From: a virus
IMG/VR virus record: IMGVR_UViG_3300031566_000102
Span: 1 to 44,140 of that record
DNA: 44,140 nt
Reading direction: 5' to 3' (one strand)
Under the pieces are notes generated by a model. That model did no database searches, had not been told where the DNA came from, and saw nothing but the letters and a program-made list of their open reading frames with translations. How positions within the stretch are numbered: position 1 is the stretch's first letter; every line of letters begins with the position of its first letter. The position numbers were made by a program, and so were the translations under genes. Positions 1-44,140 of the stretch are shown in pieces.

Positions 1-46
1 AACGTAAACCTTTCTTTTTTGCCTCTTCCAGTGTTAATATTTTCAT
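1..46 (-). CDS. 35-aa-repeat array gene, 5' fragment cut by window edge
   Basis: The start codon is at 46 on the minus strand, overlapping the stop of the next gene as ATGA. Only MKILTLEEAKKKGLR is visible before the sequence ends. These residues match the N-terminus of the two complete neighbouring array genes, so this is the beginning of another array member. If the molecule is circular it should continue, perhaps through missing repeats, into the truncated gene at 43726-44140. Function unknown. Confidence 0.75.
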   Translation of the reverse strand, partial: MKILTLEEAKKKGLR

Positions 47-127
47 TTCTTCCCCTTGTTTTTAATTAAATACTCAACCCCGTCTTTGGTTTGGTATGCG
101 TAAACACCGTTGCCGTAACTCCAACAA
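1..127. repeat. 127-base exact direct repeat of 336-462
   Basis: Bases 1-127 are identical to 336-462. The first mismatch is G128 against T463. The repeat covers the 5' end of one array gene, the intergenic RBS and the 3' end of the next. Because it begins at base 1, it probably reflects an assembly break inside the array. Confidence 0.9.
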
Positions 128-381
128 GCAACCGCTCTTTTACCATCCAGTAAATCAACACCATTTCTAATTAAATGGTAAATTCCATCTTTGGTTTGGT
201 ATTCGTAATCATCGTTGTAGTAACTACAACAATAAACCGCTCTTTTACCTTTAAGTAAGTCAACACCATCTCGTATTAAATGGTAAATTCCATCTTTGGT
301 TTGGTAGTCGTAATCACCGTTGTAGTAACTAAAATAACGTAAACCTTTCTTTTTTGCCTCTTCCAGTGTTAATATTTTCAT
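43..381 (-). CDS. Tandem 35-residue repeat protein (array member)
   Basis: The 112-aa protein has the N-terminal leader MKILTLEEAKKKGLRY followed by about three copies of a 35-residue repeat. The conserved frame is YQTKDG, HLIR, GVDLL and GKRAV, followed by a variable S-Y-x-N stretch. It ends in a Lys-rich tail. The DNA of that tail (NKGKK) doubles as a purine-rich ribosome-binding site for the next gene, which starts in an ATGA overlap. The aromatic/Gly-rich repeat loosely resembles WG-type beta repeats, but I do not recognise the family. No signal peptide or membrane segment is seen. Its paralogues lie directly up- and downstream. Function unknown. Confidence 0.8.
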   Translation of the reverse strand: MKILTLEEAKKKGLRYFSYYNGDYDYQTKDGIYHLIRDGVDLLKGKRAVYCCSYYNDDYEYQTKDGIYHLIRNGVDLLDGKRAVACWSYGNGVYAYQTKDGVEYLIKNKGKK

Positions 382-716
382 TTCTTCCCCTTGTTTTTAA
401 TTAAATACTCAACCCCGTCTTTGGTTTGGTATGCGTAAACACCGTTGCCGTAACTCCAACAATCAACCGCTCTTTTACCATCCAGTAAATCAACACCATT
501 TCTAATTAAATGCCAAATCCTATCTTTGGTTTCATATGCGTAATCACCGTTGCCGTAACTCCAACAATAAACCGCTCTTTTACCTTTAAGTAAATCAACA
601 CCATCACATATCAAATGGCAAACCCCGTCTTTGGTTTGGTATGCGTAATGACAGTTGTCGTAACTACAATAACGTAAACCTTTCTTTTTTGCCTCTACCA
701 GTGTTAATATTTTCAT
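378..716 (-). CDS. Tandem 35-residue repeat protein, promoter-proximal array member
   Basis: The 112-aa paralogue of the preceding gene has the same leader (MKILTLVEAKKKGLRY) and repeat frame. Substitutions concentrate at a few positions of each repeat (C/W, Y/G/D, D/V/H, E/A), while YQTKD, GVDLL and GKRAV stay fixed. An AGGAG-type site lies just upstream (717-730). This is the first gene after the strong leftward promoter at 752-780, so it probably heads the array operon. Its stop overlaps the next start as ATGA, implying translational coupling. The fold is unknown; a beta-solenoid or propeller-like repeat protein is a guess. Confidence 0.8.
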   Translation of the reverse strand: MKILTLVEAKKKGLRYCSYDNCHYAYQTKDGVCHLICDGVDLLKGKRAVYCWSYGNGDYAYETKDRIWHLIRNGVDLLDGKRAVDCWSYGNGVYAYQTKDGVEYLIKNKGKK

Positions 717-751
717 TTCTTCTCCTTGTTTTTAATTAAATGGTTATATGT

Positions 752-780
752 ATTGTAAACCATATAAAATAATAAGTCAA
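752..780 (-). promoter_or_regulatory. Leftward sigma70-type promoter for the repeat-protein array
   Basis: On the minus strand, TTGACT (775-780) and TACAAT (752-757) are separated by 17 bp, a near-consensus match. Transcription would start near 745 and enter the array gene at 716 after a short leader with a good RBS. It faces away from the rightward promoter at 825-852. Confidence 0.7.
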
Positions 781-787
781 TTCTTTT

Positions 788-817
788 GTTATAAAATAAA
801 TGTAAAAAAATTATAAC
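788..817. promoter_or_regulatory. Inverted repeat between divergent promoters (candidate operator)
   Basis: GTTATAA (788-794) and TTATAAC (811-817) form a perfect 7-bp inverted repeat with a 16-bp spacer, between the -35 boxes of the two divergent promoters. Its position suits a regulator that controls both. Candidate binders encoded here are the XRE protein (1361-1771) and the small HTH proteins at 42523 and 43235. The surroundings are very AT-rich, so chance is possible. Confidence 0.35.
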
Positions 818-824
818 TTTTTTA

Positions 825-852
825 TTGACAACTTACTTTTAATAGTTAAAAT
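825..852 (+). promoter_or_regulatory. Rightward early promoter
   Basis: TTGACA (825-830), a 16-bp spacer and TAAAAT (847-852) form a good sigma70-like promoter. Transcription would start near 859, upstream of the small membrane genes and the XRE regulator. The -35 and following bases (TTGACAACTTAC) resemble the promoter at 40900 (TTGACACTTAC). Confidence 0.65.
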
Positions 853-890
853 AGTTTGTAGGGAATTTATTAACAGAGAAAGTAATGGGT

Positions 891-1013
891 ATGAAAATAA
901 TAGAAGACTTAAAAGAATTGCTAAAAGTAGATGAAGAGCAACTATGGATGATGGGGACAGGGATTAACTGCTTCATTATAGTAATTCTTATTTATAATTT
1001 ATTAAATTTTTAA
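891..1013 (+). CDS. Small membrane-anchored protein, 40 aa
   Basis: A short ORF, MKIIEDLKELLKVDEEQ and onward, begins soon after the rightward promoter. An alternative in-frame ATG is at 885. The N-terminal half is charged and helical. The C-terminal half (about residues 21-39, rich in I, V, L and F) is a single likely transmembrane segment, giving a tail-anchored layout. I recognise no family. Its place as first gene of the early operon suggests an early host-interaction or membrane role, which is inference only. Confidence 0.5.
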   Translation: MKIIEDLKELLKVDEEQLWMMGTGINCFIIVILIYNLLNF

Positions 1014-1020
1014 AAATTAA

Positions 1021-1173
1021 AATAAGAATGGTGAAGAAGTTAATAGCTGTTCTGCGACAGCAAAAGAAACAATAGAAGCTTGCAAACCTTACGCAAATGA
1101 GCGTGAGGATGTTGCTAAGGTTTTATTACTGAATTTGTCAACTGGTAAAAAAGTTGGTGAATATGTTAAATAA
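1021..1173 (+). pseudogene. Open frame without a start codon, probable 5'-truncated gene remnant
   Basis: The frame is open for about 50 codons and reads like real protein (NGEEVNSCSATAKETIEAC, then a Lys-rich end). It lies directly after an in-frame stop at 1018-1020 and has no ATG, GTG or TTG start. The only ATG nearby (1028) is in another frame and gives 15 codons. It may be a truncated gene, or be joined to the preceding ORF by a frameshift. Function unknown. Confidence 0.35.
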
Positions 1174-1196
1174 TATTAATTAAAAAAGGAAAGAAA

Positions 1197-1289
1197 ATGT
1201 TTTATCTTGTAAATGGGTTAATAATAACTGTTTTCACACTTATTGCTTTATTAGCTATATGTGTTTATAAAATTTATAAAAGAAAATAA
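1197..1289 (+). CDS. Small single-pass membrane peptide, 30 aa
   Basis: A clear RBS (AAAAAAGGAAAG) precedes the ATG. The 30-residue product is almost wholly one transmembrane helix, beginning MFYLVNGLIITVF and ending in a basic tail (KIYKRK) that would sit in the cytoplasm. No family is recognised. It is the last gene before a C-run/G-run hairpin. Confidence 0.5.
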   Translation: MFYLVNGLIITVFTLIALLAICVYKIYKRK

Positions 1290-1299
1290 TTATTAACCT

Positions 1300-1332
1300 C
1301 CCCCCCTCTTATTGAAAAAAAAAGGGGGGGGG
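1300..1332. other. C-run/G-run hairpin upstream of the XRE gene
   Basis: Seven C (1300-1306) can pair with the run of nine G at 1324-1332, with T1307-A1323 extending the stem. No clear U-tract follows, so an ordinary intrinsic terminator is uncertain. The segment CCCCCCTCTTATTGAA (1301-1316) recurs as its reverse complement at 2040-2055, on the other side of the two-gene XRE cassette. The homopolymer runs are likely to vary in length. Confidence 0.5.
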
Positions 1333-1360
1333 AATAAATATTAAAAAAAGGAAAAATAAA

Positions 1361-1771
1361 ATGAAAAAAGAAAAAACAATAGAAGATAAGTATATCGGAA
1401 ATAGATTGAAATTGAGAAGAAGCCAATTAGGCGTTTCTCAAACTCAACTTGCTAAGTTTGAAAAATTAACTTTCCAACAAGTTCAAAAATATGAAAGCGG
1501 TGTAAATAAAATTGCTTCAGGTAGACTTTATAGATTTGCAAGAATCTTACATGTTCCAATGAGTTACTTTTATGAAGGAATTGAGGATGTTATCGAAGCC
1601 TCTGAGGACGATAAAATTGCTATTGCTAAGGTTGAGTCTCAAAAGATGGATAAAAGCACTCATAACGACCTTAGGAAGCTTAATTTATTCTTCTTAAAGA
1701 TTAAAAACCCATTGTTAAGAAAGAGTGTTATTGCTCTTGCTAAGAGTTTAGTGGAGGTGAAGGGTGAGTAA
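1361..1771 (+). CDS. XRE-family HTH transcriptional regulator
   Basis: The 136-aa protein has an XRE/Cro-C1 helix-turn-helix over about residues 13-66. It carries the pattern GNRLKLRRSQLGVSQTQLA, then TFQQVQKYESG, then VPMSYFYEG, the form common in alphaproteobacterial repressors. The C-terminal ~60 residues are helical and may mediate dimerisation. No LexA-like autopeptidase domain is present. A purine-rich RBS precedes the ATG. It overlaps the next gene by 8 bases and is probably cotranscribed with it. It likely controls the divergent early promoters at 752-852, but the operators are unproven. Confidence 0.85.
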   Translation: MKKEKTIEDKYIGNRLKLRRSQLGVSQTQLAKFEKLTFQQVQKYESGVNKIASGRLYRFARILHVPMSYFYEGIEDVIEASEDDKIAIAKVESQKMDKSTHNDLRKLNLFFLKIKNPLLRKSVIALAKSLVEVKGE

Positions 1772-2027
1772 TTATGAAATAAGATTGAGAAAAGATGAAA
1801 AAGGAAACTTATTTATAGTGGATAACACGCCTCGTATATGGAGCGATACCTTACAAACATACTACAGACATTGGGTAAAAACGGATACAGGTTGGTTACG
1901 GAAGTGTGCCTTGTTTGAAGAAAAATTTGTAAAGTTAGAAAAAGCTACCAAAAATGAGTGTAAAGAGCTATTAGATTTACTAAGTAAAGAAATAGGAAAA
2001 GATGGTTATACGCTAGTTGAAGACTAA
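1764..2027 (+). CDS. Hypothetical protein, 87 aa, coupled to XRE regulator
   Basis: It starts at GTG (1764) with GGAGG six bases upstream, inside the end of the XRE gene. The 87-aa product has no recognised domain. The N-terminal part looks beta-rich with several Trp (RIWSDTLQTYYRHWVKTDTGW), and the C-terminal third is helical and charged. It forms a two-gene cassette with the XRE regulator, flanked by matching C/G-run hairpins, and may be a partner or accessory of the regulator (inference). Confidence 0.6.
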   Translation: MSNYEIRLRKDEKGNLFIVDNTPRIWSDTLQTYYRHWVKTDTGWLRKCALFEEKFVKLEKATKNECKELLDLLSKEIGKDGYTLVED

Positions 2028-2033
2028 CCCCCT

Positions 2034-2055
2034 CCCCCCTTCAATAAGAGGGGGG
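2034..2055. other. C-run/G-run hairpin downstream of the XRE cassette
   Basis: CCCCCCTT (2034-2041) pairs with GAGGGGGG (2048-2055) around a 6-base loop. AAATAATAGG follows instead of a T-tract, so termination is uncertain. It carries the reverse complement of the sequence at 1301-1316. Confidence 0.5.
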
Positions 2056-2147
2056 ATAAATAATAGGAGTGTGTTCCAACAAATCTCTTCTAAATTTTAA
2101 TTACCCACTCCTAATAATTAAAAGTTTATGTTTATACAACTTTTTCA

Positions 2148-2176
2148 TTGACACTCATAATTTTTAGTATTAATAT
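2148..2176 (+). promoter_or_regulatory. Promoter of the replication operon
   Basis: TTGACA at 2148-2153 is followed, 17 bp on, by an AT-rich -10 region (TAATAT, 2171-2176; not ideal). The start site near 2183 would fall at the first base of the interlocked inverted repeats at 2185. It serves the initiator/DnaB operon. Confidence 0.5.
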
Positions 2177-2184
2177 TAAATTAC

Positions 2185-2261
2185 AAGCTGTGAAAGTTAC
2201 CGATTTTATGAGAATAGTAAAACCTCTTCTAGTTTCACAGCTTACGAGTTTGCTATTCTCA
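2185..2261 (+). promoter_or_regulatory. Interlocked inverted repeats in replication leader (pseudoknot or switch)
   Basis: Two inverted repeats interleave in the order A-B-A'-B'. A is AAGCTGTGAAA (2185-2195) and A' is TTTCACAGCTT (2233-2243), an 11-bp perfect match. B is TGAGAATAGTAAA (2209-2221) and B' is TTTGCTATTCTCA (2249-2261), 13 bp with one G-U. As RNA this gives a pseudoknot or two competing stems at the very 5' end of the replication mRNA, ending 17 bases before the ATG at 2279. As DNA it could be two overlapping operators. Confidence 0.6.
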
Positions 2262-2278
2262 CCTTACTTGGATAAATA

Positions 2279-2962
2279 ATGCCAGTAAAGCTATATAACT
2301 TAGATATTTGGGTTTATAACAGAATAAAATTCTTTAGCGATAAAGGATTGGAATGCTTTGAGAGCAACGACTCAATGGCAAGTCTATTTGGTAGACACAA
2401 AAATAGAATTTCAGCATCAATACAAAAATTGACTAAAGAATGCTATATAAAAAATCTAGGTACAAATAAATACAATCGCAGGCTAACTACTACTGAAAAA
2501 GAAATAAACATTTGCGGTGTTACAATAGACAAAAACGGTGTTACTTTAAACAAAAACAGTGATAACCTAACACCGACTTTGGATAAAGCAATAGACAAAA
2601 ACGGTGTTACTGAATTAACAAAAACGGTGTTAGCTTTAGACAAAAACGGTGATATATATAAAGAATTATATAAATACTTTATAAATGAATATTTAAAAGA
2701 AGAAAAGAAAATAAAAGAAAATAAAGAAGAAAAACTTTCTCATGATTTTATTTTATCAGAAGAAACAAAAAATACTTTGCAAAAAGAAGGCTATGGACAA
2801 GAACAAATTGATAAAACCTTGATAAACTTTAAAGATTATTGGATAAATGGAGATGGGAAAGGAAAAAGAAAAACAAACTGGCAAAGCACGTTTAGAAATT
2901 GGATAAGGAAAAACAAACCTTGGAAAACAGAGGAACATTTTATTAACAGACCAAAATTTTAA
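2279..2962 (+). CDS. Phage replication initiator protein (lambda O-like role), 227 aa
   Basis: Residues 1-75 look like a winged-helix DNA-binding domain (DSMASLFGRHKNRISASIQKL, then a basic RR segment). A central low-complexity linker (about 80-125) contains repeated DKNG. The C-terminus (about 160-222) has the F-x-x-YW and W-x-x-TFRNWIRK pattern seen in DnaT-like or helicase-recruiting ends of phage replication proteins. The linker is encoded by iteron-like DNA repeats, as in lambda O, so the origin probably lies in this gene. DnaB follows 5 bp downstream. It likely opens the origin and loads the helicase. No strong Shine-Dalgarno is visible. Confidence 0.7.
   Translation: MPVKLYNLDIWVYNRIKFFSDKGLECFESNDSMASLFGRHKNRISASIQKLTKECYIKNLGTNKYNRRLTTTEKEINICGVTIDKNGVTLNKNSDNLTPTLDKAIDKNGVTELTKTVLALDKNGDIYKELYKYFINEYLKEEKKIKENKEEKLSHDFILSEETKNTLQKEGYGQEQIDKTLINFKDYWINGDGKGKRKTNWQSTFRNWIRKNKPWKTEEHFINRPKF
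2508..2654 (+). other. Putative replication origin: phased iterons within the initiator gene
   Basis: Copies of the core ACAAAAACGGTGTTA begin at about 2508 (degenerate), 2529, 2550 (degenerate), 2595, 2618 and 2640. The spacings are 21, 21, 45, 23 and 22 bp, close to two helical turns. An inverted half-copy (TAACACCG) sits at 2568-2575 in the double-length gap. The 2618 copy is in a different reading frame from the others (it encodes TKTVL, not DKNGV), so the DNA rather than the peptide is conserved. Confidence 0.7.
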
Positions 2963-2967
2963 AGATT

Positions 2968-4335
2968 ATGGAACTATACAACATAGAAGCAGAGCAAATC
3001 ATTCTTGGAAGTATTATTCAAAACAACGAGTATTTTTTCAAAGTAACTGAAACCATAAAAGCAAACGACTTTTACGAGCCTGTTCATCAAGAATTATATA
3101 AATATCTTGAAAAACAAATTACTTCAGGCGAGCAAGCTAACTCAGTCAACATGCAGAAAATATTTAACTCAAACAAAATTCTAAAAGAACTTGGAGGGCA
3201 AAATTATCTTGGAATAATACTTGGCGTAGCAAGTGGTATATTTGACATTCCAAATCATGCAAGGGAAGTATTAGACCTTTCAAGGAGAAGAAGAGCAAGA
3301 CAACTTGCGGAAAATTTATTAGCTATCGTAAACAGCCCTGAAAACAATAGCGTTGAAATGCTTGACAAAATCAAGACTGATATTGAGAACATCCAAGATG
3401 ATACAGGCTACGAATACAATGTTAAATCAATCTATGAAATAGTTTCAAAGGAAATTCCAGTCATCCAAGAAAACATGCAAAATAAAACTATTTCAAGACT
3501 CAGAACTGGTTTAAAAGACTTTGATGAGAAATTCCACGGCTTAAAAAATGGTGAGCTAACAATTTTTGGCGGTAGACCATCAATGGGTAAATCAACAATT
3601 GCATCACAAATAGGCTTAAATATTGCCAACAGTGGTAAAAATGTTATATTTTTCAGTGAAGAAATGAGCAATGAAATAAATGCTTACCGTACCATTGCTA
3701 ACATCACGAGGGTTAATTCCTATAAGTTTGAGAAAGGTTTTATAAACGAAACTGAATTTAAATTGCTAGAACAAAAAGCAACAACACTAAAAAACACAAA
3801 CTTTTATATTGACGATAGAACAAGCATAACACCTGCATACATGGAAAAAACAATAAGGCGTTTATATAGGAAACTTGGAAGAATTGATTTAGTGATCATC
3901 GACTACCTTCAATTTACAAAAGCTGATGGAAACGAAAAAGACATAAGGCGTATACTTTCCGATATAACTAAAAAGCTAAAAGGACTTGCAAAAAAATATG
4001 ATTGCCCTGTGCTTTGCCTTTCACAGTTAAATCGTGAAGTGGACAAACGCGACAATAAAAGACCTGAAATGTTTGATTTAAGAGATAGCGGCACAATTGA
4101 AGAAGATGCTGATATGGTAGTGTTCTGTTACAGGGCTGAATATTATGAAAAAAAATATCTTGACGGATTAAATGAATTTTCAGAAGACCAAAAAGAGAGA
4201 AAAAATTACCAACTTACAAAGGCAGAACTTGAACGAGATAAAAATACTTGCGAATTAATCGTAAGAAAAAATAGAAACGGTGCTTGTGGCACTGCTACTA
4301 TCAAATACTTACAAGAATTTTTTATTGCATTCTAG
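2968..4335 (+). CDS. dnaB: Replicative DNA helicase, DnaB family
   Basis: The 455-aa protein has normal DnaB length. The N-terminal domain begins NIEAEQIILGSI. A RecA-type helicase domain follows, with Walker A GRPSMGKST near residues 201-209, Walker B IDLVIIDYLQF near 306-316, and the LSQLNREVDKR motif with the DLRDSGTIEEDADMV segment after it. It would act as the hexameric 5'-3' replicative helicase, loaded by the initiator encoded just upstream. No phage primase or polymerase accompanies it, so the host replisome is probably recruited. Translation is probably coupled to the upstream gene because the RBS is weak. Confidence 0.93.
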   Translation: MELYNIEAEQIILGSIIQNNEYFFKVTETIKANDFYEPVHQELYKYLEKQITSGEQANSVNMQKIFNSNKILKELGGQNYLGIILGVASGIFDIPNHAREVLDLSRRRRARQLAENLLAIVNSPENNSVEMLDKIKTDIENIQDDTGYEYNVKSIYEIVSKEIPVIQENMQNKTISRLRTGLKDFDEKFHGLKNGELTIFGGRPSMGKSTIASQIGLNIANSGKNVIFFSEEMSNEINAYRTIANITRVNSYKFEKGFINETEFKLLEQKATTLKNTNFYIDDRTSITPAYMEKTIRRLYRKLGRIDLVIIDYLQFTKADGNEKDIRRILSDITKKLKGLAKKYDCPVLCLSQLNREVDKRDNKRPEMFDLRDSGTIEEDADMVVFCYRAEYYEKKYLDGLNEFSEDQKERKNYQLTKAELERDKNTCELIVRKNRNGACGTATIKYLQEFFIAF

Positions 4336-4343
4336 GAGAAATT

Positions 4344-4592
4344 ATGATTGAAAAAGAATTGAGAAAACAAATTGGATTGAGAGAAGAGCCGATGAGTTTG
4401 GCTAAAAAATTTATACTAGAAGCATTCTGTAACATTTGCGTTAAAGATTTTGCACTAGAAGAAAGAGAAAGAGCAATCGTTGCTTGCCAAATAGTGAAAG
4501 AATTACAAAATCTTGTTAATAATTATTATACAAGACAAGAAATAATCAAAGATAATGTGTTAAATTTAAACGTAGAGTGCGAAAGAAAATAA
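4344..4592 (+). CDS. Hypothetical protein, 82 aa
   Basis: I chose the ATG at 4344 because AGGAGAA precedes it. An upstream in-frame ATG at 4284 lies inside dnaB. The product (MIEKELRKQIGLREEPMSLAK onward) is helical and charged, with no recognised domain. It follows dnaB by 8 bases in the replication operon. Function unknown. Confidence 0.6.
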   Translation: MIEKELRKQIGLREEPMSLAKKFILEAFCNICVKDFALEERERAIVACQIVKELQNLVNNYYTRQEIIKDNVLNLNVECERK

Positions 4593-4650
4593 AAAAGGTT
4601 AAATGACCTTAATAAATAAAAAAATGAACTGTACGTGGCTTAAAATTAAT

Positions 4651-4673
4651 ATTAATAAGAAAGGAGAATGAGA
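4651..4673 (+). repeat. 23-base intergenic/RBS repeat, copy 1
   Basis: The 23 bases ending in AAGAAAGGAGAATGAGA are identical to 5058-5080. Each copy places an AGGAG site before a zinc-ribbon gene. The preceding bases (4618-4650) also resemble the junction at 5531-5566, suggesting duplication or a deletion scar. Confidence 0.8.
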
Positions 4674-5047
4674 TGATGTACACAAAAATAACAGACACTA
4701 GTATTTTAAACAAACTAACTAGAGAATTGTGGGAATTGCCATTGAAAGTAGATAATCTAGGTCGTAGAGAATTGTATTTTAAATGCAAGGTTGACTTTGA
4801 AAATGGATATTGCTCTTGCGGACAAAAACTAGACTACGGCTGGAGCTATTGCCCTAATTGTTCCGATAGTGCGGATGAAGCAGTTATTGAAGCAGAAAGT
4901 GTCAATGGAGCTTATGATATTTATTGTAAACGCAAAGGTTATACAGAAAAAGAAAAAGAGGAATATAGGAAGTTAACCATCAAGAAGGCAAAAATATCTC
5001 TTTGGGTTCAAAGTAACATTTATGAAAAATTAAAAAATGACAAATAA
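4673..5047 (+). CDS. Small zinc-ribbon protein, 124 aa
   Basis: A C-x-C ... C-x2-C zinc ribbon (GYCSCGQKLDYGWSYCPNCS, about residues 42-61) follows a basic/aromatic N-terminus. The C-terminal half is a charged helix rich in Lys and Glu. AGGAG lies six bases upstream. Zinc ribbons of this sort are common in small phage DNA- or protein-binding factors; the partner here is unknown. It is followed by a second zinc-binding gene with an identical RBS leader. Confidence 0.65.
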   Translation: MMYTKITDTSILNKLTRELWELPLKVDNLGRRELYFKCKVDFENGYCSCGQKLDYGWSYCPNCSDSADEAVIEAESVNGAYDIYCKRKGYTEKEKEEYRKLTIKKAKISLWVQSNIYEKLKNDK

Positions 5048-5057
5048 AACACTAACC

Positions 5058-5080
5058 ATTAATAAGAAAGGAGAATGAGA
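5058..5080 (+). repeat. 23-base intergenic/RBS repeat, copy 2
   Basis: Identical to 4651-4673. Its AGGAG is too close to the ATG at 5075 but well spaced for the ATG at 5081. Confidence 0.8.
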
Positions 5081-5545
5081 ATGAAAGAAACAAAATGTCC
5101 AAAATGCGGACACGTCCAAAATAAACAAAATCAAAAACCTGATTTAAAGACAAAACTATTCATGGACTTCTTTGAGTCGCAAGGAACAAAGTTTGTTCAT
5201 CATATCCAGTGCGAAAAATGCGAGGTTTTTTTTCCACAAGATGAACACACAGTAGAAAACCCAATGCATAAAATAGCCCAAAAATTTGTTGATAAATATT
5301 TTAACTATGATGTTGAAGATGAAGAAGATAAAATAATTTTAACTGTAGACGATTGGATTGACGGGGAAGGTGGCATTGTAGACGTGCATGGCTATTGTTT
5401 CTATATAGAATTTATGAAAGAAGCTTTAAAATTAAATGCAACACAAGACCAAGTGCTTGATTTCTATAACTATGAAATAGACAGTTTCACAAATGGAAAG
5501 CAACCAATGACTTTTCAAGAATTTATTAATAAAAATGAACTGTAG
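5081..5545 (+). CDS. Zinc-finger protein, about 154 aa
   Basis: The start at 5081 (MKETKCPKCGH) fits the RBS better than the in-frame ATG at 5075. Two CxxC pairs, CPKCGH near residue 6 and CEKCEVFF near residue 47, form one zinc ribbon. An acidic C-terminal domain follows (DVEDEEDKIILTVDDWIDG, later FYNYEIDSF). This arrangement resembles restriction-alleviation (Lar-like) or other small phage zinc proteins, but homology is not established. It directly precedes the DNA methyltransferase, which would fit an anti-restriction role (inference). Confidence 0.6.
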   Translation: MKETKCPKCGHVQNKQNQKPDLKTKLFMDFFESQGTKFVHHIQCEKCEVFFPQDEHTVENPMHKIAQKFVDKYFNYDVEDEEDKIILTVDDWIDGEGGIVDVHGYCFYIEFMKEALKLNATQDQVLDFYNYEIDSFTNGKQPMTFQEFINKNEL

Positions 5546-5554
5546 GGCTTTAAA

Positions 5555-6298
5555 ATGAAATTAATAAATGACCATTTTCAAAATCGTAAACAATACAATA
5601 TACCAAAAGCACAGCTTGTTTTAGCCGATATCCCCTATAATCTAGGAAACAATGCATACGCTAGCAATCCTATGTGGTATAAGGATGGCGATAACAAAAA
5701 TGGAGAAAGTAAATTAGCCGGAAAACAATTTTTTGACACGGATAAGAATTTCAATCTTAATGAATTTTTCCATTTTTGCAATAAGTTGATTAGACCCGAA
5801 CCAAAAGAAGTTGGAAAAGCTGGGTGTATGATTGTATTTTGCTCATTTGAACAACAATTTACGCTAATTGAAATAGCAAAAAAATATGGATTTCAAAAAT
5901 ATATCCCTTTGAGTTTTTATAAAAATTATAGTCCGCAAGTTCTAAAAGCTAACATGAGAATTGTTGGAAACACAGAATACGCTCTATTATTTTACAGAGA
6001 TAAACTACCAAAATTTAACAATAAAGGAAGGATGGTATTCAATTCTCTTCCTTACGAAAGGGATACACAAACAGAAAAAATCCATCCAACACAAAAATCT
6101 ATACACCTTTTAAAATTTCTAATTGAGTTATTCACTGATGATGGGGATGTTGTGATTGACCCTTGTGCTGGTAGTGGTTCAACTTTATTGGCTAGTGAAA
6201 TGTTGGGTAGAAAATCGTATGGTTTTGAAATTAAGAAAGAATTTTGTAAAATGTTTGATGAAAAATTATCAAAAAATATACAAGTGAATTTAATTTAG
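5555..6298 (+). CDS. DNA methyltransferase, probably N6-adenine, beta class
   Basis: The 247-aa protein has the catalytic motif IV near the N-terminus (ADIPYNLG, DIPY at residues 25-28). The SAM-binding motif I is near the C-terminus (DPCAGSGSTLLAS, about 202-214), preceded by HPTQKS. This permuted order (IV before I) defines beta-class enzymes such as CcrM. No restriction endonuclease is adjacent, so it is probably a solitary modification enzyme protecting phage DNA or altering regulation. Its recognition sequence cannot be read from the protein. CcrM-type GANTC methylation would suit an alphaproteobacterial host, but is unproven. Confidence 0.88.
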   Translation: MKLINDHFQNRKQYNIPKAQLVLADIPYNLGNNAYASNPMWYKDGDNKNGESKLAGKQFFDTDKNFNLNEFFHFCNKLIRPEPKEVGKAGCMIVFCSFEQQFTLIEIAKKYGFQKYIPLSFYKNYSPQVLKANMRIVGNTEYALLFYRDKLPKFNNKGRMVFNSLPYERDTQTEKIHPTQKSIHLLKFLIELFTDDGDVVIDPCAGSGSTLLASEMLGRKSYGFEIKKEFCKMFDEKLSKNIQVNLI

Positions 6299-6345
6299 TT
6301 AGTTATAAGGGAGATAAAAGCTTTAATAATAAAAAGGAGTTTATC

Positions 6346-6471
6346 ATGAAAAACTATTATACTATTAAAAAAATTTCAGATTTTGACTTATCATTCTCTG
6401 TTTTAGTCACTTATCAAAAACGCTGGTGGTGGTTTGACAAGGTCGTATATACTAGGTTAATTAGAAACTAA
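6346..6471 (+). CDS. Small basic protein, 41 aa
   Basis: AAAAAGGAG lies eight bases before the ATG. The product starts MKNYYTIKKISDFDLSFSVL and ends in a basic, Trp-rich stretch (KRWWWFDKVVYTRLIRN). No domain is recognised. The strong RBS and spacing make a real gene likely despite its length. A promoter for the following region begins 20 bases downstream of its stop. Confidence 0.55.
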   Translation: MKNYYTIKKISDFDLSFSVLVTYQKRWWWFDKVVYTRLIRN

Positions 6472-6490
6472 AAAAAAGTGAAAAAAGTTC

Positions 6491-6520
6491 TTGACTTTGT
6501 GGTAGTGTTTGTGGTAGTAT
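6491..6520 (+). promoter_or_regulatory. Promoter before the structured leader of the Gly-rich gene region
   Basis: TTGACT (6491-6496), 18 bp, then TAGTAT (6515-6520). The predicted start near 6527 falls at the first base of a 7-bp stem half (6528-6534). Confidence 0.55.
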
Positions 6521-6527
6521 ATTGGAG

Positions 6528-6639
6528 GAGCAGTTGAACTAAACAGGCTAGACCGGCAATAAAACGTAGCGCCTCATTAGTTGTTTAACAAGTTACATTT
6601 TAAGGCATTAAGATTTTAACAACATTAAACCTACTGCTC
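6528..6639 (+). promoter_or_regulatory. Structured 5' leader RNA, about 112 nt
   Basis: GAGCAGT (6528-6534) pairs perfectly with ACTGCTC (6633-6639), closing a domain of about 98 nt. Inside are further complementary segments: AACTAA (from about 6538) with TTAGTT (about 6579), and GTTGTT with AACAAC. It ends about 30 bases before the ATG at 6672 and holds no ORF. It could be a translational control element or a small RNA. I do not recognise a known riboswitch. Confidence 0.4.
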
Positions 6640-6671
6640 TATTTATATTAATAATAAAAAGGAAACGGAAA

Positions 6672-6992
6672 ATGAGTGAAGAAATAGAAATAAATGGCGA
6701 AAAATACATAAAGAAATCTTGCATAACAGATTTTGAGCCTAGTACTGTTAGGATAGCTGTTTTAAATAGAGGCTGGATTGTTATTGGGAGAGTTAGCCAA
6801 AAAAAGAATAAAACATTTATTAGCAACGCTTCTATTATCCGAAAGTGGGGTACTACAAAAGGATTGGGAGAGTTAGCCGAATTTGGCGTGCTTAATAACA
6901 CTATTCTAGATAAATGCAATGATATTGAAGTAGAGACAATAAATGTAGTCTTACTTATGAATTGTAATAAAGACAGTTGGAAAAATGTCTAA
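6672..6992 (+). CDS. Conserved phage hypothetical protein (DUF6948-like), 106 aa
   Basis: An AAAAAGGAAACGG site precedes the ATG. The protein contains an IVIGRVSQ strand region and the motif NASIIRKWGTTKGLGELA (about residues 52-69). From memory this resembles small beta-rich phage proteins of the DUF6948 type; the assignment is tentative. Its last eight bases overlap the start of the first Gly-rich gene (ATGTCTAA), so the two are probably translationally coupled. The molecular function is not known. Confidence 0.65.
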   Translation: MSEEIEINGEKYIKKSCITDFEPSTVRIAVLNRGWIVIGRVSQKKNKTFISNASIIRKWGTTKGLGELAEFGVLNNTILDKCNDIEVETINVVLLMNCNKDSWKNV

Positions 6993-7302
6993 AATGTCTA
7001 ATTTTAACAAAGAACACAATTCATTCACTGGCTATGGCAATGGTTATGGAAATGGCAATGGCGATGGCTATGGCGGAAACGGCTATGGCGATGGCGATGG
7101 CGATGGCAATGGCGGAAATGGCAATGGATATGGCGATGGCAATGGCGATGGCTATGGCGATGGCTATGGCTATGGCGATTGCGATGGCGGAAATGGTTAT
7201 GGTTATGGTTATGGCGATGGCGGAAACGGCTATGGCGATGGCTATTGCGGAAATGGAAGTGGCAATGGCTATGGCGATGGCGATGGCTATGGCGATGGTT
7301 GA
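6985..7302 (+). CDS. Gly-rich low-complexity protein, copy 1 (105 aa)
   Basis: After the leader MSKMSNFNKE the protein is nearly pure alternating Gly-X with X being Tyr, Asn or Asp, occasionally broken by GG or a Cys. It would be disordered or a glycine-rich helix. There is no signal peptide. It overlaps the preceding gene by eight bases and has a weak RBS. Two further copies follow. The DNA is a run of GGNNAT hexamers, so other frames are also open; this frame is preferred because each copy has its own ATG, a conserved leader and a stop on the operon strand. Function unknown. Confidence 0.55.
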   Translation: MSKMSNFNKEHNSFTGYGNGYGNGNGDGYGGNGYGDGDGDGNGGNGNGYGDGNGDGYGDGYGYGDCDGGNGYGYGYGDGGNGYGDGYCGNGSGNGYGDGDGYGDG

Positions 7303-7311
7303 AACAATAAA

Positions 7312-7584
7312 ATGTCTAAAATGTCTAATTTTAACAAAGAATACAATCATTCAATAGTTAGCGGCAATGGCTATGGAAATGGCTATGGCTATGGCTATGG
7401 CGATGGCGGAAACGGCGATGGCGATGGCTATTGCGGAAATGGAAGTGGCAATGGCTATGGCGATGGCGATGGAAATGGCGGAAATGGCTATGGCGATGGC
7501 GATGGCGATGGAAATGGCGGAAATGGCAATGGCTATGGAAATGGCTATGGCGATGGCGATGGAAATGGCTATGGCGATGGTTGA
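7312..7584 (+). CDS. Gly-rich low-complexity protein, copy 2 (90 aa)
   Basis: This is a tandem copy of the gene at 6985 with the same leader (MSKMSNFNKEYN) and a different arrangement of GY, GN and GD dipeptides. It starts nine bases after the previous stop, with no clear RBS, so it depends on reinitiation if translated. The leader DNA is nearly identical to copies 1 and 3, and the hexamer tracts differ in length and order. This points to duplication followed by slippage or recombination. Confidence 0.55.
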   Translation: MSKMSNFNKEYNHSIVSGNGYGNGYGYGYGDGGNGDGDGYCGNGSGNGYGDGDGNGGNGYGDGDGDGNGGNGNGYGNGYGDGDGNGYGDG

Positions 7585-7593
7585 AACAATAAA

Positions 7594-7872
7594 ATGTCTA
7601 AAATGTCTAATTTTAACAAAGAATACAATCATTCAGTAACAACCAGCGGCTACGGCTACGGCTACGGCAATGGCGATGTCTATGGCGATGGCTATGGCGA
7701 TGGCGATGGCTATGGCAATGGCAATGGCTATGGAAATGGCTATGACGGAAATGGCAATGGCAATGGCAATGGCGATGGCTATGGAAATGGCGGAAATGGC
7801 GATGGAAATGGCGATGGCGATGGCGATGGAAATGGCAATGGCAATGGCGATGGCGATGGCAATAAAAATTAG
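7594..7872 (+). CDS. Gly-rich low-complexity protein, copy 3 (92 aa)
   Basis: This is the third tandem copy, with leader MSKMSNFNKEYNHS, a short TTSGYGYGYG stretch, and then Gly-Asn/Asp/Tyr dipeptides ending NKN. It begins nine bases after copy 2 stops. Its last residues leave the repeat and are followed by the ribbon-helix-helix gene. The role is unknown. Acidic/aromatic Gly-rich chains can phase separate or bind metal, but nothing here shows that. Confidence 0.55.
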   Translation: MSKMSNFNKEYNHSVTTSGYGYGYGNGDVYGDGYGDGDGYGNGNGYGNGYDGNGNGNGNGDGYGNGGNGDGNGDGDGDGNGNGNGDGDGNKN

Positions 7873-7888
7873 AGGTATAAAATAAACA

Positions 7889-8062
7889 ATGAAAAAAGAC
7901 AAAGACACAGACTTACACATCAGAACAGAAATGAAAACTAGGCTTAAGGCTATCGCCGATAGGCTAGATACTACAATGACTAAAATAGTAGCACCCCTTA
8001 TAGAACAAGAGGTAAAGAGGAGAGAAAAGAAAGTAAATAAAATGAACAACGAAAAGGATTAA
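7889..8062 (+). CDS. Ribbon-helix-helix (Arc/CopG-like) protein, 57 aa
   Basis: The pattern DLHIRTEMKTRLKAIADRL, then TMTKIVAPLIEQEVKRRE, fits a ribbon-helix-helix domain. It has one beta strand (LHIRT), helix A (about residues 14-26) and helix B (about 30-44), followed by a basic tail. RHH proteins bind DNA as dimers and often autoregulate. Possible sites include palindromes in this genome, but none can be assigned. It follows the Gly-rich genes by 16 bases and precedes the next gene by two. Confidence 0.65.
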   Translation: MKKDKDTDLHIRTEMKTRLKAIADRLDTTMTKIVAPLIEQEVKRREKKVNKMNNEKD

Positions 8063-8064
8063 TT

Positions 8065-8391
8065 ATGTACGCAAAGAAATATTGGAATAAAGACTGTATA
8101 GATTGGAAAGAATTTTACTGTCAATGCAAGGAATTTTTAGATTTTAACGCAGAAGATTGTTGCACTAGAGATGATTTTTTTCAAAAATGTCATCCTAGCA
8201 AAATCGATGCTTACGATTTTTTACAATCACAAGAAGAGTTTGACGAGCTTATAATTAACATGGCATCCCCAAAAGATGCGGAGTTGATAGAAGATAAGTG
8301 TAAGGAGATATATGAACAGGCTTACTGCGATGCTATAGATGAATGCGAAGAAGAAGGAATTTGGGACTGGAGTGAAGATGAGCAATATTGA
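8065..8391 (+). CDS. Acidic hypothetical protein, 108 aa
   Basis: The gene starts two bases after the RHH gene. GAAAAGGATTAATT supplies a purine-rich site. The product is strongly acidic and Cys-rich in its N-terminal half (FYCQCKEFLDFNAEDCC). It ends in an acidic/Trp tail (ECEEEGIWDWSEDE). Its 3' end overlaps the start of the exonuclease gene. No family is recognised. A DNA mimic or nuclease modulator is conceivable from charge and position only. Confidence 0.55.
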   Translation: MYAKKYWNKDCIDWKEFYCQCKEFLDFNAEDCCTRDDFFQKCHPSKIDAYDFLQSQEEFDELIINMASPKDAELIEDKCKEIYEQAYCDAIDECEEEGIWDWSEDEQY

Positions 8392-9556
8392 AACAGAGAA
8401 ACAACAATGGCATGCTGAACGCCGTAAGATAGTAGGTGCTTCTGAAATATCGCCTGTGATACGAGCAACTTCAAGCGAGGAAGATATTAAAAAAGCCATG
8501 GGCGAGTCTACTAAAGACTTCATGGAGTCAAAAGATTTTTTGACAGCTTATGAAAGCTACCACATTAAGAAAGGAACTCTTGAAAGTAAACCATTTTGTC
8601 CGATCATGTCAGAGTTTGGGCATAAGATGGAGAAGTTTGCGGAAATGTATTTTAATAATTTCTTAGATATTTGCAAGGTAGTACATCAACCTCAAAAAGT
8701 TCTCAATTCAACGCTTCATAAATTGGCTGGTTATACACCTGATATTCTCGGTGAATTTATAAAAGATACAGATTTTAGAGGGTACGCAGTAAGTGCGGGC
8801 GAAAAGTTTGTTTTAGAAGTCAAAACCTATGATTATTTCATGGCTAAGAAAGATGATATAAACTCCAATGGTAGTAAATGGGGTTATATCATGCAAAACC
8901 AATACCAAGTATGGCAAGAACAAGCGCGCGATAAAAACTATAAATGGGGAATTATCGCGCACATCGTACCGCTTAAAGCTGATTACAATAACGATTTTTA
9001 CAAAGGAAAGGCTTGTTTATGTTGTGATAACATCGCGAACGGTGGCTATAAAAAACTTCAAGAATGGTATGATATTAATATTTGGGTTTACCCCATCTAC
9101 GAGTCATTGCATCCATTATTTTTGAATGCTCTTAATGTTTGGGATAACATGTTGCAAAATGATATTGAACCTGAACCTGATTTTTTGCGGGATAAATCAA
9201 GTATGGCTAAACTTTTTAGAGAAAATATGCCAGAAATTAAATCACATTGTAAAATAAAATATGGTATTGATGACGGTGTTATTCCTATAGATAAGCTAGA
9301 AAAAGACGCAATAAATATTTATGATGATGCTAATATTTTCTATGAAACTGCAAGCGAGTATAAAAGATTGGGCGACAAACTTTCTGAATTTAAAACAAGG
9401 CACTTTGCATTTTTTAAACGTGTTGGAATTATAGGAATTGATGGGAAGAATTGGACAATAAAAGGTAGTGCGTCTGGATGTTCAGCTACAGTAAATTGTC
9501 AATTTAAGAACTATGAAGAAATGCAAAAAGGAGTTATAGCAAGTGATAAATGTTGA
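8378..9556 (+). CDS. YqaJ-type viral recombinase / lambda-type 5'-3' exonuclease
   Basis: The start at 8378 has GGAGTGAAG upstream and overlaps the previous gene; the upstream ATG at 8339 is less likely. The 392-aa protein shows the YqaJ signature: WHAERRKIVGASE (11-23), G81-x3-E85, TPD (120-122), the catalytic E-x-K in LEVKT (146-150), and QNQYQ near 173-177. These form a PD-(D/E)XK active site needing Mg2+. The enzyme should resect dsDNA ends to expose 3' ssDNA for the RecT-like annealase encoded next, giving a two-part recombination system. Confidence 0.85.
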   Translation: MSNIETEKQQWHAERRKIVGASEISPVIRATSSEEDIKKAMGESTKDFMESKDFLTAYESYHIKKGTLESKPFCPIMSEFGHKMEKFAEMYFNNFLDICKVVHQPQKVLNSTLHKLAGYTPDILGEFIKDTDFRGYAVSAGEKFVLEVKTYDYFMAKKDDINSNGSKWGYIMQNQYQVWQEQARDKNYKWGIIAHIVPLKADYNNDFYKGKACLCCDNIANGGYKKLQEWYDINIWVYPIYESLHPLFLNALNVWDNMLQNDIEPEPDFLRDKSSMAKLFRENMPEIKSHCKIKYGIDDGVIPIDKLEKDAINIYDDANIFYETASEYKRLGDKLSEFKTRHFAFFKRVGIIGIDGKNWTIKGSASGCSATVNCQFKNYEEMQKGVIASDKC

Positions 9557-9580
9557 TTGTTTAAATTTATAGTTTATAAT
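9553..9580 (+). promoter_or_regulatory. Promoter of recT
   Basis: TTGATT (9553-9558), 16 bp, then a perfect TATAAT (9575-9580). The start predicted near 9587 coincides with the first base of the pseudoknot. It lies between the exonuclease and recT genes, giving recT its own transcript. Confidence 0.6.
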
Positions 9581-9586
9581 TATAAA

Positions 9587-9624
9587 CGGGGTAGTTCTCA
9601 ACACCTATCCCGCCTTGTGTTGAG
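9587..9624 (+). promoter_or_regulatory. Compact H-type pseudoknot in recT 5' leader
   Basis: Stem 1 is CGGGGTAG (9587-9594) with CTATCCCG (9605-9612), 8 bp with one G-U. Stem 2 is CTCAACAC (9597-9604) with GTGTTGAG (9617-9624), 8 bp perfect. Loops are 2, 0 and 4 nt, the classic H-type layout with coaxial stems. It spans the very start of the predicted transcript. The recT RBS (AAAAGG) and ATG follow 25 bases later. Autoregulation by the ssDNA-binding RecT is an attractive inference. Confidence 0.7.
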
Positions 9625-9649
9625 TTATTAATAAATAAAAGGTTACAAA

Positions 9650-10438
9650 ATGGAAAATGCACAGTTAACTATTACAGATAATAAAGACGAAGTAAAACAA
9701 GCAGGCTCTTTAACGAATGCAATAGCAAATAAATATTTACAAAATGGAAATGTTGATAGTGGAAAAGCCCTCGCAATAGCTAGTAGTGTTGTCGCAACTA
9801 TAAAAGCAAATAGTTATTTAATGGATTTAGTAAAGCAAAATATGGATTGTACGATTGATTGTATTAATCAAGCAATAAGTTTAGGATTAACAATAGATGC
9901 AAATCAATATTGTTGGCTAGTGCCTTATAAATGTAAAGAAGGCAATCAGTGGATTACTAAAATTCAATTACAAATCGGATACAAAGGTTACATTTACAAA
10001 ATAAATAAAGCTTTTCCTAACACTAAAGTTCAAGCCGTGCTTGTTTATAAAGGTGATGAAATTTCAATAAGTAAAGTAAATAATAACGATGTTGTAAATC
10101 ATAAAAAGTGTAGTAACCCGTTCATTGAAAAAAAAGATTGTGATATAGAAGGTGTTTATTGTATTATTCACTTTCAAAATGGCATGAGCTTTGTTGAAAC
10201 CATGAGTCGTAACGAAATTGATTTAATAAAATCAAAAAGCAAAACAAAAGATGGCGGAGTTTGGGCTGAATTTTATGGAGAAATGGCGAAAAAATCCGTG
10301 ATACGTAGAGCTTGTAAATCTTTATTCCCTTCTGAATTAGCTGATTTAAACACTATTGACAATGAGCAATACGAAATGGTACAGCCAAAAACAAAGGGGC
10401 TTGACGACCTTAATAACGAAATGAAAATCGGGAGTTGA
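9650..10438 (+). CDS. recT: RecT-family single-strand annealing protein
   Basis: The 262-aa protein has typical RecT length and features: the helical GKALAIASSVVATIKANSYLM region (about 38-58), CINQAISLGL (71-80), the core IQLQIGYKGYI (105-115), and FYGEMAKKSVIRRACKSLFP near the C-terminal third. It should coat ssDNA made by the YqaJ exonuclease and anneal complementary strands, supporting phage recombination and concatemer formation. It has its own promoter and a pseudoknot leader. Its stop is followed at once by the next gene's ATG. Confidence 0.9.
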   Translation: MENAQLTITDNKDEVKQAGSLTNAIANKYLQNGNVDSGKALAIASSVVATIKANSYLMDLVKQNMDCTIDCINQAISLGLTIDANQYCWLVPYKCKEGNQWITKIQLQIGYKGYIYKINKAFPNTKVQAVLVYKGDEISISKVNNNDVVNHKKCSNPFIEKKDCDIEGVYCIIHFQNGMSFVETMSRNEIDLIKSKSKTKDGGVWAEFYGEMAKKSVIRRACKSLFPSELADLNTIDNEQYEMVQPKTKGLDDLNNEMKIGS

Positions 10439-10439
10439 T

Positions 10440-10817
10440 ATGAAAAGAAATATAACTGTAATTATTATTATTGCTACATTATGCTTAGAACCAGTAACGG
10501 CTTTTTCTAGAGTTAGAAGTGGTGGTTTTTCAAGAAGTCGTTCGTATTCAAAACCATCTAGCTATAAGAAAACTACTACAACAAAGAATGCAACTATTAA
10601 AAAAGCCACAATTAAAAAAGAGAAAACTGTTAGACCTGAAAAGAAAAAAGTTGTTAAAAAATCAGTAGTAGACAAAGTAGTTACACAAAAGACACCACCA
10701 CAAAGCAACTTTTGGAGAAATATGTTTTTAATAAATTGGATAATGGGCAGTACCCATAAAAACAATCAAGAGGAATGTATTGATAAGAATTGTAGTAAAG
10801 ATAAAACTAACAAATAA
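10440..10817 (+). CDS. Exported, Lys-rich hypothetical protein, 125 aa
   Basis: An N-terminal signal-like segment (KRNITVIIIIATLCLEPVTAFS, about residues 2-23) has a plausible cleavage site after VTA. The mature part is Ser/Arg/Lys-rich and very basic (SGGFSRSRSYS, then KKTTTTKNATIKKATIKKE), and ends with two Cys (ECIDKNCSK). It starts one base after recT. No family is recognised. It is likely periplasmic or surface-bound and binds something acidic, but this is inference. Confidence 0.55.
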   Translation: MKRNITVIIIIATLCLEPVTAFSRVRSGGFSRSRSYSKPSSYKKTTTTKNATIKKATIKKEKTVRPEKKKVVKKSVVDKVVTQKTPPQSNFWRNMFLINWIMGSTHKNNQEECIDKNCSKDKTNK

Positions 10818-10827
10818 GGAGTAAACT

Positions 10828-11070
10828 ATGGAAGAAAAAATTGATATCCAACTTAAAAAACTGATTGAAAATATTGAACGTCTTGAAGATGAAAAAAACG
10901 AAATTTCTAATCAGATTTCAGATGTTTATAAAGAAGCAAAAGGAAGTGGTTTTAATACTAAAATTATGAAAAAACTTATTGCTTTGAGAAAAAAAGATAA
11001 AGAGGAGCTACAAGAGGAAGATTTTCTTTTAAAAACTTATGCAGAAGCTTTACAAATGGAATTATTTTAA
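10828..11070 (+). CDS. gapR: GapR-like DUF2312 nucleoid-associated protein, 80 aa
   Basis: Nearly the whole protein matches the DUF2312/GapR pattern: [54 protein letters not shown], and LLKTYAEAL. GapR of Caulobacter forms a coiled-coil tetramer that clamps overtwisted AT-rich DNA ahead of polymerases and stimulates gyrase and topoisomerase IV. A phage copy could aid replication of AT-rich DNA or compete with the host protein. It has a good RBS (AAGGAG) and is the last gene before a terminator. Homologues are largely alphaproteobacterial, the main host clue. Confidence 0.88.
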
Positions 11071-11126
11071 TTGTATATTAAAATTAATTCAATTATAATA
11101 AAGATACCTTTTAATTAATTAATATT

Positions 11127-11154
11127 AAGCCCCTTCTCATTCGGGGGCTTTTTT
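11127..11154 (+). terminator. Intrinsic terminator of the early operon
   Basis: AAGCCCC (11127-11133) pairs with GGGGCTT (11144-11150), with a short loop and a run of T at 11149-11154. It lies 56 bases after the GapR-like gene. Confidence 0.85.
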
Positions 11155-11182
11155 AATATATGATATTACCAATTATAAAAAA

Positions 11183-11803
11183 ATGCCTTTCAGTTGGACA
11201 AAACAAAATATAGATTTTTTAAAAGAAAACTATCCAGATAAAGGTAACAAGTGGTGTTGTGAAAAATTAAACTTATCATCTTCCCAAATACGATATAAAG
11301 CATCGCACCTTAAACTAACAATAAATAAAGATTCCTTCTTAAATTCAAAACAAGCTAGTATACAAAGGTCTGTGAAAAATTCTAAATTACATGAGTTAGG
11401 AATACTTGGTGGGGGTAATGCTTATTCTAACTGTAAAAGAGGATGGTATGATTATAATGGTAAAAGATATTTTATGCGTAGCCAATGGGAATTGAATTAT
11501 GCATGTTATTTAAACTTCTTAATAAAACAAAAAGAAATATTAGACTGGGAATATGAAGTAGATATATTTCGTTTTACTAAAATAAAACAAGGAGTGGTAA
11601 GCTACAAACCAGATTTTAAAATATATAATAATAACGGTAGTATAGAATACCATGAAGTAAAAGGATGGATGGATTCTAGAAGTAAGACAAAATTAAAAAG
11701 GATGGCAAAATATTACCCTGATATTAAACTAGTCATTATAACTGAAAAAGAATATAATGCTATAGCTAAAAATAAAAATCTTTTTATAGGGTGGTCTGTT
11801 TAA
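11183..11803 (+). CDS. PD-(D/E)XK nuclease with N-terminal HTH, 206 aa
   Basis: Residues 1-50 resemble a Myb/HTH-type module (WTKQNIDFLKENYPDKGNKW, then LNLSSSQIRYKASHLKL). Residues ~90-200 carry a nuclease core: MRSQWELNYACYL, then YKPDFKIYNNNG and YHEVKGWMD, giving E, PD and E-x-K residues, followed by a KLVIITEKEY strand. It could be a homing endonuclease, a junction resolvase or a repair nuclease; context does not decide. It lies after the early terminator with a second nuclease gene overlapping its end. A purine-poor leader suggests weak translation. Confidence 0.65.
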   Translation: MPFSWTKQNIDFLKENYPDKGNKWCCEKLNLSSSQIRYKASHLKLTINKDSFLNSKQASIQRSVKNSKLHELGILGGGNAYSNCKRGWYDYNGKRYFMRSQWELNYACYLNFLIKQKEILDWEYEVDIFRFTKIKQGVVSYKPDFKIYNNNGSIEYHEVKGWMDSRSKTKLKRMAKYYPDIKLVIITEKEYNAIAKNKNLFIGWSV

Positions 11804-12264
11804 ATGCAAAGCATAAAGATAAAAGAATGTTAAAAATTGAATTAAAACTTGATATTGCTTTTAGCAAACTTCATAAAGGCAAAAATTGTCAAATATGCAA
11901 AACCAACAAAGCACAAGACACGCACCATATTTTGGAGCGTAGCGATAAATTGTACAGATGGGATGTAAAGAACGCAATGTTTCTTTGTAGAGATTGCCAC
12001 GATGCTATACACCATAGAGGAGCGGAAAAGCCCCTACCAATGTTTGAAGTTGAAAGCTATAGATTCTACAAAATAAAGAACTGTTTAAGCGATAAAGAGT
12101 TTTTCACAATTAAGGCTTATGAGTTTGGAATAAATATTGAAGATACTGATTTTGAAAAGATTAAATTTTTTCATGAAAGCAAAGCATCAAAAGAATATAG
12201 ACATAAGAAGTGTAGGGAAAATTATCAAAAAAAGAAGTTGTATTTTAAATCTAAGAAAGTATAA
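11791..12264 (+). CDS. HNH-type endonuclease / zinc-binding nuclease
   Basis: The frame opens at GTG 11791 inside the previous gene, but the ATG at 11827 (MLKIELKLD) is as likely; neither has a strong RBS. CQICKTNKAQDTHHILERSD is followed by N-A-M-F-LCRDCHDAIHH. This gives the two CxxC/CxxCH zinc pairs and the HH...N...H active site of HNH nucleases. The C-terminal third is basic and helical, ending KKKLYFKSKKV, fit for DNA binding. Beside the PD-(D/E)XK gene it may form a small mobile nuclease island between the early terminator and the tRNA-like element. Confidence 0.65.
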   Translation: MVCLNAKHKDKRMLKIELKLDIAFSKLHKGKNCQICKTNKAQDTHHILERSDKLYRWDVKNAMFLCRDCHDAIHHRGAEKPLPMFEVESYRFYKIKNCLSDKEFFTIKAYEFGINIEDTDFEKIKFFHESKASKEYRHKKCRENYQKKKLYFKSKKV

Positions 12265-12272
12265 TATATTTT

Positions 12273-12346
12273 GCGGGGTAGAGTAATAATATCTTACTAG
12301 TCTCATAAGCTTGAGATTGAATGGTGCAATTCCGTCCACCCGCCCA
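12273..12346 (+). tRNA. Degenerate initiator-tRNA-like element, anticodon CAT
   Basis: The order GCGGGGTAGAGTA, ..., CTCATAA (anticodon loop, CAT at 12304-12306), ..., GGTGCAATTCC (T arm), ..., CCCGCCCA tracks bacterial initiator tRNA-Met closely over its length. The acceptor keeps GCGGG/CCCGC, U8 and A14. The D loop lacks GG, the anticodon stem has a T-T mismatch and lacks the three G-C pairs of true initiators, and T55 is G. It is probably a decayed or diverged tRNA, or a tRNA mimic. It sits where the early and late transcripts converge. Confidence 0.5.
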
Positions 12347-12371
12347 ATTTAAACATATAAATTTTGAATTA

Positions 12372-12827
12372 CTAGCTCTTACTCTCAAAATGTATCAAAT
12401 CATCAAAGGTTTGGTCAATAAAGCTATTATCATCATCCCAATCAGCACCACAAGTAATAGGAATGTTTCTTGTATCTGCAACACCTTTTACATATCCTGC
12501 AAAATGGTAGAATTTATGTAGTTCTTTGACTTGCCTTTTAATTTCTTCCCTGTCTTCTTTATTTGCAATAAGTCCCCAAGATACTTTACCCCAATTATCA
12601 GGAATAGGATAAGGTGATACGTCAACCGCTTTAGAGGGCTTATGGTTATGTTTTGAGTCTTTAACCTTACTTGCCCCTTTCTCATAAAGTTCTTGTTGCT
12701 CCTTGACGCTCCTATGCCCTTGTAGGATAGTACAATCATAGTTTTCAACAACAATATTGAATAAATCCTGTAAATCTTCTTCGCAGGTATATAATTCTTT
12801 TTTGCTTTTGTCATTAAAGTTTGCCAT
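12372..12827 (-). CDS. Endolysin, peptidase M15 (L-Ala-D-Glu type)
   Basis: The 151-aa single-domain enzyme has the VanY/M15 zinc pattern. SKHNHKPSKAVDV supplies H62 and D69, GADWDDDN lies at 127-134, and DDLIHFES supplies H146. An R-S-x-x-E-Q motif at about 39-44 (HRSVKEQQ) is also typical. It should cut the stem-peptide of peptidoglycan during lysis. No signal peptide is present, so export depends on the holin. It is the last gene of the late operon, starting in a TAATG overlap with the Rz1-like gene. Confidence 0.88.
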   Translation of the reverse strand: MANFNDKSKKELYTCEEDLQDLFNIVVENYDCTILQGHRSVKEQQELYEKGASKVKDSKHNHKPSKAVDVSPYPIPDNWGKVSWGLIANKEDREEIKRQVKELHKFYHFAGYVKGVADTRNIPITCGADWDDDNSFIDQTFDDLIHFESKS

Positions 12828-13045
12828 TATTCACAAGCCCTAAGTTTATTTCTAAGATTATGGTAGTCGATAAGAAAAATACTTGTCATAAAGCCTTTCT
12901 CTTCTTTATCAAGAAGTAATTCTTGTTCTTCTGTGTATTTTACAATGTCAACACAAACATTAGAATTTATGGCTCTTAAGCACCCTACTAAGTTCAGCAT
13001 TACTACTAATAGTAGAAGCTTTACGCATCCTTTTTTTAGTTTCAT
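12827..13045 (-). CDS. Rz1-like outer-membrane spanin lipoprotein
   Basis: The 72-aa protein has a lipoprotein signal: basic MKLKKG, a hydrophobic stretch (LLLLVVMLNL) and lipobox LVGC with Cys at residue 22. Its first ~85 bases overlap the preceding small membrane gene in another frame, the hallmark arrangement of Rz/Rz1 spanin genes. It would be anchored in the outer membrane and join the inner spanin to disrupt it, implying a Gram-negative host. It is longer than many Rz1 proteins and not Pro-rich. Confidence 0.7.
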   Translation of the reverse strand: MKLKKGCVKLLLLVVMLNLVGCLRAINSNVCVDIVKYTEEQELLLDKEEKGFMTSIFLIDYHNLRNKLRACE

Positions 13046-13160
13046 TATTTGCCTTTAGTTGTTTATATTGTTCTTGCTCTTTTCCAGCTTTTTTTCCTTT
13101 ATAAAAAACACTCATTAAAGTGAGAAAAAATCCGCCAATTGCTATTAGATAACCGTTCAT
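12960..13160 (-). CDS. Rz-like inner-membrane spanin, 66 aa
   Basis: An N-terminal transmembrane segment (GYLIAIGGFFLTLMSVFY, about residues 3-20) is followed by a charged helical region (KGKKAGKEQEQYKQLKANNE) of coiled-coil character. The Rz1-like lipoprotein gene begins inside it in another frame. Its own start overlaps the stop of the holin candidate. It is short for an i-spanin (often 100+ aa), so the call rests on gene architecture and topology. Confidence 0.6.
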   Translation of the reverse strand: MNGYLIAIGGFFLTLMSVFYKGKKAGKEQEQYKQLKANNETKKRMRKASTISSNAELSRVLKSHKF

Positions 13161-13384
13161 GATTTTTTTAATTCTATTACTATTTCTTTAAAAGCTATTA
13201 CGCCTAGCGTTATACATAACAATGTAATTAATGATAAGAAAATCCATAAATCATTTGTTGGTACGTTATAAACGACAACCATTTTTTTAAATTGAATGGT
13301 TAACAAGACTAAACTTAATAGCCAAGTCAAACCTTTCTTACTTGCAAAAACTGTGATTACTAATTGTTTAAAAGCTTTTTTCAT
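13157..13384 (-). CDS. Holin candidate, two transmembrane segments, 75 aa
   Basis: Two hydrophobic helices lie at about residues 18-37 (LTWLLSLVLLTIQF region) and 46-66 (LWIFLSLITLLCITLGVIAF), with a basic N-terminus and KK tail, the layout of a class II holin. It lies directly before the spanin pair and endolysin, with ATGA overlaps on both sides. Holin sequences are too divergent to assign by motif, so location and topology carry the call. Confidence 0.65.
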   Translation of the reverse strand: MKKAFKQLVITVFASKKGLTWLLSLVLLTIQFKKMVVVYNVPTNDLWIFLSLITLLCITLGVIAFKEIVIELKKS

Positions 13385-13812
13385 TTTGTTCTTTCTAAAT
13401 GTTCTTTAAAAAATCCTTCAATCCTTGTTTTACAAGCTCTTAATTCTGAGGTAGCATTGTTGAACAATGCTTCAGCACGATTTATCTTTTCATCACATAA
13501 TTGTTTATACGATTTCATTTCTATATCTATTGAATTTCTTACATTTTCAACGTGTTCCCGCGTTGCTAATCCATCCAATTTTGAGGATAAGGAAGAGATG
13601 GCAGTTTTTGTTTCAGTGAAAAAATCTCTAGTTTTTTGAGCTTCTTTGTCCAAATGCTCTAATAATTTTTGTTGGTCTTCAAGTTTTTCGTTTTGGTATT
13701 TCTGTTCCAACAAAGATTTTTCTTTAAAAAGATTATTCCATCTATTTAATACCCATATGAAAGCAGTCCCCATTCCACTTAGCAATATGATAATTTCAGT
13801 TTTATCTTCCAT
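13381..13812 (-). CDS. Membrane-anchored coiled-coil protein, about 143 aa
   Basis: I place the start at 13812, where ATG overlaps the upstream TGA (TGATG) and AAGGAAA lies upstream. A longer frame would begin at 13839. An N-terminal transmembrane helix (EIIILLSGMGTAFIWVLNRW) is followed by a long charged coiled coil with many K, E, Q and L to the end. The topology suits an accessory lysis or holin-associated protein, or a second i-spanin. Its position at the head of the lysis cassette supports that. Confidence 0.6.
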   Translation of the reverse strand: MEDKTEIIILLSGMGTAFIWVLNRWNNLFKEKSLLEQKYQNEKLEDQQKLLEHLDKEAQKTRDFFTETKTAISSLSSKLDGLATREHVENVRNSIDIEMKSYKQLCDEKINRAEALFNNATSELRACKTRIEGFFKEHLERTK

Positions 13813-14222
13813 CACATAATTTCCTTTATTAGTAGCCAAATTCCTTCAAGCTCATTCTGATTTAATTCTTTTGGTAATTCTTCAAGATGTACTTTGAAAA
13901 GTTCTATTTCAATGTCTGTTTGTAAAAATTCCGCGTAATCTTTATTTAACTTTTTAATTTGTTCAATAAGCTCTTTGTTTTCTTCATAATGTTCTTTTAG
14001 CTTTTCCTCAAGCTCTTCACCTTTGAATTTTGCTTTTAATTCATTAACTTTTAAATCGCTAGCTTTCATCTCTTCAGTTGCAGTAAATGACTTTTGAAAG
14101 TTATCTATTTCTTCAAATAGTTTTTTCTTATTTCTTACTAGAGCATAAGAAAATCTGGTATTTTGAATTTTATTTAATTTTTCAATTTTATTGTATAACT
14201 CTATAATTTGTATTTTTTTCAT
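13812..14222 (-). CDS. Coiled-coil hypothetical protein, 136 aa
   Basis: This cytosolic protein is almost wholly helical and rich in Lys, Glu, Leu and Asn. Heptad-like stretches span about residues 5-110, and no membrane segment is present. It lies between the giant tail fibre gene and the lysis cassette and overlaps the next start as TGATG. It may be a fibre-assembly chaperone or structural accessory protein. No family is recognised. Confidence 0.5.
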   Translation of the reverse strand: MKKIQIIELYNKIEKLNKIQNTRFSYALVRNKKKLFEEIDNFQKSFTATEEMKASDLKVNELKAKFKGEELEEKLKEHYEENKELIEQIKKLNKDYAEFLQTDIEIELFKVHLEELPKELNQNELEGIWLLIKEIM

Positions 14223-14281
14223 TTCTATTTATTTTTTTAATAATAATTTTACTTTAACATATTAATATTTAAAAGTAAATA

Positions 14282-17200
14282 TTAAGTTCTATTTTGCCAC
14301 ACTTTTATACTGTCCGCTGACAATGTACGAGTAGATCCGTCTGGTGCTAATGCTTGTACAAGCATATAACAATCTAATGATGCTACTGGTATGTGTGTAG
14401 TAATAGTTCCTGCACTAGCTCCGTCAACAAAGAACTCTATTGAGCTTGAAGTTATAAACTTCCAACGTAAATTAACTTTAGAAATTGATGCATTTATCCC
14501 TGAACTTGTCGCCTCACCAGTTCCATCTAAAGTTTTACCCACCCACTTACCTAGTGCTGATGTTGTTGCATTACATTCAAACATTATAAAATAACCAGTT
14601 ACACTATCATACAACCCAACTCTAGCTTTAATAAAAGAAGTATCTGAAATTGTAACATTTGCCTCAAATTCAGGAGCGAGATTTGCATTGAACTGGTGAT
14701 TTACGTTTTGATAAATACTTATATTTGCGTTTTGTATACCTCCTGCAGATAACTTTAGCACACCACCTTTTTGAGTCAAATCTAAACCTACGCTAGTTGT
14801 TCCACTTGCAGGTAAAGTCGCCCAAAGATTAGTATTGTACTCCCAAAATTCATCGTAATAAAATGATTTCGCTTGTCTTATATTCCCACTAACAACCAAA
14901 TCTTTTGCGAGATTTAAATCATCAGCAATAGTTCCTAATGTTGTAATATTTGTTGAACCTGCCCATGTACTTAAGGCGGTGTTTTCAACGTTGCTTAAAC
15001 CAACATCCGATTTAGTTACACTATGTGGATTACCGCTTGTTAATTGACTATGTGTATAAGCAGTATTCCAATTGGTAGAATTGCCACCTGTTGCAGTTAT
15101 CACACCGTTTACGTCAAGTTGTGTTGTTGGAGTTTTGCCGATTCCAAAGTAACCTGTAACAGGTGCAATCAAAACCTTAGCTTGTGCCACTCTTGTTGCA
15201 TCGTCTTCGTCAGTTGAATATTTCTGACTTGCATAACCAATTTGAAAATAATTACTTGAATAAGGTTTTCCAATAAACCAACTTTGTTCACTTCCGATTT
15301 CTACACTATCACATAAAACACCGCTACCTCTTAAGTTTGTATCACTATCAACTAATCTGACAAGAGAAGCAACGTCATTGTTTCCACCACCTTCAATCGT
15401 TAGGATATTTCTAACATTTGGCATAGCAATATATAATTGCGAGTATACAGTTGCGGTATTAGGTGTTCCAATGCATACAGAACCTAAGGAATCTCTAAGC
15501 ATTGTAATTAAATTACTACCGCTACTAGAAGAAGGTCTAACAGTGAACGGAAAGAAGTTACTACCTGAATCTTGAATTTTAAAAGTTTTACTTCCTGATA
15601 AATCCTGCAATACTAAGTCGGTATTGTCGGTGGTTTTAAACTGCCAGCTTCTATCTTGGTCTGATGAAGCGGTAAAACGCAAATATGGATAATTACTACT
15701 AGAGCTTGTAATTTCTAAAAAGGTTGCAGGATCAGACTCGTTTATACCTATTCTTCCTGTCAAACCTTTAATTCTCATGTACTCAGTTAAACTGTCATTA
15801 TTTCCACGTCCACGAATTACAATATCACCGTCGGGCGTTGCTCCATTTCCATCTGTTTTTTCAATCACAAATAAATCATTTGCAGAATCAAAATATATAG
15901 AACCGCCGTCAAGGTTTTTGTCAAACAATAGCTTTCCAGCAGACATCAAAATATCACCCGTATTGTTAATTTCAGGTGTGTATAAAGTTGTACCGTCAAA
16001 GGTTAAAGTTGACGCCGTATCAGCTCTCATTTGGGTTGCATTGTAATACAGTAATCCGTTTGATGTTGGGGTGTCTTGTCTCGTCAATACGACTTGCATA
16101 TCGTTAATAACTGTGGCAGTTGTTACTGTTGCCGAACCTGTTACCGTATTGTTGGTGATCGTTTCTGTCGTGAAAGTTCCATCAACAATTTTAATAGTCA
16201 ACGTACTTCCGTCATCACTTACAACATACCCAGTAGCACCACTTGAATCCCCTTCTATTTCATCGTTCAAATTAAATGAGCCTGTTTTACCTGTATAATC
16301 TAACTCCACGTAATACAAGCCTAAAACAAAAGACGTACGTGTTTCTTCAAAACCAAATGCGAAAGGTAAGGTTGAACCTCTATCAGCTATAACTCCGCAA
16401 AATGTAGAAGTTAAGCCTGCCCCTGTTTCACCAAAATTCAAAGCTAGAAGATTGTCAGCAACAGAAATTCTTTTATCAACTGCGATTTTATCTCCATTTA
16501 CAAACACATTTCCGTTGAATGTGTTGTCGCCTGTGAATGTATTATTTGCGTTCAAATAAGCAACATTTGATAAAGTACCTGCAACATTTATTGACACTCC
16601 ATTTATTTCATAAGCCTGTCCACTTGCTACATTTACGCCTAGGCTTGCTTGGATTTCGCTTGTAAAGGTTTTTATTCCCCCTATAGTTTGATTTCCTGTT
16701 ATTTTAACTAACATGCTGTCATAAGTCGATGAAATATCAAGAATTAGATCATCTCCACTTAATACTTCTGTTATCCTGTTTGTAGTTCCAAGAATATTAT
16801 TTGTTGTAGCAATTATCCCGTCGTTATTTGGAATTGTCAAAGTCCTTGTTGTGCCTGAGGGATTAACATTCGAGACTTGAAATTTTGCACGTTTTGAACT
16901 GTCTAGGTTGTCAAATATAGCAAAAAGATCATCATTAAATTCTGTAATAGCAGCACTTCCTGAACCTCCTGAAAATCCACCAAGTGACACTTTTCTCAAG
17001 TCGATATTATTAACTCCATAAGCAAGTGCTTCATTTGTTATAATTGTTCCACCTTGAATTTTAAAAACGCCTGCACAAATTAAGTAAGCCGACGTAAAGC
17101 CTTCAGGCAAAGAGGTAACAGATAAGTCTGATGAGTCTCTAAAGGCGTCAAGTGCATTTCCATAACTTCCATTAGGCAGCGTTATCAAAAGTTGAGTTTT

Positions 17201-19711
17201 GCATGCTGTATTTAAGGCAATCATAAAAACAAGTCTAAAAAATTTATTGTTTAGACTATTACCTTGAGAATCTACTGTTATTTGATTACCATTTGTTATA
17301 AGCTTATATTTCTCTACAGGATCATTAACAACATAAGCCCCATCTACACTTAATTGTAAACCATCGCTATATTGTTTAAAGATTTCTCTAAAGACTGCTG
17401 GGTCAACTGTTATATCAATACTATATGGAGATGTACCTGAATTAATTGTTATATTTGCCCCACCACCTGAAATGTGGCTTATCGGGTTTCTTTGTTTAAA
17501 TAGAATGTTAGCAATTGCCCCTCTTCCATTTACCTCTTTTACATCACTCCATCTACGGCTATTATAGGTACATCTTGCAGAAGCTCTCGCATAAGAAGGC
17601 ACTAGAAGATGGCATACCATCGCAAATTCATCATCAGGCTCAACAAGAGTTTTATTTAATATAGCTTCTGTCCCACTCCTAATTATATGAATCCAATTAA
17701 TCTGAGGAGCTTGGTCTGTTCCAAGAGTCAATTCAATTCTTGCTCTTCCGCCAACGCCTGAACCAGTTGTGCAGTTTAAAATAAATTCTTTCTGTCCGAA
17801 GATATAGGTAATGTTTCCTTTTCCAGCTGTATTCAGTATTACCGTGTTCCCCGCGGATTCGTTGACTATAGTCTTACTCGTTACAATTATTTTATTTGCG
17901 GTTACGGAAGAAACCTTACAAAACCCATTATTAGATATACTCCCTTTTATTTTTAAAGGGTCGCCAGTATATATAGAACCATTAGTAAAATCTAGCGTAG
18001 GGCTGTTTATTGAGTTATCAGAAGCTTGAAAGTATATATCATTACTTTCAAAATCATAAATCTCAGCTACATCAAGATAAGCACTTCCACCTGAATAAAC
18101 AGTAGAAAGAGCCTGTCGTTGATATGAAAGTCCATCAACAACTTCAACAGGTTCAGCAAATTTTTCTGCACCAGGCACTTTTACAAGCGTGTTATTGCCT
18201 AAAATTCCAAAATGAACAAACATAGCTTGATTTTGGTCGTTCAGATTCGTTGCACCCTGTTTCACAATTAAAGCACCGCGATTATATACCCCTGTTAACG
18301 AGTCAACAGTTTCAAAATCTTCACTTTGCACACTGATAACCGCCTTCTTTAAAGAATCGTAGGCTATCTGACCATATTGCATTGCATCAAGTTTGGTTTC
18401 GGATGAACGAAACAGTCTATGAGGTACATAATAACCTTCAGGAATTAAAACTAAATTTCCATCACCAAAAGGGTCGTAATATTCTGTGTCTATTGTATCA
18501 GTAAAAAATGGCAATGCATTTCTGTAAAATGTTAAAAATGCCACTTGGCTACTTGCTGACGAAGTCTCAATATTTGGGTTTTGAATATCAATTGCCCTGT
18601 TAATACCTAAACCAAAAATAAAACCTTCCTCTTTATCTAAATGCAAATTTGCACCATTCGCAACATATCTATTCCCGTCTCTATAATTTATTCTCGTTCC
18701 CAAAGATTCACATAAATCCGCTAGTGTAGGCACTATTCCACGTCCTATATTTGCGTATGGTCCAGCTACCTCAATAAAAGCTTGTGAAAAGTGTGTTAGT
18801 ACACCAAGTATACAAACCTCCCTTTCTTTCTTAAATTTGGTCACATCAGGGATTTGTTCAAACGTGCCATTTGGTAAGACGTTGACAAAGGTTAAAGGTT
18901 GAATATTAAGACCTGTTACTGTAACGCCTATTTGGTCTCCCCATTCAATAGTTGTTTCAACTGGATTTGATTCACTAGTACCCTCATCTACAAAAGTTGC
19001 AGAACCTGCTGAAATATCAAATTTAGTATTATCTAGTGCGTTGATTGTAATCACACCACCATAGTTCAAAGTTGTACCTAATGCTGATTTTGTTACAATA
19101 TTTTTTTGAGAAATTTTTACAATCGAAGAAGGTATATCTGAATTTTTAAATTCAATATAGTCAACGTTTAGGATATGAGCGTCCAATAGATTTAAATTAT
19201 CACCGTCAACAAGAGGCTGTATATATCCGTCAACTGTTCTAGTAAAAGGAGCAATATATTTCCAGTTTGTAGTATCTAAATTCGGTGCTGTGTCTGTGTT
19301 TGTTCCTGTCAGATTTTGGTATAAAATACCATTATCATTTATTATAGTATATTGCGGATATAAAGAAGCTCCACCAGTAGTAGCGTTTTGCCATAGAGAT
19401 TCTAACTGGCTACCAACCATTGAATACTTAACATACTGTTCGTACTTTTCCCAACTAGAACCAGTGTATAAATACACACCACGAGGCTTGAAATTAAGAA
19501 GCCACCTAGAACCTGTATCATTAAGGACTAAATATATTGTACCAGCATCAACGGTTAGAGAAGCTAAATCAGAATAGCTATTAACAGAACCGCCAATATT
19601 AGAAATTCTGTTAGCAATTTCATCAATAGCTTCTTGTACGTCATCGCCTATTAGACCAGAAGAAGCATTGCTATAATATATGTATCTTGCTACGTCTTTA
19701 ATTAAACTCAT
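14282..19711 (-). CDS. Giant tail fibre / receptor-binding protein, 1809 aa
   Basis: This is the largest gene in the window. The protein is rich in Gly, Ser, Thr, Asn and Asp in long beta-repeat stretches, typical of trimeric fibres. Near residues 1560-1620 it carries the tail-fibre repeat HSxxTKSDVGLSNVENTALSTW. The last ~200 residues look like a jelly-roll/lectin-type domain, with alternating strands and FEFVDGASAGTI-like turns, probably the receptor-binding tip. No intramolecular chaperone is apparent. It is at the distal end of the virion operon, next to the 97- and 102-aa genes, as expected for the host-range module. Confidence 0.8.
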   Translation of the reverse strand: MSLIKDVARYIYYSNASSGLIGDDVQEAIDEIANRISNIGGSVNSYSDLASLTVDAGTIYLVLNDTGSRWLLNFKPRGVYLYTGSSWEKYEQYVKYSMVGSQLESLWQNATTGGASLYPQYTIINDNGILYQNLTGTNTDTAPNLDTTNWKYIAPFTRTVDGYIQPLVDGDNLNLLDAHILNVDYIEFKNSDIPSSIVKISQKNIVTKSALGTTLNYGGVITINALDNTKFDISAGSATFVDEGTSESNPVETTIEWGDQIGVTVTGLNIQPLTFVNVLPNGTFEQIPDVTKFKKEREVCILGVLTHFSQAFIEVAGPYANIGRGIVPTLADLCESLGTRINYRDGNRYVANGANLHLDKEEGFIFGLGINRAIDIQNPNIETSSASSQVAFLTFYRNALPFFTDTIDTEYYDPFGDGNLVLIPEGYYVPHRLFRSSETKLDAMQYGQIAYDSLKKAVISVQSEDFETVDSLTGVYNRGALIVKQGATNLNDQNQAMFVHFGILGNNTLVKVPGAEKFAEPVEVVDGLSYQRQALSTVYSGGSAYLDVAEIYDFESNDIYFQASDNSINSPTLDFTNGSIYTGDPLKIKGSISNNGFCKVSSVTANKIIVTSKTIVNESAGNTVILNTAGKGNITYIFGQKEFILNCTTGSGVGGRARIELTLGTDQAPQINWIHIIRSGTEAILNKTLVEPDDEFAMVCHLLVPSYARASARCTYNSRRWSDVKEVNGRGAIANILFKQRNPISHISGGGANITINSGTSPYSIDITVDPAVFREIFKQYSDGLQLSVDGAYVVNDPVEKYKLITNGNQITVDSQGNSLNNKFFRLVFMIALNTACKTQLLITLPNGSYGNALDAFRDSSDLSVTSLPEGFTSAYLICAGVFKIQGGTIITNEALAYGVNNIDLRKVSLGGFSGGSGSAAITEFNDDLFAIFDNLDSSKRAKFQVSNVNPSGTTRTLTIPNNDGIIATTNNILGTTNRITEVLSGDDLILDISSTYDSMLVKITGNQTIGGIKTFTSEIQASLGVNVASGQAYEINGVSINVAGTLSNVAYLNANNTFTGDNTFNGNVFVNGDKIAVDKRISVADNLLALNFGETGAGLTSTFCGVIADRGSTLPFAFGFEETRTSFVLGLYYVELDYTGKTGSFNLNDEIEGDSSGATGYVVSDDGSTLTIKIVDGTFTTETITNNTVTGSATVTTATVINDMQVVLTRQDTPTSNGLLYYNATQMRADTASTLTFDGTTLYTPEINNTGDILMSAGKLLFDKNLDGGSIYFDSANDLFVIEKTDGNGATPDGDIVIRGRGNNDSLTEYMRIKGLTGRIGINESDPATFLEITSSSSNYPYLRFTASSDQDRSWQFKTTDNTDLVLQDLSGSKTFKIQDSGSNFFPFTVRPSSSSGSNLITMLRDSLGSVCIGTPNTATVYSQLYIAMPNVRNILTIEGGGNNDVASLVRLVDSDTNLRGSGVLCDSVEIGSEQSWFIGKPYSSNYFQIGYASQKYSTDEDDATRVAQAKVLIAPVTGYFGIGKTPTTQLDVNGVITATGGNSTNWNTAYTHSQLTSGNPHSVTKSDVGLSNVENTALSTWAGSTNITTLGTIADDLNLAKDLVVSGNIRQAKSFYYDEFWEYNTNLWATLPASGTTSVGLDLTQKGGVLKLSAGGIQNANISIYQNVNHQFNANLAPEFEANVTISDTSFIKARVGLYDSVTGYFIMFECNATTSALGKWVGKTLDGTGEATSSGINASISKVNLRWKFITSSSIEFFVDGASAGTITTHIPVASLDCYMLVQALAPDGSTRTLSADSIKVWQNRT

Positions 19712-20005
19712 TTATTGCACTATATTAATTGTTGTTACTATAGGTGTCCCACTTGCAGTTTCCCACGCAATATTATCAGCCATAGCGGTAATAGGGTGAG
19801 CACCAGCACTAAATGGATTTGCATCATCTGCAACCATTGCAGCAATATTTGCAGGGTCATCCGCACCTTCGCTTGATTTAATATAATGATAAACATTGAC
19901 AGTCCCACCAGTAACTAAAAATGAAGGATTACCACTATTCGTTGGTAAGTGCATTCTTCTTTTATAAACTGCATCTAAAGTTATTTGTTTTCTTGTATAA
20001 GCCAT
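19712..20005 (-). CDS. Small virion-associated hypothetical protein, 97 aa
   Basis: The gene abuts the giant fibre gene with no spacer and has a good RBS (AAGGAG). The protein (MAYTRKQITLDAVYKRRMHL onward) is beta-rich with many Ala, Asn and Asp and no membrane segment. Its placement between two fibre-related genes suggests a fibre connector or adaptor. No family is recognised. Confidence 0.5.
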   Translation of the reverse strand: MAYTRKQITLDAVYKRRMHLPTNSGNPSFLVTGGTVNVYHYIKSSEGADDPANIAAMVADDANPFSAGAHPITAMADNIAWETASGTPIVTTINIVQ

Positions 20006-20013
20006 TTTTCTCC

Positions 20014-20322
20014 TTAAAAAGTTATTGAATAATTATTAATAGTTTTTTGAGTTGCCACTTCAATTTCGTTAATTTCTTGTCTCGCCAAAATTCTTTTAGC
20101 CTTAATCTCTTGTGGATAAGAATTAGGCTCGTCAAGTTCTCTTGCAGTGTACCAATCTGTACTCTTTAAATACTGTAAGCGTACATTGATTAGACTTTGT
20201 TTTTTTTCTTCAAAAAGAAAAATATCAATGTTTTGTGCGGTGTAATTATTGTTTAGTATTTTTACAACAGCACCATTCCCGTCTAATCTGTCTATTATTT
20301 CAAAGTCTATTCCTTTTTTCAT
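20014..20322 (-). CDS. Tail fibre assembly-like protein, 102 aa
   Basis: The N-terminal half is beta-rich. The C-terminal half has STDWYTARELDEPNSYPQEI followed by KAKRILARQEINEIE, which recalls the D-W-x-x-R...D...P-x-E-I-K-x-K-R-x-x-R-x-E-I pattern of phage tail-assembly proteins. It lies directly downstream of the gp17-like fibre gene. It may help fold or attach the fibres; the similarity is by eye only. Confidence 0.5.
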   Translation of the reverse strand: MKKGIDFEIIDRLDGNGAVVKILNNNYTAQNIDIFLFEEKKQSLINVRLQYLKSTDWYTARELDEPNSYPQEIKAKRILARQEINEIEVATQKTINNYSITF

Positions 20323-20323
20323 A

Positions 20324-21487
20324 TTATTTCACCCTTTCTATTATTAAGCGTGTGCCAACTTCAAATTGAACATTGCCAGAACCAGCAGTTCCACCGTATA
20401 ATTCCACATAGTCAGTTGTTCCATTAAAAGTTACTGTGACAAAATCAGTGGCATAGTCTGTTCCATTAGTATATCCTGAACTAATTGAATTTGAAATCTC
20501 ACTTCCATTAAAGTATATATAACAACCTACTGCAAAGGCTGTACCAGCAGTAGACTGTCCTTTTACCTTAGCACTAATTTTATATGTTCCAGCTACCGTT
20601 GGCGTTACTCTAAAATTCGTAACTCCGTCAAAAGTTAGATTAGTATCAGGTATGTCTTCAACGTTAAGCCCCACTTTTGTAACAACACCAGTGGTAACTG
20701 TCTGCGTAGCTGATAAAGAATATTGACCATATATTTTAGTTCCTGCCAATGTTTCTGATGTTATTGCTTTTGTGCCAGTTCCAGCATTTGCTTCTGCTTG
20801 AGTTGCAAGCTCTACTATTCCTTTTACTGTAGTAGTGGCATTCGCCCCTGTTATTGAATCTACTGTTATTGATTTAAACTCAACATCATCACTAGTTCCT
20901 AACTCTAAAAAATCCCTTGCAGTTTCTGCATCAGCGGATTGTACTAATTGTTGACCGTAAGAAGTTGTAAGGATTGTGTCTAAATCACTTCCAGAGTAAT
21001 TAGTCATTGCTAACCCTGTGGAATCCCAACCAATTACTTTTGAAGCTTCTGGGTTAGAAAGAGTAAAATCAGCTAACCCATCATAATATTCATTAACTGC
21101 AATACTTCTTGATAAAGCTTCATGATTTTGTATTGTAAGCATTGTTAGTCTATCTAAAGCATCTTCAACTGCTTCTTCATCATATGATTCATTTGTAACA
21201 AGATCAGCTCCTTGAGTATAAGTAATATCACGTATAATAAATGAATCTTGGTTAGCTGTTGGTGCTGTTGTATATGTGATGCTTCCGCCTTCTGTTGCTG
21301 TGTTTAAAGATACAGTATAATCAGTATTTTCAACCAATGCATTTCCTTGTGTTTCAGGTGTCGTAGTAGTATCAATCTTATATACTTTTATATCTGTTGT
21401 AGCGAATACAGGGAAAGAAAACGAGAATGTATCAGTTATTCCATCTCCGATTGACCTTGTACTCCTTGTTGTGTTACCTATTGTCAT
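20324..21487 (-). CDS. T7 gp17-type tail fibre with C1q-like head, 387 aa
   Basis: Residues 1-150 match the T7 tail-fibre N-terminal domain (RSIGDGITDTFSFSFPVFA, VYKID, ENTDYTVS, the FIIRDITYTQGADL region and EDALDRLTMLTIQNHEALSR), which plugs into the gp11/gp12 tail. A short linker with a fibre repeat (KGIVELATQAEANAGT) follows. The last ~130 residues look like a C1q/TNF-like jelly roll (GTYKISAKVKG, YIYFNGSEISNS, DYVELYGG, RLIIERVK). This protein probably anchors to the tail, with the giant fibre attached or acting as an alternative receptor binder. Confidence 0.78.
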   Translation of the reverse strand: MTIGNTTRSTRSIGDGITDTFSFSFPVFATTDIKVYKIDTTTTPETQGNALVENTDYTVSLNTATEGGSITYTTAPTANQDSFIIRDITYTQGADLVTNESYDEEAVEDALDRLTMLTIQNHEALSRSIAVNEYYDGLADFTLSNPEASKVIGWDSTGLAMTNYSGSDLDTILTTSYGQQLVQSADAETARDFLELGTSDDVEFKSITVDSITGANATTTVKGIVELATQAEANAGTGTKAITSETLAGTKIYGQYSLSATQTVTTGVVTKVGLNVEDIPDTNLTFDGVTNFRVTPTVAGTYKISAKVKGQSTAGTAFAVGCYIYFNGSEISNSISSGYTNGTDYATDFVTVTFNGTTDYVELYGGTAGSGNVQFEVGTRLIIERVK

Positions 21488-24400
21488 TATAACTCCTTTT
21501 CAATTGCTTTAATATCTTTACCAAATGGTACTATATCTAAAAATTTACCTTGTTGTGCTTTATCAACTATTCCTATTAGAGGTGGCGTTATACTATTCCA
21601 TACTGCTGAACAGACCCCTCTTTGTGTCGCAGTCTTTATCGTGTATCTAGATAAGAAATTATAAATTAATAGATTCTCTAAAAATATCTCTTCTATATCT
21701 AAGTCTTCATCACTCCAAAACGATTTTATTAAATCTGCCGTTCCACCCATTAGCATTATTGAAACTTGCAATCTCAAAGCGTTCGCTAGTGCCTTCTTCG
21801 GCTCCTTTATAATCTTGCTTAGTATTTCTTTACGTGTAAAGTCTAATTGTTTAATTGCAAAAGTCTTTAACGAATATAATAATCTTGCATTTGGATTTTC
21901 TAAATATGCTAGAGGCATAGAAGCAATGTTAATCGGCTGTATTTCACTTAATCTATTATATAGATAAAATCCTACATCCTCAGTATATTTATCTGCGAGA
22001 ATATCCTTCTTTACTTGCTCAGCTTGTCCTTCATATTCATCAAATATAAAATCAAGTTCATCATTAATCTGTTTATTTCCAGCTTTTAGTTTCTTTTTTG
22101 CACTAATCCAAGTAGAGTTGACAAAGGTATTTTTACCAAATAAATCAACTTTAGTAAGTCCTGTATACTTAAATTCTACTTGAATAAACTTATGTAACCC
22201 GTCTTGAGTAGATAACTCGGACATTATACTATCGATACCCAAGTCTCTTACATCAATCTTTTTGTTTCTAATTGATTGTACTGTTGACATATAATTGTTG
22301 TTGTATAAACTAAATGCTAAGTCTCCAATCTGGGTTATAGATGTTTTTACGTTTCCAAGTGTCAAGGCGTATGTTAAGTTTTTTGCAAATTGTATCCCTC
22401 TTGAAGTTTGTTTAAAATCAATTATACCAGATAATCCACGCTTTAATATACGTTCTTCGTCTATGCTTAGTTTTTGCTGTGAAGCTAGTTCATAAACGAT
22501 TTGCCCTACGCTGTCCTCTAAACTACCATTTTGCATTAGTTCAACCTGTTCTTCTAAAAGTTTTAATTCTTTCTTAGCTTTTTCAGTAGGATTTTTATCT
22601 ATTTGATTTCTCTTTCTTTTGATTGCTGTTCTCAGAGTGGAAATATCTTTTCTCTCAGTTCCGAACAGTTTTTTCTGCTCAATTAGTTTAGTCGTACTCT
22701 CAACATATTTTATCAAGGCATCTGTAGTATCCAAGTAGAACTCGTTTAAGTCTGCATCAATTTCTTGTATGTTTCTTTCGTATTTAATATTTCCTATTCT
22801 CTTTAGAGTTATCACATCCCTTGGTATGTAGCCCCTAAGAAAATTATTTACAAACTTAGCTCTTTCATCAAGTGTCATGTCATTAAAGAACTTTTCTTGT
22901 TTTAAAGCCCTCATTATTTCTGAGTATTGCTCAGTCTGTTCAATATAAGATAGGAAAGCCTCTTTTTGTTTTGGGTCTACCATACGTGGTATATAGTCTT
23001 GTAAGAACCCTACATCAACACCAACTTCTTTTAGCTCTCCATATATTCTATTTAATTCCTCAGCCACACTATCAAAATCTTTTTTCAAATCGTATTTATT
23101 AAGCAATGAGTCTAATTGTATTTTATAAGCTTTTCCTACTTCTATATTTTCTTTATTTGCACTAATATTTTTTAACAAGAAATCTATTGTATAATAATCT
23201 TCTTTTTGTACTTTATTCTTTTTAAGTTGTGCCAGTTTATCATTAAATGGTTTGATTTTTTCAAATGATTTTTTCTGTTCAATTCCAGTAGTGTATAAAT
23301 ATTTATTTATCTTTAACCATAACTTAGGTGATATTTTTTCAATCATGCTTGATACTGGACGTGTAATAGAATCAAACCCATCTTTAACACTAAAAGAGCC
23401 ATCTTTTACGTTTATTGCAGTTTTTCTAAAGAATCTTGTGTTATTAGTAGTTTTCTTTAAGATATTATTTTGTATATTTGTTTGTACATCAATTGCTATT
23501 CTTTCGTTCTCTTGTTTCTGTGCAATTTCATTCATTACACCATCATCTTTTAAAGCTTCTTCTATTAATGCTGGTCTATTTCTTTCTTTAGGGTTTAAAT
23601 TCTTAAGTTTTCTTATTTTATCAATATCAACTTCTTGGTCTATGCTATTAAGAGTCTTTTGTAGTTCTTCTCTTCTTAAAGAATCTTCAATATTTTCTTC
23701 TGATATCTGTGTATTTCCAGCAAGTTCTTCATTAATCTTATTTAAGAGTTCATTTATTGTTGGGCGTTCTGTTGACTCTGGGAAGTATCCAGCATCAAAT
23801 AGTCTTTGTGCAACAGCATCTGGCGTTACATCTTGACCTTGATTATTTACAGGGCTTTTTCTTAGTACAAATGGAGCTTGTTTTGTTATTTCACTAGAAG
23901 CTAAATCACCTTGTTCGTCAAATATTCCACCGTTTTCTTTTATGAATTGTACTATTCCTTTTGGCTTCTTAATTAAGTCTAGTTCTTTTTGTGTTTGTTC
24001 GTATACGTCCAATGTTTCTAGTAAAGTATTTTCATCAAGGTTTATATTCTCGCCACGTGCTTCTTCTATAAGAACTTCAGCTTGCGTTTTTCCCTCTAAA
24101 CTCTTTCTTTTCTCATCTATTGCTTTCTTTACTTCCGCAATGCCATTATCAATATTATTACCGTAGTTAGTAGTATTATCATTTTGTCTCCTTAGAATAT
24201 CCACAGTTTGTTTTTGTATGTCTGGGCTTTCATTTATTCTTTTAGCGATTGATTGCGATAGTTCTTCTGCTGTCTTAGGACTCATGCCTTTTTCTTGCAG
24301 TCTTCTACTACCAACTGAACTCATACCAGCTATTCCGCCACCTGTTAAACCACCTAGAACCATGGAGTAACCGATATCTTTTAATGTGTTTTCAAAGCTC

Positions 24401-25263
24401 TTTTCTCTTCCACCAAATCCTTGTGTTCCAATTTCTTCAACAATTGATTGAGAACCTTCCTGAATAGCCTCTGTTGCGAATCCTTCTATAACGTTCTTTA
24501 CTAATTTATCACCCTTTAAAACCTTTAAAAAGCGGTCTAATCCAATATATTCTAATGCTGCTGTTGGTATAGCGATTAAAGTTGCCACGTCTTCGGCTCT
24601 TTGTGCATCTCCAGTATTTTGAAAAACTTCCTCAGAAACTTGTTGTTGTTGTGTTATTCCAAACATACTTGCCATTGTAGTTGGTGAACGTGATACTACA
24701 GACATACCTAATTGTGCAAATACACTTCCTAAATCAAAAGCAACACCATCATATTCAGTTTTAGCAATTCCTAGGTTCTCTCTGTACTTCTGGTTTGTTT
24801 TTGCAATTTCCCCTAATTCTACTGCAATATTATTTTCCCACTCGCTCATCTCTTTGGTTACTTCTTTGCGAGTTTTACCCTTAATATTTAATTCACGTTG
24901 TGCAATTGCTCTTGCTCCAATCTTTGTGCCGAATCTTTTTATAGCTTGTCCAGTGCTTATTACTTCATTTGCAACACCTCTACTAACATCTTGAAATAAA
25001 TTACTATTCTTTCCTACGTAATCTTGAATAAAGTTATCATCTATCTTTTGTTGTCCAAAGTATTTTTCTCTTGGTGTATTTTTAACTTGAGTGTCTGTCA
25101 TATAAGATATTTTAGGAGCATCGTTTAAATCTGTATTTACTACAGTATTATTGCTTAAAACGCTTTTAGGAGCGTCTTCTACTATTCGTGTTGGCTTGCT
25201 TGGGTCAAACACTGGTTTTGTATCTTCTACTATTCGCGATGGTTTGCTTGGGTCAAATCCCAC
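21487..25263 (-). CDS. Large internal virion protein (T7 gp16-like role), 1258 aa
   Basis: The position after gp14/gp15-like genes, the size and the long helical sequence fit the ejected internal core protein. The N-terminus has two near-identical copies of FDPSKPxRIVED (residues 3-14 and 18-29). Ala/Gly-rich amphipathic or membrane segments occur near 170-320 (SMVLGGLTGGGIAGM). No lytic transglycosylase or peptidase motif is evident. Long coiled coils fill 380-900. It presumably enters the host envelope during DNA ejection. The start overlaps the upstream stop. Confidence 0.7.
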   Translation of the reverse strand: MGFDPSKPSRIVEDTKPVFDPSKPTRIVEDAPKSVLSNNTVVNTDLNDAPKISYMTDTQVKNTPREKYFGQQKIDDNFIQDYVGKNSNLFQDVSRGVANEVISTGQAIKRFGTKIGARAIAQRELNIKGKTRKEVTKEMSEWENNIAVELGEIAKTNQKYRENLGIAKTEYDGVAFDLGSVFAQLGMSVVSRSPTTMASMFGITQQQQVSEEVFQNTGDAQRAEDVATLIAIPTAALEYIGLDRFLKVLKGDKLVKNVIEGFATEAIQEGSQSIVEEIGTQGFGGREKSFENTLKDIGYSMVLGGLTGGGIAGMSSVGSRRLQEKGMSPKTAEELSQSIAKRINESPDIQKQTVDILRRQNDNTTNYGNNIDNGIAEVKKAIDEKRKSLEGKTQAEVLIEEARGENINLDENTLLETLDVYEQTQKELDLIKKPKGIVQFIKENGGIFDEQGDLASSEITKQAPFVLRKSPVNNQGQDVTPDAVAQRLFDAGYFPESTERPTINELLNKINEELAGNTQISEENIEDSLRREELQKTLNSIDQEVDIDKIRKLKNLNPKERNRPALIEEALKDDGVMNEIAQKQENERIAIDVQTNIQNNILKKTTNNTRFFRKTAINVKDGSFSVKDGFDSITRPVSSMIEKISPKLWLKINKYLYTTGIEQKKSFEKIKPFNDKLAQLKKNKVQKEDYYTIDFLLKNISANKENIEVGKAYKIQLDSLLNKYDLKKDFDSVAEELNRIYGELKEVGVDVGFLQDYIPRMVDPKQKEAFLSYIEQTEQYSEIMRALKQEKFFNDMTLDERAKFVNNFLRGYIPRDVITLKRIGNIKYERNIQEIDADLNEFYLDTTDALIKYVESTTKLIEQKKLFGTERKDISTLRTAIKRKRNQIDKNPTEKAKKELKLLEEQVELMQNGSLEDSVGQIVYELASQQKLSIDEERILKRGLSGIIDFKQTSRGIQFAKNLTYALTLGNVKTSITQIGDLAFSLYNNNYMSTVQSIRNKKIDVRDLGIDSIMSELSTQDGLHKFIQVEFKYTGLTKVDLFGKNTFVNSTWISAKKKLKAGNKQINDELDFIFDEYEGQAEQVKKDILADKYTEDVGFYLYNRLSEIQPINIASMPLAYLENPNARLLYSLKTFAIKQLDFTRKEILSKIIKEPKKALANALRLQVSIMLMGGTADLIKSFWSDEDLDIEEIFLENLLIYNFLSRYTIKTATQRGVCSAVWNSITPPLIGIVDKAQQGKFLDIVPFGKDIKAIEKEL

Positions 25264-26705
25264 TATTTATTCCTCCATTCTAAAACATTACCATTAGAAT
25301 CCCTTCTGATTTCATATAAAACTCCATCTTGTTCTTCTGTTTTCCATCCACCATTATCAAGTTTAACACCCGTTGTCTTTGCCTCAGGGTTTAGTGGATA
25401 AATCTTATTGCCTACTATAGCTGATTGTGCATCGCTTCTTTGTGTTTTTAACTGCATGTATTTCTGCGTATTCTCTTGAAATAGTTCCTGTGCTCTTAGT
25501 TTATCGTCAATAACATTTGAATTTAAAGTAATGTTCTCTTGTTTTAATTGTTTAATAGTGTCTTCGTATATTCCAACGAATTCAGAATCTTGAAGGTCTG
25601 AATTATCTTTAAACTGGGCTTTAATATCTTTTGTTAATTGCTCATTTACAGAAGTAAAAAATGGTAATCCTCCTTCTCCTAATTCGTCTCTTTCTATCAT
25701 TCCAGTAAATACTGCATTAGTCTTTGAAATATAGCCTTTATACTGTGCATCTGTTATTTCATAATTAGCATATGCGGATTTAACTGATTCTCTAAAGCTT
25801 ATTAAATCATCTACATTATTTAAATCTTTATTCTTTATAACATCTTGTCCTCCTTCCTGTCCAATATTAAATCTTTGAAACTCCGACTCAAGTGATGTTT
25901 GCACTTCTATATCTAAGGCAGCTTTTTTTAAAGATGAATCGCTAGTCTTCATATCTTTTTCTAAGCTGTTTTTCCTGTTCTCAACTTGTCTTATATATGA
26001 TTTCATCTCATCAATTGCTTCTACACTTCCGAGCTTATTTTGTATATCTTCATTACCTATTAAGCTCCTAGCTTGCTCTATATCAGTTCCAGCTACGCCT
26101 TTTATATAGTTAGCATATAGGTTTTCAGTTTGTATTCTTGCCAATTTTTCTAGTTTATCTCTAGATACTAGTGTTGAACCAGCTATAACATTTGCTTTAA
26201 CAGATGTTTCTGCATTCTTTAACAAGTCTATATCTAAGTTTTCACCAGCCCTATATGCAACTAAATTGTTATTCCTTGCTGTTTCTTCTACGCTATTTGA
26301 ATATTCTTGTACTTCAAGTCCTCTTTGTGTAGTATCAACGTTTAAACTGTTCTTTACTCTATATTGTGTAAAAGATTGTTCAAGTAATCCTCTTGCGTTT
26401 CCAGATAAACTATCATTATCTAAATATTGTTGCTTTTTTTCTTCGTATAAACTATTCCATTGTTTTTTATAGTCAGAAGAATTGCCAATTGTATTCTTTA
26501 ATTCTTCCTCTGCATTCTGCATATCTACTTGGAATCTTGAATATTCCTCAGTTACTTTAGTTGCGTCTTTTGCTTGCTTATACTTCATTCCAACTTGTGC
26601 AGAAGTGAATAGTAAATTAGACGCACTTTGTGCAAGCCCAACATTACTAGCCTTTGACGATACTTGTGGAATAAATCTATCTTGTAAAACTGGAATACTT
26701 GCCAT
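25263..26705 (-). CDS. Internal virion protein (T7 gp15-like role), 480 aa
   Basis: The protein is long, mostly alpha-helical, and rich in Gln, Asn, Glu and Lys. It begins MASIPVLQDRFIPQVSSKAS, with heptad stretches through about residue 400 and a short beta-like C-terminus. It sits between the gp14-like and gp16-like genes, as gp15 does in T7, and both junctions overlap by one base. It is inferred to form part of the ejected inner core. Sequence similarity to T7 gp15 is not evident by eye. Confidence 0.65.
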   Translation of the reverse strand: MASIPVLQDRFIPQVSSKASNVGLAQSASNLLFTSAQVGMKYKQAKDATKVTEEYSRFQVDMQNAEEELKNTIGNSSDYKKQWNSLYEEKKQQYLDNDSLSGNARGLLEQSFTQYRVKNSLNVDTTQRGLEVQEYSNSVEETARNNNLVAYRAGENLDIDLLKNAETSVKANVIAGSTLVSRDKLEKLARIQTENLYANYIKGVAGTDIEQARSLIGNEDIQNKLGSVEAIDEMKSYIRQVENRKNSLEKDMKTSDSSLKKAALDIEVQTSLESEFQRFNIGQEGGQDVIKNKDLNNVDDLISFRESVKSAYANYEITDAQYKGYISKTNAVFTGMIERDELGEGGLPFFTSVNEQLTKDIKAQFKDNSDLQDSEFVGIYEDTIKQLKQENITLNSNVIDDKLRAQELFQENTQKYMQLKTQRSDAQSAIVGNKIYPLNPEAKTTGVKLDNGGWKTEEQDGVLYEIRRDSNGNVLEWRNK

Positions 26706-27079
26706 TATCTACCACCTCCAGCTTGAAGTCCTGCTGATGTTCCTTGAAGAATAGACGAAATAAACGCATTTCTTCCGCTTCTCTTTAATGCTTTAGCTTG
26801 GTTTGCTCCAGATTCTCTAACTCTATTTGCTTGCTCTTTTCCACGTGCTAGAGTGTCTTTAAGTAGTAATAACGGGCTTCCACTCAAATCAATACCACTT
26901 GCAAGGAATCTTGATTTTTGAGTTTGTTTTAGAGTCTCAGCTCCACGCTCTATCATTATAGCTTGTTGTTCTGTATTTTCTAAAGTTAATTCAGCATTGC
27001 GTTCAGCTTCTTTCTTTTGTTGGTAACCACTATAAGCTCCTGTTACGGCTCCCGCTCCCGCTAATAATAAAGTTGACAT
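26705..27079 (-). CDS. Internal virion protein (T7 gp14-like role), 124 aa
   Basis: An Ala/Gly-rich N-terminus (LLLAGAGAVTGAYSGYQQKKEAERNAEL) is followed by a helix with FLASGIDLSGSPLLLL near residues 58-73 and a Gly-rich tail. This matches the small ejected protein of podoviruses (T7 gp14), which inserts in the outer membrane. It lies in the expected slot between the gp13-like and gp15-like genes with one-base overlaps. Confidence 0.65.
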   Translation of the reverse strand: MSTLLLAGAGAVTGAYSGYQQKKEAERNAELTLENTEQQAIMIERGAETLKQTQKSRFLASGIDLSGSPLLLLKDTLARGKEQANRVRESGANQAKALKRSGRNAFISSILQGTSAGLQAGGGR

Positions 27080-27519
27080 TACATTAGCCTCCTATACATA
27101 TAATATTTTGTTTCTTCATCAAATCCTACTAGTTCGCTTTCTTTTTCAAAATTCATAAATTCAATCCATTTTACAAACGCTGGACTTATTAGAGATTGCC
27201 AACGTCTAATATTATTGTCTTTAGAAAATGCCTGTATAAGTTTTTCAGTAATTTGCACTACATTTTTTTTATATTCTGTCGTATACTTGCTTCTTATAAT
27301 CCAGCATTCAGCTACACCTTTTCGTAAAATTCTTGCTCCTATTGCAAAAACTATCTTATCATCTATCATAACTGTATAAGCTTCATCATTTTCGCTATAT
27401 ATAATCTCGGTATTTCCTTTCAATGATTCAACATCTCCTTGATAGTCTGCTAGTTCAAACAAGTTTAAATGTGCTGGGTGATATATTTTAAGATTAATTT
27501 TGGTCATTTGTTTCCACAT
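27079..27519 (-). CDS. GNAT-like virion-module protein (DUF2833/gp13-like), 146 aa
   Basis: The protein has an acetyltransferase-like layout: AYTVMIDDKIVFAIGARILRKGVAECWIIRS in the middle, then helices and a C-terminal NFEKESELVGFDEETKYYMYRRL typical of GNAT ends. T7-like phages carry such a gene (DUF2833, gp13) after the tail tube protein B gene, as here. Catalytic activity is not shown. The start at 27519 lies inside the upstream gene; the ATG at 27507 is an alternative. Confidence 0.6.
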   Translation of the reverse strand: MWKQMTKINLKIYHPAHLNLFELADYQGDVESLKGNTEIIYSENDEAYTVMIDDKIVFAIGARILRKGVAECWIIRSKYTTEYKKNVVQITEKLIQAFSKDNNIRRWQSLISPAFVKWIEFMNFEKESELVGFDEETKYYMYRRLM

Positions 27520-29746
27520 TTCCAGTTATTAATTGAATAGATAACGGTACAGATAGTTCTTGTGTAATATAAATATTCTTTTCTTGTTCGTAGTTATCAT
27601 ATATAGTTATTTCTTTTAATCCAGTATAAGGCAATATAGCTCTACCGTTGGTTTGTGGTGGTCCATATAATACAGTTGCCAAATTATAAAGATTAGTTCC
27701 TATTTTACCGCCTATTCCATTAATAACGGAAAGTGCAAATCTTTTAAAATGTTGTTTTTGTATTCTTGAGTTTCCTTTAGAAGAACCACCTTGAACAACC
27801 ATAGTTTTAAGTAAGCCATTATATTTTAATCCTATTGTTGCTTGAGAAGCTTGTTTTGGAATAGTAACCTCACCAGATGCCACAGTATAGTCTCCGCTTA
27901 CTTCAAATCCATCAGAAATGATAGTAACAGCCTTTCCTTCTAAATGGTCTAAACCATCAAAAGTATTTTTTGTAAAATACCACGAACCAGCTGTAATTAC
28001 ACTTGTTGAAGCAAAATCAGAAATAATATTACAAGTAACTTCTGTTGCTGAAGTGTAAGCTACAATTTTAGCAACTCCTGTTCCGTTCTTTTCCCATATC
28101 TCACGTCCAACATCGGAACTAGCGAATAAAGCACCGCCTGCCGTAAATGTAATACTATTTCCTGTAGTAGCAGAAGGTATCATTGTTTGCGTTGAATTTG
28201 TACTATCAGAACCGTCATATTGAATAAAACTATCAACGTTGTTATAACCCTTTTGTGCTTGCCATGTAGCAAATTCATAGTTTGTTTTGTCAGTAGCTTC
28301 AACTTTTGTATAATAGTCAAAGAAGTTAGGCATTTTTTGATATGAACCTAAGTACTCTATATATCGTACAGTAGAGCCTCCTACAGTCCTATTACACACA
28401 ACATATAACTTATCCCCCCCTGTATCCTGTGGAAGCGAAGCAACGCTCTCTATAGTGCCTTCTGTTTGAAATCTAAACCAAGCTGTTACAACTTGGTTAG
28501 GCAAATAGTTAAGTCCTAATAATTCCCCACTAGAACTTACACACCAAGAAATATTTTCATCTGATTCTTGCATTGCTATTTGAGTAACGTTATTTCCCAA
28601 TATATCATTAGAAAGTAAATTTACATCTATGATCTCGTAACCATCAACACCAAAGTTATAATTTACAGTATTTAGTCGTTGGCCCGTATCATTTATAAAG
28701 AATATTGTATTATTTTTTATTATAGTAGCAACTGTACTACTACCATCTGTTGCTATGGTTTTAACGTTTGGAGGGTTTATTACACTTATTATTGCACTTG
28801 TATCCGAAGGGCTTAAATCTAAAACCCTTCTTTTACTTGCACAAAATAAATTTTTATCATTACTTGCAATCCATCTTATACCAGGTGAGAATAAAGCACT
28901 TGTAAATAAAAAAGCATCTTCTTCCTCAGCACCAGTTGTAAAATCATCATAGTTTGTTGTACCATCATCAGATGGAACTTTACTACCCCATAAATTATTA
29001 ACACTACCTATGTATCTTCTTCCTTGAAAAAACCATACTGAGGTAGGAACTGGGCTGAAAGACCATGTGTCTACTGCAAGAGCGGTTGGTAATAGTGTTT
29101 CAACTGTCGCACTTACAACTGTCGCGGAAGTATAAGCTGTTATTTTAGCATAATCACTACTTGCCCCACTTCTTATTTTGACATATCTGCCAACATCTGT
29201 TGCTAAAAATAAACTTGCACTTGCTGTCAATGTTATGTTTCCACTTGTAGCGGAAGCCTGAATTGTTGTTGCTATTAAGTTTTCTTGTATAAATGGTGGC
29301 TCGTCATAAATAACTGTTGATAAAGAAAACGTATCTGTTGCAGTTTGTGTCAATATGTATTCAGCATGAATGCCATCACACAAATACATTACGTTTTGTT
29401 CTTGGTCTGCTTGTATATTAAATAAGTCCGCTGTTCTGTATGGACTTGCTATTTCTGCAACTTGAGTATTATCTCTATATACTGTTAAGAATAAATTGGT
29501 AAAGACCAGTAAATATTTCTTATTATCAACTGAAATAAATGTTTTTAATACAGCTTCGTTGTTAGATTTTGTTGCTTTTACAAATCCAAATCCCTCTCTA
29601 TATCTTGCGTTTCCTTCTTTCGTTATAAGCCAATTCTTAATATATTCACACGAACTATAGTATTTGTCTAGTCTTGTCGCACAACGAAGCCCTTTACTTA
29701 TCTCTCCGCCGTTAAAACTATCTTGTGTCCATATAAAACTTGCCAT
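27494..29746 (-). CDS. Tail tubular protein B / nozzle (T7 gp12-like), 750 aa
   Basis: The N-terminus (FNGGEISKGLRCATRLDKYYSSCEYIKNWLITKEGNARYREGF in part) has the F-x-G-G-E-x-S...R-D...Y-x-x-G-x...N-x...G-x...R-x-G pattern of podovirus nozzle proteins. The rest is beta-rich, with two similar inserts (SATSGNITLTASASLFLATDVG and the later FTAGGALFASSDVGREIW region) that look like duplicated domains. Six copies would form the tail nozzle below the gp11-like adaptor encoded just upstream. Confidence 0.8.
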   Translation of the reverse strand: MASFIWTQDSFNGGEISKGLRCATRLDKYYSSCEYIKNWLITKEGNARYREGFGFVKATKSNNEAVLKTFISVDNKKYLLVFTNLFLTVYRDNTQVAEIASPYRTADLFNIQADQEQNVMYLCDGIHAEYILTQTATDTFSLSTVIYDEPPFIQENLIATTIQASATSGNITLTASASLFLATDVGRYVKIRSGASSDYAKITAYTSATVVSATVETLLPTALAVDTWSFSPVPTSVWFFQGRRYIGSVNNLWGSKVPSDDGTTNYDDFTTGAEEEDAFLFTSALFSPGIRWIASNDKNLFCASKRRVLDLSPSDTSAIISVINPPNVKTIATDGSSTVATIIKNNTIFFINDTGQRLNTVNYNFGVDGYEIIDVNLLSNDILGNNVTQIAMQESDENISWCVSSSGELLGLNYLPNQVVTAWFRFQTEGTIESVASLPQDTGGDKLYVVCNRTVGGSTVRYIEYLGSYQKMPNFFDYYTKVEATDKTNYEFATWQAQKGYNNVDSFIQYDGSDSTNSTQTMIPSATTGNSITFTAGGALFASSDVGREIWEKNGTGVAKIVAYTSATEVTCNIISDFASTSVITAGSWYFTKNTFDGLDHLEGKAVTIISDGFEVSGDYTVASGEVTIPKQASQATIGLKYNGLLKTMVVQGGSSKGNSRIQKQHFKRFALSVINGIGGKIGTNLYNLATVLYGPPQTNGRAILPYTGLKEITIYDNYEQEKNIYITQELSVPLSIQLITGNVETNDQN

Positions 29747-30381
29747 TAAGAATATACCTCCGATGGGTAAGAAGAAACCGCCCTTTGATTTACATAATTA
29801 GAGGAGTTTACTACAATAGGGGGATTCTGTGAGTTATTTACTGATACTGCTTTAATCTCGTATTTATCATATTCTTGCATTACATTTGCAAGTGTTGAAC
29901 TGCTAGAACCGAGAGTTTTATAAAGTTGTTTCGCCAAAGAAAGGGAAAGAAGCATTACAAATAATCTACTCATCTCACTAACTATTTCTACATTCCTTGT
30001 ATATGATATATAGTAAGGAGCGGATAAATCTGTCAATATTCTGTTTCCTTCTAATTCATACATTTTTCTATTTGTATTTACTATTATTGAGCCGTTTGAA
30101 TAGTGTAAAGCGTTAAATCTTAGTAAATCTGATGGCAACTCACTTGATTTATAAGACCATTTAAACGCTGGAGTTTCACTAGAAGCGGATACTGAAACCC
30201 TACTTTTTGCAAAACTCCAATCATAAGCCTCTAAAAGAGCTTGACGAGTAATATCATAATATAAAGCACAGTCTTTTTCTTCTTTAGTCGTTGGGCTATC
30301 TATAGAAACAACTCTTGTTGATATTCCTAAATGTCCGATTGCTAAATTACAAATACCTGCTTTAGAATTAATTACAGCCAT
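29746..30381 (-). CDS. Tail tubular protein A / adaptor (T7 gp11-like), 211 aa
   Basis: ICNLAIGHLGISTRVVSIDSPTTKEEKDC, followed by YDITRQALLEAYDWSFAK, is the usual start of podovirus gp11-type adaptor proteins. It would form a ring between portal and nozzle. It overlaps the nozzle gene by one base, as is common, and follows the 302-aa structural gene by 10 bases. Length is close to T7 gp11. Confidence 0.82.
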   Translation of the reverse strand: MAVINSKAGICNLAIGHLGISTRVVSIDSPTTKEEKDCALYYDITRQALLEAYDWSFAKSRVSVSASSETPAFKWSYKSSELPSDLLRFNALHYSNGSIIVNTNRKMYELEGNRILTDLSAPYYISYTRNVEIVSEMSRLFVMLLSLSLAKQLYKTLGSSSSTLANVMQEYDKYEIKAVSVNNSQNPPIVVNSSNYVNQRAVSSYPSEVYS

Positions 30382-30390
30382 TTAAAACTC

Positions 30391-31299
30391 CTAATTTACT
30401 GTTGCACTAAATGGGGTAGCCTCGCTTCCACCACTTTGTGTTATATTACTTTCAACAAGGAATAGCCCTGTTGCAACGTCTGTAAACTTAAACCAGTCCC
30501 CAGCTTTTCCACCTGTTGCTGAACCATCTAAAGTTACAGTATCATCTGCACTTTCAGCTTTCCACGCGTAGCCAGCATCAGCATCATCATCAACACCAAA
30601 TGCCATACCAAGAAAGCTATCCGCTGAGGAAGCTGCTTTAATTGTCGTTGTGTTAGATGTTATTGTTGCTGCAATCATAACCATAAATATATCACCTGTT
30701 CCTGTTGCTGCTGGCAAAGTTAAGGCCGCGCCGTCCAAGTCAGTTAAATATATAATCTTGTTAGCATGCAATGCAGAAGTAATTTCTAAAGTAGTTGGAT
30801 CAACAGAAGCAACAACTCTTGTTGAAGCATCACACATTGAGTTAATCTCTTCAGTCGTTGCTAATATACCACTTAAAGTATCAGCTTCAGCAATAGTAAC
30901 CTGTGCTGTACTTTGTACTAAATGCGAAGCCGCTATACCTGGGTCATCTAAATTGACTACAGTTGCTTGCCCCATTGCATTAACATTAATATCAACTGCC
31001 GTATCTCCAGTTTGGTCGTCTGCGGTTATAGTTACATAACCTTTTGAAGCTGTTGAAGGATATATTTTAATATCTCCAGCAGTTCCACTTTTGCCAATAC
31101 TTACAGTGTCATCAAAGCCATTAGTTCCAGTCCAAACGTTATTGCTGTCTATAACACCACCAGCGTTAAAGTTTGCTACTGTAGTTAATTGTGGTTTTGC
31201 ATTTGTACTTGTAAAAATTGGCACTAAATAAGTATCTAAAACAGATGTAAGCGTAGCCATCTTTGTAGTTCTAATACTTTCTAAACCTAGTTTGCTCAT
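30391..31299 (-). CDS. Beta-rich virion protein, possible head fibre or decoration, 302 aa
   Basis: The protein is Ala/Thr/Asp-rich with short beta repeats. It includes GNGF-DTVSIGKSGTAGDIKIYPST and TLPAATGTGDIFMVMIAA, a stretch often seen in phage head-decoration or fibre proteins. The N-terminus is helical. It has an excellent RBS (AGGAGATTAATATG) and lies between the 160-aa gene and the gp11-like gene. A hairpin (31316-31332) separates it from the upstream gene, perhaps adjusting mRNA levels. The exact role is unproven. Confidence 0.55.
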   Translation of the reverse strand: MSKLGLESIRTTKMATLTSVLDTYLVPIFTSTNAKPQLTTVANFNAGGVIDSNNVWTGTNGFDDTVSIGKSGTAGDIKIYPSTASKGYVTITADDQTGDTAVDINVNAMGQATVVNLDDPGIAASHLVQSTAQVTIAEADTLSGILATTEEINSMCDASTRVVASVDPTTLEITSALHANKIIYLTDLDGAALTLPAATGTGDIFMVMIAATITSNTTTIKAASSADSFLGMAFGVDDDADAGYAWKAESADDTVTLDGSATGGKAGDWFKFTDVATGLFLVESNITQSGGSEATPFSATVN

Positions 31300-31315
31300 A
31301 TTAATCTCCTAATAT

Positions 31316-31332
31316 GGGGAGCAAAGCTCCCC
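31316..31332 (-). other. Intercistronic hairpin in the capsid operon
   Basis: GGGGAGC (31316-31322) and GCTCCCC (31326-31332) form a perfect 7-bp stem with a 3-base loop, between the 160-aa and 302-aa genes. No T-run follows on the minus strand, so it is more likely a partial attenuator or an RNA-stabilising or processing element than a full terminator. Confidence 0.6.
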
Positions 31333-31338
31333 TAATTG

Positions 31339-31821
31339 TTACATTATGTATTCTATTAAAACAGCTACAGTTCCTGCAGCAGTTCCTACAGTATTTGCAG
31401 TCAATACCAAATCGTAATATTCAGGTTCATCACCTAAACTTACGCCTAACATTTCATACAAAGCTTCAGAAGAGTCTTCAACTGGAAGGTCTTTTATTCC
31501 CGATAATTCAGAACCACAGATATGAGCCGAACTTAAATCAAGAGCATCTGCAAAAAAATCTGCATCTACTACTGCACTTCCGTTTTCAGAAGTCTGATAA
31601 ATTCCAACATCATAATCAGTTCCTGCTGTAACAGCATCGTTTCTGATTTCAATATTTTTAACAATTACACTAGATGGTAATTTTGCTATTCTATATTTAG
31701 ATGTGTCATCATCAGCAGCAGCTACTTCAAAAGTTACTATTGACGAATATAAAACCGAACCACTAGCTTCACGTGCGTTGATGTGTTTGCTAGTATTTAC
31801 ATAAGCGTTTACTACAGCCAT
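31339..31821 (-). CDS. Probable head decoration protein, 160 aa
   Basis: This is a beta-rich 160-aa protein directly after the major capsid gene (10-base gap). It has AVVNAYVNTSKHINAREASG at the start, RIAKLPSSVIVKNIEIRND in the middle and a strand-like C-terminus (YYDLVLTANTVGTAAGTVAVLIEYIM). Gene order right after the capsid gene, size and composition fit a capsid decoration or stabilising protein. No specific family is recognised. Confidence 0.55.
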   Translation of the reverse strand: MAVVNAYVNTSKHINAREASGSVLYSSIVTFEVAAADDDTSKYRIAKLPSSVIVKNIEIRNDAVTAGTDYDVGIYQTSENGSAVVDADFFADALDLSSAHICGSELSGIKDLPVEDSSEALYEMLGVSLGDEPEYYDLVLTANTVGTAAGTVAVLIEYIM

Positions 31822-31831
31822 GTTAATTCTC

Positions 31832-32761
31832 CTAATATGTTGTTGTTGTTATTTTAGCAATACCTGAGTTTGCTTGTCTTGTAGCTCCTATCTTGATTGA
31901 ACCCTTCATCAAAAGAGTATCATGTTTAGTTTCTTTAGCTTCAATCATTTCAAATTTGAAATCTTTTTGAATACCAAGAACTAAAGCACCTGAAGCCGAA
32001 CCATTGCTTTTTGCGTTCATCAAGTAGTTACTTCTAACTCCTGAAGAAACAGGCATCATAGCAGCACTATGTTGCGGTGATGAAGCGTAGGTTAAAATAT
32101 TGATACCTTTTAAACGTGTTAAATCTCCGTTTGAATCTTTAACGACACCAAATCCTTTTGCATAATCAGCAGAAGAGACTTCTGTTTCGCTTTCTAATAT
32201 AATTCTTTCTTGTTCAGAAGTTAAGAATAGGAGACCACTATCAGAATCAATACCGAATCCTAGAGCCATTAACTGTCTCTTAGCACTCATTAATTGGTCA
32301 AATGTGAATCCACTAGTAGCATTAACTGTAATACCGCCATCTGTTGCAAAAGTAATAGCAGAGCCAGCGTTATCTGTTGCATTAGCTTCAATAGCAGCAA
32401 TAAGAGTTCTATCAATTTGTCTCATTGCTCCAGCAGCGATTTCATCAGCTAGTTTCATCAAATATTGTTCTTTTGCTGATTGTTCGCTATTGATGTTTAA
32501 ATCAACTGGTCTGTCACATAAGTATCTATCTGTTGATAGTTTACGTCTGTTATATTCTACTTGTTGGTCATAACGTACAGATGCATAGACTTGGTTATTT
32601 TTCTCAAAATCAACGCCACCCATATCATCAAGGTATTTATATTCTCCTGAAATTGGGACAATGTCAACGTAAGGTTTTAGTTTAGCAATTCTTTGTTGTA
32701 ATTTTGTGTTTATCTCATTGTGAAATTCAATGAGCAAACCATTAGATATAATGTTTTCCAT
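31832..32761 (-). CDS. Major capsid protein, 309 aa
   Basis: The length, the position after the scaffold gene and the features fit an HK97-fold coat protein. It has a helical N-terminus (IEFHNEINTKLQQRIAKLKPYVDIVP), a beta region (VYASVRYDQQVEYNRRKLS), a spine-helix-like segment (EQYLMKLADEIAAGAMRQIDRTLI), and GLLFLTSEQERIIL with a long A-domain. It has its own promoter at 32895-32923 and an elaborate structured leader, consistent with high expression. Confidence 0.82.
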   Translation of the reverse strand: MENIISNGLLIEFHNEINTKLQQRIAKLKPYVDIVPISGEYKYLDDMGGVDFEKNNQVYASVRYDQQVEYNRRKLSTDRYLCDRPVDLNINSEQSAKEQYLMKLADEIAAGAMRQIDRTLIAAIEANATDNAGSAITFATDGGITVNATSGFTFDQLMSAKRQLMALGFGIDSDSGLLFLTSEQERIILESETEVSSADYAKGFGVVKDSNGDLTRLKGINILTYASSPQHSAAMMPVSSGVRSNYLMNAKSNGSASGALVLGIQKDFKFEMIEAKETKHDTLLMKGSIKIGATRQANSGIAKITTTTY

Positions 32762-32762
32762 G

Positions 32763-32883
32763 AATAGTCCTATATATTATTTTTAATAAACTGTAAACAA
32801 TCCAATGCTTTCGCTTCCCTGACGAACAGGACGAATTACTTAGGTTTATCAAAAAATAGGACTATTAAGTAGCTTACCCACTT
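32763..32883 (-). ncRNA. Structured 5' leader RNA of the major capsid gene
   Basis: On the minus strand a 5' hairpin (32883-32867, 6 bp) is followed by nested stems. P1 is AATAGTCCTAT (32866-32856) with ATAGGACTATT (32773-32763), 11 bp perfect. P2 is TTGATAAAC (32852-32844) with GTTTATTAA (32791-32783), 9 bp with one G-U. P3 is AATTC (32837-32833) with GGATT (32803-32799). P3 encloses hairpins CCTG/CAGG (32830-32818) and GC-GAAA-GC (32814-32807). P1 ends one base before the capsid ATG, leaving no free RBS, so folding should control translation. No ORF fits here. Confidence 0.65.
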
Positions 32884-32894
32884 TTGATATTTCA

Positions 32895-32923
32895 ATTATT
32901 ACTCTTTTTGAATTAAATGTCAA
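32895..32923 (-). promoter_or_regulatory. Promoter of the capsid/tail operon
   Basis: On the minus strand TTGACA (32918-32923), 17 bp, then AATAAT (32895-32900). The predicted start near 32888 lies just before the first leader hairpin. It sits right after the scaffold stop, giving the capsid gene an extra transcript. Confidence 0.6.
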
Positions 32924-32926
32924 ACA

Positions 32927-33760
32927 TTAATCAAATATACTACATACAGGTTTATTCATTTTTCCTGCAAGTAATATCTTTTCACTAGATAATTTCTGAT
33001 ATTCACTACTGAATGCATCCATTTTTGACATTTTCTCTCTAATCTCCATATATCTAGCCTTAGTTTCATCAAAACTAGGAGCACTTGTACCTGTATTAGA
33101 CATGGTGTCACTCTTTATATAGTCTTTATAAATACCATCAAGCATGATTGACATTGCCAATATTCCTTGGTTATCTAACTTTGAAAGAGTCGGCTTTAGA
33201 TCCTCTGGTAAATACTTTAATGCTATATTTTTAGCGTTTTCTAAAGCAACGTCCTTGCTTTCACCAAAATGTTTATCAATCAGAGTTTCAAACTCAGAGT
33301 CTTGTTGCTTCATTTTATTGTAAGCTTCAACTTCTCTTTGCTCAATAATATCAAAAAGCCCCTTAAATTGTTCAGGACGTAGTCCAATCTTATGAGCCAT
33401 CTCACGAGCATTATTGATTAAGCCTTCATCTCTTTCGTAGCCTTCGGGTAATTCCTTTTCAGGAACACTATAACCATCTACTGTTTCAGGTCTACCAATT
33501 TTATTATAAAATTTATCCCATTGTTCAGGAGAAGCTTTTTCGTCTGGTAAGAATGCTATAGCTTTACTATTTGCCTTTTCTTGTTCTTTATAAGTCTTTA
33601 ACAAAGAAGACATATCTTTATAATCTGCAAAAGATTTATCTTCTCTATAAGCCTCTGGGAGTGTACTAGAAAAACTTTCTGTTGGTTTGGTAGCTTGAAC
33701 CTCTATATTGTTCTCTACACCCTCCGCTGGGGCTTCTACTTGACTTTCTTGAATATCCAT
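32927..33760 (-). CDS. Capsid scaffolding protein, 277 aa
   Basis: The acidic, helical, charged sequence (MDIQESQVEAPAEGVENN onward) has FLPDEKASPEQWDKFYNKIGRPETVDGYSV and a long central coiled coil. These motifs (A-S-P-E-x-W-x-x-F-Y-x-x-x-G-x-P) are typical of podovirus scaffolding proteins. It would guide procapsid assembly and then leave. It lies between the 98-aa gene and the capsid gene. The capsid promoter begins four bases beyond its stop. Confidence 0.8.
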   Translation of the reverse strand: MDIQESQVEAPAEGVENNIEVQATKPTESFSSTLPEAYREDKSFADYKDMSSLLKTYKEQEKANSKAIAFLPDEKASPEQWDKFYNKIGRPETVDGYSVPEKELPEGYERDEGLINNAREMAHKIGLRPEQFKGLFDIIEQREVEAYNKMKQQDSEFETLIDKHFGESKDVALENAKNIALKYLPEDLKPTLSKLDNQGILAMSIMLDGIYKDYIKSDTMSNTGTSAPSFDETKARYMEIREKMSKMDAFSSEYQKLSSEKILLAGKMNKPVCSIFD

Positions 33761-33768
33761 ATTTTACC

Positions 33769-34065
33769 TTATTTTGTTACAAAAAGATTGTCTATTAGTT
33801 TCTTTTTACATTCATTGTCTAGTTGATAGAATATATCCATAAACGCTTTCTTCTTACCTTGTTGATAAAATAGAACATTTTCATTCTGAATATTAACATC
33901 TTGTGCAAAGAATCCGCTATTTAAAGCAAACCATTTAAGAATATATTGCCCATCATCCGATTTGAATACTCTGTCAATAACAATTTTAAAGTCTTTTAAT
34001 GCTTGTTCTTGCTCTAGTTTTTTAGCTTTTGCCAATTCTTCGTCTTTTAATACTTTACTCTCCAT
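33769..34065 (-). CDS. Hypothetical head-module protein, 98 aa
   Basis: The N-terminal third is a charged helix (MESKVLKDEELAKAKKLEQE). The remainder contains YILKWFALNSGFFAQDVNIQNENVLFYQQGKKKAF. Small proteins with a WFxxxSGxF...F..G.R/K pattern are frequent between portal and scaffold in tailed phages, but their role is not known. Its start overlaps the end of the upstream gene by 11 bases. Confidence 0.55.
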   Translation of the reverse strand: MESKVLKDEELAKAKKLEQEQALKDFKIVIDRVFKSDDGQYILKWFALNSGFFAQDVNIQNENVLFYQQGKKKAFMDIFYQLDNECKKKLIDNLFVTK

Positions 34066-34666
34066 AATTATACCTCACTAAATATTGTTCTTTGTCTACT
34101 TCTTCTATTTCTAGTAAATTAAACTTTAATTGATAAATCTTATAATTAAGTTTCTCACACTCTTCTGCAAATTTATTTTTAAATGTGTTCTTATTTGATA
34201 AATCAGTGTGACTAATAACAAATTCAAATGTATCATAAGTATTTACTCTTGTTTTATGAATTTGATATGCTTTGTTATAGTTAGAAATAAGAATATTTAT
34301 ATAGTTCTTCATTCCTTCAAGTGTCTTTAATTCGTCCAAAACTTGCTTTGTTACTCTTAATGGTTTACGTGATTCAATTGATTTTAAGACTAATGAATGT
34401 CTTTTGTCTTTTCTCTTGTCCATATTAGGTTCTTTCGAGAACTCTATCATTTCAGGTGTAATATAATCAATAGAAAGGTTTTGTCGGAACAATTCATCTA
34501 TAATGAATTTATAAGCACGCTTCATCTCTCCTTGTCCTAAATCATTTAATATAATGATTAATTTCGCTTTTTTAAGGTCATATTCCTCATTAATTTTTCT
34601 GTTTTCATTTTTTATATTTTCGTTAAAATATTCAATGAAGTTTTTTAAAAATTGCTTTTCGTCCAT
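34055..34666 (-). CDS. Helical hypothetical protein in head module, 203 aa
   Basis: Highly charged, Lys/Asn/Glu-rich and predicted helical throughout, with several coiled-coil stretches and no membrane segment. RBS AAGGAGTAATT is good. It sits two bases after the 81-aa gene in the portal-scaffold interval. No family is recognised; a packaging or assembly accessory role is guessed from position. Confidence 0.5.
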   Translation of the reverse strand: MDEKQFLKNFIEYFNENIKNENRKINEEYDLKKAKLIIILNDLGQGEMKRAYKFIIDELFRQNLSIDYITPEMIEFSKEPNMDKRKDKRHSLVLKSIESRKPLRVTKQVLDELKTLEGMKNYINILISNYNKAYQIHKTRVNTYDTFEFVISHTDLSNKNTFKNKFAEECEKLNYKIYQLKFNLLEIEEVDKEQYLVRYNYGE

Positions 34667-34668
34667 AA

Positions 34669-34914
34669 TTACTCCTTATTATTATTATTATTTAAACTTT
34701 GCTTCCAAGCATCTATGAGAGGATTACATGCATCTTCAACAAAAGCTTTGTTATCTTTTCCAGAGAAAAAATTATAGTGATAACCAGAAATACAAATATC
34801 AATCTTACCTTCCTGTCCTTCTCCTCCAACTGATAAATGTATGGCTTGTATATTATCTAAATTAATATACAAATAATCATCCCCATAGTTAAAAATATAA
34901 AACTTATCTTCCAT
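34669..34914 (-). CDS. Small hypothetical protein, 81 aa
   Basis: The N-terminal two-thirds are beta-rich (FYIFNYGDDYLYINLDNIQAIHL, then KIDICISGYHYNFFSG). A short helix and an Asn-rich tail follow. It lies eight bases after the portal gene in the head module. No family is recognised. Confidence 0.5.
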   Translation of the reverse strand: MEDKFYIFNYGDDYLYINLDNIQAIHLSVGGEGQEGKIDICISGYHYNFFSGKDNKAFVEDACNPLIDAWKQSLNNNNNKE

Positions 34915-34922
34915 AATTTTCC

Positions 34923-36596
34923 TTATTTATTAATATTTTTGTCAATTTCGGATAACTGTTTCTCAGCTTCAAGTTTTGCCTGAGCTTCTTGAATTGCTCG
35001 TTTTTTATCTCTTATATTCTGAACTTCTTTCGGTGTTCTGAATATATTAGAGTTAATCACTATATCTTTCATATCTCTTAACGCTTCATCGTCATTAAGA
35101 TTGTCAAATACAGAAGGGTCTTGTGTAACCTCTGCTATATAAGCCGCATTTTGATAAATATTAAGTGTAGATTGAGCATCTGCAAGTAATTTTTCTTTAG
35201 CCTGCGGAGTATGGTAGACAACTTCAAAAACAGGCTCGTCTTTACCCATTAAGTCAATTATCTTTTGTGGTATTCTATCAATAGTGGTTTCATCTTCTGA
35301 CTCAAATTCTAATAATTCAGCTTCTTTTGGAGTATAACCGAATTTCCTATTTTCAAAATATATATTAAATACTGTTTCAAGCATAGGATTGTATATTTCC
35401 GAAATACGAGACCAGAATTTAGAACCTAGTGCTTGTTGCCTTATAGCCGCTCTTTGAATTGATTCCGTAGCTGTCATTTCTCTTTCACTGTTAAAGTCTA
35501 GTAAAACATCAATATCAAACTTCTTTGTGATATTATTCTTTAACATGTCTCTAAACTCTAGTAAAACTTGAGGATTACCGTTAAATTCTTCTATTAAGTT
35601 AAAGAATGGTCTTTGCCCTGGATTAATAGATTCAAAACTTGTATGGGCTCCAGGTGATTTATCAATTACTCCACTATTAGTTGTAGTATTTATAGACCCA
35701 GTAGGGGGGTCGGAGTATAGATTGAATATTTTTATCAAATCTTTAGTGACTGTTTGTATATTGTTATTGTCTGCAAGGGTTAAGAAGCCAGCACCACGAC
35801 CATACTTTTCATCAGACTTTTTATTCTCTCTACAAATAAAGAAAGGTTTGTATAAAAATCCACTTTCCTTTACTAAATGGTTTGTAGCATATTCAACGTG
35901 CATACTTTCCCAAGGCATAGATAAAACCCCAGCGTTTGCTTTCTTTTTCTTTCTTGGTCGTATTGAGTGAAGAAAAATTATCTTTTTCTTTAGCTCATCA
36001 CCGCCCTTTCTAGCACAAGCCTGAACATCATTACTTAAATTAGTTAAGCCATACTTTTCAATAGCCTGTTCAATTGTTAATTCATATTTCCTAATAAGAA
36101 CATTTGCATCACCAAATTCATCTTCATCAATATATATTTCTTTTAAGTCCAAAGAAGCAAATCTAACACGTCCTCCATTTTCAGATAGTATTAAGCATCC
36201 AGTACCAAAAGAACCTAAATAAAGCTCTACTTCAAATAGAGAAGTATTTAGTTTAGACTTAGGATTTGCTAAATCATATTGCACCATTTTTGTAGCTCTA
36301 TTAAAAAACTCAATAGAGTCTTTGTCGTTCTTAATATCTTTGTGAACTGGTGTGTAAACAAACTTTCCACTAGCCCATACCATGCCTAGAAACGATGAGG
36401 CTCTAGTTAACAATGAGTCGTAGGCTGTTGTGTCAAATAGTTTGTTCCAGATAAACTCACCTTTTGTCAAAGTAGTTTCTGTAAAATCAGCTTGCGTTTG
36501 CCAAACTAATTCAGCCACTTGTTGAAATGAAATATCCCAATTACTTCTTTCTTTCTTCAAATAATTATAATATTGCACTATCTCTTTAGCTTCCAT
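34923..36596 (-). CDS. Portal (head-to-tail connecting) protein, 557 aa
   Basis: The protein has podovirus portal length and sequence: KEIVQYYNYLKKERSNWDISFQQVAELV, TAYDSLLTRASSFLGMVW, YGRGAGFLTLADNNNIQTVTKDLI, then REMTATESIQRAAIRQQALGSKF, all typical of the T7 gp8 / Head-tail_con family. The C-terminal helix is rich in Ala, Gln and Lys. Twelve copies would form the DNA channel at the capsid vertex and dock the terminase encoded upstream. Confidence 0.88.
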   Translation of the reverse strand: MEAKEIVQYYNYLKKERSNWDISFQQVAELVWQTQADFTETTLTKGEFIWNKLFDTTAYDSLLTRASSFLGMVWASGKFVYTPVHKDIKNDKDSIEFFNRATKMVQYDLANPKSKLNTSLFEVELYLGSFGTGCLILSENGGRVRFASLDLKEIYIDEDEFGDANVLIRKYELTIEQAIEKYGLTNLSNDVQACARKGGDELKKKIIFLHSIRPRKKKKANAGVLSMPWESMHVEYATNHLVKESGFLYKPFFICRENKKSDEKYGRGAGFLTLADNNNIQTVTKDLIKIFNLYSDPPTGSINTTTNSGVIDKSPGAHTSFESINPGQRPFFNLIEEFNGNPQVLLEFRDMLKNNITKKFDIDVLLDFNSEREMTATESIQRAAIRQQALGSKFWSRISEIYNPMLETVFNIYFENRKFGYTPKEAELLEFESEDETTIDRIPQKIIDLMGKDEPVFEVVYHTPQAKEKLLADAQSTLNIYQNAAYIAEVTQDPSVFDNLNDDEALRDMKDIVINSNIFRTPKEVQNIRDKKRAIQEAQAKLEAEKQLSEIDKNINK

Positions 36597-36598
36597 AT

Positions 36599-36844
36599 TT
36601 AGACCCCTAAAAGTTGACTTCTTCCTGTTGCTTGATTTTGTTGAGTGTTAGCGGAAGGATTAAGCAATAATAGTCTTTGTCTTCTTCTTTCATCCGCTGC
36701 GGTTGCAGCACTTTTTGCTGAAGCTGCTGAATTAGCTACGGCTTGGTCTGCCTTAGCTTCTGCTTTTTTCTTTGGTTTATAATACCCATACCTTGCAATT
36801 GGTGTTAAATCTTCTAACCATTCCGATGGTTTTAATGATGACAT
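36599..36844 (-). CDS. Small Ala/Lys-rich protein between terL and portal, 81 aa
   Basis: The protein starts MSSLKPSEWLEDLTPIARYGYYKPKKKA, continues as an Ala-rich helix (ADQAVANSAASAKSAATAA) and ends with Arg/Leu and Gln-rich parts. Good RBS (AGGAGATTAATATG), the same as for the 302-aa virion gene. It is squeezed between terminase and portal genes with 1-2 base gaps. Role unknown. Confidence 0.55.
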   Translation of the reverse strand: MSSLKPSEWLEDLTPIARYGYYKPKKKAEAKADQAVANSAASAKSAATAADERRRQRLLLLNPSANTQQNQATGRSQLLGV

Positions 36845-36845
36845 A

Positions 36846-39164
36846 TTAATCTCCTAAAACTTTGTTACTACTATTGTTTATAACTTTAATATTGTCGCCT
36901 TGAACATCAAGTGTATTAAATAAATATGAATAAGTCAAGGCAATAGCATCACCCTTATCAGGTGAACCTACTCCTTCCTTCTTCATATCATCTTTACTTT
37001 TTAGCAATATCTGATTGCTTAGTCTGTAGTCGTAAGTTTGTACTTGTAGTTGAAGAACTAACTCTTCATCGTTATCAATTTGCAATCCATTCTCCATTGC
37101 TTCTTTTATTCTAAACCACATTTCAGCTCTTTTGTTAGCATAAAGTAGTTTATTCTCTGCTGCTGCCCCACTATATACAGGTCTACAAGGATACTTATAA
37201 TATTTCAGGAAGTCGATTGGAGAAGAACCAACACCTATTGCATCAATGAATATGTACTTAGTTTTAAACTTATCTGCTACTTTTATTATTTCTTGTGCCA
37301 GTTGATGACCATCTTGGCTTTTAAACTTTAACACTGCCATTATCCTGTCACCTTGTCTAACCGCTATAATTGAGCTATCTCTACCCTCTCTTGCAACATC
37401 AACACCAATAATAGCACAGAACCTCATATAGTTTTGTGATTCAAAGCTTAATGATTTATTGATTAATTCACTTGGTATTACTGTTCTCGTGCTTGAGTTT
37501 TGGAATGCTTCATAAATTGTTGCTGGATATTCTTGCCTAAATTGTCTTAATCCATCAGAAAAGAAGCTTATCTTGTTTCTACGCCAAGCCATTTGTTCGT
37601 CATCAAGGTCGTATGTTTTTTTGTATTCTTCCTCATCTTCATCTAATTTAAAGTTTTCTGATAATTTTAGTCTATATTCGTCTTGCCAGAACCAAGGGAC
37701 AAATATTAGCTCATATTCATTTTTTCCAGCGATTGCATCCATACAGTACTTATGAAACATGTTACCAAGACCATTAGCGGTACTTTCAAGAATTATTTCT
37801 GTCTCGTCCATATCAGGCACAGTCTGCATTAGCCCTGTTTGCAACTCTTCGGTATTTTTCATAAAAGCTACTTCTGACATGTGCAGATATTGAACTGTAT
37901 CAGACCGTCCAACGTTGCCACTTCCAGCAGTTCCGACTCCATAACCACTGTTTAAAATATCAAAGGATAATTCTTTCGCATTTGAAACACCAGTGCTGGG
38001 CTTTATAGCAAGAGGACAGTTATCATGAAAATTCTTCACCTTGCCATAGATAACGGAAGTTGCGTCATCTCTATGTGTAACGATAAAACTTTTAATCCCT
38101 TTTCTATGTATGATTTTCCAATAGTAACGACCTGCTACATAAGTTGAGTTATGAGAAACAAGCCCATTACAAATAAAAGTCTTCTCGCTTGTTTGTAAAT
38201 CTATGACTTTTCGTTCTCCAAGAGGTTTTATAGAAGTCACTTTTGCCCATGCTTGAAAGCCTTCACAAGTCTTAGGCAGTTTTTTACCATTAAATAACTC
38301 TCTTGTGATAAATCTTGATGGACGTGTTAGAATCAAAAGCTTTATAACATCACTAATTCTATCTACTCTTAAAGTGTGTATCTCTTTGTTACCTAGTTTA
38401 GAACTAGTGCCAGCCTTTCTTTTATCAATGCAAGTATAATAATGAATATTATTGTCTTTTAAATATTTGTGCATTCTGTCTAATACATCGCCTTTGCGTT
38501 GGCTAACTCCAATTCTGACTTCAGGATTAGCTCCAAAACTTCCTTCACCGTCTAGCATACCACTAAACCAACCATCCTCAAACGTCTTTTCTCTTTCTTC
38601 TGGCTTGTTGCATAATACACGGATATAATCACCAACCTTTGTATTATTAACTTCTCTCCATTCCGCTCTGTCTCCTCCCCTCTGTTTGCACAAATGCCTA
38701 TGTTCACCAGTTACTACAAGTTTCACTCCTGTGTCTGTTATAACTTCGTAGGTTTGTTTAGTAAGATATGCCTTAGCTTCTATGACTGCTGTTCTAATCT
38801 TTCTTGTTGCTTTTCTTCCTGCCTTGTTTAGCTCTCCAGTATTTTCATCAACTGCAATAATTTTTTCTCCAATCTCTAAATCTTTGATTTGTTTCCATTG
38901 GTAGTTTGCAGTTAATACTTTCGTTTCTGGCGAATAACAACATCCTTGTTGACGCCCCTTCAAAATTATAGCTCTTACTCTTCCTCTCTCTCTCCTCTGC
39001 TTCTCTATTCTCATATGGATATATCTTTGAGCTTGATTCATCTCAAACTTAAGAAGCTGTCCGTCCTTAGTTCCGCCCTTAGTTCTGATTAATAGAGCAT
39101 TTTTTGCAAAGTATCTAAAATCATCTTTTAATCGCTGTCTTTTCTTTTTTTCTTCTTGTTTCAT
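36846..39164 (-). CDS. terL: Large terminase subunit interrupted by an intein, 772 aa (508 after splicing)
   Basis: Walker A GRQQGC-ST is split by the intein: residues 70-75 precede it and 340-341 follow. The ATPase continues with YLHMSE (426-431) as Walker B and LESTANG (459-465) as coupling motif. The nuclease domain has GVDVAREGRD (588-596), FIDAIG (639-644) and SPDKGDAIALTY (734-745) supplying acidic residues. It packages DNA into the prohead and cuts it. The ATP site cannot form until the intein is removed, so splicing is essential for activity. RBS GAAGGTAG precedes the ATG. Confidence 0.92.
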   Translation of the reverse strand: MKQEEKKKRQRLKDDFRYFAKNALLIRTKGGTKDGQLLKFEMNQAQRYIHMRIEKQRRERGRVRAIILKGRQQGCCYSPETKVLTANYQWKQIKDLEIGEKIIAVDENTGELNKAGRKATRKIRTAVIEAKAYLTKQTYEVITDTGVKLVVTGEHRHLCKQRGGDRAEWREVNNTKVGDYIRVLCNKPEEREKTFEDGWFSGMLDGEGSFGANPEVRIGVSQRKGDVLDRMHKYLKDNNIHYYTCIDKRKAGTSSKLGNKEIHTLRVDRISDVIKLLILTRPSRFITRELFNGKKLPKTCEGFQAWAKVTSIKPLGERKVIDLQTSEKTFICNGLVSHNSTYVAGRYYWKIIHRKGIKSFIVTHRDDATSVIYGKVKNFHDNCPLAIKPSTGVSNAKELSFDILNSGYGVGTAGSGNVGRSDTVQYLHMSEVAFMKNTEELQTGLMQTVPDMDETEIILESTANGLGNMFHKYCMDAIAGKNEYELIFVPWFWQDEYRLKLSENFKLDEDEEEYKKTYDLDDEQMAWRRNKISFFSDGLRQFRQEYPATIYEAFQNSSTRTVIPSELINKSLSFESQNYMRFCAIIGVDVAREGRDSSIIAVRQGDRIMAVLKFKSQDGHQLAQEIIKVADKFKTKYIFIDAIGVGSSPIDFLKYYKYPCRPVYSGAAAENKLLYANKRAEMWFRIKEAMENGLQIDNDEELVLQLQVQTYDYRLSNQILLKSKDDMKKEGVGSPDKGDAIALTYSYLFNTLDVQGDNIKVINNSSNKVLGD
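38148..38939 (-). mobile_element. Intein with LAGLIDADG homing endonuclease domain in TerL
   Basis: The 264-residue intein spans TerL residues 76-339. It starts with Cys (CYSPETKVLTA) and has block B-like VVTGEHRHLC. It ends with FICNGLVSHN followed by Ser, giving the His-Asn end and a Ser nucleophile as +1. A single LAGLIDADG-type motif (WFSGMLDGEGSF, 199-210) and following helices indicate a homing endonuclease, likely acting as a dimer or decayed. It interrupts the Walker A loop between Cys75 and Ser340, a highly conserved target. Confidence 0.9.
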
Positions 39165-39280
39165 TAAAAACTACCTTCTAGGATGAACGAGGATTAACGG
39201 ATTAACATGTTTTAATATGATAGTATACTTAATTAATTTGTAAATAGAAAAGGTTTAAAATGAATTTTTATTATTAAGTA

Positions 39281-39369
39281 TTGATTAGATTGATTAGATT
39301 GATTAGATTGATTGATTAGATTGATTGATTAGATTGATTAGATTGATTAGATTGATTAGATTGATTAGA
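39281..39369. repeat. 9-bp minisatellite between terS and terL
   Basis: Nine perfect copies of TTGATTAGA, with two 4-base TTGA insertions after the third and fourth copies, make 89 bp. The rest of the 216-bp gap (39165-39380) is AT-rich with no gene; the terL RBS lies at its left. Position between the terminase genes raises a packaging-site role, but slippage alone could create it. Confidence 0.9.
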
Positions 39370-39380
39370 TTTTTATTATG

Positions 39381-39728
39381 TTATATATAGTCATTATAGT
39401 ATTTATCTATGTAGTTAAATAGTCCTTCAGCAAATTCTTTAGACTTAATATGATCATATTCGTATTTAGGAACAAGAACTCCATTTATTGTAAATAATGT
39501 ATTTTCTTTTACTAAACCAGAAAAATTAAACTCTTGTTTCGTTATAGTAAAGTTTGGAACACTGTATGTTGTACTATATAAAGGAAACATTGCAGTCGTT
39601 TTTTGTTTTATAGAATGAAGATTAGTTTTGATGATATGTAAGTATTTCTCATATTTCTTTTCTTCTCTTTCTCGCTCTATTCTTTCTAATGTTTCTACTC
39701 TATGAAGTAATTCTTTATATTTGCTCAT
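39381..39728 (-). CDS. Hypothetical protein between terminase genes, 115 aa
   Basis: An N-terminal coiled coil (KELLHRVETLERIEREREEKKYEKYL) is followed by a beta-rich middle and a helical C-terminus (EFAEGLFNYIDKYYNDYI). There is no obvious RBS. It is flanked by the 9-bp minisatellite downstream and a 208-bp non-coding gap upstream. No family is recognised. Confidence 0.5.
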   Translation of the reverse strand: MSKYKELLHRVETLERIEREREEKKYEKYLHIIKTNLHSIKQKTTAMFPLYSTTYSVPNFTITKQEFNFSGLVKENTLFTINGVLVPKYEYDHIKSKEFAEGLFNYIDKYYNDYI

Positions 39729-39936
39729 AATTTATCTTAAATACCTATTATTAATATATACTACTTAGCCTTAAATCGAATAAATCACCATTTTTGTCAA
39801 CTCAATAAAACCAAGGGTAAAATGCTATTGTACCACGGGCGGAATAAAATGAAAACACTTTTTTATTTCCAACGTGGTTATTTCTCATAAAATACAACCT
39901 ATTTACTAGTTCCTACCTTTCCACTTAGTTCCATAT
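39729..39936. other. Non-coding gap between terS and the 115-aa gene
   Basis: No credible gene is seen on either strand. The inverted half-sites CCACG (39834-39838) and CGTGG (about 39882) are far apart and weak. A TTGACA on the minus strand near 39796 has no good -10 at proper distance. It may hold packaging or processing signals, but nothing specific is visible. Confidence 0.4.
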
Positions 39937-40425
39937 CTAATCCAGTTCGTCAAGCCAATCTTCTGGCATATTTACGTTTAAAGCCTTCTTTTCTACGTAT
40001 AAACTCCAAAGTTTGGCTTTTTGTTCTTCTTGTTCTTTTATATTCTTGCGAAGCATATTTTCTAAGTATATTTTATCTTTAAACGAAAGTTCAGTATCGT
40101 TTGCTATTTCTTTTAATCTTATTTTAAGTTCTCTTACATTCTCGTCAAATACTTTAAACGAATCTTGTCTCGTGTATACTATCTCTTTTATTGTTTGTTC
40201 TTCTAGAGTTTTCTTTAAATAAGCTATCCTTGTCAGTATCTTATCATTTTTCATAAGATTACTTGCATGACAATCTATAGTCTCTCTACTACTGTTTTTA
40301 GCTTGTTTAGGGTATGTTAGGCAATATGACTCGTGTTGTGTTCTGTTTTCTAGTGCATAATAATTTGAAAATACTTCCCAAGTGTTAGGTTTTAATGGTG
40401 TACTTCCTTCTTTAGGCTCAGTCAT
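39937..40425 (-). CDS. terS: Small terminase subunit, 162 aa
   Basis: Residues ~14-75 follow the Terminase_2 pattern: WEVFSNYYALENRTQHESYCLTYP, then ETIDCHASNLMKNDKILTRIAYL. This is the N-terminal HTH that binds the packaging site. A long coiled coil for oligomerisation fills ~80-140. It ends with an acidic tail (MPEDWLDELD) that may contact TerL. It is the first or second gene after the late promoter. Confidence 0.8.
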   Translation of the reverse strand: MTEPKEGSTPLKPNTWEVFSNYYALENRTQHESYCLTYPKQAKNSSRETIDCHASNLMKNDKILTRIAYLKKTLEEQTIKEIVYTRQDSFKVFDENVRELKIRLKEIANDTELSFKDKIYLENMLRKNIKEQEEQKAKLWSLYVEKKALNVNMPEDWLDELD

Positions 40426-40426
40426 T

Positions 40427-40540
40427 TTATTTATCGTCCTGTTTACTTTTTTTTCGTGTTGAAGATTTGACTTTTGACTTAAGCTTTTGTACTAAAGTTT
40501 TTTTCTTGACAGGTTGTTCTTTTTTTTTAAATTTTGCCAT
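40427..40540 (-). CDS. Tiny Lys-rich protein, 37 aa
   Basis: The short frame MAKFKKKEQPVKKKTLVQKL, followed by more Lys/Ser/Arg, ends two bases before the terS start. It is extremely basic and could bind nucleic acid. The RBS is poor, so it may not be translated. If real, it is the first gene of the late transcript. Confidence 0.35.
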   Translation of the reverse strand: MAKFKKKEQPVKKKTLVQKLKSKVKSSTRKKSKQDDK

Positions 40541-40669
40541 ATAATATATTAGCCATTTTTTTATTAAAAATTGCAATTACGACTTCTTTATTAGCTGATT
40601 AGGATGCTTGAATTCCTTTCTTCCAGTATATTACCAATACAGACGCATTCCACCAATGCTAAATCAGCA
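40541..40669 (-). promoter_or_regulatory. Late operon 5' leader
   Basis: The transcript from the late promoter would begin near 40669 with TGCTGATTTAGCA, able to form a small hairpin. GCATT/AATGC adds another. GCTGATTTAG (about 40663) can also pair with CTAATCAGC (about 40595-40603). There are alternative folds and no recognised RNA family. Confidence 0.3.
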
Positions 40670-40675
40670 CTTACT

Positions 40676-40704
40676 ATTATACACTATATAAATTTATTTT
40701 GCAA
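40676..40704 (-). promoter_or_regulatory. Late promoter (terminase/virion operon)
   Basis: On the minus strand TTGCAA (40699-40704), 17 bp, then perfect TATAAT (40676-40681). The -35 is imperfect, which suits activation by a factor bound at the palindrome starting seven bases upstream. Confidence 0.65.
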
Positions 40705-40710
40705 CCTTAT

Positions 40711-40742
40711 TTTTAATTGCATCGAATTCGATGCAATTAAAA
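40711..40742. promoter_or_regulatory. 32-bp perfect palindrome upstream of late promoter
   Basis: The half-site TTTTAATTGCATCGAA (40711-40726) is followed with no spacer by its exact reverse complement (40727-40742), centred on GAATTC. It lies between the leftward late promoter and the rightward promoter at 40900. No T-run or loop as in a terminator is seen. An operator for a dimeric regulator that switches late expression is likely. Confidence 0.75.
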
Positions 40743-40899
40743 TTCTTATTATGTATTTGCTCCCAATACCCTAAAAAACTAATTGTGTTTCTAGCTCTCA
40801 TCCAGTTTTGTATATGAACTCTACTTTCTCCATCTTTGCATCTCCTATACACTTTAAATAAAAAAAGTAATAAATTTATTTATTTTATATAAATTTTAC
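40743..40899. other. Non-coding stretch between late palindrome and rightward promoter
   Basis: No gene is seen in this 157-bp AT-rich stretch. It separates two divergent transcription units and includes a poly-A/T segment close to the -35 of the rightward promoter (40870-40899), which could act as an UP element. Confidence 0.4.
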
Positions 40900-40928
40900 T
40901 TGACACTTACAATTTAATGATTTATACT
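40900..40928 (+). promoter_or_regulatory. Strong rightward promoter of the small-protein operon
   Basis: TTGACA (40900-40905), 17 bp, then TATACT (40923-40928): near-consensus with an AT-rich upstream element. Drives 40976-42732. Confidence 0.8.
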
Positions 40929-40933
40929 AGTTA

Positions 40934-40948
40934 TTGTCAGTTAGACAA
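40934..40948 (+). promoter_or_regulatory. Inverted repeat at the transcription start
   Basis: TTGTC (40934-40938) and GACAA (40944-40948) flank a 5-base spacer at the predicted +1. It could be a DNA operator or a short 5'-terminal RNA hairpin. Confidence 0.45.
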
Positions 40949-40975
40949 ATATATTAATAAATTAAGTAGGGAATT

Positions 40976-41263
40976 ATGTGGTTTAAAATTAAAACAGTTG
41001 ATGAGGCAATAGAACTATTCAACGATCCAATAGAATTAAAAATCAATACTCTTTTCGAAAAAGGTGCAAGTATAAGTGTTGATTTGCTAACTAAAGAGGA
41101 AGAGGAGTTCATCAGAAAGAATCATAACAAGATTTTAAGGGAAAATAAAATAAACAAATGGTTTTGGAAGCCAGATGACAACGGATATATTAGATATGAT
41201 TTGAAAGATACAGAAACAGGAATGATTAAACTGTTTAGAAACAACATAGAAGTTTATAGTTAA
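40976..41263 (+). CDS. Hypothetical early protein, 95 aa
   Basis: First gene after the strong promoter, with RBS AAGTAGGGAATT. The N-terminal part is helical and acidic (KTVDEAIELFNDPIELKIN, then LTKEEEEFIRKNHNK). The C-terminal part is beta-like (WFWKPDDNGYIRYDLKDTETGMIKLF). No family is recognised. An early host-takeover role is inferred from position only. Confidence 0.6.
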   Translation: MWFKIKTVDEAIELFNDPIELKINTLFEKGASISVDLLTKEEEEFIRKNHNKILRENKINKWFWKPDDNGYIRYDLKDTETGMIKLFRNNIEVYS

Positions 41264-41294
41264 CAATAATTATTAATAAATTAAAAGGGAAATT

Positions 41295-41546
41295 ATGTTA
41301 GTAAAAAAATTGATTAAAGAATTAAAAAAATTAGACCAAAACACAGAAATAGGTTTAAACACTAGTAATTCTATGCAAGATTTGGATTATTTAATCCCAA
41401 GCGTTGATATCATAGAAAGCTTATACAATCCAGCTACAAATGAAAGTTTTTCTGCATGGAAAAGTTATGAGAAGTCAGCTTTAAACGAAGAATACCCAGA
41501 TACTTTAAAAATGGATTTAAAAAAATGCTATATTTTAAGTAAATAA
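41295..41546 (+). CDS. Small phage protein of the LIKELKKLDQ type, 83 aa (paralogue 1)
   Basis: The start LVKKLIKELKKLDQNTEIGLN resembles a family of small phage proteins with a VxxLIxELxxxxxDxEV N-terminus. A second copy lies at 42081. The remainder is beta-like and acidic. RBS AAAAGGGAAATT follows an ATTAATAAATTAA motif shared by several genes in this operon. Function unknown. Confidence 0.6.
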   Translation: MLVKKLIKELKKLDQNTEIGLNTSNSMQDLDYLIPSVDIIESLYNPATNESFSAWKSYEKSALNEEYPDTLKMDLKKCYILSK

Positions 41547-41572
41547 TTATTAATAAATTAAAAGGTAAAATT

Positions 41573-41833
41573 ATGAAAATAAATAAAAAAGATTATTTTA
41601 AGGTTTATAGAATAACAGACGTGGACGAAAAAATTATAAAAGCATTAATGGACAATGCGGAAGGGCACACGCTTTTTGACCACTTTATTTGTGTAGAAGA
41701 TTTAAAAGATGTAATATCGGGAAAATTAGGCGAATTGACTGGCGATAACGGTTTATTTGAGATTAGTAAATTATGTGGGTTTATGTTAGACAACAAACTA
41801 GGCAACGTTTGTATAAAAGGTTTTCATTATTAA
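41573..41833 (+). CDS. Hypothetical early protein, 86 aa
   Basis: Acidic, mixed helix/strand protein (MKINKKDYFKVYRITDVDEK onward) with VEDLKDVISGKLGELTGDN in the middle and Cys near the C-terminus. RBS AAAAGGTAAAATT is preceded by the shared ATTAATAAATTAA motif. No family is recognised. Confidence 0.55.
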   Translation: MKINKKDYFKVYRITDVDEKIIKALMDNAEGHTLFDHFICVEDLKDVISGKLGELTGDNGLFEISKLCGFMLDNKLGNVCIKGFHY

Positions 41834-41853
41834 TAAATTAAAAGGTAAATGAA

Positions 41854-42057
41854 ATGGAAAATAGAATATATGGATTTGGAGGAAAACCAATATTTATATT
41901 GAGGAAAAATTTGGGTTGTGGCTACCGTTCAAGCGAGGTTAACTATAGGTGCGAGAATGTAGACAAAAATGGCACTATATGGGGCATAGTGCCAAAGTCT
42001 AAGTTACGTAACTTTGAATTTTTAGGATATGACAATAAAAAGGTTATTAAACAATAA
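41854..42057 (+). CDS. Hypothetical early protein, 67 aa
   Basis: A small beta-rich protein: MENRIYGFGGKPIFILRKNL, then CGYRSSEVNYRCENVDKNG, IWGIVPKSKLRNFEFLGYD. Its Gly-aromatic pattern and DKNG turns suggest a compact beta domain. It has the same type of RBS leader as its neighbours. No family is recognised. Confidence 0.55.
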   Translation: MENRIYGFGGKPIFILRKNLGCGYRSSEVNYRCENVDKNGTIWGIVPKSKLRNFEFLGYDNKKVIKQ

Positions 42058-42080
42058 ACAAATATAAGGAGTAAATGATA

Positions 42081-42305
42081 ATGAAAGTAAAAAAATTAAT
42101 TGAAGAATTAAAGAAACAAAACCAAGATGACTTAGTAATTTTTATGAGCGATAAAAGAAATTGCATGCATTCAGGGATAAAATCTGTAGAGTCAGGCTAT
42201 AAGTTTCATGAAGGTGATGTTTATAATGAACACACGGACGATGTAGACGGGATAAAAGATAAATGCAGGAATTGTGTTTATTTAAAAGCTGATGAAAGTG
42301 TTTAA
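42081..42305 (+). CDS. Small phage protein of the LIEELKKQNQ type, 74 aa (paralogue 2)
   Basis: The ATG at 42081 is nine bases from AAGGAG; an in-frame ATG at 42075 is too close. The N-terminus KVKKLIEELKKQNQDDLVIF parallels the gene at 41295, so the two are paralogues. A CRNC pair and an acidic region follow. Function unknown. Confidence 0.6.
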   Translation: MKVKKLIEELKKQNQDDLVIFMSDKRNCMHSGIKSVESGYKFHEGDVYNEHTDDVDGIKDKCRNCVYLKADESV

Positions 42306-42326
42306 TAATATAAGGAGTAAATGATT

Positions 42327-42533
42327 ATGAAAAAAGTAAGTAAAGAATTTATACAAGCATTAAATGGAATACTAAACGGTGAAAGCTGGATGCGTAGTAA
42401 ATTAAAGAAGACTGAGATTTATTGTGTAAATTCCGTTGAAAATATCTCATGTGGAACGTGGTCAAATTTTCCAACGCTAGATGATTTGCAAGCCAAAGAC
42501 TGGATTAAAGTAGAGGTACCCAATGAAAGATAA
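42327..42533 (+). CDS. Hypothetical early protein, 68 aa
   Basis: The ATG at 42327 is better spaced from AAGGAG than the in-frame ATG at 42321. The protein begins KKVSKEFIQALNGILNGESW and contains several Trp, an SCGTWSNFPTLDDLQAKDW segment and a short acidic end. It overlaps the start of the HTH gene by 11 bases. No family is recognised. Confidence 0.55.
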   Translation: MKKVSKEFIQALNGILNGESWMRSKLKKTEIYCVNSVENISCGTWSNFPTLDDLQAKDWIKVEVPNER

Positions 42534-42732
42534 ATTAAAACAAGCTGGTTTTAAAAGCCAAACTGAACTTGGTAATTCTTTGATACAAAAGAATGGTAAG
42601 CCAATAGACAAGAATACAATAAGCAGGATGATGCATAGAGAGGATGTTTTTCTTTGTAAGATATTAGACGTTGTAAAAGAGAACATAGCACTTAAAAACT
42701 TATTAAAAGGCTATCTACACCATGATAGTTAA
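42523..42732 (+). CDS. Small HTH DNA-binding protein (Cro-like), 69 aa
   Basis: The layout LKQAGFKSQTELGNSLIQ, then G-x-PIDKNTISRMMHRE, fits a minimal lambda-repressor/Cro-type helix-turn-helix (about residues 5-38). The C-terminal helix KENIALKNLLKGYL is a possible dimerisation element. It is the last gene of the rightward small-protein operon and faces the leftward operon, with a hairpin terminator between. Targets could be the palindromes near 788 or 40711 (unproven). Confidence 0.65.
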   Translation: MKDKLKQAGFKSQTELGNSLIQKNGKPIDKNTISRMMHREDVFLCKILDVVKENIALKNLLKGYLHHDS

Positions 42733-42738
42733 TAAATA

Positions 42739-42777
42739 AATGTGAGCCTACTTTGTAATTCTCTGTAGGCTCACATT
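42739..42777. terminator. Bidirectional hairpin between convergent operons
   Basis: AATGTGAGCCTAC (42739-42751) pairs perfectly with GTAGGCTCACATT (42765-42777), a 13-bp stem. A T-rich tail (TTTATTTATT) follows on the minus strand, so it should end the leftward array transcript and, less clearly, the rightward one. The rest of the gap up to 42861 holds no convincing gene. Confidence 0.75.
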
Positions 42778-42861
42778 ACACCCAACTTTCAGCTAGTTAC
42801 TTGAGTTTTCGCTCGGCGTACTTGTTGGTTGTTCTTGTTCAAGTTCTTCTTTCTTCCCTAT

Positions 42862-43206
42862 TTACTTCTCCTTATTAAATAAACAGTTCTCCCAAAAATA
42901 TTGCTCAGCTTCTCTTTTTCTTCCATCTTGCAAAAAAGTTAAAATTTCTGAGGTATGCTCTAATATATCAATAAATTTGAAAAACTCTTTTGGATGTTTT
43001 ATGCAAATATCCCAAAGTAAATCATATGCTGGGCAACACTTTGCGACATCTTCTATGTATAAGCAATGCATTTCTTCAAACAATTCTTGATCTGCGGGGG
43101 TATAAAATCTGCTTTCTTCTATATCCCACAAATATTTACTTTTGATCTTACAGCCAGCTTTCTTTAGCTTCTTGCTCAATTCTAGGCTTGTGTATTTGTG
43201 TTCCAT
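42862..43206 (-). CDS. Hypothetical protein, 114 aa, end of array operon
   Basis: The protein starts MEHKYTSLELSKKLKKAGCK and has a Cys/Tyr-rich middle (YIEDVAKCCPAYDLLWDICIKHP) and a helical end. The S-L-E-L-S-K-K-L-K-x-A-G-C start recalls small prophage proteins, but I assign no function. It follows the HTH gene in the leftward operon and precedes the terminator. RBS AAAAGGAGAC is strong. Confidence 0.6.
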   Translation of the reverse strand: MEHKYTSLELSKKLKKAGCKIKSKYLWDIEESRFYTPADQELFEEMHCLYIEDVAKCCPAYDLLWDICIKHPKEFFKFIDILEHTSEILTFLQDGRKREAEQYFWENCLFNKEK

Positions 43207-43234
43207 ATTATTTGTCTCCTTTTAATTCATCTAT

Positions 43235-43444
43235 TCACCATGGTATTTGTAGCTCATCTAGGGCTTTTTTAACTTTTTTTATTGTTTGTTCTGTCAAATA
43301 CGCTGATTTATCATCCAGTACCATATATATTCTTTTTGCTCCGCTTATTGACATATTCATTGCTTTTGCTAAGTTTACATGACTTATCTTATCTACAATC
43401 CATCTCAATTTGTCAGTTTCTATTTTTCTTGTGGCTTCTATCAT
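43235..43444 (-). CDS. Small HTH regulator downstream of the repeat array, 69 aa
   Basis: The sequence LRWIVDKISHVNLAKAMNMSISGAKRIYMVL (about residues 13-43) fits a helix-turn-helix. A charged helix (TEQTIKKVKKALDEL) follows. It begins three bases after the stop of the last array gene, whose end supplies AAGGAGAAATAAAT as RBS. It is cotranscribed with the array and may control it. Confidence 0.65.
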   Translation of the reverse strand: MIEATRKIETDKLRWIVDKISHVNLAKAMNMSISGAKRIYMVLDDKSAYLTEQTIKKVKKALDELQIPW

Positions 43445-43447
43445 TAT

Positions 43448-43729
43448 TTATTTCTCCTTGTTTTTAATTAAATGCTCAACCGCTCTTTTACCATCCAGTA
43501 AATCAACACCATCTCGTATTAAATGGTAAATTCCATCTTTGGTTTGGTAGTCGTAATCATCGTTTTCGTAACTCAAACAATCAACCGCTCTTTTACCTTT
43601 AAGTAAGTCAACACCATCTCGTATCAAATGCCAAATCCCGTCTTTGGTTTGGTATTCGTAATCACCGTTGTGGTAACTATAATAACGTAAACCTTTCTTT
43701 TTTGCCTCTTCCAGTGTTAATATTTTCAT
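43448..43729 (-). CDS. Tandem 35-residue repeat protein, shortened last array member
   Basis: This 93-aa paralogue of the genes at 43 and 378 has the leader MKILTLEEAKKKGLRYYSYH, two full repeats and then a fused end: GKRAV runs directly into EHLIKNKEK. About 19 residues between GKRAV and the final HLIK are missing compared with its paralogues. This is an in-frame deletion, as expected from recombination between repeats. It starts in an ATGA overlap with the upstream array gene. Confidence 0.8.
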   Translation of the reverse strand: MKILTLEEAKKKGLRYYSYHNGDYEYQTKDGIWHLIRDGVDLLKGKRAVDCLSYENDDYDYQTKDGIYHLIRDGVDLLDGKRAVEHLIKNKEK

Positions 43730-44140
43730 TTCTTCTCCTTGTTTTTAATTAAATGCTTAACCCCATCTTTGGTTTGGTATTTATAATCACCGTTACGGTA
43801 ACTATAACAATCAACCGCTCTTTTACCATCCAGTAAATCAACACCATCACGTATCAAATGCTCAACCCAGTCTTTGGTTTGGTATTTATAATCACCGCTG
43901 TCGTAACTCCAACAATCAACCGCTCTTTTACCATCCAGTAAATCAACACCATTTCTAATTAAATGGTAAATTCCATCTTTGGTTTGGTATTTATAATCAC
44001 CGTTGTCGTAACTCAAACAAGCAACCGCTCTTTTACCATCCAGTAAATCAACACCATTTCTAATTAAATGGTAAATTCCATCTTTGGTTTGGTATTCGTA
44101 ATCATCGTTGTAGTAACTACAACAATAAACCGCTCTTTTA
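43726..44140 (-). CDS. Tandem 35-residue repeat protein, truncated by window edge
   Basis: The frame is open to the edge of the window. The apparent internal Met at 44016 is not the real start, since repeat sequence (KRAVYCCSYYNDDYEYQTKDG) continues upstream of it. At least four repeats are present, so it is longer than the 112-aa members. The stop overlaps the next gene as ATGA. It presumably joins a leader such as that at 1-46 across the circle junction or a missing stretch. Confidence 0.75.
   Translation of the reverse strand, partial: KRAVYCCSYYNDDYEYQTKDGIYHLIRNGVDLLDGKRAVACLSYDNGDYKYQTKDGIYHLIRNGVDLLDGKRAVDCWSYDSGDYKYQTKDWVEHLIRDGVDLLDGKRAVDCYSYRNGDYKYQTKDGVKHLIKNKEKK
44016..44140. repeat. 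125-base exact direct repeat of 123-247
   Basis: The last 125 bases are identical to 123-247. The mismatch just before is A44015 against C122. Together with the array genes running off both edges, this links the right end of the window to its left end. Confidence 0.9.

Follow-up and report, generated by a model that had tools for sequence, protein, structure and literature searches.

Gene context of the replication operon

The window, by which we mean the whole 44,140-base stretch of viral DNA analyzed, belongs to a podovirus-like phage, as marked by its genes for a head-to-tail connector and a major head protein. The structural genes are on the minus strand, and the early region runs on the plus strand, where the replication initiator (227 amino acids; 2279 to 2962) is followed by a DnaB-like replicative helicase as the second gene of the operon (2968 to 4335) and then by a DNA methylase, a YqaJ-type exonuclease, RecT, and a resolvase-like protein. 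Residues 142 to 213 of the initiator, in its C-terminal part, matched primosomal protein and replication initiation protein entries of PHROGs (phrog_3992, 2.4e-7; phrog_1408, 7.8e-7). Iteron-like direct repeats were found inside the initiator gene at 2503 to 2650, with the word AACGGTGTTA exact at 2534, 2600, and 2623 and degenerate copies between these positions. The lambda O gene likewise carries in-gene iterons and an origin, and the repeats at 2503 to 2650 are probably the replication origin of this phage. Similar iteron-like repeats are present in a relative (L002), whose early region also has tandem repeats encoding NTGDWNTGYYNTG-like units (L002, 6961 to 7200).

Upstream of the operon lie an XRE-type regulator (1361 to 1771, plus strand; Pfam HTH_3) and an 87-amino-acid ORF (1764 to 2027, plus strand), the latter preceding the intergenic stretch ahead of the replication genes. 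This pair is flanked by hairpins at 1300 to 1332 and 2028 to 2055 with C-run/G-run stems, the only such stem pairs in the window, and their loops are mutually reverse complementary (TCTTATTGAA and TTCAATAAGA). A CACTCMTAWTWWTTA-like word occurs three times in 110 bases, at 2057 to 2071 (minus strand), 2106 to 2120 (plus), and 2152 to 2166 (plus), and the third copy falls inside the replication promoter. Three 16-mers as alike as these copies arose in 4 of 400 shuffles of 2028 to 2184, a count to be read with the pattern having been derived from the same three copies. The words are perhaps operators of the XRE-type regulator.

By consensus, a sigma-70-type promoter for the replication operon is located at 2148 to 2176 on the plus strand, with a TTGACA −35 element at 2148, a 17-base spacer, and a TAATAT −10 element at 2171 to 2176, matching 10 of 12 consensus positions. 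The predicted transcription start, which follows from this consensus, is at about 2183 to 2184.

Elsewhere in the window, an intrinsic-terminator-like hairpin (11127 to 11150; 8 pairs and a T run) was found intergenically in the early gene run before the resolvase-like gene. A large ORF upstream of the portal gene (36846 to 39164), judged by its position probably to be the large terminase, contains an intein/Hint module (Pfam Intein_splicing, 6.7e-10). Repeat-bearing ORFs with SYxNGDYxYQTKDGI units are copied at both contig ends (43 to 716 and 43448 to 44016; 537 bases, 88% alike), and the contig may therefore be a circular or complete genome broken within the repeat array.

Interlocked inverted repeats at the start of the replication message

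The first 77 bases of the predicted replication message contain two interlocked pairing elements. Arm A (AAGCTGTGAAA, 2185 to 2195) is complementary to arm A' (TTTCACAGCTT, 2233 to 2243) at all 11 positions, and arm B (TGAGAATAGTAAA, 2209 to 2221) forms 13 pairs with arm B' (TTTGCTATTCTCA, 2249 to 2261), all on the plus strand. The DNA complementarity of B and B' is 12/13; at the odd position the sense RNA has a U·G pair and the antisense RNA an A/C mismatch. The paired arms are separated by 37 nucleotides (A and A') and 27 nucleotides (B and B'). A' sits within the loop of the B:B' hairpin, and the order along the leader is A-B-A'-B', a pseudoknot-type topology. The spacers measure 13 nucleotides between A and B, 11 between B and A', 5 between A' and B', and 17 between B' and the initiator ATG at 2279. 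The initial annotation had described 11-bp and 13-bp interlocked repeats at 2185 to 2261, and both the coordinates and the order proved exact, as did the 17-base distance to the initiator; its placement of the block about 2 bases past the start site also agrees with arm A beginning 1 to 2 bases after the start predicted from the promoter consensus.

To score such arrangements, G-C pairs were given 3, A-T pairs 2, and G-T pairs 1, and the weaker of the two stems was taken. The leader interlock scored 26, the highest value in the window, and 21 when Watson-Crick pairs alone were counted. Among 3,000 dinucleotide shuffles of 2183 to 2278, none reached 22 and one reached 20, and a score of 24 was not reached in any of 60 shuffles of the whole window. 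The earlier claim that the arrangement is improbable by chance was thus upheld, with the caution that these shuffles overstate its significance, because the real window contains 6 interlocks scoring at least 22 against 0.08 expected. The runner-up scored 24 and falls within a long ORF (15070 to 15165). On both strands of 11 other phage loci (191,116 bases; 11 of 20 loci, the remainder consisting largely of overlapping copies, either of a single virus or of the window), a score of at least 24 was found in none and 22 in one. The arrangement is real and unusual, and its ingredients are ordinary. As candidate repeated binding sites the arms were discarded, since words resembling A or B occurred in the window as often as expected by chance.

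A leader ORF overlaps the initiator start

Overlooked in the initial annotation was a 23-codon ORF (MRIVKPLLVSQLTSLLFSPYLDK; 2208 to 2279, plus strand) that begins with ATG at 2208 and ends with TAA at 2277 to 2279, in a frame open from 2184 up to that TAA. Its stop overlaps the initiator start in the sequence TAATG, the last A of TAA being the A of ATG. The ORF extends over B, A', and B'. Its start codon is at the edge of arm B, to which the U and G of that codon belong. An overlapping ATG-started ORF of at least 20 codons occurred in 105 of 20,000 leader shuffles, a post hoc statistic that is suggestive only; the count was 240 of 20,000 for ATG-started ORFs of at least 20 codons ending at −9 to +6 and 860 of 20,000 when GTG and TTG starts were also permitted.

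The ribosome-binding signals are poor. A weak GGA is located 6 nucleotides upstream of the initiator ATG, and pairing of the initiator start with the anti-Shine-Dalgarno (anti-SD) sequence was −3.1 kcal/mol, within the 10 weakest (ties counted) of 47 mechanically picked start codons with a median of −5.8. The statement that the initiator lacks a good ribosome-binding site (RBS) was therefore broadly right. The value for the leader ORF was poorer still, at −2.1 kcal/mol.

Predicted folding of the leader RNA

Calculated without loops, the A:A' and B:B' helices are nearly equal in energy (−19.1 and −19.7 kcal/mol). With the RNA 3' end at 2243, the best predicted fold consisted of A:A' with a small inner A+U hairpin (−16.1 kcal/mol); with the 3' end at 2263, A:A' was replaced by B:B' (−19.4 kcal/mol), whose stem was lengthened by predicted pairing of CUC at 2224 to 2226 (plus strand) with GAG at 2246 to 2248. 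The minimum free energy of 2184 to 2290 was −23.7 kcal/mol (z = −2.67), a value equaled in 1 of 200 shuffles, and for the opposite strand z was −1.92, with 8 of 200 shuffles as good. Folding thus predicts that A:A' would form first and that B:B' would then either displace it or coexist with it as a pseudoknot. When the helix energies were added by hand with a pseudoknot penalty of 9.6 kcal/mol, the total came out below either hairpin alone, favoring coexistence. Full coexistence is nevertheless uncertain, because the 5-nucleotide A'-B' loop would have to cross the 11-pair helix, which is tight unless end pairs fray.

The leader state is predicted to matter for one start codon and not for the other. 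In the B:B' state, the leader ORF AUG had its U and G fully paired; in the A:A' state, the G was free (0.98), with the A and U 0.11 and 0.12 unpaired in a weak hairpin. Over the initiator start, a small hairpin is predicted at 2264 to 2290 (plus strand; UUACUUGG pairing with CCAGUAA, AUG in the loop), and it paired the GG of the SD in all modeled states with context to 2340. The two G residues were unpaired at 0.01 and 0.12 to 0.14, that is, ∼87 to 99% paired, irrespective of leader state, and access to the initiator AUG was alike whether the leader was free, forced into A:A', forced into B:B', or folded with all four arms kept unpaired. An alternative route, direct sequestration of the initiator RBS, appeared in the 107-nucleotide fold as pairing of UUACCGA (2197 to 2203) with the SD, resembling an off state, and was rejected when it gave way to the local hairpin on adding 50 downstream bases.

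Of the earlier proposal of a pseudoknot or two-state switch setting initiator synthesis, the competing helices of nearly equal energy, the position at the start of the message (as set by the promoter consensus), and the initiator gene immediately following stood, and a direct on/off switch of the initiator RBS did not, since predicted SD and AUG access was equal across leader states. The control point would more plausibly be at the leader ORF, because its start rather than the initiator RBS is predicted to be altered by the leader state. Something must open the initiator RBS, since the weak SD stays paired in the local hairpin.

Occurrence in related phages

Viral contigs were scanned with the initiator, two alignments of the initiator with its L002 relative (A1 and A2), and DnaB, and genome contigs were scanned with A1 and A2. 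Initiator relatives were found only in L002, L003, and L004, which represent one kind of virus and are 65 to 73% identical over the N-terminal part; no relatives were detected in genome contigs or plasmids, and in phage records the initiator gave just 40- to 45-residue matches of <60% identity in 22 records. No close DnaB relative was present in the viral contigs. The region upstream of the initiator is alike among the three relatives and differs from that of the window, and no interlock was found in L002 or L003. L002 has a promoter-like TTGACA and a 66-codon ORF with an SD-like AAGGAG, which ends at 4002 and so overlaps the initiator start (ATG at 3971) by 32 nucleotides. An upstream ORF that overlaps the initiator start thus recurs in position in L002, with neither the ORF nor the stems common to both.

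Searches of phages, plasmids, and viral contigs turned up no homologue of the leader. With 2140 to 2330 as the query, the sole blastn match was 26 nucleotides over the promoter (E = 0.6) in an uncultured gut phage represented by two records, and there was no match in plasmids; the 72,556 plasmid records also held no leader or initiator protein match. Searches of viral contigs for the A-A' and A-B-A' patterns gave no match. The B-B' pattern matched two unrelated stretches (L010 and L011), which were taken as chance: one is on a G+C-rich contig that contains a local palindrome, and the other precedes a gene beside a terminase-like ORF. One portal fragment (L009) was 99% identical to that of the window, on a 4.3-kb contig without the initiator. 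Among more distant phages with a related DnaB or portal, those that are annotated have initiators inside operons or of other kinds, and no comparable interlock was seen at these loci. Rfam 15 gave 0 matches at the gathering score across the whole window.

Proposed control of initiator synthesis and alternative explanations

We tentatively favor, while holding it short of probable, the explanation that the leader is a cis-acting RNA-level control of initiator synthesis that works through a coupled leader ORF. The nascent leader RNA would fold A:A' first, with the leader ORF start codon weakly paired. Once B' emerges, B:B' would form, displacing A:A' or joining it as a pseudoknot, and the start codon would be buried. 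Any ribosomes that nevertheless entered the leader ORF would open arms B, A', and B' together with the small hairpin at the initiator start, terminate at UAAUG, and begin again at the initiator, whose synthesis would thereby be held low and made dependent on leader ORF translation. We infer the translation of the ORF, its coupling to the initiator, and a regulatory input, which could be a protein, a host factor, or folding kinetics only. In support of this model are an interlock far above that of leader shuffles and unequaled in the 11 other loci, a block from A to B' that begins after the predicted start site and is complete before the initiator, a leader ORF that takes in B to B' and ends in TAATG, the predicted succession of two nearly equal helices with its effect on the leader AUG, the weak and paired initiator SD, and a B pairing that is complete in the sense RNA only. 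Counting against it are the failure of the searches to turn up a homologous leader that would show covariation or a conserved ORF, the different upstream region of the initiator's relatives, the post hoc nature of the ORF statistic, the leader ORF's own weak SD, and the partial pairing that A:A' leaves at its AUG, and no trans-acting partner for the leader was found.

The same topology would also suit a pseudoknot that is bound by a phage protein (the initiator, a single-strand-binding protein, or a repressor) and shuts initiator translation, with the leader ORF incidental. The A-B-A'-B' order and the hand-summed energy fit this explanation, as does the T4 gp32 operator, in which a pseudoknot precedes an unstructured stretch around the start (PMC535899). 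Against it, the 5-nucleotide loop is tight, the arms are far longer than the 28-nucleotide T4 element, the stretch from B' to the ATG is a predicted hairpin rather than an open A/U-rich tract, and no binding protein was identified; we consider it unlikely. About equally unlikely is a lack of any function, the arms being two inverted repeats that arose by chance or persist as a relic in the A+T-rich intergenic leader. Such a view draws on the arrangement having been found in a single virus and on nearly as strong interlocks inside ORFs of the same window, and is countered by the shuffled leaders, none of 3,000 of which matched it, and by the exact position between start site and start codon.

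Lower still in our estimation, and improbable, is an action on RNA polymerase or on mRNA stability, as a put-like antiterminator or a protective 5'-end stem. Arm A begins at about +2, there is a terminator-like site within the early gene run (11127 to 11150), and the size and place match HK022 putL, whose fold takes in nucleotides 3 to 72 right behind its promoter (PMC9378689). However, put consists of two adjacent stem-loops, which interlocked arms are unable to form, and the Rfam search returned nothing for the leader. An equally poor prospect is that the dyads act as DNA, with the XRE-type regulator (1361 to 1771) or the initiator binding them as operators or as a portion of the origin. The regulator gene directly upstream and the iteron-like repeats in the initiator gene, which point to a nearby origin, speak for DNA sites. 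Usual XRE operators are spaced unlike arms that lie 37 and 27 nucleotides apart, neither arm recurs in the window above chance, and B needs a U·G pair for completeness; moreover, the CACTCMTAWTWWTTA-like words upstream of and within the promoter are better operator candidates.

The leader ORF model suggests a plasmid-like translational brake on phage replication. In its fullest form, which we regard as doubtful, an iteron-type phage initiator would be run like those of low-copy plasmids by a 23-codon ORF, gated by a pseudoknot or two-state leader, and restart at UAAUG, with cotranscriptional folding alone setting the dose and without antisense RNA. To our knowledge, the post-transcriptional setting of the amount of a phage replication initiator has been little explored compared with plasmids. 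If the model is true, the plasmid copy-number logic of leader ORF, coupling, and pseudoknot would here be joined to a phage initiator with in-gene iterons, as plasmid-style control that dispenses with antisense RNA, in a case known from one virus and without conservation across the relatives found.

Comparison with known systems

Among phages, parallels are offered by T4 gene 32 and HK022 putL. The T4 protein gp32 shuts translation on its own mRNA. In T4 and RB69, gene 32 has a pseudoknot operator in the 5' leader of a phage replication gene (PMC535899), but that pseudoknot is of ∼28 nucleotides and followed by open UUAAA repeats, a tract that includes the RBS and is bound cooperatively, whereas the leader described here has 24 pairs and a start region predicted to be a hairpin (2264 to 2290), and its stretch from B' to the ATG lacks UUAAA repeats. 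HK022 putL is likewise a structured RNA of ∼70 nucleotides at the very start of an early transcript, folding from nucleotide 3 to 72 just past the promoter (PMC9378689); it differs in consisting of two adjacent stem-loops that act on RNA polymerase to promote terminator read-through, whereas the arms here are interlocked. Titles and abstract openings in the open-licence literature gave no phage initiator leader of the present kind.

The initial annotation had likened the locus to plasmid replication controls. That likeness holds for a leader ORF that overlaps or abuts the initiator start, as in the plasmid type, here the putatively translated ORF at 2208 to 2279 with its TAATG, which makes the comparison more specific. 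It was not seen to extend to the antisense RNA or to the RBS: a consensus scan found no minus-strand sigma-70-like site of at least 9/12 between 2195 and 3012, and hence no suitably placed promoter for a copy-number system of the classical plasmid type, and the predicted RBS access is independent of the arms. In IncFII/R1 plasmids, tap encodes a leader peptide of ∼24 codons whose translation is coupled to repA, much as the leader ORF here has 23 codons. IncFII/R1 also has the CopA antisense RNA and its target hairpin, for which no counterpart was seen here, and the leader here has the interlock instead. The initiator mRNA of IncI-alpha plasmids has the leader ORF repY next to the initiator. 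In ColIb-P9, translation of repZ depends on a 5' pseudoknot that the antisense Inc RNA blocks. A pseudoknot governs initiator translation in both IncI-alpha repY-repZ and IncB/L/M/K, and the topology here permits one; the leader here differs in that Inc blocks the pseudoknot there, with no antisense promoter seen here, and in that the pseudoknot allows translation from the downstream RBS there, whereas RBS access is predicted to be arm-independent here. In IncI2 repR-repA with PcnR, the repression target is a stem-loop in the leader ORF just upstream of the initiator, which is alike, and it is bound by a FinO/ProQ-family protein, which is different; no protein of that family was found among the scanned proteins, which were part of the window's ORFs. 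None of these systems matches in every defining feature. Plasmid initiator leaders are the nearest in logic, and the leader is best regarded as analogous to, and not as a proven member of, the plasmid tap-repA, repY-repZ, and repR-repA arrangements.

Follow-up and report, generated by a model that had tools for sequence, protein, structure and literature searches.

The leader of the major capsid gene in this viral genome can form two mutually exclusive RNA folds, one of which buries the Shine-Dalgarno (SD) sequence, and capsid leaders of related podoviruses share a conserved RNA built from two modules, A and B. These features are all evident by computation. The reading we prefer, with a probability of roughly 0.6, is that the leader acts in cis as a translational switch between the two folds. 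From the modelled structures we infer that such a switch operates in the cell, and in which direction. It would probably set the timing or the amount of shell protein made.

The capsid leader and its two predicted folds

The window analyzed here is a 44,140-base viral record with 33% G+C. Its podovirus late genes lie on the minus strand and include TerL with an intein, portal, a scaffold-like gene, the capsid gene, and tail tubular proteins. The structured leader sits inside a 165-nt gap on this strand, separating the scaffold-like gene from the capsid gene. The gene it would control (31832-32761, minus strand) encodes the major capsid protein (PF19821, 4.7e-19; phrog_3437, 'major head protein'). 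The upstream gene (32927-33760, minus strand; phrog_3742) occupies the scaffold or assembly-protein position and resembles annotated scaffold/protease genes of three relatives (L002, L004, and L005) and of HTVC010P. A sigma-70-like promoter, TTGACA-17-AATAAT (32923-32895), agrees with the consensus at 11 of 12 positions, the best in 2.2 kb. Its -35 box (TTGACA, 32918-32923, minus strand) and -10 box (AATAAT, 32895-32900, minus strand) are predictions by consensus match and place the predicted transcript start at about 32888. Elsewhere in the late region, the TerL gene (36846-39164, minus strand) carries its intein (PF14890, 6.7e-10, residues 88-339) directly before the S-T of the Walker A region.

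Folding of 32763-32883 (minus strand) yielded -35.4 kcal/mol, compared with -20.0 +- 3.6 for dinucleotide shuffles (z = -4.31; 1 of 200 shuffles as good). This bears out the claim of a first-pass annotation that so ordered a structure is unlikely to be chance. The whole 168-nt leader gave z = -3.37. As expected of an inverted repeat, the plus strand of 32763-32883 likewise folds well (z = -3.30), so the strand is given not by energy alone but by covariation in relatives. In a GC-corrected energy scan of the full record (15-nt steps), the capsid leader was absent from the top 25 positions. Stronger folding was found in repeats at 7.0-7.8 kb and in a hairpin at 1.2-1.3 kb. The former (7029-7863) folds more strongly than any other part of the record by a wide margin. 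It is rich in GC and made up of degenerate repeats of 6/12/39 bp (GGCAAT/GGCGAT/GGCTAT), and both strands carry overlapping ORFs there. The latter (1216-1336) lies where gene blocks diverge and consists of an extended AU-rich hairpin with a CCCCCCC...GGGGGGG stem after it (about -44 kcal/mol); it may be a terminator or an element resembling an origin.

The minimum-energy fold is dominated by P1, an 11-bp helix ending one base short of the capsid ATG. Its 5' arm, AAUAGUCCUAU (32856-32866, minus strand), serves as the anti-SD, and its 3' arm, AUAGGACUAUU (32763-32773, minus strand), carries the SD AGGA (32768-32771, minus strand). The length and position of P1 had been described correctly at first reading, as had the inaccessibility of the SD when folded: the probability that the capsid SD is unpaired is ~0, compared with 0.19-0.92 at 17 other SD sites of the same record. 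Among random upstream sequences matched in composition, 0.2% contained a complement to the SD as good as P1 (p = 0.002). The stems originally listed (11, 9, 5, 4, and 2 bp) are right in outline and inexact as helices, which measure 11, 12, 11, 5, and 2 bp, with a further 5' hairpin of 6 bp (AAGUGG-GUAAG-CUACUU; 32867-32883, minus strand). Moreover, this multi-stem structure is only one of two competing folds.

The second, earlier fold contains two hairpins. Hairpin A (UAUCAAAAGUGG-GUAAG-C...G-U-CC-UAUUUUUUGAUA; 32847-32889, minus strand) begins at the predicted transcript start and takes the place of the 5' hairpin. It is the minimum-energy fold of the first 49-105 nt (p ~0.02 for the hairpin alone). 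Hairpin B (UUCG-U-CC-UG(UUCGU)CA-GG-GAAG-CGAA; 32810-32835, minus strand) was located by a covariance model, a regular expression, and position. Its conserved 3' strand, engaged through UUCG/CGAA pairing, comprises the bases that had been assigned to a 2-bp stem with a GNRA loop (GC-GAAA-GC), and that mini-stem is therefore probably wrong. Because the 5' arm of P1 is the 3' half of hairpin A, the two folds are mutually exclusive. When successive prefixes were folded from the predicted start, hairpin A had appeared once they reached nt 49 and hairpin B once they reached nt 81; the SD-hiding fold took over only at nt 113-129. The late fold reaches -36.0 kcal/mol, compared with -19.8 kcal/mol when the SD is open and B is formed (hairpin A then forming unconstrained), making the early fold ~16 kcal/mol weaker. 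Both the prefix folds and these energies are results of an energy model and not kinetics.

A two-module RNA before podovirus capsid genes

The closest capsids with available sequence belonged to MW202485 (27%) and eight IMG/VR contigs. We extended this set to 23 loci, termed here the 'freshwater' group, a label and not a habitat assignment. Their capsid leaders share an RNA composed of module A (GACGGGUAGC-hairpin-GUCC), a middle hairpin, module B (CGUCC-hairpin-GGGUAGCG), and then the SD. The internal loop of both modules follows one motif, in which GUAG faces U, or AUAC/ANAA faces C. The family form of B is UCG-U-CC-hairpin-GG-GUAG-CGA, generalized as UCG-Y-CC-hairpin-GG-RUAS-CGA; module A is defined by the same loop motif in the opposite orientation, near the transcript 5' end. 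Some freshwater members use AUAC/C throughout for GUAG/U, such that the first bulge base and its partner change together (G.U to A.C). A promoter-like site lies beside module A in some relatives (11/12 in L102, and in several 9/12, a score that 14% of shuffles reach), and we consider promoter conservation among these leaders moderately supported.

A probe for the 16-base core of B (TCGTCCN{7,11}GGGWAGCGAA) matched 97 viral stretches in the viral_contigs collection. In 42, a PF19821-type capsid ORF began 14-53 nt after the end of the core; the 14-nt spacings reflect a wrong internal start, and the distance to the annotated capsid ATG is otherwise 29-53 nt. Most belong to a second, marine group, S. 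Its capsids share 65-69% identity with the capsid of pelagiphage HTVC010P, whereas identity to the freshwater group is just ~25-29%. In group S, module A reads CAGG-ANAA-GC-GNAA-GC-C-CCUG or CCAG-AUAA-CC-NNNN-GG-C-CUGG, the middle hairpin is present, and B is the same as in the freshwater group.

Covariation in homologous capsid leaders, proposed as a check when the structure was first noticed, is present in this family. For B (27 sequences), 96.3% of cells were paired and 43 cells had changed on both sides, a result equaled by 0 of 500 shuffles and lost when partners were slid by 1-3 columns. For A, the middle hairpin, and B together in group S (14 sequences), there were 8 covarying pairs and 23 cells with both sides changed, a cell count that none of 500 shuffles reached. 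The full-length freshwater alignment of ten sequences gave a weaker, concordant signal. This covariation applies to the family; for P1 itself, no close relative of the leader was found that would allow the comparison. Searches of viral_contigs, phages, and genome_contigs returned no close homologue of the leader, and the capsid and tail tubular B proteins, each used alone as a query, retrieved no relatives. A search with TerL found a 95% relative (L007), a fragment ending before the capsid gene. The sequences in a six-way capsid alignment were too divergent to serve as a search query.

Rfam 15 covariance models matched neither the leader nor its relatives at gathering thresholds; the only sub-threshold results were miRNA-like and caiA chance matches, far below gathering. 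Module-like structures could also be read by eye in other phages. Vibrio phage VP5 (L127, 350-430) shows both modules (GAGGGUAGC..GUCCUC and GAGUCC-GGAAAC-GGGUAGCUC), and cultured phages of Vibrio, Alteromonas, and Yersinia (L127-L129) apparently carry one or both in their capsid leaders. The latter phages offer good laboratory systems for this RNA. HTVC010P-type pelagiphages (L006, L117-L123) have a capsid leader of ~100 nt with only a B-like hairpin (GCC-hairpin-GGAGAAC). A covariance model of B (R2) had no match in the HTVC010P-type leaders or VP5, where the modules are visual assignments. Separately, in freshwater leaders such as L002, L087, and L107, the strand CAGAU(A)AC has two alternative partners, AUCUG in the middle hairpin and GUAUC downstream of B. 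Covariation is seen for each pairing at one and the same column, a hint that these leaders contain a second internal switch.

Probable placement of the leader within the family and pairing of its SD

The leader studied here is likely a diverged homologue of the A/B RNA family, judging from sequence comparison and position. When the R2 model, from which the leader had been excluded, was run over both strands of the record, its best match was 32804-32839 (minus strand; 9.6 bits, E = 1.8). The chance of a single best match landing on this strand of the 165-nt gap is ~0.2%. A model of the freshwater group (R1) ranked the leader tenth (6.3 bits, E = 9.3); as R1 fails to single it out, homology rests on the B model, the regular expression, and position. 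A pattern for B had one match in the 44,140-base record and 23 in 200,000 random leaders. The combined A+B pattern had one match across both strands of the 44 kb and none in 200,000 random leaders, a partly post hoc figure, since the A part was loosened by one base after the leader sequence was known. The position also fits the family, directly upstream of a PF19821 capsid gene, with hairpin B ending 48 nt before the capsid ATG (32761) compared with 29-53 nt in relatives.

In detail, the leader's predicted hairpin A pairs GGGUAAGC with the GUCC of the conserved motif, with one extra base, and its hairpin B deviates once from the family form, with GAAG for GUAG. Ahead of another capsid gene, L201 reads UUCGUCCUGUUAGUAGGGUAGCGAAA, compared with UUCGUCCUGUUCGUCAGGGAAGCGAAA in the leader. 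The motif strands of the leader are separated by 25 nt, compared with 28 nt in L107, with no clear covarying middle hairpin, and its prefix folds included none of the family type.

In 19 freshwater leaders, which represent fewer than 19 independent events because some are closely related, hairpin B is complementary in its interior to the leader's own SD region. The score was 16.4, compared with 12.3 +- 0.6 for swapped partners (0 of 20,000) and 10.2 for shuffled loops, and the pairing shows compensating changes. As for burial of the SD, our leader and 14 freshwater-type leaders had a median unpaired probability of 0.20, compared with 0.49 for 126 other genes (p = 1.7e-5). The location of the anti-SD differs, being hairpin B in the freshwater group and hairpin A in this leader. 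The SD of group S is not buried (median 0.65), and we rejected SD hiding as a general rule for the family.

Proposed mechanism, alternatives, and significance

Our model for the leader is as follows. Hairpins A and B, each with a GUAG/U-type loop, would form during transcription and leave the SD strand free, an early fold that would permit capsid translation. The SD strand, made last, would then pair with the 3' half of hairpin A as the 11-bp P1, collapsing the leader into one long SD-hiding hairpin and blocking translation. Capsid output would be set by whatever holds A and B, whether a protein on the twin motif, a translating ribosome, or time. Our first guess at the trigger is feedback from one of the phage's head proteins, capsid or scaffold. 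As the early fold is the weaker by ~16 kcal/mol, the RNA should end in the off state when it has no partner. A translational switch was among the roles suggested in the first-pass annotation, and it is supported by the SD buried in the end-state fold, the compensated SD burial in the freshwater relatives, and the competing folds.

The main rival is an operator that works without refolding, in which A and B form a double site whose occupant, a phage protein (capsid, scaffold) or one from the host, sterically excludes the ribosome, with P1 secondary. Group S favors this explanation: the twin internal-loop motif is kept in both groups while SD hiding is not, and B ends 29-53 nt before the annotated capsid ATG. 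Against an operator of this kind stand the partner-specific SD complementarity of freshwater leaders and the unusually good match of P1 to the SD (p = 0.002), and we regard it as the less likely account, though a serious one.

Less probable still, the leader could be an AU-rich palindrome independent of the family, arising by chance or as a DNA-level inverted repeat, and perhaps acting as a constitutive weakener of translation. Its weak family scores (6.3 and 9.6 bits) and the good folding of both strands are compatible with this. Nevertheless, the best family match in the record falls in the leader on the correct strand, and the A+B pattern occurs there once and in none of the random leaders. 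We find it doubtful that the leader is instead an element for mRNA processing or stability, its long hairpin being an RNase III substrate or 5' stabilizer. Processing sites in T7 mRNA are hairpins cleaved by RNase III, and the late fold is a nearly continuous long hairpin at the predicted transcript 5' end. Yet what is conserved is not a long duplex but short hairpins carrying a specific internal loop, and SD-specific pairing in relatives would be left unexplained. Finally, a small RNA processed from this region to act in head assembly or packaging, a further early suggestion with which a phi29 pRNA-like length (~120 nt) and a location between head genes agree, found no positive evidence and is very improbable, given that the SD and start codon belong to the structure, that in relatives the RNA stays in cis ahead of the capsid gene, and that Rfam has no match.

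Structured leaders that control translation are already known in kind. Translational operators include the MS2 coat hairpin, those of T4 gp32, RegA, and gp43, and the leaders bound by L1, S8, and S15. Like these, the capsid leader has structure around the start codon of a gene for a structural or assembly protein, with the SD in or beside the structure; unlike them, it has two copies of one internal-loop motif and an exclusive SD-hiding fold, and the gene it would control encodes the major capsid protein of a tailed dsDNA phage. With riboswitches and other bistable leaders it shares two exclusive folds, one burying the SD, and an early fold predicted during transcription, but it is without a known ligand and absent from Rfam 15. 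The T7-type RNase III hairpins are likewise long hairpins in podovirus late-gene leaders, whereas this family has conserved short modules with a bulged motif and covarying SD pairing. The phi29 pRNA is also a structured podovirus RNA of ~120 nt, but the capsid leader lies in cis before the capsid gene, includes the capsid SD, and has no sequence or family match to it. We found no description of the A/B RNA family, its motif, or its link to podovirus capsid genes in searches of open-access papers or in Rfam 15.

Tailed phages have to match the production of several hundred capsid subunits to that of scaffold and portal. To our knowledge, how capsid is balanced against these proteins post-transcriptionally is poorly known. 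We tentatively suggest, as a possibility well short of an expectation, a widespread class of RNA switch in which the twin GUAG/U or AUAC/C motif binds a head protein and competes with an SD-hiding fold, coupling capsid translation to head assembly. With the capsid-leader RNA, the known RNA families would gain one whose internal-loop motif is new. Its conservation in freshwater and marine podoviruses, and its appearance by eye in the isolated Vibrio cholerae phage VP5, would make the question of capsid balance testable in culturable phages.

Follow-up and report, generated by a model that had tools for sequence, protein, structure and literature searches.

Introduction

The closest described systems to the locus studied here are repeat proteins in which a few residues of each repeat change rapidly. 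In the high-internal-conservation (HIC) WD40 domains of the fungal NLR proteins HET-D and HET-E, the variable codons correspond to positions on the interaction surface (PMC12222747). HIC repeats also include ANK and TPR cases, and a domain is assigned to the class when its internal repeats are more than 85% identical over at least 100 residues (PMC4986451). Another system with a similar repeat is iceA2 of H. pylori, some alleles of which contain a 105-nt repeat coding for 35 residues (PMC4402555). iceA2 is a single gene adjoining the methylase gene hpyIM and has been reported to be without homologues (PMC13340068).

The window of the present study is the whole stretch of DNA analysed, a virus record of 44,140 bases from a podovirus-like phage with genes for a T7-type portal (phrog_332), DnaB, RecT and YqaJ. 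It carries tandem genes for small proteins built of 35-residue units, in which amino-acid change is concentrated at a few positions of the unit.

Results

Organization of the array genes

The array is on the minus strand and spans both contig ends; it is followed by the small genes E and F. The features are listed below in window coordinates.

378..716, minus: array gene A, 112 aa; leader MKILTLVEAKKKGLRY, two full 35-residue units and a truncated third
43..381, minus: array gene B, 112 aa; ATGA overlap with gene A
1..46, minus: start of array gene C; leader only, gene cut by the contig end
43726..44139, minus: 3' part of array gene C (or of a further gene), 137 codons, 5' end open at the contig end; three complete units plus a truncated fourth
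43448..43729, minus: array gene D, 93 aa; last unit with an in-frame deletion
43727..43755, minus: tail of gene C; holds the ribosome-binding-site-like sequence AAGGAGAAG of gene D
1..127: first contig end; identical to 336-462
44016..44140: second contig end; identical to 123-247
752..780, minus: promoter-like site TTGACT-17-TACAAT upstream of gene A; not above shuffle background
43235..43444, minus: gene E, 69 aa, downstream of gene D; weak similarity to positions 2092-2298 of the related phage contig L005
42862..43206, minus: gene F, 114 aa; homologues of 35-39% identity in six other phage contigs

The original prediction, given for 43448-44140, where gene D and the 3' part of gene C lie, spoke of tandem, ATGA-coupled genes with a common leader and a 35-residue unit, one copy having an in-frame deletion. 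All of this is found in the array: the gene pairs A-B, B-C and C-D overlap by 4 bases each, leader and unit are as described, and the deletion is the one in gene D. The block forming the tail of gene C recurs upstream of gene A at 714-742. The scaffold, which had been called constant, is present as described but is not invariant, as one YETKD and one HLIC occur.

Other parts of that description have to be corrected. At least five genes had been counted, but only four leader-bearing genes are visible in the window, three complete and one cut at the contig ends. The first 127 and the last 125 bases of the contig copy other array positions exactly, so the assembly broke inside the array, and both contig ends represent this break. 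The start and the end of gene C may belong to one gene. The simplest closure would give four array genes, and the true number may be higher. The possibility that the array itself is an assembly artefact was rejected, because its units have different codons and other contigs carry the family too; the array is thus real. The proposed strong promoter corresponds to the site at 780-752, but promoter-like sites numbered 6 as against 7.0 in shuffles. The proposed HTH gene is ORF E, which is HTH-like by eye but has no Pfam HTH match, making the assignment a weak one for the window.

Some observations were made on the rest of the phage and its relatives. The gene for the terminase large subunit (36846-39164, minus) is interrupted, after RQQGC in the P-loop region, by an intein-like insertion (Pfam Intein_splicing, E 6.7e-10). 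In the near-identical contig L007 this gene is uninterrupted, and an ORF which by eye resembles a GIY-YIG homing endonuclease lies upstream of it (784-1287, plus) and is absent from the window. About ten copies of the 9-base direct repeat ATTGATTAG are located upstream of the window's terminase gene (39280-39371). A second leader-plus-repeat family of this array-bearing phage is formed by three tandem ORFs (6985-7872, plus), which share the leader MSKMSNFNKE(Y/H)N and have Gly/Asn/Tyr/Asp repeats arising from hexanucleotide DNA repeats. Among plasmids, the window's XRE regulator is matched most closely by alphaproteobacterial sequences, which is a weak hint at the host. In the sequence examined, the terminase and gene F relatives of the window showed no array. 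One of them, L013, codes directly upstream of its gene F homologue for a 224-residue protein with 21-residue YD-type repeats (6900-7574, plus); similar repeats occur in Verrucomicrobia phage P8625. In L005, genes for an acyltransferase and an outer-membrane beta-barrel lie between the gene F homologue and the terminase genes (3319-4841, plus) and form a possible surface-modification cassette. Phage ctHz2215 (L008) encodes a long protein of SSVEARG-type repeats that matches DUF7666 weakly (4968-6137, minus).

The family and its relatives in other phages

No family match was obtained in Pfam, NCBIfam, PADLOC, PDB sequences, 50,697 phages and 72,556 plasmids. Scattered PHROG matches, down to E 3e-10, were dropped, since a column-shuffled control reached E 2.6e-23 to other families, which means that repeat composition alone gives such scores. 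The sole hit to an anti-phage defence family, PADLOC PtuB1 for gene B (E 0.037), was judged a chance match. Scans of viral and genome collections with short peptides, taken from single window proteins or from their alignment, returned nothing because the peptides were too specific. The view that no described family fits is in agreement with these results, and within the libraries searched the family looks undescribed.

Relatives were found with a looser motif of scaffold residues, Y.NG[DN]Y.Y...DG. It revealed five matches in one locus of a 46.6 kb contig, IMGVR_UViG_3300024520_000008 (G004), and the same family in a 49.3 kb contig, IMGVR_UViG_3300032286_001553 (G006). A tblastn search of phage and plasmid records with a G004 protein gave no hits. 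G004 holds at least 36 units, with leaders of the form M(T/N)KILTLEEAR. Its first array region runs from contig position 5645 to about 9290, among replication genes, and its second from 44687 to the contig end, preceded by a clear Cro/C1-type HTH gene; a further short copy lies near the contig start. The longest G004 gene has about eleven units, so that the number per gene ranges from 2 to about 11. In one G004 gene (L097, 4969-5649, plus) N-terminal ankyrin repeats (Ank_2, E 3e-20) are followed by 35-residue units. In G006 a short array gene adjoins a ThyX-like gene, and each contig end carries a partial array.

The family, with the same repeat and leader, is thus present in at least three phage contigs, which have little else in common in the DNA compared. 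Among the pieces compared, the window proteins match G004 and G006 through the array alone, and for this reason the array module has probably moved between phages. A sister contig, IMGVR_UViG_3300024518_004359 (G005), is identical to G004 over 6,088 bases with no mismatch; divergence sets in at position 6196, where the first array gene ends, and continues in the second. Beyond this point G005 is composed of blocks of 7-70 bases, each with an exact copy in G004. Even the longest of these blocks falls short of the k-mer size to which the contig ends point, so the divergence is unlikely to reflect a simple path error of the assembly.

Site-restricted variation

Nine full units of the window, eight of them distinct, were compared codon by codon. 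With path averaging over the nine units, codons 1, 2, 6, 7, 8, 12, 17, 18, 23 and 29 showed only or almost only amino-acid change. Codons 5, 10 and 35 changed the amino acid almost exclusively. At codons 9, 11, 15, 20, 21, 26 and 28 the variation was silent only. Columns 2, 5, 10, 18 and 35, referred to below as hot columns, each show four or five different residues, and silent change is nearly absent from them in the window. It had been predicted that a few codons change repeatedly and mostly non-synonymously, and both the counts and the simulation described below support this; variation is concentrated on these five unit positions and is not evenly spread. Positions 7 and 29 add to the variable sites named earlier.

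The window units are separated by a minimum of 39 changes. When unselected mutation was simulated, five columns with at least four residues arose in 0.0003 of 4,000 coalescent runs and never in a star run; their combination with seven silent-only columns did not occur at all. In the window, amino-acid change at the hot columns was 2.2-fold the silent change in the rest of the unit (bootstrap 1.6-3.3). Mean identity between window units was 0.77, being 0.87 outside the hot columns and 0.20 at them. The case for diversifying selection is built on pairwise counts and simulation, not on a site-model test.

Comparison of arrays among phages, which the original prediction had proposed as a check, showed the same five columns to be hot in G004. 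Across its 36 distinct units the most variable columns were 35, 16, 5, 2, 10, 32, 18 and 12, so all five hot columns of the window are among the top eight of 35 (chance 1.9e-4). The entropy profiles of the two phages are correlated (Spearman 0.60, P 1.6e-4). Hot-column amino-acid change in G004 was 4.4-fold the silent change elsewhere in the unit (3.4-5.4), and mean unit identity was 0.71, with 0.79 outside the hot columns and 0.23 at them. Between units of the window and of G004, identity was 0.70 outside the hot columns and 0.20 at them. Apparent silent change is also high at the G004 hot codons (pS 0.56), which leaves room for a locally raised mutation rate. A diversity-generating retroelement was considered and rejected: none of the three records searched (window, G004 and G006), which may be incomplete, matched RVT_1, and the variable codons are not of the adenine-rich type.

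Predicted structure

Structure prediction, another check that had been proposed, gave confident beta-repeat models. The AlphaFold2 model of gene B has pLDDT 90.6 and pTM 0.81, and that of the gene C fragment has pLDDT 87.5 and pTM 0.78. Each unit is predicted to have three beta strands, at about columns 35-3, 9-12 and 18-22. In the models the hot columns 35 and 2 alternate with columns 1 and 3, column 10 falls between two conserved tyrosines, column 18 precedes the conserved His19, and columns 5 and 16 are in turns. This placement would fit an exposed face.

The best Foldseek matches were designed and natural beta-propellers, with E 8.8e-4 for gene B and 4.9e-5 for the C fragment. The best VIA Z scores, 5.8 and 6.9, are middling and in the range typical of unrelated matches, so that alone they would not establish the fold. 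The modelled proteins span only 3-4 units, too few to judge ring closure. With two to about five units per gene, the window proteins might need to oligomerise to form a closed propeller.

The variable codons could also be mutational or conversion hotspots, or tolerant positions in neutral drift, with no binding role. Drift would be expected at several hot columns that are in turns or alternate with probable core residues, the high pS of the G004 hot codons points the same way, and internal repeats recombine readily. We nevertheless regard this explanation as unlikely, since amino-acid change at the hot columns exceeds silent change in the rest of the units by a factor of 2.2 to 4.4, hot columns show almost no silent change in the window, the same columns are hot in distant phages, and a search of the window, G004 and G006 for a reverse transcriptase that could direct mutagenesis was negative.

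Discussion

The array combines a fixed scaffold, few diversified positions, tandem duplication and exchange between copies. These are the marks of repeat receptors, and by analogy with them we infer that the array proteins bind a changing protein partner. The best explanation, which we hold with moderate confidence, is that they are small modular binding proteins for variable host proteins, defence proteins above all. Counter-defence would be the likeliest role and is the one we favour, given that regulators and replication genes are neighbours of the arrays and that no integrase match was obtained in the window, G004 and G006; no defence-related neighbour of the array was identified.

The mechanism could be as follows. 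Each 35-residue unit would fold as a three-stranded, blade-like beta sheet, and the units would stack sidewise into a propeller-like arc. The scaffold residues would form the sheet and be maintained by purifying selection and by recombination between copies. Positions 2, 5, 10, 18 and 35, and in G004 also 16 and 32, would diversify on strands and turns, beside invariant residues. Because the tail-coding sequence contains the putative ribosome-binding site of the next gene, whose start overlaps the stop of the gene before it, genes could duplicate or recombine and yet stay translationally coupled. In this way the phage would hold a repertoire of related binders, altered by unequal recombination and point change. 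Expressed early, these binders would block the variable host proteins met at infection, chiefly defence proteins. A bolder and more tentative proposal is that the repertoire, with its blade-like units shuffled within and between the coupled genes, tracks host defence proteins and is a phage-borne, recombining, site-diversified counterpart of repeat-based immune receptors.

The arrays could also act between phages or at the cell surface, by binding receptors or proteins of other phages in superinfection exclusion, with competing phages driving the diversification. Divergence of arrays between near-identical phages would suit such a role, and the acyltransferase and outer-membrane barrel near gene F in L005 suggest surface modification in this lineage. 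But the leader is short and charged with no signal peptide apparent by eye, lysogeny is not indicated (no tyrosine-integrase match in the window, G004 and G006), and one G004 array is placed among replication genes, all of which make this role improbable.

More doubtful still is that the array proteins are relatives of H. pylori IceA2 with the same role. Foldseek did match IceA2 (7xfp, E 0.037, 20% identity), with a VIA Z of 4.8 over 81 residues at 3.4 A, and the repeat of some iceA2 alleles has the same length; however, 7xfp was absent from the PDB sequence-search results and a Z of 4.8 is within the range of unrelated propellers. A scan of genomes with the iceA2 primer pattern found no genome.

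Least probable is that the arrays are effectors diversified against targets in a eukaryotic host of the phage's bacterium: the ankyrin fusion (ankyrin domains being common in effectors of intracellular bacteria), the alphaproteobacterial matches of the XRE regulator and the fold-level match to IceA2 speak for it, but no secretion signal was identified, ankyrin repeats are general binding domains and IceA2 has no proven effector function.

If the reading as binders of host defence proteins is right, phages keep multi-gene arrays of fast-diversifying binders which mirror the repeat-based sensors of their hosts. The variable residues indicate at once where binding should be sought. For IceA2, which has been reported as lacking known homologues, the family could also offer a first basis for comparison.

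It is instructive to set the array beside the known repeat systems. With IceA2 it shares the 35-residue repeat, a variable repeat number and small size, and the folds match to a degree also seen with unrelated propellers, but identity is about 16-20%, the match is missed by sequence search, and a phage array stands against a single gene. The WG repeat (PF14903) has the same profile length of 35 and tandem beta repeats; it gave no window match even at E 10. WD40, RCC1 and the designed Cake and Ika beta-propellers are the best structural matches and have the predicted sheet stacking, whereas array units have three predicted strands and not four, 35 residues and not about 40, and are few per gene. 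The YD-type 21-residue repeat proteins of L013 and phage P8625 similarly have a short leader and tandem Tyr-Asp-rich repeats; their period is different, and a profile comparison with hhalign, itself a weak test, showed no relation.

The closest parallel is with the HIC WD40, ANK and TPR repeats of proteins such as HET-D and HET-E, which likewise have highly similar repeats with few hypervariable codons in each, signs of diversifying selection, variable repeat number and exchange between copies (PMC12222747, PMC4986451). Array units have few diversifying codon positions per repeat, as judged by pairwise counts and simulation, and repeats are shuffled or change in number between alleles, as seen between G004 and G005 and in the range of units per gene. 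The arrays differ in that their sequence and repeat length are unrelated to those of HIC proteins, they are stand-alone short phage genes in coupled arrays, and no NACHT or effector domain was seen in them. Mean unit identity in the window and in G004 is near but below the HIC cut-off of 85%. The array family appears, from its repeat sequences, to work like HIC repeats, though it is not classed as HIC.
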